From the IMG/VR virus record IMGVR_UViG_3300027861_000070, positions 1 through 40,202 of that record: a stretch of DNA of 40,202 nt. The stretch is one strand, 5' to 3'. How positions within the stretch are numbered: the stretch's first letter is position 1; each line of letters starts with the position of its first letter. The stretch comes from a virus. The notes under the pieces were generated by a model, which worked only from the letters and a program-made list of their open reading frames with translations, was not told where the DNA came from and did not search any database. Made by a program: the position numbers and the translations under genes. Below, in pieces: positions 1-40,202 of the stretch.

Positions 1-145
1 TATTTTTCCTTTAAATACGAATTCACTCTCGATACCTAATTCTAACAAACGAGATGTAGTTGAATTCCATTGAACCACTCGACCTGCACTACTATCATCG
101 AGAGCACCCTTTAAAATAGCAACTGCTGTTCGGTTATTAAATAGA
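1..145. repeat. Terminal direct repeat, left copy
   Basis: These bases recur at the right end of the window. The only difference is position 19 (G here, A at 40076), which changes a Phe codon from TTC to TTT in the gene that spans the join. The repeat lies inside that gene, so it is best read as the overlap of a circular or circularly permuted genome rather than as a functional repeat. Because the overlap is not perfect, it is not a pure k-mer assembly overlap and probably records strain variation or a read error. Confidence 0.93.
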
Positions 146-402
146 TTATCGCAATCATCTAAAATTATAACCTTATCCGAATTCTCTTGTAGAATCGTAA
201 ATAAGGAAAGTGGTGTAGAATACGATTTAATATATTTATATGGTATCTTCGATTCTTTAACCTTCTTTAAAACTTGTGTCGTCTTTCCAAATCCAGGTTC
301 ACCATCGATGATTAATCCATTTGTTTTCGGATTATCTCCCAAAACAATATCGATATAGGTGTTTAGAGAATTATACTTGTTATCAATATTTATTATATCC
401 AT
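1..402 (-). CDS. AAA+ ATPase with C-terminal HTH, N-terminal part (continues at the right end)
   Basis: This is the first 134 codons of a 275-residue protein whose remainder lies at the right end of the window. The joined protein shows a Walker A motif GEPGFGKTT (residues 34-42), Walker B VIILDDCD (78-85), a sensor-1-like strand KIIIIVNEFN (133-142), a possible arginine finger near R154 and a C-terminal helix-turn-helix (about 251-268). This resembles ORC/DnaA-type initiators and transposition or partition ATPases. It is inferred to bind DNA as a replication initiator or partition/regulatory ATPase. The ATG has no ribosome binding site and lies about 29 nt after a TTTATATA box, so the mRNA is probably leaderless. 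It is transcribed leftwards, away from the class II amidotransferase gene's 3' end. The exact family is not recognised. Confidence 0.82.
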   Translation of the reverse strand, partial: MDIINIDNKYNSLNTYIDIVLGDNPKTNGLIIDGEPGFGKTTQVLKKVKESKIPYKYIKSYSTPLSLFTILQENSDKVIILDDCDNLFNNRTAVAILKGALDDSSAGRVVQWNSTTSRLLELGIESEFVFKGKI

Positions 403-423
403 ATATATATACGGTATTACTCA

Positions 424-431
424 TATATAAA
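424..431 (-). promoter_or_regulatory. TATA box of the AAA+ ATPase gene (leaderless promoter)
   Basis: On the minus strand the box reads CTTTATATATGAG and a second AT-alternating tract (TATATATATAT) runs straight into the ATG at 402. The spacing of 29 nt from the first T of the box to the ATG places the transcription start at or next to the start codon. The same arrangement precedes other genes in this genome. Confidence 0.7.
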
Positions 432-495
432 GGTTTGTATAGTAGAATATATATATTCGAGAATGTAAAATAAGAAAAAAAAAGAAAAAATTGGT

Positions 496-1578
496 TTATT
501 CCATATTTACTTCCGGAGTCAAGAAGGACTCAAAGTCGAGACTTATCCAATCACCATCTTGTTCGGCTTCATAGAATTCTTCGAGGATTTCATCTGTTGC
601 TTGTTTGTTTCTTACCTTAACAAATATCATTCCGTCTTGGTAGTCAATTCTCGATGATGTATTAACTTCTCCCGATAGTTCTACTAACCTTTCTCGAACT
701 TGGTCTATTTCAACTTCAGCATACGGATATTGTTGTATCCAATCCTTCAACGTCTTTCCATAATCCCAATGTTCGTCTATCACATATTGTGGTTCGAATC
801 TTTTAGCATATCCACCATACGTGCTGGTTGTATTCTCTTTGAAATCAACGAGTGGTTTTATACTTTTCTTTGTTATCCGATAGATAATCTGGTCCTCTAC
901 TTCCGTTATTACTCTGCTATAATATTTCGGTTTTACAAATATCATATCATACATCGTGTAGCAGTTTTCTATTGTTTCTTCATTCGTTGAACCAATCAAA
1001 ACCTTCCCTTTCTTGTCTTCAACCAAAGCCATATAAAAATCCGTCTTATCATTCTTAAAATAGTATAACATTCCGGATTCTTTATGGTAGCATATTACCG
1101 AATACCACCCACTTATCTCTTCGGCTACTTTCTTTACACAATCATTCTCGGTTTCTCCTTTTTCTGTAAAGTATTCGAGTAGTCTTGGGATAATCGCACT
1201 ATCCACTTCTTCACGATATTTTAGTTTGTATTGTTCCTTCAACTCGTCATCATTGTATAAGACCCCGTTGTGAACTACCATCCAATTTCGTGTTTCTATT
1301 GGGTGATTATTCTCGTTTTTCTTCTTATCTCCTTTCGTAGCAAGTCTGTTATGTCCTACGAGGAAGTTTCCTTTTACCTCGCTTAAAAACCTAACAACCT
1401 TTCTGCTCTTCGTCTTCTTATTGAATCCTTTACCGATTTTGTAAGTGTTTAAATGGTTGAAGAAACCGAAAGCATCATTATTTCTCTCTGCTCCTTCGTT
1501 CATCATTCTTACAAACTCGGCTTTGTCTTCATCGTTAATGTCTCCATTAAACCGGTTAATTAATTGTATTTCACACAT
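496..1578 (-). CDS. Class II glutamine amidotransferase (Ntn-hydrolase fold)
   Basis: A 360-residue protein. The start is taken at the Met directly before Cys2 (MCEIQLINRF), because the class needs a processed N-terminal cysteine nucleophile; an upstream in-frame Met would bury it. Family motifs follow in order: GHNRLATKG (75-83), NNHPI (90-94), VVHNGVLYN (101-109) and EVDSAII (124-130). The family releases ammonia from glutamine and passes it to a partner synthase or ligase. The ATG overlaps the last 8 bases of the amidoligase gene (ATGTGTGA), so the two are translationally coupled. The C-terminal half (about 230-360) is not recognised. Inference: it supplies ammonia to, or trims amide bonds made by, the neighbouring amidoligase. 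Confidence 0.88.
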   Translation of the reverse strand: MCEIQLINRFNGDINDEDKAEFVRMMNEGAERNNDAFGFFNHLNTYKIGKGFNKKTKSRKVVRFLSEVKGNFLVGHNRLATKGDKKKNENNHPIETRNWMVVHNGVLYNDDELKEQYKLKYREEVDSAIIPRLLEYFTEKGETENDCVKKVAEEISGWYSVICYHKESGMLYYFKNDKTDFYMALVEDKKGKVLIGSTNEETIENCYTMYDMIFVKPKYYSRVITEVEDQIIYRITKKSIKPLVDFKENTTSTYGGYAKRFEPQYVIDEHWDYGKTLKDWIQQYPYAEVEIDQVRERLVELSGEVNTSSRIDYQDGMIFVKVRNKQATDEILEEFYEAEQDGDWISLDFESFLTPEVNME

Positions 1579-3253
1579 CTTTGTTTTTCTCCTTATTCTT
1601 TCCGTTTTGCATGTCATCGTATAATGCATATATCACTGCGTTTTCTTCTCCTAATTCTGCTCGATTTAATCTCTCAACAATATCTCCGAATAGTTTCACT
1701 ATTGGTTTTCTCAGTCGATTATATTCTTCTTCTGTTAATAGCGAAGGTTTTATATCAAACCCTCTAATTAACCGAACTTTCCAATCACCGTATGTTCCTT
1801 TTAAAAGCCCATAGTGTCGTATGTAGTCTATTCTTTTTATTTCATCGGATATACTTATCGAATGGTAAGCCGATAAACTTATCCCACCAATAAACCTTAC
1901 GAAGTCTTTAAACCTATACCGAGCGTCTCTTTCTCGACTTATGTAAGCCCCAAATAGTTTTCGAGATGCTCTTTGTCCATTAACCGAACCATAAAACTTA
2001 TATAATTCGGTTTCAGAGATATCAAGGATATGTAAATCGGATTTTAGAGTTATTCCTTCTCTCTTACGAACATTGGTTTCTACTTCCTTAAAATCGGCTT
2101 TAATATTCTTTATTACCTTACGAGGAATTTTTGTATTAAACTTCTTTCTTCGTTTAAGGATATACTTTTCTAATCCCTTGTCGTTCAAGATACTAAAAAA
2201 CCCACTCAACCGATTCTTTAAAGACATTATTTTCTTTATGTCGGTTTTTAAAGCCCAATTAATCAATGCTTCGTTTATTCTTATCCAATTTATAATCTTC
2301 TTCGAATCTAATGTTCCATTATGGTTCCTAATCTCGATAGTTTTTTTAGTTACTCTCGGATTATTTCTCCCATTGAAGTAGTTCGTTAGATTTAAGAAAT
2401 TATATCTCTCGCAAACTATTGAGTTTGTCGCATCATTCCAATCACCGAGTTTATGCCCTTTAAACGCAGGAAATCCTACCTTTTTGTGCATCGGTAGTTT
2501 GTAGCAATAGTTGTTGGTTCGTCTTGATGGAGATACCATCTCGAATAGAAAATCTGAGAAAGTATGATAGACGTAATATATTCTTTCAATGTCATGCTCG
2601 TTTAAATCTCTTGCATCGAAATGTATATGTAATCCACACGAAGTTTCTATTCTATACCCGTTTCTGTTTAAAACTTTACATAAGTTACGAATATTCCTAT
2701 ATAACTCGTCTCCATTCATCGGGTATGTAATAAACTCTACGCCATTGTTTAAACTTCCATCGTGTTTTGCTTCAACTTTATTTGCTAATCCGAACGCTTC
2801 AAGCGTAGGGCGTAAATCGGAATTTGTTTCTCTATTTGTTTCTGTTTCGATTTCAACACCTACAAACCGTTTAGATTTGTTCTTTTTATACGTCGCTGAC
2901 TCAAAGAACTTAAAAATTGGTCGCATAAAGAAACGATTTGTTTCTTCACAATCGCAACAACCACCACAACAATCACATTCCGAACAGAATGAAACATCTT
3001 CCGAATAATAGTTTCCACAACTATCGCAATAGCCAGATTGGTCGCAAGCACAACTATCGCACCAATCACTCCCTAAATCGTGGATATATACTCCATCTTC
3101 GGAATAGTAATTATCTCCACAATTCTCGCAACAACCAATATGTTGCTCGAAACACTTTTCACAATAGTCATCTCCATCGAATCTATGTTCTACTTCTACG
3201 AGTTCTTTGGAACACCAAACACACGTATGTTTGTCTTTCTTTTCGTTTCCCAC
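1571..3253 (-). CDS. Amidoligase_2-type ligase with a cysteine-rich zinc-ribbon N-terminus
   Basis: A 560-residue protein. Residues 11-102 hold 19 cysteines, mostly in CxxC pairs, suggesting several tandem zinc ribbons. From about 128 the protein matches the Amidoligase_2 (glutamine-synthetase-like) family: VGVEIETE (131-138), KHDGSL (163-168), GVEFITYP (171-178), GLHIHFD (207-213) and TIEIRNHNGTLD (305-316). Members are predicted to join a carboxyl to an amine using ATP. The start is GTG, preceded by GGGAGGTG at a 5-base spacing, and shares one base with the stop of the 49-residue gene upstream. The class II amidotransferase follows with an 8-base overlap. Residues 340-560 are basic and unassigned. 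The substrate is unknown; the ribbon array may recognise a protein or nucleic acid. Confidence 0.85.
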   Translation of the reverse strand: MGNEKKDKHTCVWCSKELVEVEHRFDGDDYCEKCFEQHIGCCENCGDNYYSEDGVYIHDLGSDWCDSCACDQSGYCDSCGNYYSEDVSFCSECDCCGGCCDCEETNRFFMRPIFKFFESATYKKNKSKRFVGVEIETETNRETNSDLRPTLEAFGLANKVEAKHDGSLNNGVEFITYPMNGDELYRNIRNLCKVLNRNGYRIETSCGLHIHFDARDLNEHDIERIYYVYHTFSDFLFEMVSPSRRTNNYCYKLPMHKKVGFPAFKGHKLGDWNDATNSIVCERYNFLNLTNYFNGRNNPRVTKKTIEIRNHNGTLDSKKIINWIRINEALINWALKTDIKKIMSLKNRLSGFFSILNDKGLEKYILKRRKKFNTKIPRKVIKNIKADFKEVETNVRKREGITLKSDLHILDISETELYKFYGSVNGQRASRKLFGAYISRERDARYRFKDFVRFIGGISLSAYHSISISDEIKRIDYIRHYGLLKGTYGDWKVRLIRGFDIKPSLLTEEEYNRLRKPIVKLFGDIVERLNRAELGEENAVIYALYDDMQNGKNKEKNKDV

Positions 3254-3402
3254 TATAACACCTCCCTCAACTCGAGTATTCTATTACATTGGAGGATTAA
3301 ACGTTCAATTCCTTCGTTACTTACTTCGAAGAGATTAACGTTAAAACCCTCTAACACAAAAGATTGCTCGATAGTTAATTTTTCTTTTGTCGTTAATTTC
3401 AT
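3253..3402 (-). CDS. 49-residue protein leading the amidoligase operon
   Basis: A small gene starting at an ATG with a strong site (GGAGG, 8-9 bases upstream) and ending in TAG, whose last base begins the GTG of the amidoligase gene. The product begins MKLTTKEKLTIEQSFV and ends RILELREVL. It is predicted to be mostly helical, with one cysteine (39) and many Glu/Lys. No family was recognised. Tight coupling to a ligase and an amidotransferase makes a carrier or substrate peptide possible, but a small regulatory or adaptor protein fits equally well. Confidence 0.7.
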   Translation of the reverse strand: MKLTTKEKLTIEQSFVLEGFNVNLFEVSNEGIERLILQCNRILELREVL

Positions 3403-3416
3403 TATTTTTTCCTCCA

Positions 3417-3451
3417 TTCGCCTTTAAATAGGTTGGTTTTCGCCTTTAAAT
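3417..3451 (-). promoter_or_regulatory. Tandem TATA-like repeats before the amidoligase operon
   Basis: The 13-base sequence TTCGCCTTTAAAT occurs at 3417-3429 and 3439-3451, exactly 22 bases apart. Read on the minus strand each copy gives ATTTAAAGGCGAA, an AT-rich box with a GC-rich flank. The distal copy would start RNA near 3420, leaving a short leader that includes the GGAGG site before the ATG at 3402. The pair may be two promoters, or a promoter and an operator. Confidence 0.45.
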
Positions 3452-3590
3452 TAAAGACATTCGTTATCACTTCAAACGTTGTCGTTTGTTAAGTCTGGTC
3501 TCATAAAATACGAAAATATAGACGAATATTTGAAAATATCCAAATTTATCCGATTTTATGCTCTATTTATCGGAAAATATACTAATTTAG

Positions 3591-3611
3591 AACGAGATAT
3601 CACCTCTCGTT
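3591..3611. repeat. Perfect inverted repeat AACGAGA/TCTCGTT
   Basis: Two 7-base arms separated by 7 bases (TATCACC) in the non-coding region. There is no T-run, so an operator is more likely than a terminator. Confidence 0.5.
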
Positions 3612-3706
3612 TTGAATTTGTGTAATTCTCCAATAGTGGTAAGTAAGTGTTATTTATAAATACTATTGTGTTGTAAAGTATATATTGGAGTATATACGAA
3701 GAGAAG

Positions 3707-3886
3707 TTATTCTCCTCGATATACACCCTCGTTAAATTTATCTAAGTCTCGACTTAATGTTTCTATTAGTTCGGTTAATCCTTCTATCTTAACGTTTAAT
3801 CTATTTATTGCTTGTTCTTTCAAAAGAATTTGATAAATCAAATCGGATTTGCTAAATCCCTTCAATTCATCGATTGTATATGTCAT
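3707..3886 (-). CDS. Small coiled-coil protein
   Basis: A 59-residue product starting MTYTIDELKGFSKSDL. A short N-terminal segment resembling a Rho-N/SAP-like helical motif is followed by a helical heptad-like stretch. The start at 3886 is preferred over an upstream GTG because GGGAGGTG lies about 6 bases before it and overlaps that GTG. The ATG overlaps the upstream stop (ATGA). It is the last gene of a run of tiny minus-strand genes. No function can be assigned. Confidence 0.65.
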   Translation of the reverse strand: MTYTIDELKGFSKSDLIYQILLKEQAINRLNVKIEGLTELIETLSRDLDKFNEGVYRGE

Positions 3887-4164
3887 TTTTTCCACCTCCC
3901 GGCTAATGCCTTCGATTGTGTTAAAGATTTATATATTGCGAATTTTTGTCTATTGTCTCCGGAACCAAGTCCTTTTCCTTCCGAATATTTCTTTTCATAA
4001 AACTTTAACAATCGGTTTTTATATTCTAACCTATCAGCATTCGGTCCAATAACCTTTAAAATGTTGTCGGTTACATAGTCTTGTATTTCCTTTATCGTAG
4101 GTTTTGAGAGTGCTTCGGTTAGAAACACACTCAAAAACTCACGATATATTAATTCATCATTCAT
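3883..4164 (-). CDS. Small protein of unknown function
   Basis: A 93-residue basic, mostly helical product (MNDELIYREFLSVFLTEA at the start). It ends with ALAGRWKK. It is coupled on both sides: its ATG lies inside the end of the preceding gene (8-base overlap) and its TGA overlaps the next ATG. A weak site (AAGGAA) precedes the start. No family was recognised. CG-containing codons match its neighbours in this block. Confidence 0.7.
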   Translation of the reverse strand: MNDELIYREFLSVFLTEALSKPTIKEIQDYVTDNILKVIGPNADRLEYKNRLLKFYEKKYSEGKGLGSGDNRQKFAIYKSLTQSKALAGRWKK

Positions 4165-4291
4165 CGTTTAATTCCTTTTCAAATAAACTTAACTCGATTT
4201 TGGTATCTCTTAATCTCTTTCGGAAATACTCTATACTTGTTTTTAAGTCGTCTATTTTCTCTTCGATGAACTTTTTTCTTTCATTTTCCAT
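4157..4291 (-). CDS. 44-residue coiled-coil protein
   Basis: The product starts MENERKKFIEEKIDDLK and is a single highly charged helix with leucine/isoleucine heptad spacing, suggesting a coiled coil. AAGGAGAA lies about 8 bases before the ATG. It overlaps the next gene by 8 bases and follows the previous gene after 5 bases. Its position inside a compact operon supports it being real; its role is unknown. Confidence 0.6.
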   Translation of the reverse strand: MENERKKFIEEKIDDLKTSIEYFRKRLRDTKIELSLFEKELNDE

Positions 4292-4296
4292 TTTCG

Positions 4297-4434
4297 TTAT
4301 TCTCCTTGAATTTTATCGACTAACCATTTTAGAAGTTTAGCATCGGTATCTATTAGTGCTGGATCGACAATGCTAAAATCCTTTAAAAGTCGTAAAATTT
4401 CATTTAAACTTGTTTTTATCTTTAAATTTGTCAT
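4297..4434 (-). CDS. 45-residue protein of unknown function
   Basis: The product starts MTNLKIKTSLNEILRLL and ends LVDKIQGE. The ATG is preceded by AAGGAGAA and overlaps the stop of a further small reading frame (ATGA). It is helical and amphipathic, with no recognised family. Conserved spacing, a good ribosome site and CG-rich codons like the rest of the block support coding. Confidence 0.6.
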   Translation of the reverse strand: MTNLKIKTSLNEILRLLKDFSIVDPALIDTDAKLLKWLVDKIQGE

Positions 4435-4523
4435 TTTTCGTTTTCTCCTTTAAATTCGTTATAGTTATCACTATTGAAATCCTCAAACGGATTTACAGAA
4501 ATCTCTCTATATGTCGTTTTAAT
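4431..4523 (-). CDS. Possible 30-residue gene with a non-standard ATT start
   Basis: A short frame, IKTTYREISVNPFEDF onward, has no ATG, GTG or TTG but begins with ATT placed 8 bases after a clear TAGGAG site, just after an in-frame stop. Its TGA overlaps the next ATG in the same ATGA arrangement used by neighbouring genes. Either it is a tiny gene using a rare start codon, or it is the 3' remnant of a decayed gene. Evidence is from sequence layout only. Confidence 0.35.
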   Translation of the reverse strand: MKTTYREISVNPFEDFNSDNYNEFKGENEK

Positions 4524-4564
4524 CTTCTGGTCTCCTACTTATTCCGAAATTGAAATAAGAAAAT

Positions 4565-4586
4565 AAGGAATATTGTTTTATTCCTT
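4565..4586 (-). terminator. Hairpin terminator after the 68-residue gene
   Basis: An 8-base perfect stem AAGGAATA/TATTCCTT with a 6-base loop includes the stop codon. On the minus strand it is followed by a T-rich tract (ATTTTCTTATTTC), consistent with termination or with attenuated read-through into the small genes downstream. Confidence 0.5.
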
Positions 4587-4784
4587 ATAATTTACATCAA
4601 TTCCGACATCTTCAAAATGTTTCAATATGGCTTGTATTTCCATATAATTTTGTAGGTGTTCCGGTTCTATTGTATCTTCTGTCCTTTCGACATCAAATTT
4701 AATTTGTTTAGTCAAATTCGCTTTAATTGTCTTTAAAGACTCTCCGATTTTATATAGTCTATCTTGTGTTATTCTCATTTCCAT
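4578..4784 (-). CDS. Small protein of unknown function
   Basis: A 68-residue product (MEMRITQDRLYKIGESLK at the start) that is largely helical and acidic at its end. GGAGG precedes the first ATG at 4 bases and the second (4778) at about 10 bases, so the start could be either. A hairpin terminator covers its stop codon and a hairpin or TATA-like palindrome lies upstream. This is the outermost gene of the CG-rich block; the next gene out has a different base composition. Confidence 0.65.
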   Translation of the reverse strand: MEMRITQDRLYKIGESLKTIKANLTKQIKFDVERTEDTIEPEHLQNYMEIQAILKHFEDVGIDVNYKE

Positions 4785-4850
4785 TTTTCCTCCGAATTTT
4801 TTTTTTCATTATTTTTGATTTGTGTCTTTTCTGGTCACAGAATGAAAACA

Positions 4851-4871
4851 AAAAGGTTTTATAAACCTTTT
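4851..4871 (-). terminator. Palindrome at the end of the 111-residue gene: terminator or TATA box
   Basis: A 9-base stem AAAAGGTTT/AAACCTTTT with a 3-base loop covers the TAA stop and is followed on the minus strand by TTTTTGTTTT, the form of an intrinsic or T-tract terminator. The same strand also reads AAAAGGTTTATAAAA, nearly identical to the box upstream of the 111-residue gene, so it may double as a promoter for the 68-residue gene. Confidence 0.55.
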
Positions 4872-5194
4872 AGTTTATTGTTTTCTTCTGTTAATCTTTT
4901 GATTTCTTGTTTTAATGTTTCCTTCTTTTGTGTTTCATCAAATAATCTTTCATCATTTGTTTTTATGTTTTTTAGGAAATCAACATATTCAACAACAAAA
5001 TCACCAATAAACAATTTTACTAAATTTGAGTGATTTAAACCAATTTTAGTTGGGTTTCTTAATGCTACATTGTTTAATTCAGTATTTACTTTTGTCATTG
5101 TTTCTTTATCTTCTTTTGTAATGAAACAAACTTCAACTCTTTTGCTTAGCATTACATTATTGGCTTTTGTTTGTGTTTGTGTATTGTTTTTCAT
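4859..5194 (-). CDS. Small, possibly ribbon-helix-helix-like, DNA-binding protein
   Basis: A 111-residue protein. After a polar N-terminus comes a strand-like stretch KRVEVCFI (18-25), then two predicted helices (about 26-42 and 54-70), and a charged coiled-coil tail rich in Lys/Glu (about 85-111). The strand-helix-helix order resembles ribbon-helix-helix regulators, but no clear family signature is seen. It is the first leftward gene after the large non-coding region, a typical place for a regulator. Codons lack CG almost completely, unlike the genes to its left. The ribosome site is weak (AAAGGA, about 13 bases upstream). Confidence 0.55.
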   Translation of the reverse strand: MKNNTQTQTKANNVMLSKRVEVCFITKEDKETMTKVNTELNNVALRNPTKIGLNHSNLVKLFIGDFVVEYVDFLKNIKTNDERLFDETQKKETLKQEIKRLTEENNKLKGL

Positions 5195-5286
5195 TTTGGT
5201 TTTGTGTTTCCTTTTGTTTTTTTATGGTAAGAGAAGAGAAACAAATAAACAACTTCTTTTTACCTATCATTTGTAGGAAGTATATG

Positions 5287-5294
5287 TTTATAAA
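5287..5294 (-). promoter_or_regulatory. Leftward TATA box for the 111-residue gene
   Basis: On the minus strand it reads AAAAGGTTTATAAAC, a TFB-recognition-like purine stretch followed by a TATA box. RNA would start near 5262, giving a leader of roughly 65 bases to the ATG at 5194. Confidence 0.45.
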
Positions 5295-5521
5295 CCTTTT
5301 GTTTTTGTTATTATTTATTTGTTACTTGTAAGAAGTTACATATTAGTATATGTTACAATATACACATAGAATTATATACAAATAGAGAATATTGTTATGG
5401 AATATATTGTTTTTTAATAGTATATATCATAATACAATATTTATAAAGCATATATTCAAGAATAGGCATTTTAATATATATGTTGGAGTATCTATGTGCA
5501 TAGTAATGTTGTGTAAATAGA

Positions 5522-5601
5522 AGTAAGTAGATACAGATAGGAGTAAGTAGATACAAATAAGTATGAATAGATAAGATATAATCTGATAAATTCTGATAAA
5601 T
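5522..5601. repeat. Short tandem repeats in the non-coding region
   Basis: AGTAAGTAGATACA occurs at 5522-5535 and 5542-5555 (20-base period, with a degenerate third unit), and TCTGATAAAT occurs twice back to back at 5582-5601. Such iterated AT-rich units are typical of initiator or regulator binding sites, but no protein can be matched to them. Confidence 0.6.
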
Positions 5602-5683
5602 CTCTACAGATATAGACATATATGAACGGTAGTGAATATATGGCTATCTAGTTAGCTGTAGAAGATATAGAAGATATAGTATG

Positions 5684-5701
5684 TATATACATATGTATAT
5701 A
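5684..5701. repeat. 18-base perfect palindrome
   Basis: TATATACATATGTATATA is its own reverse complement and sits in a longer near-palindromic tract of TATAC/GTATA steps (about 5679-5710). It could be an operator, a cruciform or an easily unwound element. Confidence 0.6.
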
Positions 5702-5802
5702 TACATATACTATGAGTCATTACTAAGGGTATATTTTATTTATAAGTCTTTCTATTTTAGAGTATCCATTTTACTCCCCCAAAATGATGAAAAAAGGAAA
5801 GC

Positions 5803-5843
5803 TTTATATAATCTATATACTACAACACCTATATCTTTATATA
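5803..5843 (+). promoter_or_regulatory. Tandem TATA boxes upstream of the virion genes
   Basis: TTTATATA occurs at 5803-5810 and at 5836-5843 (ATCTTTATATATAAG), the second followed by a TATATATAG tract as in the other promoters of this genome. The second predicts an RNA start near 5865, just before the GC-rich folded element. Confidence 0.6.
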
Positions 5844-5867
5844 TAAGTTCAAACATATATATAGTAG

Positions 5868-5915
5868 GACAGGCATGCGTCCGAGGTTTCCGAACCCTAT
5901 AGGAGGTAGCTCCTC
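5868..5915 (+). other. Compact GC-rich folded element before terL
   Basis: This short stretch is about 58% G+C over 5868-5924, while its surroundings are strongly AT-rich. It can fold into a three-way junction: outer stem GACAG (5868-5872) with CTGTC (5911-5915 region), hairpin GGTT-TCCG-AACC, and hairpin AGGAG-GTAG-CTCCT which contains a ribosome-site-like AGGAGG. It is positioned at the predicted 5' end of the virion mRNA. It may be a structured leader or a terminase recognition (pac/cos) site. An in-frame ATG at 5875 would make it coding for an unlikely Pro/Ser/Gly-rich extension of the terminase. Confidence 0.5.
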
Positions 5916-5931
5916 TGTCGGCTTAATCAAA

Positions 5932-7422
5932 ATGGAATACACAGAAATAACAGAAGAAGAACTAAAACTCTATAATGAAAAGATGTATGACCAACCTGGT
6001 TTCAAACCTAATTGGGCTAAAATCAAAACCTTATCCCAAACAGATGCATCTATCTTTGCAAAGTTCTATCTTGGTATAACTCCCTTTCACTACCAAGACC
6101 AAGTACTAAACGATAACTCAGATAGAATAATCGTTTGTTCTTCTAGACAGATTGGCAAAACTTATGTGGTAGCTATAAAGGCACTACATCATGCAATGTT
6201 CAATGCAGGTTCAGAAGTCCTAGTATTCTCTAAAAGTTCTAGTCAAGCAAAGAAGTTCCTAAGACAGATGAAACATCTAATGTTCTTAGGACAACAACAT
6301 GTAAACAAAATCACAGCAAGTGCTTCTGATGGATATGCAGCTAGTAATGATGAACCAGCTTATGTCTTCCCAGAAGAAATAGATAAGAAAAAACCAAACA
6401 ACACTGAAGAATTTAGTCTAACCAATGGTTCAATAATCCGTTCACTTCCTCCAACAGATTCCTCCAGAGGTTATACTGGAAATGTTGTTATCATTGATGA
6501 AGCATCTTTTGTAGATGATGAAATCTTTGACACAGTTATCGAACCAACAGTAAGGTTCACAGGTGGAAAGATAATCCTACTATCCACACCAAATGGACAG
6601 AAAGGATTCTTCCATCACTTCTTTGACCCAGATGATAAACGAAGACCAGATGAAAGAGATGAAACCAAATTCACTTATCGAAGATATTGGTGGGATTGGA
6701 GAATATGTCCTAACAAAGAAATACAAGATATGACTCTTAATCGTAAAGCAGACTTAGACCCAATCAGATTCGCTCAAGAATATGAAGCTAAGTTCACAAC
6801 CGATGCAGATGGTTTCTTCCAACATATAAAAGTCAAACAAGCAACAGATGATTCATTGTCACTTCACTACGAAAACAAACACTTAGAGATGGTTTGTGGA
6901 ATAGATTATGGTGTAACCAAAAGCAAAACAGTAATCACTCTTTCCTACTATGACAGAGAAAGAGATGATGTTATTCTGGCTTACCAACATGCTTTTGTAG
7001 CTGGATATGACAACAGTAACCTCCGAAGAGATTTGATAAACCTTGAGGCTAGATTTAAAATTGTCAACTATGTTGTTGATGATTGTCCTCAGGGACAAGA
7101 CATAACCAACTGGTTACTGAAAGAAGGAAGAGTTGTAACTCCAATCTACTTTGGAAAAGAGAAGGTGGGTATGTTCTGGAGATTCAAAGCAGCTCTAAAC
7201 AAAAGACATGATGATGATGGACCAAGAGTTAGATATCCTTTAGTAAATGAACTGATAAGTGAAATGTTAGCATTACAACAAAAAGACTCCAAGAGAACAA
7301 CTGGTGCTCTAATAGAAAAACCACAAGGTGGTAGTGATGATAGAATAGATAGTTTTGTCTTATCAACATATCCATTCTTAATTGAAGAGAAAAAAACATT
7401 TAGAGGAAGTTACCTAGTATGA
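5932..7422 (+). CDS. terL: Terminase large subunit
   Basis: A 496-residue DNA-packaging motor. The ATPase domain has a terminase-type Walker A CSSRQIGKT (69-77), Walker B VVIIDE (185-190) and coupling motif LLSTPNG (216-222). The RNase H-like nuclease domain shows GIDYG (Asp325), VVDDC (Asp383-Asp384) and GGSDDRIDSF (469-470). It cuts and pumps viral DNA into proheads through the portal. The start at 5932 gives a normal N-terminus; an in-frame ATG 57 bases upstream would translate the GC-rich folded element. Neither has an ideally spaced ribosome site. No small terminase gene was recognised beside it. The stop overlaps the next ATG (ATGA). Confidence 0.95.
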   Translation: MEYTEITEEELKLYNEKMYDQPGFKPNWAKIKTLSQTDASIFAKFYLGITPFHYQDQVLNDNSDRIIVCSSRQIGKTYVVAIKALHHAMFNAGSEVLVFSKSSSQAKKFLRQMKHLMFLGQQHVNKITASASDGYAASNDEPAYVFPEEIDKKKPNNTEEFSLTNGSIIRSLPPTDSSRGYTGNVVIIDEASFVDDEIFDTVIEPTVRFTGGKIILLSTPNGQKGFFHHFFDPDDKRRPDERDETKFTYRRYWWDWRICPNKEIQDMTLNRKADLDPIRFAQEYEAKFTTDADGFFQHIKVKQATDDSLSLHYENKHLEMVCGIDYGVTKSKTVITLSYYDRERDDVILAYQHAFVAGYDNSNLRRDLINLEARFKIVNYVVDDCPQGQDITNWLLKEGRVVTPIYFGKEKVGMFWRFKAALNKRHDDDGPRVRYPLVNELISEMLALQQKDSKRTTGALIEKPQGGSDDRIDSFVLSTYPFLIEEKKTFRGSYLV

Positions 7423-7586
7423 TTAAAAAAGTAATCGAAAGAGAAATAGAATTAGCAAAGAAAGATGCAATAATCTTAGAACTAAGATATCTAAGAGAAC
7501 TTGAAGAGATTCAAACCTTTGTAGAACAAAAGCAAGCAATGTTAGATACAATTGGTGATGGCTCAAAAATTTACTATGCAGGTTAA
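7419..7586 (+). CDS. Small helical protein between terminase and portal
   Basis: A 55-residue product starting MIKKVIEREIELAKKDA, overlapping the terminase stop by ATGA. It is an almost continuous amphipathic helix with Glu/Lys and Leu periodicity, ending KIYYAG. It may be a small packaging or head accessory factor judging by location only. It separates the terminase from a zinc-ribbon protein. Confidence 0.65.
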   Translation: MIKKVIEREIELAKKDAIILELRYLRELEEIQTFVEQKQAMLDTIGDGSKIYYAG

Positions 7587-7587
7587 A

Positions 7588-7860
7588 ATGGTACTTGTAT
7601 TACAAACTAAGGAAGAAGAAATAAAACAATGGAACCATTGTATGGAATTTTTAAAATTCAATATGAAATGGGTTCTAAATAATTTGGAGAAACTTGAGAC
7701 ATTTAAGGTAAGTTGGAATCATTATGCAAGGTTTAAATTACAATGCCCAGACTGTTTAAAATACAGTGAAGTTACAGAAGATTATTGTAAAATCTGCAAA
7801 AAAGACCTAAAAAACACCCGAATGGTGACATTTGGGGTGGGAAAACCAACACATTTATAA
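7588..7860 (+). CDS. Zinc-ribbon protein
   Basis: A 90-residue product starting MVLVLQTKEEEIKQW. The N-terminal two-thirds is helical; the C-terminal part has two cysteine pairs, CPDC and CKIC, about 14 residues apart (residues 52-55 and 69-72), forming a probable zinc ribbon, followed by a basic tail. The start directly after the preceding stop is preferred over an upstream frame extension that overlaps the 55-residue gene. Its position between terminase and portal is one where small terminase subunits can occur, but nothing specific supports that. Confidence 0.7.
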   Translation: MVLVLQTKEEEIKQWNHCMEFLKFNMKWVLNNLEKLETFKVSWNHYARFKLQCPDCLKYSEVTEDYCKICKKDLKNTRMVTFGVGKPTHL

Positions 7861-7872
7861 ATAAAATGTACC

Positions 7873-7880
7873 CTTATATA
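7873..7880 (+). promoter_or_regulatory. TATA box before the portal gene
   Basis: ACCCTTATATAATAGTG resembles the other boxes of the genome. The spacing of about 30 bases to the TTG at 7905 would make that start leaderless. Confidence 0.45.
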
Positions 7881-7904
7881 ATAGTGTAGAGAGAGCCTCT
7901 ATTA

Positions 7905-9260
7905 TTGGCGAACAACACACAGCTGTGTCAAGCCTATGAATTCATAATGAAAGTAATATCTGAAAAAGAATTATTGATGAGAGCATCCAGAGGACATATC
8001 CAAGGATGGTACTCTGACAAAGAACCAGTAAGTGATAGGCCTGGGCTAGATACATTGTTATCTGCATATAGGTCAGACCCAACAATTAGGGGAGCAATTA
8101 TTGCTATTTCTGATGAAACCCTAAAAAGTGGATATCACATCAATGCAAAAGACAAAAAACTTAAAGAACGAATTGAGAAAGACTTAAAAAAGAAATTCCG
8201 ATTCACACGACTTCTAAATAAACTTTTAAACAATTTATTAATTTATGGTAATGCCTTTATAGAATTAGTTTATAAAGGTTCATCTGTAGAAGAACTTCAT
8301 ATCTTAGAAACCACAGAGATGGAAATCCTTTCAGATACTCATGGTGAGATAAGAGGTTACCTTCAACGACAAGGTGCACAATCTGAAGAAATTCAATTCA
8401 CAACAGATGAAGTAGTTCATCTTACAGTAGAACACATAAAATCAAATCTATGGGGAGAAGTGGAATTACAAACACTTTTTAACATACTAAATTTAAAACA
8501 ACACATTGAAAAATTCTTAACTAACTTATTCAAATTTAACAAATTCAGAGATAGTTGGTTAATCGAAGAAGCAGATGAAGTACAAGTTAGAGACTTCATA
8601 AACAATCTTAGATTATCCCAAGATATGCCAGAAAAAGAAATGGTTATTGATGGGAAAATTAGTAAAGTCCTTGGAAGACCAATTGAGGACTTAGACAAAT
8701 TAATTGAAATATTAAACTATTGTAGACAAGAAATCTTGACACTACTTAGAGTGCCACCAATTATTGCTGGAATACCAGACAATTCTAACAGGAGCAATTC
8801 AGAAGTACAAGCAAGAAAAGCATTTGATACAAGAATCAAAATCTTAATGCAATCTATTGAAGAAGAATTTGATGCAGAACTATTCCCAAAGATGGGGTGG
8901 ACAAATGCAGAATTCAAATTCAATCCAATTGATAAAAGGGCTGAGAAAGATGATATTGAAATCATAATGGCTTTAAAAGAAATTGGGTTAGATGAAAAAT
9001 CATTACTTCAATTTATCAGAGATTCTGGAATCCAATTACCAGAAGGTGCAAAGATAGTAAAACCAGAACCAATTCCATTTGGTGGAGATGGTAAAGATGA
9101 AGATAAGAAAGAGATGAAAGATGAAGCATCACCAGTAGAACATAAAACTGGAGCAGAAGCAGAAACTAGGGAAGACCAATTGATTGGAAGAACAGATGGT
9201 TCATCAATAATTATCCCAGAAGGCTTAGACCAATATGCTGAAGAGGTATTACAAAAATGA
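7905..9260 (+). CDS. Portal protein
   Basis: A protein of up to 451 residues forming the dodecameric DNA-entry ring at one head vertex. The order is typical: an N-terminal region with a conserved GWYSDKEPVSDRPG patch, a helical wing/stem, the stretch LLRVPPIIAGIPDNSN (about 281-296) that characterises many portals, and an acidic C-terminal tail (about 380-451). The start is uncertain: TTG at 7905 would suit a leaderless mRNA from the box at 7873, while ATG at 7947 begins just before the conserved part; neither has a good ribosome site. The stop overlaps the next gene (ATGA). Confidence 0.9.
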   Translation: MANNTQLCQAYEFIMKVISEKELLMRASRGHIQGWYSDKEPVSDRPGLDTLLSAYRSDPTIRGAIIAISDETLKSGYHINAKDKKLKERIEKDLKKKFRFTRLLNKLLNNLLIYGNAFIELVYKGSSVEELHILETTEMEILSDTHGEIRGYLQRQGAQSEEIQFTTDEVVHLTVEHIKSNLWGEVELQTLFNILNLKQHIEKFLTNLFKFNKFRDSWLIEEADEVQVRDFINNLRLSQDMPEKEMVIDGKISKVLGRPIEDLDKLIEILNYCRQEILTLLRVPPIIAGIPDNSNRSNSEVQARKAFDTRIKILMQSIEEEFDAELFPKMGWTNAEFKFNPIDKRAEKDDIEIIMALKEIGLDEKSLLQFIRDSGIQLPEGAKIVKPEPIPFGGDGKDEDKKEMKDEASPVEHKTGAEAETREDQLIGRTDGSSIIIPEGLDQYAEEVLQK

Positions 9261-9469
9261 CTGCATTAACAAAAGTTAGAGAAGTAGTAGTTCAATCTGT
9301 AGATGAATTAAATGAAATCTTAGTTGATATGCAAATTGATGAAGAATCAAATATAATCCATGTCAGCAAACCCACAAACACATCTCATGGAATGATATTT
9401 CAAATCCTATATCACATAAAAAATATGGAGAGAGAGTTAGAGAAAAATGAAATCACATCTATTGAATAA
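9257..9469 (+). CDS. Small protein between portal and protease
   Basis: A 70-residue product starting MTALTKVREVVVQSVDEL, coupled to the portal gene through ATGA and overlapping the following gene by 23 bases. It shows an acidic beta/alpha pattern with no recognised family. A minor head or portal-associated role is inferred only from location. Confidence 0.7.
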   Translation: MTALTKVREVVVQSVDELNEILVDMQIDEESNIIHVSKPTNTSHGMIFQILYHIKNMERELEKNEITSIE

Positions 9470-10181
9470 ATTACCAAAAGGAGCTAGAGATTTATGGCAA
9501 GATACTTACCTTAGAACTAAGGAAGAGTATGGAGTAGAAAGAGCATCTCAATTAGCTATGGAAATGGTAAAGAAACATTATAATGGAGAAGGAGAAGAGA
9601 TGATTTTAAGAACTGCAGATTCTGTAGAATTTAAATCAGAACAACCTTACTTACGTTCAGTACTTGGTGCAGATATGACCAAAGAATATTTTGTAGAAGG
9701 AATTGTAGCAACAACAGAACCCCAAAGAGATGGAGTTCAATTGACAAGAGGATTCTTAGAACATATTATTGATAACCAATTTAGAAGAGAGGACAGAGCA
9801 CTTTTAAAAGGCGACATTGAACATGCTGCTGATTATAAGGAAAGAGGAGGAAGAGTAGGAAAAGAAGTTGAAACAGATGAAGATGTTTTGAGATTAGACG
9901 ATTATAAAATTATAGATGAATATGGTGTATCAAAATTGTGGTGTAAATTCCAAGTGGATAGAACTGCAGATAACTTTGATAAACTATTATACAAACTAAA
10001 GAATAAATTCTATGATTCATTTAGTGCATCATTCTCTATTGATAAAGGAGCATCAAAATTAGTTAGAGATAATGATGGGGATTACATAACTCAAGCATTT
10101 AAAGGAAGTTTAAAAAGAGCAACCTTAACAGGAACTCCGATGGATAAACTTTCTGTATTAACATCGTTCTACCAAGAATGA
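9447..10181 (+). CDS. Prohead protease-like protein with an N-terminal ChaB-like domain
   Basis: A 244-residue protein. Residues 7-45 (LPKGARDLWQDTYLRTKEEY and on) match the small ChaB helical domain found at the start of some phage head proteins. The rest (about 60-244) has the pattern of XkdF/HK97-type prohead proteases: YFVEGIVATTEPQRDG, then GDIEHA with a candidate catalytic His near 126, and YDSFSASFSI with a candidate Ser near 195. The family trims scaffold and capsid proteins during head maturation. Its place between portal and capsid fits. The catalytic assignments are by analogy and unproven. Confidence 0.75.
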   Translation: MKSHLLNKLPKGARDLWQDTYLRTKEEYGVERASQLAMEMVKKHYNGEGEEMILRTADSVEFKSEQPYLRSVLGADMTKEYFVEGIVATTEPQRDGVQLTRGFLEHIIDNQFRREDRALLKGDIEHAADYKERGGRVGKEVETDEDVLRLDDYKIIDEYGVSKLWCKFQVDRTADNFDKLLYKLKNKFYDSFSASFSIDKGASKLVRDNDGDYITQAFKGSLKRATLTGTPMDKLSVLTSFYQE

Positions 10182-10182
10182 A

Positions 10183-10941
10183 ATGAAAGATTATATAATA
10201 CCAAAAGTCTTGTTGGCTTGTCCAACATACGATGGAAAAAACTATGCTGTCCATGAATGGATGGAATCAGCAAAAAACTTAAACTATGTTAACTACGATA
10301 TACTTATTGTTGATAATACCAATGATGGTGGGAAAAATGCCAAATGGCTTAGGGAAACTTTTGATGTTGAAGTAATACATCATTACAATGCCAAAGTACC
10401 AAAATTAAAATATCTTATGGCAGAGTGCCAAAACATAATAGTTGAAAGAGTAAAAGAGGGAGGGTATGATTATCTATTCAGTTTAGAATCAGACATTATA
10501 CCACCACACAAAAATATTATACAAACATTAATAAACCATGATAAATGGGTAGTCAATGCAATGTATGAAATAGGTCCAGAAGGATATTCCTTTTTGTTGT
10601 TACAACACATTAAGGAAATAACACTTGATGGAATATTACAAAAAGCACCAGCACAAATGACACATCCAATGATGGGTAATTTTATTGATGGTGATGTAAA
10701 AGAAATACATGCATGTGGGGTTGGTTGTTGTTTAATACACAAAGCAATCTTTGATTATGTCAATTTTAGGATTGACCCAAAATCAGATGTACATGCAGAC
10801 TCAGTATTTTATATGGACTTATACAACAAAGGTATAAAGTCTTATGTTGACACTGCCTTAATCTGTCATCATATGAGAGGAAACTGGGAAGAAGTTTATA
10901 AAGTAAGAGGCGACGAATTTGGAGAAGAAGAAAATGAATAA
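10183..10941 (+). CDS. Glycosyltransferase-like protein (GT-A fold, ANP1-like)
   Basis: A 252-residue protein starting MKDYIIPKVLLACPTYDG. It has a Rossmann-like N-terminus, the segment YLFSLESDIIPP with an acidic ESD (102-104) in the place of a DxD metal/nucleotide-sugar site, and a C-terminal CGVGCCLIH segment (around residues 185-195) followed by YVDTALICHH. It resembles a second protein encoded at 33294-33944 in overall plan and in the GCCLI and VDT motifs. It sits unusually inside the head module, so it could glycosylate a virion protein or DNA. Substrate and donor are unknown. Confidence 0.75.
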   Translation: MKDYIIPKVLLACPTYDGKNYAVHEWMESAKNLNYVNYDILIVDNTNDGGKNAKWLRETFDVEVIHHYNAKVPKLKYLMAECQNIIVERVKEGGYDYLFSLESDIIPPHKNIIQTLINHDKWVVNAMYEIGPEGYSFLLLQHIKEITLDGILQKAPAQMTHPMMGNFIDGDVKEIHACGVGCCLIHKAIFDYVNFRIDPKSDVHADSVFYMDLYNKGIKSYVDTALICHHMRGNWEEVYKVRGDEFGEEENE

Positions 10942-11386
10942 AGAAATGAATACAGAAATACAAGATAAAGAAGCTAAAGAACATGCAGTTTTTCATGGAC
11001 ATCCACATGGTATGAAAGACCCAGAAGACTTAAAAAAAGTAATTAAAGAATATGATGAAGCAGTAAAATATCATGAAGATAAAAGAGAATTAGTTAGGAA
11101 ACAATGTGACCTTATGGTTAAATTTCCAAAACCATTAAATCCTGAATTTGAATTTGAAACAAAGGATGAATGGATTGAGTTGATGAGACAACAAAACAAA
11201 ATGAACATTGGACCAAAACTACAAAATGTGGATGCAGATATACAAACTACTAAAGATAGACGAAGGGTATATCAAGAATTATTAGATACTGAAGAAAATG
11301 AAGTTGAAGCAAAAGAAAGAATTAATAAAATGATTCTTGAAAAAGCTGAAAAGGAATTATTAGGAGATGATGCAAATGGTGAATGA
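10934..11386 (+). CDS. Charged helical protein in the head module
   Basis: A 150-residue product beginning MNKEMNTEIQDKEAKEH, overlapping the previous gene by 8 bases with GGAG 9 bases upstream of the ATG. It carries a HAVFHGHPHGMKDPEDLKK patch near the N-terminus and long charged helices after it. It is a candidate scaffold or minor head protein by position between portal/protease and capsid. No family was recognised. Confidence 0.7.
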   Translation: MNKEMNTEIQDKEAKEHAVFHGHPHGMKDPEDLKKVIKEYDEAVKYHEDKRELVRKQCDLMVKFPKPLNPEFEFETKDEWIELMRQQNKMNIGPKLQNVDADIQTTKDRRRVYQELLDTEENEVEAKERINKMILEKAEKELLGDDANGE

Positions 11387-11828
11387 AGAGAAAGTAGATA
11401 AAACAGTAGAAGAAAAAGATGCTGAACTACAACAAATGAATACTGAAATTGAACTTGCTGAAACTAAAAAGGTAGAAGCAATAGAAAAAAAGGTAGAAGA
11501 TAAAGTTAAAGAAACAATGACTGAAGAAAAAGCAAGACAAACTCAAGAAGAGAAGATAGCTGAGTTAACTCACAAAATGGAAGAGTTGGCTAATGCTAAT
11601 CAAGGTTTGGTTAATTCTTTAGAAGAGCAAAAGAAAGTATTAGAAGAGATGCCTGCTCAAAGAAAAGGAGTTGTTTCTACTGTAAATCCAACCGAACCAG
11701 AACAACCAGCAAAACCTATGACACATGAAGAAGTGTTAGAGATGATTGCTAGAGGTACTAAAGGTGGAGATAAAGATATGAATGAATATGCATTACGTAA
11801 AACTTTAGGATTGCCTTTAACAGAATAA
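11376..11828 (+). CDS. Coiled-coil protein, possible scaffold
   Basis: A 150-residue product starting MVNEEKVDKTVEEKDAEL. Residues 1-90 form a very long Glu/Lys/Gln-rich coiled coil, followed by a Pro-rich linker and a short helical tail. The start at 11376 is chosen because AGGAG lies 9 bases upstream; two earlier ATGs are too close to it. Location directly before the capsid gene and the coiled-coil content are typical of internal scaffold proteins, but there is no sequence family match. Confidence 0.65.
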   Translation: MVNEEKVDKTVEEKDAELQQMNTEIELAETKKVEAIEKKVEDKVKETMTEEKARQTQEEKIAELTHKMEELANANQGLVNSLEEQKKVLEEMPAQRKGVVSTVNPTEPEQPAKPMTHEEVLEMIARGTKGGDKDMNEYALRKTLGLPLTE

Positions 11829-11873
11829 TATTCAAACTAACTTTTGAAAAAAAATATATAGGAGGAAAAACAA
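11821..11873 (+). promoter_or_regulatory. Capsid mRNA leader shared with the gene at 27654
   Basis: CAGAATAATATTCAAACTA (from 11821) and ATAGGAGGAAAAACAA before the ATG closely match the leader of the gene at 27654 (CAGAGTAATATTCAAATTA and ATAGGAGGAAAAATAAA). No TATA box lies at the expected distance, so the capsid message may be made by processing of a longer RNA. The leader probably raises translation or stability. Confidence 0.6.
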
Positions 11874-12803
11874 ATGAATGATAAAGAATTTTTGAGGGCT
11901 GCTGGATATCAATTTCCAACAAATACATGGAGTAAAGGAGAATCTAACTCAGATTACCTAAACCCTACAATTTGGAACACACAAATTGAAGCTTTTGCGC
12001 AAGCAAAAACAGTTGTAGCACCCTTAGGAGTACAAAACACAGAATTGTTAAACAAGCCTGGTAAAACTTTGAACATTGCAGTTAATTCAGCAATCTCAGC
12101 AGTTGCATTAGCAGACACTGTTTCTTTAACTGTTCAAGCATTAGATTGGTCTCAAGTAACTGTTACACCAGGAGAATATGGTGGAGCTTTTCAAATTACT
12201 AGAGCTGAATTAGATAGGTCTTTTAGTAACTTATTGAATGAAAAATCTGCAGATGCTGGATATGCTTTAGCTAAAGTTAAAGATGAAACAATTCTTGCAG
12301 GACTAGTAGCAGGAGCAACAACAACTATTTATGCTAATGGAGTAACTAACAGCGCAATTACAAGTACCGATATTTTCGAGACTGACTTAATTGCTGATGG
12401 AGTTAAATCCTTAAGAGTATTAAATAGAGATGCGTTATATCTTGTTATACACCCATACCAAGAAGCTAGATTACTTAAATCATCTGATTTTATAGATGCA
12501 AGTAAATATGGTGGAAGAGAAGCTATTATGAATGGTGAAATCGGTAAATATTTAGGCTTAAGAGTCTTCACAACTACATTGATTCCAACAGCATTAGGAG
12601 CAACTTCCGTAGGAAGCTTAGTAACGATGTATAAATCGTTAGTACTAGGACCAAGGTCTTTTGTTATCGCACAAAAAAGAGCACCAACTATTGACTCTGA
12701 ATATAGAGTATTAGATAGATGTTTCTCAGTTGCGTACATAGAAGATTGGGGATACTCAGTACTTAACGCAGATGAAATCTGTGTATGTGCAAGTGCAGCG
12801 TAA
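11874..12803 (+). CDS. Major capsid protein (HK97 fold, N4-gp56/P22-like family)
   Basis: A 309-residue protein starting MNDKEFLRAAGYQF. It shows the plan of gp56-type major capsid proteins: an N-terminal arm, LNKPGKTLNIAV (about 59-70), TPGEYGGAFQITRAELD (about 99-115), a central ADAGYALAKVKDETI helix with the spine, and late FVIAQKRAPTIDSEYRVLDR. It builds the icosahedral shell. The strongest ribosome site of the region (AGGAGG) precedes it, and an intrinsic terminator follows directly, so it is likely expressed at high level. It has no N-terminal delta domain, which agrees with separate coiled-coil candidates for scaffold upstream. Confidence 0.88.
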   Translation: MNDKEFLRAAGYQFPTNTWSKGESNSDYLNPTIWNTQIEAFAQAKTVVAPLGVQNTELLNKPGKTLNIAVNSAISAVALADTVSLTVQALDWSQVTVTPGEYGGAFQITRAELDRSFSNLLNEKSADAGYALAKVKDETILAGLVAGATTTIYANGVTNSAITSTDIFETDLIADGVKSLRVLNRDALYLVIHPYQEARLLKSSDFIDASKYGGREAIMNGEIGKYLGLRVFTTTLIPTALGATSVGSLVTMYKSLVLGPRSFVIAQKRAPTIDSEYRVLDRCFSVAYIEDWGYSVLNADEICVCASAA

Positions 12804-12816
12804 ATACATAACTATT

Positions 12817-12847
12817 AAGGGGGGTAATCTCCCTTTCTTATTTTTTT
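12817..12847 (+). terminator. Intrinsic terminator after the capsid gene
   Basis: The stem AAGGGGG pairs with CTCCCTT (one G-T pair) and is followed by TCTTATTTTTTT. The flanks (GCGTAAATACA before, TTTTAATCAA after) match the terminator after the gene ending at 28181. Confidence 0.8.
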
Positions 12848-12896
12848 AATCAAACCGACCGTAGTGTCATGAATTTTAAGCCCGTAGAGGATAAAA

Positions 12897-13424
12897 ATGC
12901 CCGTAGAGACAGTAATTAAAGACCCAAGAGGGACTGGAAGAGCAACAGTAACTAATAATAGATTAGATGTTAATGCTAATTTATCAGATATAGATATTCA
13001 AATTGGTGCAGTAGAACTTAAAGATGCCACATCAACAAATAGAGCAACAATTAATTCTGATGGAGAACTTGAAGTAACCTTACCAGATGTAGAATATACA
13101 TTAGATGGACAAGAGACTTTAGCAGTATCCATATTTAATGATATTACAATAGTACCAGAGAAAGTAACTACAGCAACAAATACCGCAGTATCAGTTGGCA
13201 GTAGTTCAACAACAGTTCTAGCTTTAAATGCTAGTAGAAAATTAGCTATGATAATTAATGATAGTGATGAAGTAATATATTTAAAATATGCTTCTGGAGC
13301 AACAAGTAATTCTGGAATAAGACTCAATGCAAATGGGGGAACACTTATAGAAAACCATTATACTGGGATAATTACAGGAATTTGTGCTAGTGGAAGTAAA
13401 GTAGTAACGGTGGTGGAATTATGA
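12897..13424 (+). CDS. Virion decoration or fibre-base protein
   Basis: A 175-residue beta-rich protein starting MPVETVIKDPRGTGRATV. The C-terminal half (AMIINDSDEVIYLKYASGAT and on) matches small phage structural proteins that cap or decorate heads or fibres. The upstream area repeats CCGTAG three times (12859, 12881 and 12898 regions), part of which is coding. The stop overlaps the next start (ATGA). The exact location in the virion cannot be fixed. Confidence 0.7.
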   Translation: MPVETVIKDPRGTGRATVTNNRLDVNANLSDIDIQIGAVELKDATSTNRATINSDGELEVTLPDVEYTLDGQETLAVSIFNDITIVPEKVTTATNTAVSVGSSSTTVLALNASRKLAMIINDSDEVIYLKYASGATSNSGIRLNANGGTLIENHYTGIITGICASGSKVVTVVEL

Positions 13425-15877
13425 CTGAAATGTTCAACCCAACAACTTTTTTTGAGTATATTGATTTTAATCTTACACCAACAGTAACACACCAAGAAGG
13501 TAGATTTCACTGGGATGCAGATAATGGAACAATTGCAATAGGTTTTCCTGGTGGCAACGTTGAACTTCAAGTTGGACAAGAAGGATTAGTTAGAGTTAGA
13601 AATGAAAGTGGTTCTACAATAGCAAATGGAAAGGTAGTATACACAACTGGGGCATCAGGCCAAAAACCATTAATTGATTTAGCAGATAATACTGATGCAG
13701 ATAAAATTCATATTTTAGGTATGGCTACAGAAGAGATAGCACACAATGCAAATGGTTATGTAACACTATGGGGCAATGTAAATGGTGACACAGCACAACC
13801 AATAGATACGAGTTCTTATGCACCTGGTACACATTTATATCTAAGCACAGCAGGGGGTTGGACAGACACACACCCAACTGATGCAACTCACGCAGTTATA
13901 GAAATTGGAACAGTATTAAATCAACACGCAAGCGAGGGGCGAATAATGTATCACACCCACGAGCACACTATTGGTAATAATTCAGATTTGACTATGCGTC
14001 AATCTATCATAAATAAAAGCACTGGTACAAGTGCAGCGTCAGGATTTACAGCAGTTAATGATGCAGGACATTGGGCAACAATGGGGATTGGTGGTTCTAA
14101 CAATACAGCATTTCCTGATGTAGCAGTTTTCTATGGTCCAGGATATAATGATAACTGGTATGCAGTAGATGGAAACAAAGACCACGTGTTTTATACTGAC
14201 CCAACTGATTCGCATAATAATTCATCATTAAGTTATCCAAGGTTCTATATTGAAGCAGATGGTACACTTTCTGTAGGAGCTACTGATTATGAAACATTAG
14301 TTACTGCAGATGATGATATACCAAATAAGAAATATACTGATGATGCTATTGATACAGATATAGCAACTCATGTTGGAACATCACAAGCACATTCAGATTA
14401 TTTAATCAATGATGGAAATGATGCAACAACTGGAGAACTTACTGCTAAGAAATTCATAACAAATAATACAACAGTTGGAACTTATACTCAAAATTCACAT
14501 ACAACAAATATTACAAATAGTGGTATAGATTTTTCTACAATTTATACAAACACCCACATAGATATGGATTATACTCATGCTGGAACATTTTCATCTATTG
14601 ACCTTATTGGTTTAGATATTGATATAGATTTATCTGGAGCAATTGCTGGTGGAGCACACAGATTAATAGATGCTGACATAGATTATGCAGCAGTTGCATC
14701 TAATTCAACACCAGCAGTGGATATTGCTGGAACAGGAACAGGAGCAAGTAATTTTTCTGAAGGATTCACAAGAGTTGCATTAACTACATCTTATAATGCA
14801 GCTGGTGCAAATGAAGCAATTGCTTTTAAATCAACTTCATCTACAAGTGGAAGTGCAACAGCAATTGGTTATCGTGGTTGGGCAGCTGGAACTGGCTCAG
14901 CTAGTGGAACACTAATTGGTGTTGAAGGATATACAGTCCCAGTTTCAACAAATGCTTGTGTTGTAGCAATGCAAGGTAATCCAGAACCAGCTGGAACAAT
15001 AGCAAATGATAAAAGGATGACCTTTAGAGGAGTTAGTGGTCATATATTAAATTATGGGGGTTCTATACTATGTATGGATACTGGAAATAATAGTCCTAAT
15101 GATTATTCACCAACCCACTTAGATTTCCTAAATAATGGAGGAGAATTGTGGGTAGAGGGAGAATCAGAATTTGATGGAACTATATTTGCAGATAATGCTA
15201 CAACTGCTATTAATGCAGCTGGACCAATGGTATTACCCAAAACAACTGGTGTAGGAATCAAAGTAGACAATGCATCTCCAACATATGGGTGGAGAGATTT
15301 ACTTGGAGATATTAAAACTAGACCAGCAGCTGGTGGTGGAGCAGCAGCTCAGCCAGATTATGTAGCTTATAGGAGTCCTATTTATGCTTATAGATTTGGA
15401 ACTAATGCTCCAAACAATCACAATCATGAATGTTTTTTAGAATTTCATATACCTCATGATTATGTACCAGGTTCAGATTTATATATTCATGTTCATTGGT
15501 CTCAAATTGTAGTAGACACAGGTGGAGCAGCAGGAGTTCCTGGGGATGCTAAATGGTATTGGGATGCAACATATGCAAGTGGATATGATGCAGATGCTTT
15601 TTCAGCTCCAATAACAACTTCAATAGTAGACCAAGCAAGTACAACACAATATAATCACATGATATCTGAAATTCAGTTATCAGCAACAAGTCCAAGTGCA
15701 TCTCAATTAGATTCAGATGATATTGAAGTTGATGGGTTACTCTTAGTAAGATTATACAGAGACCCTACAGATGGAGCAGATACTCTTGACCAAGATACAT
15801 TTGTTCATTATGTAGATATTCATTATCAATCAACTAATATGGCAACAAAAGATAGAAATACACCTTTCTATACTTAA
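13421..15877 (+). CDS. Large structural protein, probable fibre or head-associated spike
   Basis: An 818-residue, Thr/Asn/Gly-rich, beta-strand protein. The N-terminal part (about 55-190) is like DUF2190/tail-fibre entry domains (GLVRVRNESGSTIANGK...). The middle (about 190-520) carries repetitive aspartate/asparagine-rich segments. The C-terminus (about 640-818) has IYAYRFGTNAPNNHNHEC and a jelly-roll-like domain recurring in phage structural proteins. It may be a fibre on the head or tail. Its place before the connector genes favours a head-associated fibre. No enzymatic motifs were seen. Confidence 0.72.
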   Translation: MTEMFNPTTFFEYIDFNLTPTVTHQEGRFHWDADNGTIAIGFPGGNVELQVGQEGLVRVRNESGSTIANGKVVYTTGASGQKPLIDLADNTDADKIHILGMATEEIAHNANGYVTLWGNVNGDTAQPIDTSSYAPGTHLYLSTAGGWTDTHPTDATHAVIEIGTVLNQHASEGRIMYHTHEHTIGNNSDLTMRQSIINKSTGTSAASGFTAVNDAGHWATMGIGGSNNTAFPDVAVFYGPGYNDNWYAVDGNKDHVFYTDPTDSHNNSSLSYPRFYIEADGTLSVGATDYETLVTADDDIPNKKYTDDAIDTDIATHVGTSQAHSDYLINDGNDATTGELTAKKFITNNTTVGTYTQNSHTTNITNSGIDFSTIYTNTHIDMDYTHAGTFSSIDLIGLDIDIDLSGAIAGGAHRLIDADIDYAAVASNSTPAVDIAGTGTGASNFSEGFTRVALTTSYNAAGANEAIAFKSTSSTSGSATAIGYRGWAAGTGSASGTLIGVEGYTVPVSTNACVVAMQGNPEPAGTIANDKRMTFRGVSGHILNYGGSILCMDTGNNSPNDYSPTHLDFLNNGGELWVEGESEFDGTIFADNATTAINAAGPMVLPKTTGVGIKVDNASPTYGWRDLLGDIKTRPAAGGGAAAQPDYVAYRSPIYAYRFGTNAPNNHNHECFLEFHIPHDYVPGSDLYIHVHWSQIVVDTGGAAGVPGDAKWYWDATYASGYDADAFSAPITTSIVDQASTTQYNHMISEIQLSATSPSASQLDSDDIEVDGLLLVRLYRDPTDGADTLDQDTFVHYVDIHYQSTNMATKDRNTPFYT

Positions 15878-15891
15878 GGAGGAAATGAAGA

Positions 15892-16110
15892 ATGGTAGAA
15901 TTTACAATAACAGTGGACATCCCACAAAATGTATATGATGAAATGATAGCAATAATGCCAGCACAAGAAGACAGAATTGCTTTTGTATTGAATACATTTA
16001 AAAGTAGGGTAATCCAAGAAAAGATAAATGCAGAAAAACAAAGAATAGAAACTTCTGCAAAAGAAGAATTACAAACTAAAACACAAGAAATAGTAGAAGA
16101 ATATCAATAA
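15892..16110 (+). CDS. Small coiled-coil structural accessory
   Basis: A 72-residue product starting MVEFTITVDIPQNVYDEM with an initial strand and then a long charged helix. AAGGAGGAAATGAAG provides a strong ribosome site. The TAATG overlap links it to the next gene. Similar short proteins accompany fibres and capsids in archaeal and bacterial head-tailed viruses, but the family is not identified. Confidence 0.65.
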   Translation: MVEFTITVDIPQNVYDEMIAIMPAQEDRIAFVLNTFKSRVIQEKINAEKQRIETSAKEELQTKTQEIVEEYQ

Positions 16111-16748
16111 TGGCAACAACATATGTAGTGGATGAATCTGGAACAAGAGCTTTTGTTAAATCTCAATGGACTGCTCAAATAGACCCAAGAGAGAATGCTA
16201 GGATGCTTATAAGTTTTGATTCATCTATTGTCAATGGAACTCCTTTGTTAGCAAACATGGGGATTACACCATTTTCATATGCATCAGATATTGAAGTAAG
16301 ATTCAGAAGTAAAGCAGATGCTTTAGGAGCTAGTTTAACTCCCGGTTCAACATCATATAATGCTTTTAATGCTGGTGCAATTGATGAGGGAACTAAAACA
16401 ATAACAAGTGGAGCATATTTTGAACATCAAATGGACCCTTCAAATGTTAATCAATCTGGAAATACAGATTTCAGAATAGCTACAACAGAAGAAAGTACTG
16501 GCTTTCCAGTAAATGTAATTGTGGGAATTGATACAACTGAAAGAACAGATGTAGATAATGCACCAAAGTATTGTGTTAAAACAACTAATAAATTGGTACC
16601 AACTACAAAAAGAATACCAACAACTAAAAGAGTACCGACAACAAAAATAACTCCAGATGCCTCATACAATTATTGTGTGTTGGGTAGGATAGATGGGGAA
16701 GTTAAAGCAACAATAGACCCTAATGATAAACCTCCAGTGGAGAATTAA
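16110..16748 (+). CDS. Virion structural protein with a PTTKR repeat
   Basis: A 212-residue protein starting MATTYVVDESGTRAF. The first 150 residues look like a beta-sandwich structural domain. At 163-180 three copies of a six-residue unit occur (VPTTKR, IPTTKR, VPTTKI), encoded by 18-base direct repeats at 16596-16649, before a short C-terminal domain. The basic threonine-rich stretch may be a flexible linker or a glycosylation target. Location before the connectors suggests a head or neck role. Confidence 0.68.
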   Translation: MATTYVVDESGTRAFVKSQWTAQIDPRENARMLISFDSSIVNGTPLLANMGITPFSYASDIEVRFRSKADALGASLTPGSTSYNAFNAGAIDEGTKTITSGAYFEHQMDPSNVNQSGNTDFRIATTEESTGFPVNVIVGIDTTERTDVDNAPKYCVKTTNKLVPTTKRIPTTKRVPTTKITPDASYNYCVLGRIDGEVKATIDPNDKPPVEN

Positions 16749-16758
16749 GGAGAATAAT

Positions 16759-17391
16759 ATGACATATACAAATGAAGCAAAAGTGGAAGCCTACCTTGGT
16801 GAGACTTTTGATGGAACAACAACTCCCGCCTCAACAGATATTGCAATATTTGTAGGATGGGCAGATAAATTAATTAATGATTATACAGGAACCGCATTTG
16901 AATCAACAACCATTACAGATAAAATCTTAGATAGTGATGGGGTTCAAAGATATAAACTACCTCACAGACCAATAATTTCAATAACAAACTTTAATGTTGA
17001 TGAAGCTGGTTTAGGAGCAACAACAAATTGGGTAGCAAGAACAGAAGGAAGAACTGGTAGTGAAAACTTTGTAATCTTAGAAGAAGAGGGAATATTACAT
17101 TTTCATAGTGATATCCCACCAGCAGGAATACAAAACATAAAGACAACTTATGCTTATGGATATGCAACTGTACCAGCAGATGTTGAGAAATTAGCAACAT
17201 TGTTAGTAACAAGAGAAATAGTAAGAGCAAGATTAGCAGATAATACTTTCAGTGCTCAAGATAGTATAACTGTAGGACCAATTAGAATTCAAAAGTCTGG
17301 AAGTGAAAGTGCACAAGGTGTAACAGAACTAAATTCAGAAATAGATGATATGTGGAAAGCAGTAGGAAGATTTAAGAACTATTTGTACTAA
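16759..17391 (+). CDS. Head-tail connector (gp6-like adaptor)
   Basis: A 210-residue protein starting MTYTNEAKVEAYLGETFD, with AAGGAG eight bases upstream; an in-frame earlier Met lacks a site. The helical core with a DIAIFVGWADKLINDYTG opening and the later EKLATLLVTREIVRARL helix is the pattern of the HK97 gp6/SPP1 gp15 adaptors, which bind below the portal ring. It opens the four-gene connector and tail-completion group. Confidence 0.72.
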   Translation: MTYTNEAKVEAYLGETFDGTTTPASTDIAIFVGWADKLINDYTGTAFESTTITDKILDSDGVQRYKLPHRPIISITNFNVDEAGLGATTNWVARTEGRTGSENFVILEEEGILHFHSDIPPAGIQNIKTTYAYGYATVPADVEKLATLLVTREIVRARLADNTFSAQDSITVGPIRIQKSGSESAQGVTELNSEIDDMWKAVGRFKNYLY

Positions 17392-17392
17392 A

Positions 17393-17773
17393 ATGACAAT
17401 AGATATGACTAAAACAAGGACTAGTATTGGAAGGGTTATAGATGACTATGGTTCAACTATAACAATAACTCCATTAACTTTAACAAGAGATAAATGGGGA
17501 GATAAATCAGAGAGTGCTGGAACTCCAGTAGCTACTGTAGGAATCTCTTATGATTATTTTACCTCAAAATTCAACTTTCAACCAGTTGGAGAAGTTCTAG
17601 AAGGGATGTTTATTGTGATAGTTAAATATGATGAAACAATAGCAGCACAAGCTGGAGAAGTAAGATATAAACTTACTTATAATTCAGTAGATTATGATGT
17701 TATGAGTGTAGAAGAATATGAAGTAGGAGATATAGTCTTAGCAAAACAAATAATAGCTAAGAAGAAACAATAA
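17393..17773 (+). CDS. Head closure/stopper-like protein
   Basis: A 126-residue beta-rich protein starting MTIDMTKTRTSIGRVIDD. Its size, predicted all-beta form and position between adaptor and tail terminator suit a head-closure protein that plugs DNA in the filled head. The stop overlaps the next start (TAATG). The assignment rests mainly on gene order. Confidence 0.58.
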   Translation: MTIDMTKTRTSIGRVIDDYGSTITITPLTLTRDKWGDKSESAGTPVATVGISYDYFTSKFNFQPVGEVLEGMFIVIVKYDETIAAQAGEVRYKLTYNSVDYDVMSVEEYEVGDIVLAKQIIAKKKQ

Positions 17774-18186
17774 TGGTAAACATAGTTGAAACAACAATAA
17801 GGGCAAATATATTTGAAACGCTTTATGATAGCTTAACAGCAAGCTTATCTGCAGGAACAGTAACTGCAGCATTTATAGATGATAATCCAACATTTCCACA
17901 AGTTGTTATTAATCCAACTAAATTATTAATAAAGAAATTAACATTGAATAGAGGGACTAAAGAATATACTTGTGAAGTTGAGATAGAAATCTATGCTAAG
18001 AAGAATAAAGACATAGATGAGATAGCAGATGAGATTCATGCTGATTTAAGTACAAATGAAGCTACAATAAAAGCATTTGGATTATATATAAATGATATTG
18101 AGGATAGTAATTCAGATACATTCTTTTGGAATGACCAAAAGATACACACAAAAACCTTATTACTAACAGCACAGGTGAATATATAA
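17773..18186 (+). CDS. Tail terminator/completion protein candidate
   Basis: A 137-residue alpha/beta protein starting MVNIVETTIRANIFETLY. An N-terminal helix, a strand at PQVVINPTKLLIKKLTL, charged strands TCEVEIEIYAKK and a helix DIDEIADEIHADL give the tail-terminator plan. By conserved gene order it caps the tail tube. TAATG overlaps both sides. Sequence identity to a named family is not evident. Confidence 0.58.
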   Translation: MVNIVETTIRANIFETLYDSLTASLSAGTVTAAFIDDNPTFPQVVINPTKLLIKKLTLNRGTKEYTCEVEIEIYAKKNKDIDEIADEIHADLSTNEATIKAFGLYINDIEDSNSDTFFWNDQKIHTKTLLLTAQVNI

Positions 18187-18689
18187 TGGTTCAAAGAATA
18201 ATGATTAGAACTGAAGATATGGTTCAAAAACATATAATGTTAGGAAAAGGAGTACAAGCTTATGCTAAACGAATAGTGAGATTATACACTATGGGAGCAA
18301 AGCGACAAGCAATTAAAAATGCAGCAATACTTGGTAACTATCCCGGGGGAGGAGAATTATCCAGAAGTATAGTGATGACCATCACAGACAAGCAAGGTAC
18401 AGTTCGTACTTTAGCATCAAAAAATATTCAAACCCAATTATTGGAAGGGGGACCTGGTGCAGTACCAGGGTTTGTTAATAAACCAGTATACCTTTCAAAC
18501 CATAATGAAAAGATGAGGTCTTGGGCTCAAGATAGACTTGGAAAACATAAAGGAAAAATAACAGTCGGAGGACCAAAATCTAGTTGGGGAAAACCCTCAA
18601 GAAGATTTTTATCTAATGCAAAAAGAGCAATGGATGCAAGACTTATCGGAATCGAAAAAAGACAATTAAATAAATTAGGAGGGAAATAA
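18186..18689 (+). CDS. Neck or minor tail protein (gp10-like)
   Basis: A 167-residue basic protein starting MVQRIMIRTEDMVQKHIM. A long N-terminal helix is followed by a glycine-rich GNYPGGGELSRSIV segment and a basic GGPKSSWGKPSRRFL tail, in keeping with HK97 gp10-like neck proteins. In related genomes these lie next to the terminator and tube genes as here. The match is by pattern and position. Confidence 0.58.
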   Translation: MVQRIMIRTEDMVQKHIMLGKGVQAYAKRIVRLYTMGAKRQAIKNAAILGNYPGGGELSRSIVMTITDKQGTVRTLASKNIQTQLLEGGPGAVPGFVNKPVYLSNHNEKMRSWAQDRLGKHKGKITVGGPKSSWGKPSRRFLSNAKRAMDARLIGIEKRQLNKLGGK

Positions 18690-18690
18690 C

Positions 18691-19221
18691 ATGGCAATAT
18701 GGGAAGCAAGAGAAGCAACTATTAAAGTTGGTGCAGTTGTAGCAGCAATACAAACAAGTTCAACACTTTTAACACAAATGAGTGCAGCTACAGATTATAC
18801 TAATGAAGCTAAAAACATAGCTATAACTGGTGGAGAAAGAGATGTAGAATCAATACCGTTATTAGGAACTACAAGTGGATATACTAACCAAGAAATATTC
18901 CAAAAATCAACTGGAAGTTTAAGAGAAGTATCATTAACAATGGTTTATAAAGACGCAGATTTAGCATTACTAGGTAGTGGTACAGTATCAACAGACGGTA
19001 CAGCATCTGGCTACACAAGAGTACAAGGTGACCAAGCCGTAGTTCAAAGAGCAGTACTTTTATCATTTAACAGTGGTACTGATTATGTAAATATATTATT
19101 GAATAATGCATATCCAGTTAAAATTGGAGACATAAAGATAGAAGCTGATGGACACGCAGAGCAAGAACTTGTATACAAGTGCTTAGCAAAAGACTATTAC
19201 GAAGAAGATAATCTTGCGTAA
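18691..19221 (+). CDS. Major tail tube protein candidate
   Basis: A 176-residue beta-rich protein starting MAIWEAREATIKVGAVVA. GGAGG precedes the ATG by seven bases. The central pattern (GSLREVSLTMVYKDADLALL, then IKIEADGHAEQEL and a final strand) fits tail-tube subunits, and the gene lies immediately before the tail-assembly chaperones and tape measure. It would polymerise into the tail tube. Confidence 0.72.
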   Translation: MAIWEAREATIKVGAVVAAIQTSSTLLTQMSAATDYTNEAKNIAITGGERDVESIPLLGTTSGYTNQEIFQKSTGSLREVSLTMVYKDADLALLGSGTVSTDGTASGYTRVQGDQAVVQRAVLLSFNSGTDYVNILLNNAYPVKIGDIKIEADGHAEQELVYKCLAKDYYEEDNLA

Positions 19222-19238
19222 TTAAAGAGGTAAAAGAA

Positions 19239-19505
19239 ATGGAAGAAGGAAATGTTAATGTTACGAGGGGATTCAGAGTATCTGGCATGCCTATGAGCAA
19301 TTGGATGCGATGGGAGCAAGATGCTTTGGATAACTTTGGTAACTGTTATTGGTTAAAGATATGGAGTGACCACGAAAAGGTCAAACAATCAGAAGTATTA
19401 ATCAATCAATTAATGAGAAAGATAGAAGAACATGACCAACTATTTGATGAAATGATGGTTGCAAATGTTAAAGAAGAGAAAAAGGTTAGCACCTTAGGAG
19501 AATAG
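19239..19505 (+). CDS. Small conserved-looking protein between tube and chaperone genes
   Basis: An 88-residue product starting MEEGNVNVTRGFRVSGM. The stretch MSNWMRWEQDALDNFGNCYW is tryptophan-rich and is followed by KIWSDHEKVK and two helices ending in an acidic tail. The compact hydrophobic core and clear ribosome site (AGAGG) support a real protein. It is not recognised; it may regulate tail assembly or act as a DNA/RNA-binding protein. Confidence 0.65.
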   Translation: MEEGNVNVTRGFRVSGMPMSNWMRWEQDALDNFGNCYWLKIWSDHEKVKQSEVLINQLMRKIEEHDQLFDEMMVANVKEEKKVSTLGE

Positions 19506-19508
19506 AAA

Positions 19509-19829
19509 ATGGGAAGATTTACACAATACTTAGGAAAATTAGAGATTACAGTTGATGGACAAAAGTTAGAGTTAGACGCACAATTAAAAGATAAAGAGAA
19601 ATTGATGAAGACTCAAACTATGAAAGATGAAGATAAAAAGGTCGGTTTATTAACAGAGGTTTTTATGGATATCATAAAAAGAAGTTATCCAGAAGAACCC
19701 GTTTCAGAATTAGAATCCTTTGTAGATAAAAATTACTTAGAATATATGCAAGAACTTATGATTGCCTTTAAGTGGGCTAGCAAAGAAGATTTTGATACAG
19801 TAAAAAAAAACAAGTTAATAAAAGGTTAA
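19509..19829 (+). CDS. Tail assembly chaperone G
   Basis: A 106-residue product starting MGRFTQYLGKLEITVDGQ, made when ribosomes stay in frame. It is helical and acidic, typical of the tail chaperones that coat the tape measure before tube assembly. The last codons contain a run of nine A (19802-19810) ending in the heptamer A AAA AAC, so a fraction of ribosomes should slip to make a longer fusion. Gene order tube-chaperone-tape measure supports the role. Confidence 0.8.
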   Translation: MGRFTQYLGKLEITVDGQKLELDAQLKDKEKLMKTQTMKDEDKKVGLLTEVFMDIIKRSYPEEPVSELESFVDKNYLEYMQELMIAFKWASKEDFDTVKKNKLIKG

Positions 19830-20053
19830 CTAAAACACAGTTTAAAGCAAAGTTAGCTAAAGAGGCAATGTCTGGTGATATCCAAGACCAGTATTGTACC
19901 TCTTGTTATATTTTGGAAAAGGAATTAAACCAAAAAATAACTAAGGATTACCCAATAAGTAAGTTTATGGTAATGCTTGAAGAAGTAGAAAAAGACGGAG
20001 AACGTCAACAAAAAGAAATGGATAAAAATAATAAAGGAAAGACACTTAGATAA
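19509..20053 (+). CDS. Tail assembly chaperone fusion GT by -1 frameshift
   Basis: A -1 slip at 19805-19811 joins the first 101 codons of G to a second frame that begins CAA at 19811 and stays open to a TAA at 20051-20053, giving a fusion of about 181 residues. The T part (QVNKRLTKTQFKAKLAKE and on) contains CTSCYILEKEL and a charged helical tail ending KGKTLR. This is the same gene layout as lambda gpG/gpGT. The T frame has no good independent start: its first ATG at 19868 lacks a ribosome site. The TAATG overlap with the tape measure follows. Confidence 0.8.
19805..19811 (+). promoter_or_regulatory. Slippery site A AAA AAC for -1 frameshifting
   Basis: The heptamer is in the correct register (codons AAA AAC in frame 0). 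The downstream zero frame stops within 18 bases while the -1 frame remains open for 80 codons. A weak GTTAAC/GTTAGC pairing downstream might act as a stimulator. Confidence 0.78.
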
Positions 20054-21351
20054 TGACACAAACCACATCAAAAATAATAATAGAAGTATTGGGTGCAAAT
20101 AGGGCTCAAGCAATATTCGAAAGATTAGCAATGAATACTGGGAAGATGCGTTCTGCATCTCAAGCCCTTAATCATTCTCTAGCTAGAACTAATGGTTTCC
20201 AAACGACATCAAGTGTGCTTCAAGCTAAAACCACTAGAGAAATGTATGCATCTAGAAATGGTGCTAAAAATTTAGAAAGAGGAATGAAGGGAGCTTCAGC
20301 CGAGATGGACAGAATGTCCAACAAAGCACGACAATTTAAAAAGGTTATGCTTGGTGCAGGTTTGTCAATGTTGTTCTCTGGTATGGCTTTAAAGAGATTT
20401 ACTGATGGTGCGTTAAGAGCAATGACTACTGCTTATAAAGAAGGCACAGATAATACAGATAGATTAACTAATGCTATGGGGAGACTTAATGCAGCTACAA
20501 CTTTCTTTAAGTTTACATTCTTAGATGCAGTATCTCAATCAGATTTGATGATGGGAATAATTGAAGCAATAATTGTTATTGTTGATTGGTTTTCGGCTTT
20601 AGCTCCAGAAACTAGAAAATGGATGGTTGTTTTATTAATAATCTTAGGAGTTATTGGTGGAATAATGATGATTGGAGGACAAATCATGTTGTTTGTCTTG
20701 GGAGTATTAACTCTTGGAGTTCCAGTTTTCTTAGCCATTATGGGGATAATTGCTGTAGTATTAATAATCATTGCAGGAATAATTGCAATAGTTATGATAT
20801 GGAATAGTGATATGTCTAAAACTAAAAAGATATTATGGACTATTGTAGTTATTTTAGTAGTAGTGATATTATTGATGTTAATTATTGGTGCATGGCCTGC
20901 ATTAATTGTAGTAGCAATATTATTAATTATTGCTGCAGTATGGAAATGGAGAGATGCAATAAAGAATGCACTTGGTGCAGCTTTAACATGGTTAAAAGAC
21001 CAATGGTTTGCATTCTTAGATAGACTTATAAAAAGATTTAATGATTTAATAAATTTGATAAACTTAATTCCTGGTGTAAACATACCAAATATCCCTTCCT
21101 TTGGTGGTGGAGAAATGGATGAATATGCTACTGGAGGATTTGTACCAACAACTGGACCAGCGATATTACATGCAGGAGAATTTGTTTTAACAAAGAGTCA
21201 AGTTGATAATGGTGCTGGTGGAGGAACTACAATTGGAAGTATAAATGTTTCAGTTAGTGGAGAGACTTCAGATGCAGATAAATTAGCAGAGATAGTAAGT
21301 GAGAAGATAATGGCAGAGTTCGAAAGATATACACACAGAGGTGGAAGATAA
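20053..21351 (+). CDS. Tape measure protein
   Basis: A 432-residue protein. The N-terminal 150 residues are helical and basic; residues about 190-300 form a long strongly hydrophobic block of several membrane-spanning segments, and the C-terminal part ends with the tape-measure-like YATGGFVPTTGPAILHAGEF. It sets tail length and may insert in the host membrane during DNA entry. At about 0.15 nm per residue a tail near 65 nm is expected, short for a siphovirus (inference). It follows G/GT directly with a TAATG overlap. Confidence 0.88.
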   Translation: MTQTTSKIIIEVLGANRAQAIFERLAMNTGKMRSASQALNHSLARTNGFQTTSSVLQAKTTREMYASRNGAKNLERGMKGASAEMDRMSNKARQFKKVMLGAGLSMLFSGMALKRFTDGALRAMTTAYKEGTDNTDRLTNAMGRLNAATTFFKFTFLDAVSQSDLMMGIIEAIIVIVDWFSALAPETRKWMVVLLIILGVIGGIMMIGGQIMLFVLGVLTLGVPVFLAIMGIIAVVLIIIAGIIAIVMIWNSDMSKTKKILWTIVVILVVVILLMLIIGAWPALIVVAILLIIAAVWKWRDAIKNALGAALTWLKDQWFAFLDRLIKRFNDLINLINLIPGVNIPNIPSFGGGEMDEYATGGFVPTTGPAILHAGEFVLTKSQVDNGAGGGTTIGSINVSVSGETSDADKLAEIVSEKIMAEFERYTHRGGR

Positions 21352-21839
21352 TGGTAGATACAAGTATAACAATAACAGATAGTGGATATAGACAAGTCCC
21401 AACAACAGGAAGTGAAACAACAAAAGCAAATAGTGGAAGTGCTGTTACTTTAAAATCAGTTAAACTTTCTTTAGATATGTCTACATTAATAAATGATGAA
21501 CCTACAAAACAATTTGTAAGTGACGTAGATACAAATGCATTTACATTTGGTGAAGTAGATAAGAATGGATTAAATATGCCTGTGTGGAAAGTAGGTGGAG
21601 TATTAGATATGAGTTTAGCAGCAGACCAAGTGGTATTAGCTAACCTTATTGAATGTGTTCAAACAAAAGGATTTAAACAATTAGGTACAACAGATACAGC
21701 AACAAATACTGTCTTCTTAAGATGGACAGATACTACTGCAGTAACAAGTGTAAATGTTAGAGTTAAATCTTTCAATTGTAAACAGGATGCAGAAAGTAAT
21801 GTGGTTAAATACACTTTAAATTTGGTGGAGACTAAGTAA
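21351..21839 (+). CDS. Distal tail structural protein candidate
   Basis: A 162-residue Thr/Val-rich beta protein starting MVDTSITITDSGYRQVPT. It lies between the tape measure and the hub protein with TAATG overlaps on both sides, the place of distal-tail or tail-tube-like ring proteins. It contains one central WKVGGVLDMSL stretch. No named family is evident, so this is an assignment by position. Confidence 0.6.
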   Translation: MVDTSITITDSGYRQVPTTGSETTKANSGSAVTLKSVKLSLDMSTLINDEPTKQFVSDVDTNAFTFGEVDKNGLNMPVWKVGGVLDMSLAADQVVLANLIECVQTKGFKQLGTTDTATNTVFLRWTDTTAVTSVNVRVKSFNCKQDAESNVVKYTLNLVETK

Positions 21840-23287
21840 TGGCTGTACACTTTTATGCATTGGAATGGACCAGAAGAGATTCTGAAGGAAATCTAGGAAC
21901 ACCAGTTAATTTAACTGATGCTGTAGATTGGAACTTCAAGAAAGGAATCGGAGGAAGGTCTGCTTCATTTGAAGTTAATCTAAAGAATAACTGGAAGGAT
22001 TACATTGCAGAAGCTGGTGCTAGACAAGATGAAGTAGAAATTCAAGAAGATGATTTAATAAAGGTGTATGCAGATACTAATCCAATAACAAAGACATCAG
22101 ACCAACTAATCATGGTAGGAAACGTTATGTCTTATGAAGGAAATATAGATGGAAAGAAAAGAAGGATAAGGATTAAATGTTCAGATTATTCACAATTAAT
22201 ATTAAACAAAGTTCCTCCAAAGGGATTCTTTAAAGCAAGCGATGGTGCAACTTCATCTTCAATTGTTATAAACATAATTAAACAAATATCAGAGGATGAA
22301 AATAGTCCTGGAGCGTTTAAGATAGATACTGCAAATGTTGCTACCACACGAAGTGACAGCTCAGCGTTTCCTAGTGTTGATGCATCTAAAATGATGAAAC
22401 CAGCCTATGAATGGTTGGATGATATGTCTCAAATTGAGAATACAAATTCAGCAGCAGAACAAGCTCCAGCTGGAACTTTAATTGATACTCAATCTTATGT
22501 ATGGTATGTTGATGAGAATAATAAACTATTCTGGTTCTTTCCAGATGATGCACCAACAGCGACGATAACTCACGGTATAACTCCAGTTTATAAAATAAAG
22601 ATGAAGAAAGATGTCTTTGATGTTATAAATATGGTTATCATTAGAGGTGGAAAAGATAAGAATGGTTCTGGTATCACTTGGTATTATTATGATAGAGGAA
22701 CTAAACAAAAGGAATTGAGATATAAAGTTATCCCAAAACCAAAACTAGCAGATTTAAGAAGAGATGAATTAATAAGAGAAGATAATGCTAAGACTACATT
22801 AGATGGAGAAGTTGCATTAACAGATACTACAATCTCTTTAGTGGATGCAAGTTCATTTCCAGCAAGTGGAACAGCAAGAATAAATACAGAATATGTCCAA
22901 TATACAGGAAAGTCAACTAATGATTTAACTGGATGTAAAAGAGGGTCATTTGGGAGTATACCAAACACTCATACAACTGGAAGTAATGTTGATGATGCAA
23001 CTACTTATGGTGCTATGAGTAATAGTGATTTTAGAGATGAAGTTAAGAAAGCAATTGAAACTCAAGGAAGGAATATTACAACTAGATATGGAGATGCTAG
23101 ATGGAAAGGAAATGTTGAAGTTAGAGGAGCAAAATATACTGCTGGACAAGTTATAACTTTGGTAGCAAAAGATATTGGAATACTTAGTCAAGAATTAAGA
23201 ATACATGATGTTCATCAACAAATGACAAAAAAAGGATGGTTCACAACTCTCAAGTTAGAAGAGGATGAAAAGATAATAGGTAGTTAA
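21839..23287 (+). CDS. Tail hub / baseplate hub protein (gpD/gp27-like)
   Basis: A 482-residue protein starting MAVHFYALEWTRRDSEGN. The N-terminal part has the tail hub look (LIKVYAD..., VGNVMSYEGNIDGKKRRI, CSDYSQLILN), followed by an insertion and a C-terminal segment QVITLVAKDIGILSQELRIH with VHQQMTKKGWFTTLKLE, usual for hub proteins of the gpD/gp27 type. It would form the ring that links the tube to fibres. Residues about 310-370 hold a small beta insert (VSL.DASSFPASGTARIN) found in several phage structural proteins. Confidence 0.72.
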   Translation: MAVHFYALEWTRRDSEGNLGTPVNLTDAVDWNFKKGIGGRSASFEVNLKNNWKDYIAEAGARQDEVEIQEDDLIKVYADTNPITKTSDQLIMVGNVMSYEGNIDGKKRRIRIKCSDYSQLILNKVPPKGFFKASDGATSSSIVINIIKQISEDENSPGAFKIDTANVATTRSDSSAFPSVDASKMMKPAYEWLDDMSQIENTNSAAEQAPAGTLIDTQSYVWYVDENNKLFWFFPDDAPTATITHGITPVYKIKMKKDVFDVINMVIIRGGKDKNGSGITWYYYDRGTKQKELRYKVIPKPKLADLRRDELIREDNAKTTLDGEVALTDTTISLVDASSFPASGTARINTEYVQYTGKSTNDLTGCKRGSFGSIPNTHTTGSNVDDATTYGAMSNSDFRDEVKKAIETQGRNITTRYGDARWKGNVEVRGAKYTAGQVITLVAKDIGILSQELRIHDVHQQMTKKGWFTTLKLEEDEKIIGS

Positions 23288-23289
23288 AA

Positions 23290-23631
23290 ATGGTAATGAT
23301 ATTAGAAGGAAAGAATAAAATAAGAGATTTAATTGATGCAGATATAGATAATGGTCAACTAGGAACTGGAACTACTGCAGAGACAGAAGCAGACACAGGA
23401 TTAGAGACAGCAGTTGGTGCAACTGAAATAGCAGTTACAACTACAACTGCAAGTAAACAATTACAAATAGATTACAATTTAAGTTCAACTATTGGAAATG
23501 GAAGTACATATTCGGAATATGAATTTCAATCCACAGAAGCTGCAGTAAGCTATAACAGAATAACATTCTTTGGAATAGCAAAGACAAGTTCAGAAGAGTT
23601 TCAAATTTCAACAATATTAGATATAGAATAA
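23290..23631 (+). CDS. Small tail tip protein candidate
   Basis: A 113-residue Thr/Glu-rich beta protein starting MVMILEGKNKIRDLIDAD. It lies directly between hub and receptor-binding candidate with a TAATG overlap. The sequence is consistent with a fibre adaptor. An alternative start two codons later (MILEGK) is possible. The family is unknown. Confidence 0.6.
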   Translation: MVMILEGKNKIRDLIDADIDNGQLGTGTTAETEADTGLETAVGATEIAVTTTTASKQLQIDYNLSSTIGNGSTYSEYEFQSTEAAVSYNRITFFGIAKTSSEEFQISTILDIE

Positions 23632-25952
23632 TGGTAGAATTAGGACAAACACTTGGAAAGAGTAGGCAAGAAGACCAGAAGACACAGGATGAGATTGGTC
23701 CAGATGATACAATATTTCCTGTATTTAAAGTTTTAAGAGATAGAGTAAATATTAGAGATTTATCTACAATAGTTAAAACTAGAGATACTTCCACAGATAC
23801 TATATATGGATTAGCTACATATGGTACAGATGATTATGATGCCACATATGATAATTCACAAGTGGTGGTTAGAGTTGTTAATCCTAATAATGAATTCATT
23901 GAAAGATTTAGATTTGGAACATTTGAAAATACAACAATTACAGATGCAGATTGGAATACAACAACTAATTTATTGGGATTCACTGCAGGACAAACTGCAC
24001 AAACAACAGAAATATTCTTAAATAATGAAAACCTTATAAGTGCTAAACCAAAGATTACATTAGATAGTGGAAGTACAGAAATATTTTTAAGTAGAGATGC
24101 TGGAATTAGTTGGGGCAAGTTTACTAATAATATAGAAAGTAACTTTGCAGAGGTTTATTATGATATAGAGAGTTTTAATGTTGTGGGAGATTGGGAAAAT
24201 GGTTTTGATGGAGATGGTACAGAATCTATTGCGACAATTTCAAGTAGAAAAGGATTAAAATGCACAACTAATTTGGCAGGAGATGCTGTTGAAACTTTAG
24301 AAGATTGTTCAGCAACAGGAAGATTTTCTACTGTAGATAGTGTATCATTTCATGTGAATAGTACAACATACAAAGAGGGAGCTTCTGCGATGGATATTAC
24401 AAAATCAAATAGTTATGAAACAGGACATTGGAAATGTAATGATGATGCTGCAAATACTACCGTAGTAGATGCCACAGGAAATAATGATGGTACTGCAGCG
24501 AATAATACTTCAACTATGAGTGAAGTAGGAAAAATAAATGATGGATTAGCTTTTAATGGTTCTAGTGATGCAGTTACAATTGGGGATGTATTACCCTTAA
24601 CTTCAGGGGATTATTCTGTGTGTTGTTGGATTAAAATGAGTAATAAAGATTTTGGTGCTGGTGCACCATATCAAAATATAATCAATAAAGAACAATGGGA
24701 TAATGCTGGTTCAAATGCAGGATATGGATTTGTTATTGATGCAGATGATGATAAGGTTAATTGGTTAGTATTTAATAATGGAGATCACCAAACATATGGT
24801 ACCTCTTTAAGTGACAGCACATGGACACATATATGTGCAGTATTTGATTCATCAGCTAGTACATTAAAGTTTTATCAAAATGGAACATTAACAAATACTT
24901 CAACGAGTGTACCAAGCCCTAAAGCAACTGATGCTAATGACCAATTAACATTTGGAGCAGGTTCTCAAAATGGAGGACTAGGAGATAAATGGAAAGGAAC
25001 CTTAGATGATGTTAGATTTTATGATAGAGAATTAGATCAAGAAGAGATAGATTCAATATATCTTTCTGGAACTGGAACAGAAAATGCTTTAGGTGGAAGT
25101 AGTTGTGGGTTTGATATCACATTTGATTCTGCACAAAATATGGATTCAACATCAAAAAGATTTTGTTGGTATTTATATATTAAAGATCAGACAACATTAG
25201 ATAAAATAGCAAGTATAAAAATGTACTTATCTGATGGCAGTGGATGGAATGTATGGACTACCGCAGGTTCTCAAATAGGTACATTAACAACTGGATGGAA
25301 TTATTTTAGATTAAGACCAAATCTTCCAGAGGATGTAGAATCTGGTGGTGCAGATGAAACTGCATTAACTAAGGTAAGATTTAGGATATATACAAATAAT
25401 AATACTGATTTATGGACAGATGGGGATGTTATATTAGATTATGTTCAAGAAAGAACTCAAAGTGGATATGGTTCAGCATTAAATGGAAGTTATAGCGGAA
25501 ATTGGACTGGACATTCTACAAGTGACAAAATAGGATTCTATTTCTATTGTCCAGATTCAACCAAATTTGGTACATTACAATTTTCATTTGGAGATACAGT
25601 AAGCGGTGGAACACAACATAAAGCATTTTATCAATGGACAGTATCTGGTGGAGATATAGTAAATGGATGGAATTATCTTTCAGCAACTTTAAGTGAATTT
25701 ACATTAGATGGTTACACAATAGACTTTTCAGATATAGCGCAGTTAAGATTCACAACAAATTATGGGGGTTCAATAATAGATGATTCGCCATATGAACCAG
25801 ACGATACTCAAGATTACTATTTTAGTGATTTAGCTTTTGAATCTCAAAGTGGCACACCAGCGGTAACAAATGATTTAAGATTAAAACTTATAGAAGATGG
25901 AGCATCAACTGCAAGTATAAGTGAAATGGGAGTAGAATATACTCACGTATAG
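23631..25952 (+). CDS. Tail fibre with LamG/concanavalin-like lectin domain
   Basis: A 773-residue protein. Residues about 1-190 form an adaptor region; about 260-490 match a LamG/concanavalin A-like lectin domain (GHWKCNDDAANTTVVDATGN, then DGLAFNGSSDAV, YSVCCWIKM, WTHICAVFDSS, LDDVRFYDRELDQEEIDSIY). Later beta-rich repeats (WNYFRLRPNL and WNYLSATLSEF) resemble carbohydrate-binding sandwiches. It is the best candidate for the receptor-binding protein, recognising host surface glycan. The location at the end of the tail module supports this. Confidence 0.82.
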   Translation: MVELGQTLGKSRQEDQKTQDEIGPDDTIFPVFKVLRDRVNIRDLSTIVKTRDTSTDTIYGLATYGTDDYDATYDNSQVVVRVVNPNNEFIERFRFGTFENTTITDADWNTTTNLLGFTAGQTAQTTEIFLNNENLISAKPKITLDSGSTEIFLSRDAGISWGKFTNNIESNFAEVYYDIESFNVVGDWENGFDGDGTESIATISSRKGLKCTTNLAGDAVETLEDCSATGRFSTVDSVSFHVNSTTYKEGASAMDITKSNSYETGHWKCNDDAANTTVVDATGNNDGTAANNTSTMSEVGKINDGLAFNGSSDAVTIGDVLPLTSGDYSVCCWIKMSNKDFGAGAPYQNIINKEQWDNAGSNAGYGFVIDADDDKVNWLVFNNGDHQTYGTSLSDSTWTHICAVFDSSASTLKFYQNGTLTNTSTSVPSPKATDANDQLTFGAGSQNGGLGDKWKGTLDDVRFYDRELDQEEIDSIYLSGTGTENALGGSSCGFDITFDSAQNMDSTSKRFCWYLYIKDQTTLDKIASIKMYLSDGSGWNVWTTAGSQIGTLTTGWNYFRLRPNLPEDVESGGADETALTKVRFRIYTNNNTDLWTDGDVILDYVQERTQSGYGSALNGSYSGNWTGHSTSDKIGFYFYCPDSTKFGTLQFSFGDTVSGGTQHKAFYQWTVSGGDIVNGWNYLSATLSEFTLDGYTIDFSDIAQLRFTTNYGGSIIDDSPYEPDDTQDYYFSDLAFESQSGTPAVTNDLRLKLIEDGASTASISEMGVEYTHV

Positions 25953-25966
25953 GAGAATAATAAAAA

Positions 25967-26791
25967 ATGGGAATAATAATAGATGGACAATTAATATCTG
26001 CAGATGATATCCTTGGTAGTCAAAGAACTACAATAGAAGCAGGAGAAGATATTTCTGTTGGAGAAGTTTGCTATATTAAATTAAATGATGGTAAAGCGTA
26101 TGTTTCAGATAATGGAACACAAAATGATTATAGGGCAAATGGAATAGCAATAGCTGCAGTTTCAAGTGGAGCAGATGTTACTTTAATTACAAGAGGAAAG
26201 ATAGTAACAACAGGATTAACTGATAAAGAAGTTTATTATTTAGCTGCACAAGATGCAGCAGTTGGAGGATTACTTGGAGTAACCACAACTCAAACATCAG
26301 TTAAGTTAGGTGTAGCTAATGGAACTACAGAATTATACATTGATATAGTTCAAGATGATAGAGATGCAATTGGTACAATAAAAGCAGTTAATTTAGATTT
26401 AACTGGATGTCCGACATTAACAGCTTTCTGGCAATTATGTGATGGTACAACTATTTCAGATACAGAAAGTCCAATCACAGGACAAACAATTAAAGACATA
26501 AATGGAAGTAATCAATTCTTAAGAGGAAATGATACATCTGATACAGAAGATGCAACACCAACACACAATCACATTTGGTATAATGGAAATGCAGCAAATA
26601 GTGGAAATGATTTCATAACTGGAAGTACTTCTGGAGTTGCTGGAGCTACAACATATAATTCTGCAGGAAGCACAGTTGAAACACCTGTAAATACCGGAGA
26701 GGCAGATTTAGTTGAAGGAACATTCTACACAAATAAAATTGAAGCTAACCCTCCATATATGGACATTGTTTGGGTGATTAAGATAAAATGA
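25967..26791 (+). CDS. Tail fibre, collar-like C-terminus
   Basis: A 274-residue protein starting MGIIIDGQLISADDILGS with AGGAG nearby. The N-terminal part is DUF2190-like (VGEVCYIKLNDGKAYVSDN). The C-terminal part has FWQLCDGTTI, ITGQTIKDINGSNQFLRGN, TPTHNHIWYNG and PYMDIVWVIKIK, the signature of phage tail-collar/short-fibre tips. It is a second host-contact protein. The stop overlaps the papain-like gene by ATGA. Confidence 0.8.
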   Translation: MGIIIDGQLISADDILGSQRTTIEAGEDISVGEVCYIKLNDGKAYVSDNGTQNDYRANGIAIAAVSSGADVTLITRGKIVTTGLTDKEVYYLAAQDAAVGGLLGVTTTQTSVKLGVANGTTELYIDIVQDDRDAIGTIKAVNLDLTGCPTLTAFWQLCDGTTISDTESPITGQTIKDINGSNQFLRGNDTSDTEDATPTHNHIWYNGNAANSGNDFITGSTSGVAGATTYNSAGSTVETPVNTGEADLVEGTFYTNKIEANPPYMDIVWVIKIK

Positions 26792-27318
26792 AAATGGAAT
26801 TACAAATAGGGGATATAATTGGATACAAACCAAAAGCAACAGATAGCTTTGTATCTTTCTTAATTAAGATTGGTGGAAAGCAAAGATACTCTCACATTCT
26901 AATTTACATTGGAGATGGGAAAGTAATTGAAGCAGGACCAAAAGGAGTTAAGGTAAGTCCTAATTGGGTTACACATAAACCAAATGATTACTGGAAAGTA
27001 ATGAGACTTAAAGAGGAATTAACTCCAGAACAAATGGAGAGAATAATCTCAACAGCTTATGGTTATGAAGGAACTGGGTATGACTTCTGGCATTATCCTT
27101 TCTTAGGAATCTATTCATGGTTCTCAAGATTAGGTTGGGCAAAGAAGTTACTTAAATTAATCAAAAAGATTGATGATACTAAATTTATGAATTGTAGTGA
27201 ATTTGTAAGTAGAGTATACTTTGATGGAATTGAAATTGATTTGGGAGATGAAGAATCACATGATTTTACCTTACCAGATGATATTATGAATTCTGAACTT
27301 TTAGGAGAGGTAAATTAA
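26788..27318 (+). CDS. Permuted papain-like (NlpC/P60-YiiX type) hydrolase
   Basis: A 176-residue protein starting MKMELQIGDIIGYKPK. His36 in SHILIYIGDGKVIEAG comes before Cys136 in NCSEFVSRVY, the circularly permuted order of YiiX/YaeF-like members. Known relatives cleave amide or ester bonds in lipids or peptides. Next to fibres and a small membrane protein it may act as a lysis or entry enzyme; if the host is an archaeon the target is unlikely to be ordinary murein. No signal peptide was seen. Confidence 0.75.
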   Translation: MKMELQIGDIIGYKPKATDSFVSFLIKIGGKQRYSHILIYIGDGKVIEAGPKGVKVSPNWVTHKPNDYWKVMRLKEELTPEQMERIISTAYGYEGTGYDFWHYPFLGIYSWFSRLGWAKKLLKLIKKIDDTKFMNCSEFVSRVYFDGIEIDLGDEESHDFTLPDDIMNSELLGEVN

Positions 27319-27555
27319 ATGGTAAAAGATAAAACAGTAGTAGAGTTAACCGGTAGAGACATTTTAGATGAAATAAAACTTCTTAGAGAAGAAAATAAAC
27401 AAGACCATAGGGATTTGGATAGTCGATTAGATGCTATTGAAAAGCAGACTACCAAAACGAATGGTACAGTCAAAATGTTAAAAGGTTCTACTGCAGTTCT
27501 TGGAACGATTGTTTTATCTTTAACGGGTTGGTTCTTAATGTACGTTATTAACTAA
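27319..27555 (+). CDS. XhlA/holin-like small membrane protein
   Basis: A 78-residue product starting MVKDKTVVELTGRDILDE. A charged coiled-coil N-terminus (about 1-50) is followed by one membrane segment at about 58-77 (STAVLGTIVLSLTGWFLMYV). This is the layout of XhlA-type holin partners. It follows the papain-like hydrolase after GGAGAGG, so the two may form a lysis or entry unit. Functional proof is lacking. Confidence 0.65.
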   Translation: MVKDKTVVELTGRDILDEIKLLREENKQDHRDLDSRLDAIEKQTTKTNGTVKMLKGSTAVLGTIVLSLTGWFLMYVIN

Positions 27556-27590
27556 CCTTTATAAATAGTATATACTAGAGTATCTATATC

Positions 27591-27634
27591 TTTATATATG
27601 ATGAGTGCTTTATATATACAGAGTAATATTCAAA
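27591..27634 (+). promoter_or_regulatory. Promoter and leader start of the 175-residue gene
   Basis: TTTATATA at 27591-27598 is followed by GATGAGTG and a second TATATATA tract, closely matching the box before 37926. The predicted RNA start near 27620 coincides with CAGAGTAATATTCAAA (27619-27634), which is shared with the capsid leader. Further AT-rich boxes lie at 27557 and 27610. Confidence 0.65.
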
Positions 27635-27653
27635 TTATAGGAGGAAAAATAAA

Positions 27654-28181
27654 ATGAATGACAAATTGAAGAAGGCTTTAGCATTAGGTGCTGCGGTTGT
27701 CGTTGGTGGAACAGGAGTCGGAGTATATGACGGAGCACAACCAAACGGATTAACTAAAGACTTAGAAGAGCTTCAATTGAGCTATGATGAAGTAGCATTG
27801 GAAAATGCAGGCTTACTGTTAGATGTGGAAGCATTAAAAGCAGAATTATTATTACATAGTGAAATAATTGAAGAAGCAGAAGCAGAAGAAGCAATGAGTG
27901 TTCTAGCTTATCTAGAAATTCTAGATGAAACAAGAGATATCGAAGATTTCTTAGTTGATGAATTCGGATGGGATATCTCAGATGATGATGATATCGTTAT
28001 CGGCGAAGCTAGAGACATCGAAGTTATAGAGTCAGATTTTGAAGATGAAGACTATGTATTTAGATTTAAATATGTACCAGTTTCATATGAAGATGATGAT
28101 AATGAATATGATGAGATGTTAGACATTTACGTTAGAATAAAAGACGGCGATGTTGACCAAATAGCATACGTGGAAGCGTAA
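27654..28181 (+). CDS. Acidic membrane-anchored or secreted protein, likely highly expressed
   Basis: A 175-residue product starting MNDKLKKALALGAAVVVG. Residues 8-27 form a hydrophobic signal or anchor; about 33-100 is a coiled coil, and the C-terminal half is extremely acidic (DISDDDDIVIGEARDIEV, YEDDDNEYDEMLDIYV). It has its own promoter, a leader and a terminator like the capsid gene's, so strong late expression is expected. It is not recognised. Possible roles are a spanin-like or surface-exclusion protein or a virion surface protein. Codons contain more C-ending and CG triplets than neighbours. Confidence 0.72.
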   Translation: MNDKLKKALALGAAVVVGGTGVGVYDGAQPNGLTKDLEELQLSYDEVALENAGLLLDVEALKAELLLHSEIIEEAEAEEAMSVLAYLEILDETRDIEDFLVDEFGWDISDDDDIVIGEARDIEVIESDFEDEDYVFRFKYVPVSYEDDDNEYDEMLDIYVRIKDGDVDQIAYVEA

Positions 28182-28188
28182 ATACAAC

Positions 28189-28212
28189 AAGGGGGAAACC
28201 CCTTCTTTTTTT
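28189..28212 (+). terminator. Intrinsic terminator after the 175-residue gene
   Basis: A 6-base stem AAGGGG/CCCCTT with GAAA loop is followed by CTTTTTTTTT. Flanking GCGTAAATACA and TTTTAATCAA are shared with the capsid terminator. Confidence 0.85.
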
Positions 28213-28238
28213 TTAATCAAGTTGGTGGAGGTGCTACA

Positions 28239-29018
28239 ATGAGCTTGGAGAGTTTGATGATGAAGCATGAAAGGTTAGTGATGGTAAATGATATACATGT
28301 ACCATTCCACGATGAAAAGACATTAGAGTCCGTTAAGTATGGACTAAAATATATGAAACCCGATAGACTTATCTTGGGTGGAGATATAATAGATTTCTAT
28401 AGTATAAGTCAGTTTCAAAAAGACCCTGCTAAACGAATGAGTTTACAAGCAGAAGTTACAGAAACAAAAGGAGTTCTTGAGGATTTAGTTAAAGCTGTTC
28501 CAAAAGGATGTAAAGTAAATTATTTATTAGGTAATCATGAAGAGAGATTACAGAAGTATATTCATTCTAATTCACCAGAATTGCATTGGGTAGATGGACT
28601 TAAGTGGTATCAAATACTTGGATTACAAGATTTAGATATAAGACCAATAGACCAAAGATGGATGGAATACAAAGGAATAATGTATAGCCATCTAAATAGA
28701 GCAAATAAGTATGGTGGATATACAGCAAAGAATTTAGGTACAGATTTTAATAGAACAATAGTACACAGTCACACACATAAGACAGGACATGTAAAGCATG
28801 GAACCTTAGATTTCTATGATAATGGATGTTTATGTGATTTACAACCAGAGTATATGTCTGGTAGTGGACCAAGTGTATGGAGTCAAGCATTTATGGTTGT
28901 TGACTATGTTGGTAAACAAGCTAACTTTAGTCAGATACAGATTAAAGACCATATGTTTGTATATGATGGGAGGTTGTTTACCCCAGATGGCTACCGTAAA
29001 TTCACAAAGAAAAAGTAA
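28239..29018 (+). CDS. Calcineurin-like metallophosphoesterase
   Basis: A 259-residue protein starting MSLESLMMKHERLVMV, with GGAGGT six bases upstream. The metal-binding motifs are DIH (18-20), GGDIID (47-52), GNHE (98-101) and HSHTH (176-180). Relatives hydrolyse phosphate esters of nucleotides, DNA ends, proteins or lipids. It opens the rightward accessory cluster, followed after two bases by a zinc-ribbon gene. The substrate is unknown; roles in DNA processing or host nucleotide signalling are both possible. Confidence 0.85.
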   Translation: MSLESLMMKHERLVMVNDIHVPFHDEKTLESVKYGLKYMKPDRLILGGDIIDFYSISQFQKDPAKRMSLQAEVTETKGVLEDLVKAVPKGCKVNYLLGNHEERLQKYIHSNSPELHWVDGLKWYQILGLQDLDIRPIDQRWMEYKGIMYSHLNRANKYGGYTAKNLGTDFNRTIVHSHTHKTGHVKHGTLDFYDNGCLCDLQPEYMSGSGPSVWSQAFMVVDYVGKQANFSQIQIKDHMFVYDGRLFTPDGYRKFTKKK

Positions 29019-29020
29019 AA

Positions 29021-29212
29021 ATGATAAACGTAAAAAAAGAGAAGTGTATAGAAAAGCATCTCGTATGCCCCACTTGCAAAGGAATAGCTAGATATGTTGA
29101 ATCAGACTACTTCTATAATAAAGATGGAAGTAGAGTGATTTGGACTAAACTATACAAATGTAATGATTGTGGTAAAGAATATCTAAAAGAGTTAAATTCC
29201 ATCCTAAGCTAA
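29021..29212 (+). CDS. Small zinc-ribbon protein
   Basis: A 63-residue product starting MINVKKEKCIEKHLVCPT. Two cysteine pairs, CPTC (16-19) and CNDCGKEY (47-50), enclose a basic strand region, the transcription-factor-like zinc ribbon. It lacks a clear ribosome site and probably depends on translation of the phosphoesterase gene two bases upstream. It is likely nucleic-acid binding. Confidence 0.7.
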   Translation: MINVKKEKCIEKHLVCPTCKGIARYVESDYFYNKDGSRVIWTKLYKCNDCGKEYLKELNSILS

Positions 29213-29236
29213 ATAGAAGCGATTCTACAGGGGGGT

Positions 29237-29872
29237 ATGGAAAGTGGACTCAAAGTACCAAAAATAAAAAAAGTAGCTGAGAAAGGGCTGTATGGTGCCT
29301 TCTCAGTGATATTAGAGGGAGTGAAAAGGATTGAAATGAAACATAATAATAACATAATTTTACAGGACCCACCAGGGAGAGATTTCAGTGTGGAGTTTTC
29401 AAGTGTAAAAAAAATAGAGAAATATTTAGATAGCCCTATATTAGATATAGGATGTAAAGCAGGCAAATTAGTATATAAACTAATAGACAAAGGATATGAT
29501 GCTTATGGTATGGATATAGGACCAAGAGCAGCTCAACAATGGACTAAACATAGGGAAAAGTTTTATGAAGGAGATATAGAAGAATATATTCCTTTTGATA
29601 TTAACTTTAAATTAATAGTAATGTCACATGTATTAGAACATTTGTATAATCCTCAAGAAACATTAACAAGGCTTCGGGGAAGATTAAAAAATGGGGGAAA
29701 GATATTTATAGAGGTTCCTATTGGAGATATGAGACACATATCACATAAAATAATTTTTAAAGATTTAAAAGAGGTAGAAGAAATGGCAAGAAATGGAGGA
29801 TATAAAGTAGATGAATCATCACAACGACGCGTGGACAATTGTTCAATCGCATATCTTTGGCTCAGTCTGTGA
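29237..29872 (+). CDS. Class I SAM-dependent methyltransferase
   Basis: Up to 211 residues. Motif I is ILDIGCKAGKL (68-78), followed by the acidic end of the next strand YGMDIG (90-95), MSHVLEHL (129-136) and LKNGGKIFIEVP (150-161), as in Methyltransf_11/23-type enzymes that often act on sugars or lipids. ATG at 29237 has only a run of G directly before it; ATG at 29336 with AAGGA seven bases upstream is a good alternative, leaving a 178-residue core. A hairpin (29277-29306) falls between the two. It begins the putative glycan cluster. Confidence 0.8.
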   Translation: MESGLKVPKIKKVAEKGLYGAFSVILEGVKRIEMKHNNNIILQDPPGRDFSVEFSSVKKIEKYLDSPILDIGCKAGKLVYKLIDKGYDAYGMDIGPRAAQQWTKHREKFYEGDIEEYIPFDINFKLIVMSHVLEHLYNPQETLTRLRGRLKNGGKIFIEVPIGDMRHISHKIIFKDLKEVEEMARNGGYKVDESSQRRVDNCSIAYLWLSL

Positions 29873-30734
29873 AGTAGCTAGAACTACACCATGGGGCTTT
29901 AAAGAAGATATGGAAGAGATACATAATGTATCTGTAAACGAATTCTTAAAATCAGATAGTAGATATGATACAATTATATTGCATATATTATCTGGAGAAG
30001 GTAGTGTATATTTAAAAGAATGTATTAAACATGCATATGATTTATGTGTAAAACTTATTGTATTGGAACATAATCCTAATCATAAGGATTGGGAATATGA
30101 TACAAATGTAACTTGGGATAGGCTAAGTTACATAGAACAATTAGAGAAGGTATATGGTGAGAAAGTTATTAAAGAAGATTGGGGGAGGAATATATTATAC
30201 GCTTGTACTACTATGGCACCATTCCATTTACCACAACTAAATAATAAATATTATAACAAACATATTAATGAATCCTATGTTAGACCACATGATGAAGGAA
30301 TAGATAAGAAACATTTAATCTATACTCATACCAGTGAATCTCCAATAGATTTTGAGTTACCAGAGGGTACAATATATTGGGTAGCTGGTGGAGGATTAGC
30401 TTTTGAAGCTATGGAATCTTCTAATAATAATATCCTTATTGATTCAGTATTAAGACAATGTATATATTGGAGTAAACAATCTTGGAAGACAGATAGATTA
30501 TATACTTTTGAAGGGATAAAGATTGATGAAGATTATAAACAATGGAGAGTTATCAAACATAATAATATTCAACCAGATAGTATACAACATATACCACTAC
30601 AAGATTTAAAATGTAAAGATAGCACAGTATATGTATCCACAGTTCATAAGAACTATTGGAAACATTTAGTACCAAACAACAATATAATTGATGCTTGGAC
30701 AGAGAGGGATAAACCATGCCTAATAAAAAAGTAG
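29811..30734 (+). CDS. Unknown protein in the glycan-modification cluster
   Basis: A 307-residue protein starting MNHHNDAWTIVQSHIFGS. It overlaps the methyltransferase by 62 bases, with GGAGG 11 bases upstream. Visible features are a Rossmann-like DTIILHILSGEGSV start, VKLIVLEHNPNHKDW, a central YWVAGGGLAFEAMESS stretch and a final VHKNYWKHLVP segment. The overall alpha/beta pattern might be a glycosyltransferase or nucleotide-sugar enzyme, yet no family signature is clear. Tight coupling to its neighbours implies a shared pathway. Confidence 0.65.
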   Translation: MNHHNDAWTIVQSHIFGSVCEVARTTPWGFKEDMEEIHNVSVNEFLKSDSRYDTIILHILSGEGSVYLKECIKHAYDLCVKLIVLEHNPNHKDWEYDTNVTWDRLSYIEQLEKVYGEKVIKEDWGRNILYACTTMAPFHLPQLNNKYYNKHINESYVRPHDEGIDKKHLIYTHTSESPIDFELPEGTIYWVAGGGLAFEAMESSNNNILIDSVLRQCIYWSKQSWKTDRLYTFEGIKIDEDYKQWRVIKHNNIQPDSIQHIPLQDLKCKDSTVYVSTVHKNYWKHLVPNNNIIDAWTERDKPCLIKK

Positions 30735-31342
30735 TTTATACAGCAATAACAAATAAGTATGATACTTTGATAAGACCAAATGTAACACCATCAGATATAG
30801 ATTTTATTTGTTTTACAGATGACCATAGACTTACAAGTGAAGTATGGAAGATGGTATATATAGAGAATTTAAATCACAAAGAACCAAAGATATTATCTCA
30901 CAAATATGTTAATGAATATGAAAGGTCTATGTGGGTTGATGCAAATGTAAGGATTAGAGAAAACTTAAATGAATTATTTGATAAGTATACAGAGAAACCA
31001 ATTTATACATTTAAACATCCAGAAAGGATGTGTATTTATAAAGAGGCAATATCTTGTAATGGTTTAGATAAAAAACAAAATATAGAGAAGATGATGGAAC
31101 ATTTAAAAAAGGAGAAATACCCCACAAAAAATGGGTTATCATCATGTAATATTATTTTAAGAAATAAACAAATAATTCCTTTAAATGAGGAATGGTTTAA
31201 GTATGTAGATACATATACTAGAAGAGACCAATTAAGTTATCATTATGTCTTATGGAAACAAAAAATAAATTTTGGGTATATGGATGGAAATGTAAGGGAT
31301 AGTAAAAAACTAATATGGAATGGGAATCACTATGGATATTAA
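30716..31342 (+). CDS. DUF616/TOD1-like glycosyltransferase domain protein
   Basis: A 208-residue protein starting MPNKKVVYTAITNKYDTL. The family pattern is clear: DIDFICFTDD (27-36), SMWVDANV (71-78), HPERMCIYKEA (101-111) and RRDQLSYHYVLWK (169-181). Members (PF04765) are predicted GT-A glycosyltransferases. It overlaps the unknown protein upstream by 19 bases and a methyltransferase-like gene downstream. Inference: it transfers a sugar in modification of host or virus glycans. Confidence 0.82.
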   Translation: MPNKKVVYTAITNKYDTLIRPNVTPSDIDFICFTDDHRLTSEVWKMVYIENLNHKEPKILSHKYVNEYERSMWVDANVRIRENLNELFDKYTEKPIYTFKHPERMCIYKEAISCNGLDKKQNIEKMMEHLKKEKYPTKNGLSSCNIILRNKQIIPLNEEWFKYVDTYTRRDQLSYHYVLWKQKINFGYMDGNVRDSKKLIWNGNHYGY

Positions 31343-31856
31343 AGAAATGTATGAAATAGAATGTAAAAGAGACCACACAGATATGTATTATCATTTACCT
31401 AAATTAAGGGAATATGCAGAGAAGTGTGAACACATAACAGAAATGGGTGTAAGAGATGTACTATCTACTTATGCGCTTTTAATGGGAAAACCGAAGATAT
31501 TAAAATCTTATGATATTGAAGCAACAAAGAAAACACATAGGATACCTAAGCAAGATAATTTTGAATATATAATAGAAGATGTATTAAAAATAGAAATAGA
31601 AGAAACAGATTTCTTATTCATAGATACATTACATACATATAAACAATTATCTCAAGAACTAAAACTTCATGGGAATAAAGCTAAAGAATATTTGGGCTTT
31701 CATGATATATCTAGCTTTGGTGTTACTGGTGAGGATGGTGGTCCTGGATTGTTAAAAGCAATTTCTGAATTTAAAAAAGATAATCCTTGGTGGGTAGAAG
31801 ATTATGTAACTTATGCTTGTAATGGATTATTAATATTAAAAAGGGTTAAATTTTAA
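31332..31856 (+). CDS. Methyltransferase-like protein (CmcI / Methyltransf_24-like)
   Basis: A 174-residue product beginning MDIKEMYEIECKRDHTDM. It shows a SAM-site-like ITEMGVRDVLSTYALL, DFLFIDTLHTYKQL with the acid after the second Rossmann strand, and GFHDISSFG with GEDGGPGLLKAI, as in CmcI and rhamnosyl O-methyltransferase relatives. An earlier in-frame ATG (31320) is possible, but GGGA seven bases before 31332 favours this one. It closes the rightward cluster; its end overlaps the convergent primase gene by 11 bases. Confidence 0.72.
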   Translation: MDIKEMYEIECKRDHTDMYYHLPKLREYAEKCEHITEMGVRDVLSTYALLMGKPKILKSYDIEATKKTHRIPKQDNFEYIIEDVLKIEIEETDFLFIDTLHTYKQLSQELKLHGNKAKEYLGFHDISSFGVTGEDGGPGLLKAISEFKKDNPWWVEDYVTYACNGLLILKRVKF

Positions 31857-32739
31857 CCCCTATTTCTTTTAATAAATCTCTCCTGTATCTTTCACTAACT
31901 CTTCTTTTACTTTTATAAACTCCTTCTACTGTTCCTTTAATTTGCTTTAAAAACAAATAACCCCTTAAAGTATAGGAATTCCATTCACATAATTTAGAAT
32001 AACATTCATCTTCTGTTAATCCTTGTTGTGCATACCAACTTGCTAAGATAAACAATACTCTCTTTTTACCATCAGTATTAACCATATCATTTGATAGAAA
32101 ATATTTTATATCATCTGGTTCACCATTAGTGATTGGTATCTTCTTAATTGTATATTGTGCCATAGCTTTATCAACATCATATTTGATAAGTACTGAATCT
32201 TCTATTTGATTCTCTCCAAAATCTTCACTGTGTTTCAGTGACTTCATTCCACCTTTCCGACTTCTACAATTCTCTAATTGTATCATTGGAGTTAAGTGAA
32301 CATGTGCTTTCCCTTCATGGTGTGTTAGATATCCATAACAGATATCTCTTAATAATAATCTTTTGATTTCATCTCTTTCATACTTTCCATAGTTTAATAA
32401 TTCATCAAAGAAAATATGGAAGTGATATCCTGTTCCTCCACTCTTCCACAAGGAATAGGATATCTTTTTATTAGTTAATCTTTTTTGTATATCTTCAACA
32501 GTTTTATCTTGTGCTTCTTTTATTTCTTCTCTAGTTGCATCTTTTGAATGATAATCTAAATCTAAACATAATTCAGAGGGTAAAACTTCTCTATGGTTTG
32601 GATGTCCATGATAAGATAAGTATTCTGAATATTTATGGTCTTTATAGTTGTGCCATGGGGTTGGATATTTAAAGAATCTTTGAACTCTAAAGTGAAATCC
32701 ATACTTCCTATAATAATATTCTAAATAATCTTTTATCAT
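31846..32739 (-). CDS. Archaeo-eukaryotic primase (PriS-like)
   Basis: A 297-residue protein. The catalytic acids are in LCLDLDYH (57-64; Asp60 and Asp62), then KSGGTGYHFHIFF (99-111), the conserved Ser/His nucleotide site, and LENCRSRKGGMKSLKH (155-170) with a basic patch. The C-terminal part (about 228-275, RVLFILASWYAQQGLTEDEC) is a PriCT-like helical domain. It makes primers for viral DNA synthesis. It is the last gene of the minus-strand replication operon that also encodes an AAA+ helicase, which supports this role. It is strong evidence of an archaeal-type replication system. Confidence 0.88.
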   Translation of the reverse strand: MIKDYLEYYYRKYGFHFRVQRFFKYPTPWHNYKDHKYSEYLSYHGHPNHREVLPSELCLDLDYHSKDATREEIKEAQDKTVEDIQKRLTNKKISYSLWKSGGTGYHFHIFFDELLNYGKYERDEIKRLLLRDICYGYLTHHEGKAHVHLTPMIQLENCRSRKGGMKSLKHSEDFGENQIEDSVLIKYDVDKAMAQYTIKKIPITNGEPDDIKYFLSNDMVNTDGKKRVLFILASWYAQQGLTEDECYSKLCEWNSYTLRGYLFLKQIKGTVEGVYKSKRRVSERYRRDLLKEIGVKI

Positions 32740-32984
32740 ATTCCCCCCCTAGAACTTATTGAAAAACCCTCACTTTTTGGCATTCCAGTTAATTTAATTA
32801 ATTTATGTTCTTCTAAAACATTTCTAACAGCAATGTCTACAATCTCTATAATTCTCTTTTTAGGGAATATTTTTTTGATTTCATCAGCCAATAGTTTAAT
32901 CCCCAAACTCATCCCTTCATATTCCCCACAAAGGAAGGCTGCTTTTTCTCCTCTTATAGTTGCAGAAGGAGTTTCAAACTTCAT
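32736..32984 (-). CDS. Small protein upstream of the primase
   Basis: An 82-residue product starting MKFETPSATIRGEKAAFL, linked to both neighbours by ATGA overlaps. A short strand-rich start is followed by two helices (IKLLADEIKKIFPKKRIIEI). It is a candidate primase cofactor or replication accessory by operon position. No family was recognised. Confidence 0.65.
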   Translation of the reverse strand: MKFETPSATIRGEKAAFLCGEYEGMSLGIKLLADEIKKIFPKKRIIEIVDIAVRNVLEEHKLIKLTGMPKSEGFSISSRGGI

Positions 32985-33292
32985 TCAGCCACCATAAGTT
33001 TATCATTAATGGCATCAGTTCTTTGTTGATAAACCCAAACTAACTCTTCTAGTCCATCAGTTCTAAATGCTTTTACTTTTCTTCTAATATAATAATCTGG
33101 ATATCCTTCTATCCAATCATAATTCTTTAATTGTTCTTTAGTTACTTCAAACATTTCTCCTTCAACATAGTCTGTTACACTAGCACTAATTATAGTATCA
33201 TGTCCTCTAACTATCTTCTTGAATCCCGGAAGAATTGCATACTTTGCATCTTCTCTGGTTCCTACCAATATTCCATATACAAATAGTTTCAT
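32981..33292 (-). CDS. Gamma-glutamylcyclotransferase/AIG2-like protein (GGCT fold)
   Basis: A 103-residue product starting MKLFVYGILVGTREDAKY. The family hallmarks are the opening LFVYGILV and the stretch NYDWIEGYPDYYIRR with the catalytic-type Glu62. The family cleaves gamma-glutamyl amines through cyclisation or acts on similar isopeptides. The start at the Met of MKLFVYG is preferred to one four codons earlier, whose GAGG site is too close. Such proteins occur with amidoligases and class II amidotransferases in other genomes; here these are encoded 30 kb away (or about 10 kb across the join). ATGA overlap with the next gene. Confidence 0.82.
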   Translation of the reverse strand: MKLFVYGILVGTREDAKYAILPGFKKIVRGHDTIISASVTDYVEGEMFEVTKEQLKNYDWIEGYPDYYIRRKVKAFRTDGLEELVWVYQQRTDAINDKLMVAE

Positions 33293-33293
33293 T

Positions 33294-33944
33294 TTAAAAG
33301 TCATTCCTCGCTATTACTTCTGTCCACTCTTCCCAAGTTCCTCTATGCTTACAGTATAATCCTGTATCAACAAAGGTTTTAAATCCTTTCTTATAAACAT
33401 CTTCATGGAAATACATATCACAATGTGCTTCACCAAATCTAAACTCTCCAATAGCTTCTAAGACTTCTCTTTTGATTAAACAACATCCTAATCCACATCC
33501 ACCTTTAGCTTCTATAACTTCTCCACTTGTAACATCTCGCCATTCTATTGATTGAATAGACATTCTAGACTTTCCTGTTGCTGGATGTCTTATCCTTACT
33601 TTCTCTCCAGTAAATGCACAAGGATATCTTGATTTCTTTGGACCAACAGTATACATTGCTCCAACTACATCTAAATCATGTCTAAGTAATTCTTCAACTA
33701 CACATAACTTTGGGAGTATATCTGCTTCAAGAGTTAGTAAGTGAGTACAATCACTTTCAAGGAATTTCTTAAGTAACTCATTATAACCTTCTGTTATTCT
33801 ATCTCTACTACTCTTTCCTTCATAACCATCTGTCCATACTTCTTGGATTACTACATCTTCTATGAATTCTCTATGGTCAAGAAATTCATGTCTACAATAA
33901 TCCTTTCCATGATATGTGACTGTTCCTATCATTACTTTACTCAT
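33294..33944 (-). CDS. Glycosyltransferase-like protein, paralogue of the one at 10183
   Basis: A 216-residue protein starting MSKVMIGTVTYHGKDY. It has the same plan as the 10183-10941 protein: an opening VMIGTVTYHGK strand, THLLTLEADILP with the acidic site (EAD, 73-75), GGCGLGCCLIKREVLEAIG, and FKTFVDTGLYCKHRGTWEEW at the end. It is a probable GT-A glycosyltransferase. Here it lies in the replication operon, coupled by ATGA to the nuclease gene, while its relative is in the head module. A role in modifying DNA bases or proteins is possible; the donor sugar is unknown. Confidence 0.75.
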   Translation of the reverse strand: MSKVMIGTVTYHGKDYCRHEFLDHREFIEDVVIQEVWTDGYEGKSSRDRITEGYNELLKKFLESDCTHLLTLEADILPKLCVVEELLRHDLDVVGAMYTVGPKKSRYPCAFTGEKVRIRHPATGKSRMSIQSIEWRDVTSGEVIEAKGGCGLGCCLIKREVLEAIGEFRFGEAHCDMYFHEDVYKKGFKTFVDTGLYCKHRGTWEEWTEVIARNDF

Positions 33945-34294
33945 TTGATTATCTCCTTAAAACTTTTATAAGAGATTGTACAAGGTAATGTATAATCTCC
34001 TATGGTGGCATGCATCATTACTTTAGCATCTTTGTAGTTTTCTTTGTATAGTAAGATTGGTAATTTATCATGTTCTACTGCTTCACCATATACTTTAGCA
34101 AAGAAATCTTCTATTTGTTTTTCACTTAGTTTCTTATAATGCTTTATCTCTATAACATACTTATCACTAATTAAGTCAGCATCTCTTTCAGAGTTACCAC
34201 TTCCTATTGTGAGTTTTATATCTGGAATTAAGTTTCTTAATTCTTTGTAGATTTTGTTTTCATAAGCATTCCCTTTGTGCTTTCCCATAACCAT
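33941..34294 (-). CDS. Holliday-junction-resolvase-like PD-(D/E)xK nuclease
   Basis: A 117-residue protein starting MVMGKHKGNAYENKIYKE. Family signature: KGNAYENKI with Glu12, GSGNSERDADLI (31-42) with the metal-binding Asp, and YVIEIKH (46-52) containing the ExK pair. It resembles archaeal Hjc and other small resolvases that cut branched DNA in replication or packaging. An alternative start two codons later begins with MGKHKGNAYE. It overlaps the upstream gene by 58 bases, and the next by 4. Confidence 0.8.
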   Translation of the reverse strand: MVMGKHKGNAYENKIYKELRNLIPDIKLTIGSGNSERDADLISDKYVIEIKHYKKLSEKQIEDFFAKVYGEAVEHDKLPILLYKENYKDAKVMMHATIGDYTLPCTISYKSFKEIIK

Positions 34295-34629
34295 TTATAC
34301 CACTTCCTTTCTTCGTATACTTGTAATAATTCCTTTAAACCTGTATTTTCAGATTCTAATTTATCACATTCTTTTCCTAATTTTATTGATGCTTTTATTT
34401 GTACATCTAAATCTTTAAGTAAACTTTTTATATTTTCTGAACTACTCCTCTTTGGTATTCCATATTCTTCCATCCATACATCAAATATTGCTTGTTTCTT
34501 TGCTGTAACTACACCATCATCTACTAAACAATCTGTGTCTGGGTGTATCCACATGTCCCCCATGTTGATTAATTCACTTCCACACAGTGAACATTTCTTT
34601 TCATAATCACTTATATTATATCTTTTCAT
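34237..34629 (-). CDS. Zinc-finger and coiled-coil protein
   Basis: A 130-residue product starting MKRYNISDYEKKCSLC. CSLC (13-16) with a downstream HPDTDC (29-34) forms a likely zinc site; residues about 70-110 are a coiled coil and the C-terminus is basic (MKTKSTKN). The ATG overlaps the helicase stop by 4 bases. It may help load the helicase or bind DNA; no family is recognised. Confidence 0.65.
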   Translation of the reverse strand: MKRYNISDYEKKCSLCGSELINMGDMWIHPDTDCLVDDGVVTAKKQAIFDVWMEEYGIPKRSSSENIKSLLKDLDVQIKASIKLGKECDKLESENTGLKELLQVYEERKWYKWLWESTKGMLMKTKSTKN

Positions 34630-35972
34630 TCTATTACCTCCATTGAGTAAGTTTCATTTTCTATTGGATGAAATAATTTTAATCTTCCATCTTCATTCAA
34701 TTGCTTTTGATACCATTCATCTGCTATGTCTGGAAAGTGTTTTTTCATATTATCATATCCTGCCTTTAAACATTCAGTAAAGTCAAACTTATTCTCAAAC
34801 TCTTCTACTTCATCAGTTTTATGGTATAGGAATTTTCTACCAATGATATCCTTTCCTAAGAATCCAGCTTCTACTAAATCCTCACATTGTTGTTGGACTG
34901 TGTTGTGTTTTAACAATATTCCTTTATCCTTTAAAAAGGTATGTATTTTTGTAGTTGAATGATATATCTTATCTTCTCCTTCTTCATCTTGGAATAGTGT
35001 TTGTTGTGCTTTCTCTTTATCTTTCTTCCAACCTTTAATATCCCCATCAAATATCTTCATAATATCTTCACCAAGTTGTGGTAAGTTATGAACCTTTCTA
35101 TTAAATGTTTTACCATATAAAGCATGCACAGTGTATATATCTTGCATTGATGAAAAGTAAGCTTCATCTTTAGATGTTCTATCTTTAAAATAGAACTTTG
35201 TACAAGCATCTATTAAGTTGTAATAGTGGTTGATGTGACTCCTAACCTTTACAAAAGGTACTGGTACTTGCTTTGCTATGAATTCAGCAAAGGGGTTCTC
35301 TACAGTTTTAGAAGATAATGCTAGAACAGATTTTATATGTCCACATAATTTTTTAGACATTTCTTCTTCTTGTATCTTAAGACGGCTTTTACAGAATCTG
35401 GATTTACCAATGTATTTTACTACTTTCCTATTCTGTTTCTGAGAGATGTCCGTCATAAAGTTAATTACTCTTCTATCTAGTTCATCATCTTTCTTTGTTT
35501 TGTTTTCCAGGGCTAATGAATAGAGAACCCCTAAGTCTCCTTTTATCTTAAAGTCTACATTCTTTCTAGAGACAGCATCATAAACTTTTCTTGTAATTGA
35601 TTTTCCTTCTGTTATGTTCTTAAGTATTTCTACCATAATTGGGTTGTTAGAGTTGATTGCTTTTTGTAATTCTTCTATGTAAATGATTCCAGCATTGTTC
35701 ACTGCTTTGTAGTCATACATAGTTGCAGTATTACTTGTTAATCCTAACTTGTAGATTTCATCTTCTGGGAGTAGTAGCATAGCTATATCCAACAATACTG
35801 TTTTACCAGAACCACTAAGGCTCTCAACACCACAAGGTATCTTGTTGGTTGCTGCTAATGTAAGCAGTATTGCATTCTCTTCTTCCCCCACTAAACCACA
35901 GTTTCCAAAGAATCCAACAATTTCTCTTGTTGTTGGTTGGAATGGTTTAGGTAAATCTACATCTATTATCAT
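34626..35972 (-). CDS. AAA+ replicative helicase-like ATPase
   Basis: A 448-residue protein. Walker A is ESLSGSGKT (50-58), Walker B GIIYIEEL (95-102), and a sensor/arginine-finger region LALENKTKKDDELDRRVI lies at 153-170. The C-terminal third holds a winged-helix-like stretch (TKIHTFLKDKGILLKHNTVQ, about 346-365). This is the arrangement of MCM-like or other superfamily III/AAA+ viral helicases. In one operon with a primase it is inferred to unwind DNA at viral forks. ATGA overlaps link it to the small genes on both sides. Confidence 0.82.
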   Translation of the reverse strand: MIIDVDLPKPFQPTTREIVGFFGNCGLVGEEENAILLTLAATNKIPCGVESLSGSGKTVLLDIAMLLLPEDEIYKLGLTSNTATMYDYKAVNNAGIIYIEELQKAINSNNPIMVEILKNITEGKSITRKVYDAVSRKNVDFKIKGDLGVLYSLALENKTKKDDELDRRVINFMTDISQKQNRKVVKYIGKSRFCKSRLKIQEEEMSKKLCGHIKSVLALSSKTVENPFAEFIAKQVPVPFVKVRSHINHYYNLIDACTKFYFKDRTSKDEAYFSSMQDIYTVHALYGKTFNRKVHNLPQLGEDIMKIFDGDIKGWKKDKEKAQQTLFQDEEGEDKIYHSTTKIHTFLKDKGILLKHNTVQQQCEDLVEAGFLGKDIIGRKFLYHKTDEVEEFENKFDFTECLKAGYDNMKKHFPDIADEWYQKQLNEDGRLKLFHPIENETYSMEVIE

Positions 35973-36082
35973 TCTTTCACATCCACAATCTCACAATCTT
36001 CATTATAATCTAAACCAAGATAAGCTAATAGCTTATCAAAGGCTAGTTCAATTCCTGTTATTCTCGCTTCAATTACATTCAT
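35969..36082 (-). CDS. 37-residue protein in the replication operon
   Basis: The product starts MNVIEARITGIELAFDKL and ends CEIVDVKE. Its ATG overlaps the stop of the upstream gene and its TGA overlaps the helicase ATG, both in the ATGA form, with no spare bases. This perfect fit makes a real small protein likely despite its size. It is helical with an acidic end. Function is unknown; it may be a helicase cofactor. Confidence 0.6.
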   Translation of the reverse strand: MNVIEARITGIELAFDKLLAYLGLDYNEDCEIVDVKE

Positions 36083-36774
36083 TGTAGGTTATCCATCCAT
36101 ACTAATTTTGCTCTATCTTCTGTGATGTCATACTTTATGAATGTTGGTTTCACTTCATCAAAGTTGAATGTTCTTCCTGCTGTTTTACTCTGTTCTAAAA
36201 GAGCATTAACCAATTGTTGCTCTGTTTCTGTCAGAACCAAAGGTTCTCGGTTTGCTGTAGTTTCACTCTCTACTGTTGCGTTAATTTCTTCCACAACAAT
36301 TGGCATGCTATCTTGTGTTGGTTGAGGACTAGGAGTTGCTACTGGAGTACTTTGTCCACCCATAGCTACTTGATATCTTGTTGATAATCCACTACCTGTT
36401 TTACTTACCTTGAATGTTGCTTGTAAAGCATTTATCCCTGTTGAATTTAGTATTGCGATTGTTTGTTCTACTTGGTCATCAACACTCTTTGGCATTGGGT
36501 ATGTGAACTCTTGTCCATCAATTATCACCATTCTCTCTATTTTGTTATTCTTGTTACATCCAGGAAATAATCTTTTAAATTCATCTGCTTTCATAAACTT
36601 AGTTTCATTAAGTTCATGTACATTCCCTTCCATATCTGTTAGTTGTCCTTCTCTGTGGAATTCTGATGTGTTGTTGTTCCACACAGTATAGGATTCTTTT
36701 TTTGATAAGTCTCTTAGTTGAAAGTCTAATCCAACCAACATCTTATCTCTATGTTCTTTGTTTATATATGGCAT
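36079..36774 (-). CDS. Replication-operon protein, possible single-strand-binding protein
   Basis: A 231-residue protein starting MPYINKEHRDKMLVGLDF, with GGAGG nine bases upstream. A beta-rich N-terminal domain (about 25-140, with RMVIIDGQEFTYPMP and FKVSKTGSGLSTRYQVAM) is followed by a Pro/Ser/Thr/Gln linker (about 141-155) and a helical C-terminus (about 175-231). The layout of an OB-like domain plus flexible tail is reminiscent of SSB proteins, and its place just upstream of the helicase supports this. It is an inference without a family match. Confidence 0.55.
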   Translation of the reverse strand: MPYINKEHRDKMLVGLDFQLRDLSKKESYTVWNNNTSEFHREGQLTDMEGNVHELNETKFMKADEFKRLFPGCNKNNKIERMVIIDGQEFTYPMPKSVDDQVEQTIAILNSTGINALQATFKVSKTGSGLSTRYQVAMGGQSTPVATPSPQPTQDSMPIVVEEINATVESETTANREPLVLTETEQQLVNALLEQSKTAGRTFNFDEVKPTFIKYDITEDRAKLVWMDNLQ

Positions 36775-36775
36775 A

Positions 36776-36988
36776 TTATTTGTCCTCCTTCATATACTTC
36801 TTTAAATCTACGTCTGGTATTTCTATCATCTTTTCTCCATGTAAGACAAAGTGAAAAAATTCTTTTCCCCTCTCAATTATATCTTCCACAGATGAGTTCT
36901 TATCTAAGGAGTCAACTGCAGCTTTTAACATAGATTGTCTTATGATTGCTACCTGCCTTTGGTCTCCTATTACTTGGTCTAATCCCAC
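36776..36988 (-). CDS. Small protein of unknown function in the replication operon
   Basis: A 70-residue product with a GTG start and GGGGGTG a few bases upstream. It begins MGLDQVIGDQRQVAIIRQ and is mostly helical. The GTG lies one base after the upstream stop region and the next ATG lies one base after its own stop. No family is recognised. Confidence 0.65.
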   Translation of the reverse strand: MGLDQVIGDQRQVAIIRQSMLKAAVDSLDKNSSVEDIIERGKEFFHFVLHGEKMIEIPDVDLKKYMKEDK

Positions 36989-36989
36989 T

Positions 36990-37190
36990 TTACACCCCCA
37001 TCATATTTTTCAATTCAGATATTGCATCTTTAATTGAACCTTCTTTAGATGCTTCCCAAGCTTGTGCTAGTAAAGCAAATTTAACAAGTTCTAATACTGA
37101 TACTATTTCTGCTTCTGTTGCATTATTTTCTTCTGCTTTTTTATCTAAAAAATTTGTTACTTCTTCTGCTATTCTTTGTATTTTTTCCAT
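36990..37190 (-). CDS. First gene of the replication operon, small helical protein
   Basis: A 66-residue product starting MEKIQRIAEEVTNFLDKK. GGAGG lies eight bases before this ATG. An in-frame ATG 15 bases upstream (37205) would be nearly leaderless with the box at 37233-37240, so the start could be either; the GGAGG would then be coding. It is predicted all-helical with an acidic middle. No function is recognised; as the first gene of the operon it could be regulatory. Confidence 0.68.
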   Translation of the reverse strand: MEKIQRIAEEVTNFLDKKAEENNATEAEIVSVLELVKFALLAQAWEASKEGSIKDAISELKNMMGV

Positions 37191-37232
37191 TTTGATTTCC
37201 TCCATTACTCTACTATATATACACGCTACTAC

Positions 37233-37240
37233 TATATAAA
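37233..37240 (-). promoter_or_regulatory. TATA box for the replication operon
   Basis: On the minus strand TTTATATAGTAGTAGCG is followed by a TATATATA tract, nearly the same as the promoter before 37824. RNA is expected to start near 37210. Confidence 0.65.
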
Positions 37241-37251
37241 CATTTAGCTGT

Positions 37252-37824
37252 TCAAATATATAGTTTAGAGTATAGTTCTTCCTTTCCCTCTAATACTTGT
37301 GATGCCATCATATCTGCTAAATGGGTAGCCATCACTACTTCCCAATATCCTGCTTTTGTTATTAGATTCTTAGCAAAATCCCATTGAGACATATCTGTAT
37401 ATGTGTAGTCTCCCATATGGTATCTTATACACATCATCTCTTTATCAGTTAGTTCTATACCTTCTTGTAATAACATAATCACACTCTTATCCCCATGTCC
37501 TAATGGTAAGGTATCATTAAACTTATAAGGTTTAGCTTCACTTACTTTACCAGATGTAAGTACATTATCAATGTAACAATTACTCTTACATACATCATGT
37601 AATAGAGCTATAGAAGCTACTTCTTTATCAGTTATATCTATATTGTACTTATGTACTATATCTAATAGTACTATATATACATTATAGCTATGTAATGCTA
37701 ATCCACCATTTATAGCTAAGTGTCTACCTGCACTAGCTGGAGATGTAAAGTATCCTATTCTTTCTAAGTATGTAAATGTTTTATCATCAAGTACTTCTTT
37801 TATCTTTTGTTTTATATCAACCAT
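37252..37824 (-). CDS. HD-domain phosphohydrolase-like protein
   Basis: A 190-residue protein. The HD metal site is suggested by His45 (GLALHSY), HD at 76-77 (LLHDVCK), His110 (LGHGDKS), His136 (IRYHMG) and Asp171 (HLADMMAS). HD enzymes hydrolyse phosphate esters of nucleotides, cyclic nucleotides or nucleic acids. The ATG has no ribosome site and lies 32 bases after TTTATATA, so it is a leaderless gene. It has its own promoter, divergent to the zinc-finger/methyltransferase pair, and may change host nucleotide pools or signals early in infection. Confidence 0.8.
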   Translation of the reverse strand: MVDIKQKIKEVLDDKTFTYLERIGYFTSPASAGRHLAINGGLALHSYNVYIVLLDIVHKYNIDITDKEVASIALLHDVCKSNCYIDNVLTSGKVSEAKPYKFNDTLPLGHGDKSVIMLLQEGIELTDKEMMCIRYHMGDYTYTDMSQWDFAKNLITKAGYWEVVMATHLADMMASQVLEGKEELYSKLYI

Positions 37825-37848
37825 TGTATGTATATATAGCGCTACTAA

Positions 37849-37856
37849 TATATAAA
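37849..37856 (-). promoter_or_regulatory. TATA box of the HD-domain gene (leaderless)
   Basis: On the minus strand it reads ATCTTTATATATTAGTAGCG followed by CTATATATAC. The distance to the ATG at 37824 is 32 bases. It is divergent to the box at 37897. Confidence 0.7.
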
Positions 37857-37896
37857 GATATAGCTTCTAGAATATATACATTGGAGTAGCTAAATC

Positions 37897-37904
37897 TTTA
37901 TATA
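37897..37904 (+). promoter_or_regulatory. TATA box of the zinc-finger/methyltransferase pair (leaderless)
   Basis: ATCTTTATATATGATTAGTG is followed by TCTATATATACT and the ATG at 37926, 29 bases from the first T. TTGGAGTAG (37881-37889) lies just upstream, as in the 27.6-kb promoter. Confidence 0.7.
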
Positions 37905-37925
37905 TGATTAGTGTCTATATATACT

Positions 37926-38060
37926 ATGTCTGCTAAAGAAGAATTTAGAACCATTGATTGTGAATGTGGAGAAATTTACAATGATGGATTATGTAAAAGA
38001 TGCCCTTGGTGTGGTAAGGTCGCTTTAAATGTAGGACAATTAAATTTGGAGGGAGATTAA
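37926..38060 (+). CDS. 44-residue zinc-finger protein, leaderless
   Basis: The product starts MSAKEEFRTIDCECGEIY, with cysteines at 12, 14, 23, 26 and 29 (CEC, CKRC, CPWC order), a compact zinc knuckle. No ribosome site precedes the ATG, and the TATA spacing indicates a leaderless mRNA. It ends directly before the cytosine methyltransferase gene, which has GGAGG inside the 3' end of this one. A small regulator or adaptor is likely. Confidence 0.7.
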   Translation: MSAKEEFRTIDCECGEIYNDGLCKRCPWCGKVALNVGQLNLEGD

Positions 38061-39074
38061 ATGAAATATTTTAGTATGTTCAGTGGAATAGGAGGATTTG
38101 AATATGGAATTGAAAAAGCAATTGGTAGTGAAGCAGAATGCATTGGGTACTCAGAAGTTGATAAGTACGCAATCCAAACTTATGAAAAACACTTCCAACA
38201 CAAAAATTATGGAGACGCAACAAAAATCAACCCAAGTGAATTACCAGACTTTGATATGCTCTGTGGAGGATTTCCTTGTCAAGCATTCAGCATTGCTGGA
38301 AAGAGAAGAGGATTTGAAGAAGCTAGAGGCACCTTGTTTTTTGACATTGCAAGAATTCTTAAAGTTAAAAGACCTAAAATTGTATTCCTTGAAAACGTCA
38401 AAGGGTTACTCAATCACGAAAAAGGGAAAACTTTTAAAGTCATCATTCAAACGCTTTCAGAATTGGGGTATGATGTTCAATGGATGGTACTTAACAGCAA
38501 ATTTCATGGAGTTCCCCAAAACAGAGAGAGGGTGTTTATTATCGGAAATCTTAGAGGAGAAGGTAGACCCGAAGTATTACCTCTCAGACAAATTGAAGAA
38601 TGGTTTAATGAGGAGAATAAAGAGAGGGGAGAGAATGCCCAAATTGCTAGAACAGTCTTAGCACAATACTATAAATCTCCACCAGATGCAAATTATATAT
38701 TGCAAGTAAATGAACCAACACATTCAAATGATAGAGTGTATTCTGATGAGGGTATAAGTCCAACTTTAAATAGTATGCAAGGAGGACAAAGACAACCAAA
38801 AGTATTATGTGTAGATGATGGTGCAAGTCCTAAATATCAAAATGAAATGGTAGAACAATCTCCGGCTTTAAAAGCAACAAGAAGTAATTACAAGTTAACA
38901 ACAGAGTCAGCAGTTAGAAGATTAACACCATTAGAATGTGAGAGACTTCAAGGGTTTCCAGATAATTGGACAGAAGGAGTAAGTAATACACAAAGATACA
39001 AACAATGTGGTAATGCTGTAACCACAAAAGTAATCACAGCAATAATGAGAAAGATGGAGGAAAAAGATGAGTAA
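38061..39074 (+). CDS. DNA (cytosine-5-)-methyltransferase
   Basis: A 337-residue protein with all core motifs in order: I FSMFSGIGGF (4-13), IV GGFPCQAFS with catalytic Cys73, VI ENV (111-113), VIII QNRERVFIIG (153-162), the variable target-recognition region (about 170-285), IX RRLTPLECERLQGFPDNWT (286-304) and X GNAV (317-320). It methylates C5 of cytosine in an unknown DNA motif. No partner restriction endonuclease was seen, so an orphan methylase protecting viral DNA from host restriction or marking it is probable. The end overlaps a tiny membrane-peptide gene. Confidence 0.92.
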   Translation: MKYFSMFSGIGGFEYGIEKAIGSEAECIGYSEVDKYAIQTYEKHFQHKNYGDATKINPSELPDFDMLCGGFPCQAFSIAGKRRGFEEARGTLFFDIARILKVKRPKIVFLENVKGLLNHEKGKTFKVIIQTLSELGYDVQWMVLNSKFHGVPQNRERVFIIGNLRGEGRPEVLPLRQIEEWFNEENKERGENAQIARTVLAQYYKSPPDANYILQVNEPTHSNDRVYSDEGISPTLNSMQGGQRQPKVLCVDDGASPKYQNEMVEQSPALKATRSNYKLTTESAVRRLTPLECERLQGFPDNWTEGVSNTQRYKQCGNAVTTKVITAIMRKMEEKDE

Positions 39075-39141
39075 AAAAATAATAGCATTAATAGGTGCAA
39101 TAGCAATAATTATGTCCTTATATGGACATGGGGTGATTTAA
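39067..39141 (+). CDS. 24-residue hydrophobic peptide
   Basis: The product starts MSKKIIALIGAIAIIMSL and ends YGHGVI. It is nearly all one membrane segment after a positive start. The ATG overlaps the methyltransferase stop by 8 bases and has GGAGG six bases upstream, a very good site, so translation is likely despite the small size. It may be a membrane-active or signal peptide. No known family. Confidence 0.5.
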   Translation: MSKKIIALIGAIAIIMSLYGHGVI

Positions 39142-39142
39142 A

Positions 39143-39478
39143 ATGAGTTGTAAAGATGATAAATGTTCATATGGACATAGTCAAATAGAATTAGACGCAA
39201 TTAATAATGCTAAAATGTATATAGAAGATTATTTAAGAGGATATATAAGTCAAGAACAATTACAATTAGATTTATATAATCAAAGAAGAATCTTAGAAAA
39301 CGTTCAAGAAGGACAATTAGAATTGGCTTTAAATGATAAAAGAATAATAAAACCTTTAAATGAATTAGAATCAAAATTAGATGAATCACCATTACAACAT
39401 TGGGACGAAAGAGCGGTAGAAATAATTAAAAGATTAACAGAAGAAGAAAAAGAAAAAATTAGAAAGAAGGGACTTTAA
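39143..39478 (+). CDS. Acidic helical protein of unknown function
   Basis: A 111-residue product starting MSCKDDKCSYGHSQIELD. N-terminal Cys3 and Cys8 with His12 could hold a metal; the rest is long charged helices ending EEEKEKIRKKGL. GGGGTGAT precedes the start. The stop overlaps the convergent small minus-strand gene by 4 bases. Not recognised. Confidence 0.65.
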   Translation: MSCKDDKCSYGHSQIELDAINNAKMYIEDYLRGYISQEQLQLDLYNQRRILENVQEGQLELALNDKRIIKPLNELESKLDESPLQHWDERAVEIIKRLTEEEKEKIRKKGL

Positions 39479-39612
39479 TTATTCCCAACCTTTGCATTAT
39501 TATATTCTTCTTCACAATATTCGTGAAAAAGTTCTCCTTTAATTGCTATAAACTCTTTAACTAATTCTGTGTAATGCCAATCTAACCAATCTATATATTC
39601 GTTTTTATCCAT
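39475..39612 (-). CDS. 45-residue protein downstream of the AAA+ ATPase gene
   Basis: The product starts MDKNEYIDWLDWHYTELV, with GGAGG eight bases upstream of the chosen ATG; a longer frame extending upstream would overlap the AAA+ gene without a site. It is acidic and tryptophan-rich with one CEEEY segment. It follows the AAA+ gene after 19 bases and ends with an overlap of the convergent gene. Function is unknown. Confidence 0.6.
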   Translation of the reverse strand: MDKNEYIDWLDWHYTELVKEFIAIKGELFHEYCEEEYNNAKVGNN

Positions 39613-39631
39613 TTTGTATATCCTCCATGTT

Positions 39632-40202
39632 TTATTTATGAGACTTTGAGACTTTTTTCTTAATCCTATAAAATGTGGCTCTGGAAAGCCCAGAGTCCTC
39701 ACTAAAAAGTCTCACTTGTTGTCTCACCCTGAGACTTTTATCTCTCGTTGCTTTAAAGTAAGCAACCATCCCTTCATCTTCCACCACAATGTCCTTTAAA
39801 GCCATTTTAAGAGCGTTTAATCCTTTTTTGGTATATATACTCACCAATTTATAGAACACTCTTAAATCAAACGTATGGGCTTCTGTGACGAATTCTGATA
39901 GTAATTTAAATACCTTCCTTTCTTCTCTTTTTCTAACAAATTTCTTCAAAATAGCCAATTTTTCCTTTAAATTGAAGAAAACTGTAACATTATAGCACCT
40001 CGATTGAATTGCTTTAATATCATTATTTCGAGTATTAAATTCATTAACGATGATTATTATTTTTCCTTTAAATACAAATTCACTCTCGATACCTAATTCT
40101 AACAAACGAGATGTAGTTGAATTCCATTGAACCACTCGACCTGCACTACTATCATCGAGAGCACCCTTTAAAATAGCAACTGCTGTTCGGTTATTAAATA
40201 GA
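39632..40202 (-). CDS. AAA+ ATPase with C-terminal HTH, C-terminal part (begins at the left end)
   Basis: These bases encode the C-terminal part of the 275-residue protein whose N-terminus is at 1-402; the last 145 bases repeat the left end. The region includes the end of the Walker B helix area, the sensor-1 strand KIIIIVNEFN, a lid with the arginine-rich KKFVRKREERK segment and a C-terminal SEDSGLSRATFYRIKKKV helix-turn-helix. The HTH part of the gene (39640-39735) holds five GAGAC/GTCTC units. The protein is inferred to bind these or similar sites as an initiator or partition factor. Confidence 0.82.
   Translation of the reverse strand, partial: LFNNRTAVAILKGALDDSSAGRVVQWNSTTSRLLELGIESEFVFKGKIIIIVNEFNTRNNDIKAIQSRCYNVTVFFNLKEKLAILKKFVRKREERKVFKLLSEFVTEAHTFDLRVFYKLVSIYTKKGLNALKMALKDIVVEDEGMVAYFKATRDKSLRVRQQVRLFSEDSGLSRATFYRIKKKVSKSHK
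39640..39735. repeat. GAGAC iteron-like cluster with a hairpin, candidate origin
   Basis: GAGAC/GTCTC occurs five times: GAGAC at 39640, 39648 and 39731, and GTCTC at 39709 and 39721, several extended to TGAGACTTTT. AAAAAGTCTCA (39704-39714) and TGAGACTTTTA (39730-39740) form an inverted pair with one mismatch. Between them CTCTGG/CCAGAG (39679-39695) forms a 6-base stem. The cluster lies in the 3' part of the initiator-like gene, the same kind of placement as the lambda origin inside gene O. Confidence 0.45.
40058..40202. repeat. Terminal direct repeat, right copy
   Basis: This is the same sequence as the first 145 bases except A at 40076 in place of G, a silent change in the AAA+ gene. Joining the copies makes one continuous 275-codon gene. 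Confidence 0.93.

Follow-up and report, generated by a model that had tools for sequence, protein, structure and literature searches.

The virus genome analysed here (the window, a 40,202-base virus record) carries, side by side, genes for a zinc-ribbon amidoligase and a glutamine amidotransferase (GAT). The pair is a diverged example of a kit that is already widespread in phages and in the genomes of gut bacteria. With somewhat better than even confidence, the two genes (positions 496-3253) are read as a virus-borne, glutamine-dependent amide-forming enzyme that would place ammonia or a small amine onto a carboxylate, with an acceptor in the envelope favoured.

The direct repeat at the termini of the window is 145 bases long with one mismatch and suggests that the genome is circularly permuted or complete (Table 1). 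The open reading frames (ORFs) flanking the ligase/amidotransferase pair encode small proteins and an AAA ATPase. Elsewhere, the window encodes a C5-cytosine DNA methyltransferase, which possibly modifies the viral DNA and so protects it. The window yielded neither a tRNA nor an Rfam family, its sigma-70 promoter-like and terminator-like sites do not outnumber those of shuffled sequences, and PADLOC defence models matched neither the window proteins nor three representative homologues. Exact-peptide searches of viral contigs for close kin of the ligase or the terminase found none. A motif search with a helicase-like protein led to seven viral loci, whose kinship to the window was not recognisable and which were hence dropped.

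Table 1. Features of the window and of related loci. Positions refer to the 40,202-base window unless residues are given.
Feature	Position	Strand	Details
AAA-type ATPase gene	1-402 and 39632 to end	-	spans both ends
Terminal direct repeat	1-145 and 40058-40202		
Amidotransferase, 360 aa	496-1578	-	ATG 1578, TAA 496
Ligase, 560 aa	1571-3253	-	GTG 3253, TGA 1571
Ligase, zinc ribbons	residues ~10-102		
Ligase, GS-like catalytic core	residues ~128-345		
Ligase, C-terminal extension	residues ~346-560		window ~1571-2218; also delimited as residues ~380-560
49-residue ORF	3253-3402	-	ATG 3402, TAG 3253
Two exact copies of TTTAAAGGCGAA	3417-3428 and 3439-3450	-	upstream of 49-residue ORF
Small overlapping genes	3707-4164		upstream
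Metallophosphoesterase	28239-29018		phrog_221
Weakly PriS-like gene	31846-32739		
GGACT/GGCT-like gamma-glutamyl cyclotransferase homologue	32981-33304	-	PF06094, 4.3e-9; replication operon
P-loop protein	34626-35972		
C5-cytosine DNA methyltransferase	38061-39074		PF00145, 2.1e-93
55-56-residue gene just upstream of ligase			loci L091, L093, L108, L109, L132, L135, L142, L145, L148, L150, L156

A first-pass annotation of this DNA described three coupled, overlapping genes, and they lie where it placed them. The 49-residue ORF and the ligase meet in the sequence TAGTG, with one base common to both, and the ligase and amidotransferase genes overlap by 8 nt. The overlaps agree with translational coupling, but since each of the three starts is preceded by a Shine-Dalgarno-like sequence of its own, coupling is possible and not required. 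Overlap is in any case ordinary in this operon, because the neighbouring small genes upstream overlap too. The operon was also said to have its own upstream repeats. Two exact copies of TTTAAAGGCGAA are indeed present and possibly represent a putative promoter or leader element, but their enrichment is slight: with up to two mismatches, there are 12 matches in the window against 4.7 expected, a weak signal that is partly Shine-Dalgarno-like sequence.

The ligase is an Amidoligase_2 enzyme with a predicted glutamine-synthetase-like (GS-like) fold. Residues 163-330 match PF12224 at 4.9e-21, with a score of 76.2 bits against a cut-off of 22 bits. The ExE, HxH and ExR active-site residues of the GS-like fold are kept, invariant or nearly so: E134, E136, D165, S167, H209, H211, R244, E307 and R309 are invariant among nine aligned phage enzymes, and residues of both the ribbon and the core are conserved in an alignment of 65 sequences. 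The AlphaFold2 model built on the latter alignment has a mean pLDDT of 68.4, with block values of 84-97 over residues 11-90, mostly 77-94 for the core and less than 50 for residues 402-506. Foldseek matched this model to YbdK (1.2e-4), to glutamine synthetases (2.3e-4 and weaker) and to the depupylase Dop and the Pup ligase PafA (4.4e-3 to 1.3e-2), thus ranking the ligase closer to YbdK and glutamine synthetase than to PafA. The TM-scores are low (0.2-0.4) because the core alone aligns. These predictions agree with the GS-like core that the first-pass annotation had expected. Neither the ligase nor the amidotransferase reached the cut-off of any NCBIfam model, and a plasmid collection gave two Phocaeicola matches, restricted to the catalytic core.

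The N-terminal ribbons contain exactly 19 cysteines, as counted originally, in residues 11-102, with seven CxxC motifs. When scored by a profile of other ribbon ligases, the ribbon reaches 39.4, whereas 1000 shuffles that preserve the cysteine positions stay at or below 18.9; the ribbon is therefore homologous to those of the other ligases and not merely cysteine-rich. RNF216, its best sequence match in the PDB, was rejected as kin (E = 0.13, not significant). The C-terminal part of the ligase, with low model confidence in its middle, has no relative in the collected loci.

The 360-residue protein downstream matches GATase_6 (PF13522, 3.5e-15) and is, judged by its sequence, a glutamine amidotransferase of class II (Ntn) that retains the residues needed for catalysis. 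A cysteine directly follows the initiator methionine, and the H-x-R, HNG and D-S motifs (R78, N104-G105, D126-S127) are present; C2, R78, N104, G105 and D126 are invariant among six phage enzymes. In the PDB, it matches the glutaminase domain of GlmS (3.8e-7).

Ribbon ligases paired with an amidotransferase form a distinct, tightly linked two-gene unit common to viruses and gut bacteria. A search of bacteria and archaea with one genome per species (84,980 species) gave 80 loci, nearly all of them clostridial by their record titles. The ribbon, defined as at least three CxxC before the core, is present in 77 of the 80, and a GAT adjoins the ligase in 72, with a gap of at most 5 nt in 69; in four of the eight loci without an adjacent GAT, the ligase sits at the edge of the sequence stretch or close to it. 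These Oscillospiraceae and other clostridial pairs (for example, L011-L090) share with the window the multi-CxxC ribbon, homologous by profile, the amidoligase core and the abutting GAT. However, their ligases are mostly about 370 residues long and end soon after the core, while that of the window is about 180 residues longer, and GGCT is absent within their flanks. A serine recombinase is often found downstream: in a cluster of 35 of these loci, a small serine-recombinase-like protein follows the pair about 2.3 kb past the ligase start, which suggests mobility of the clostridial pair.

Among viral contigs, 69 were picked up with a degenerate DNA motif taken from the ligase; 40 of these have the ribbon form and 32 of those 40 an adjacent GAT, compared with a GATase_6 of any sort in one of 40 random viral records; recovery by the ligase motif biases the pairing frequency to this group, and the ribbon fraction is no population estimate. 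The pairs of uncultivated viruses (L091, L107, L108, L109, L142, L145 and others) have the architecture and order of the window, with five to nine CxxC in most ligases and often a small gene upstream. They differ in sequence, at about 20-32% identity to the window, in the upstream peptide, which where present is of another kind (55-56 residues), and in the lack of GGCT from the ribbon records. The features that mark the unit, a homologous multi-CxxC ribbon fused to an amidoligase with a GAT next to it, are all found in the window. The suggestion that the ribbon-ligase fusion might be undescribed does not stand, given that 77 of the 80 loci from clostridia carry it, as do 40 viral contigs, and a viral structural neighbour of the ligase even bears the name 'LIM domain containing protein'.

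Relatives of the metallophosphoesterase occur within the ligase locus in 13 of 40 ribbon-type viral loci, one of 29 non-ribbon loci and none of 40 random loci. In the window, about 25 kb separate this gene from that of the ligase. The co-occurrence may be explained by clade sharing.

The GGCT-like gene was correctly placed in the replication operon by the first-pass annotation, although its start is at 33304 and not 33292. The GGACT match scores 37.4 bits against the PF06094 cut-off of 22.8, and phrog_2520 is matched at 5.9e-9. The YGxL motif and E66, the family's catalytic Glu, are invariant in the alignment; the Thr or Ser usual in the YG[TS]L motif is replaced by Ile in the window. The gene belongs to an operon separate from that of the ligase pair and about 30 kb from it. 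Amidoligases, class II GATs and GGCT-like proteins were said to recur together, which holds in part: the pairing of amidoligase and GAT is widespread, and GGCT is associated with phage amidoligases generally, but the ribbon form is largely separate from it. Taking whole viral records, GGCT is found in nine of the 29 with a non-ribbon ligase but in none of the 40 with a ribbon ligase (Fisher p = 0.0002, an optimistic value, as many records are fragments and some share a clade, those of one clade not being independent). Random viral records had none in 40. The window is the sole record with both a ribbon ligase and GGCT among the ribbon-type viral records examined.

Better-known phages combine these genes in other ways. 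In LUZ24 (gp16-gp22) and phiEco32, a COOH-NH2 ligase, an amidoligase, a GAT, ATP-grasp genes and GGCT are close together, and in the Arthrobacter phages Salgado and Ottawa, GGCT, amidoligase and GAT are annotated as consecutive genes. Published papers also describe an amidoligase with GGCT in a Clostridium difficile island (PMC3485107) and in C. clostridioforme prophages (PMC11318856), and with a GATase in OM43 phages (PMC10580990). LUZ24, phiEco32 and Salgado/Laroye/Ottawa resemble the window in that an Amidoligase_2 gene is followed, directly or at a short distance, by one for a class II GAT, in that the genome also has a GGCT, and in their catalytic residues. The ligases of LUZ24, phiEco32, Salgado and Ottawa, however, have no zinc ribbon.

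The proposed mechanism starts with the amidotransferase, in which Cys2 would become the N-terminal nucleophile once the methionine is removed. As a class II enzyme, it would use this cysteine to hydrolyse glutamine and release ammonia, and the ligase, with its GS-like fold, would activate a carboxylate with ATP and join it to ammonia or another small amine. Asparagine synthetase, GlmS and PurF are established cases in which a synthetase domain receives its ammonia from a class II glutaminase. For the window pair, the domains, active-site residues, fold and adjacency of the genes are seen in the data, whereas passage of ammonia between the two separate proteins is inferred. The amine donor could also be something other than ammonia. 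The zinc ribbon would be a likely docking surface for a partner or substrate. In Staphylococcus aureus, MurT and GatD are likewise an ATP-dependent ligase and a glutamine amidotransferase encoded together, but MurT has the fold of Mur ligases and GatD belongs to class I, and the likeness to the window pair is one of functional analogy only.

By analogy with a published proposal for phiEco32, a carboxylate of the host surface or cell envelope would be favoured as acceptor over the 49-residue peptide. That proposal, in which phiEco32 would modify the surface against superinfection, is credited to Iyer et al. 2009 in passages of two later papers (PMC11318856, PMC10580990). The literature, in the passages available, contains no biochemistry for any ribbon-type member, no paper giving the product of an amidoligase/amidotransferase pair, and no results from mutants or enzyme assays that bear on these genes.

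The LUZ24 and phiEco32 cassettes, and the gene order in Salgado and Ottawa, also suggest another arrangement, a peptide or isopeptide pathway in which the ligase joins amino acids, the amidotransferase amidates the product or supplies nitrogen, and GGCT strips gamma-glutamyl groups. The retained catalytic Glu of the window GGCT is consistent with this. However, the genes beside the window pair include no recognisable ATP-grasp or COOH-NH2 ligase partner, GGCT lies about 30 kb off in the window whereas it adjoins the amidoligase in Salgado and Ottawa, and its absence from all 40 ribbon-type records contrasts with its frequency among the other viral ligases. A cluster of ATP-grasp and GGCT genes with the amidoligase, the mark of a cassette of the LUZ24/phiEco32 type, is thus not found in the window, and such a pathway is considered unlikely here, albeit the most credible of the alternatives to an amide-forming enzyme acting on the envelope.

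Less credible still, at rather long odds, is a role in auxiliary metabolism, in which the enzymes would feed the nitrogen or glutamate metabolism of the host, as proposed for Planctomycetes Phage-ZRK32. Passages of the report on that phage (PMC10945688, eLife 2024) list a GAT, an amidoligase, a glutathione synthase and GGCT and state that the phage promotes growth with nitrate or ammonium, but they do not link the growth effect to these genes by mutation. The fused ribbon, moreover, would suggest a dedicated partner or target over bulk nitrogen flux.

The 49-residue ORF at the head of the operon is probably translated. GGAGG lies upstream of its ATG, and its codon signal is ambiguous, at -0.08 bits per codon compared with a median of -0.32 and a maximum of 0.20 for spurious ORFs. 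A single-sequence model of low confidence (mean pLDDT 61.7) has a C-terminal helix at residues 29-48. No relative was found in 50,697 phage records or in the collected loci, a search whose reach is set by the lack of any close relative of the virus for comparison. A conserved gene of 55-56 residues precedes the ribbon ligase in 11 viral loci; the one member of this family that was tested had no match in NCBIfam. The family was rejected as a homologue of the 49-residue protein, with an hhalign score of 9.5 where shuffled peptides reach 14.4. In the clostridial neighbour clusters, in which genes of at least 50 residues were counted, no conserved leading peptide stood out.

The first-pass annotation had seen in the 49-residue protein a possible peptide substrate and expected its frame to be conserved in relatives. 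Conservation was not found as far as the search reached, and without homologues or a Pup-like C-terminus (the protein ends in ...REVL, and Pup needs Gln or Glu there), and with an ambiguous coding signal, the protein makes a poor candidate. That the ribbon ligase would attach or modify it as a Pup-like or precursor peptide, in a counterpart of pupylation that arose independently in an archaeal virus, is highly improbable: the ORF does overlap the ligase, PafA and Dop do share the GS fold, and a different small gene does stand just before the ribbon ligase in other viruses, but small genes are common throughout the window operon, no counterpart of 50 residues or more stands out in the clostridial clusters, and the window lacks the combination that characterises pupylation, a PafA-type ligase and a conserved small peptide whose last residue is Gln or Glu.

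For the amide-forming enzyme favoured here, the nature of the host matters, as the cell-wall proposal is easier to reconcile with a bacterial than with an archaeal host. The P-loop protein has HRTV-21, HRTV-9 and HJTV-1, all haloarchaeal viruses, as its sole matches in the phage collection (about 1e-4), and its HJTV-1 homologue adjoins an archaeal-type primase. Another gene is weakly PriS-like (2.1e-3, below the cut-off), and the best-covered match of the terminase is Halogranum tailed virus 1 (HGTV-1). A tailed virus with an archaeal host is plausible, a reading that rests on few replication genes. If the host is archaeal, the bacterial cell-wall explanation needs to be replaced or widened. 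In either case, the ribbon-amidoligase/GAT unit is a compact target for biochemistry.
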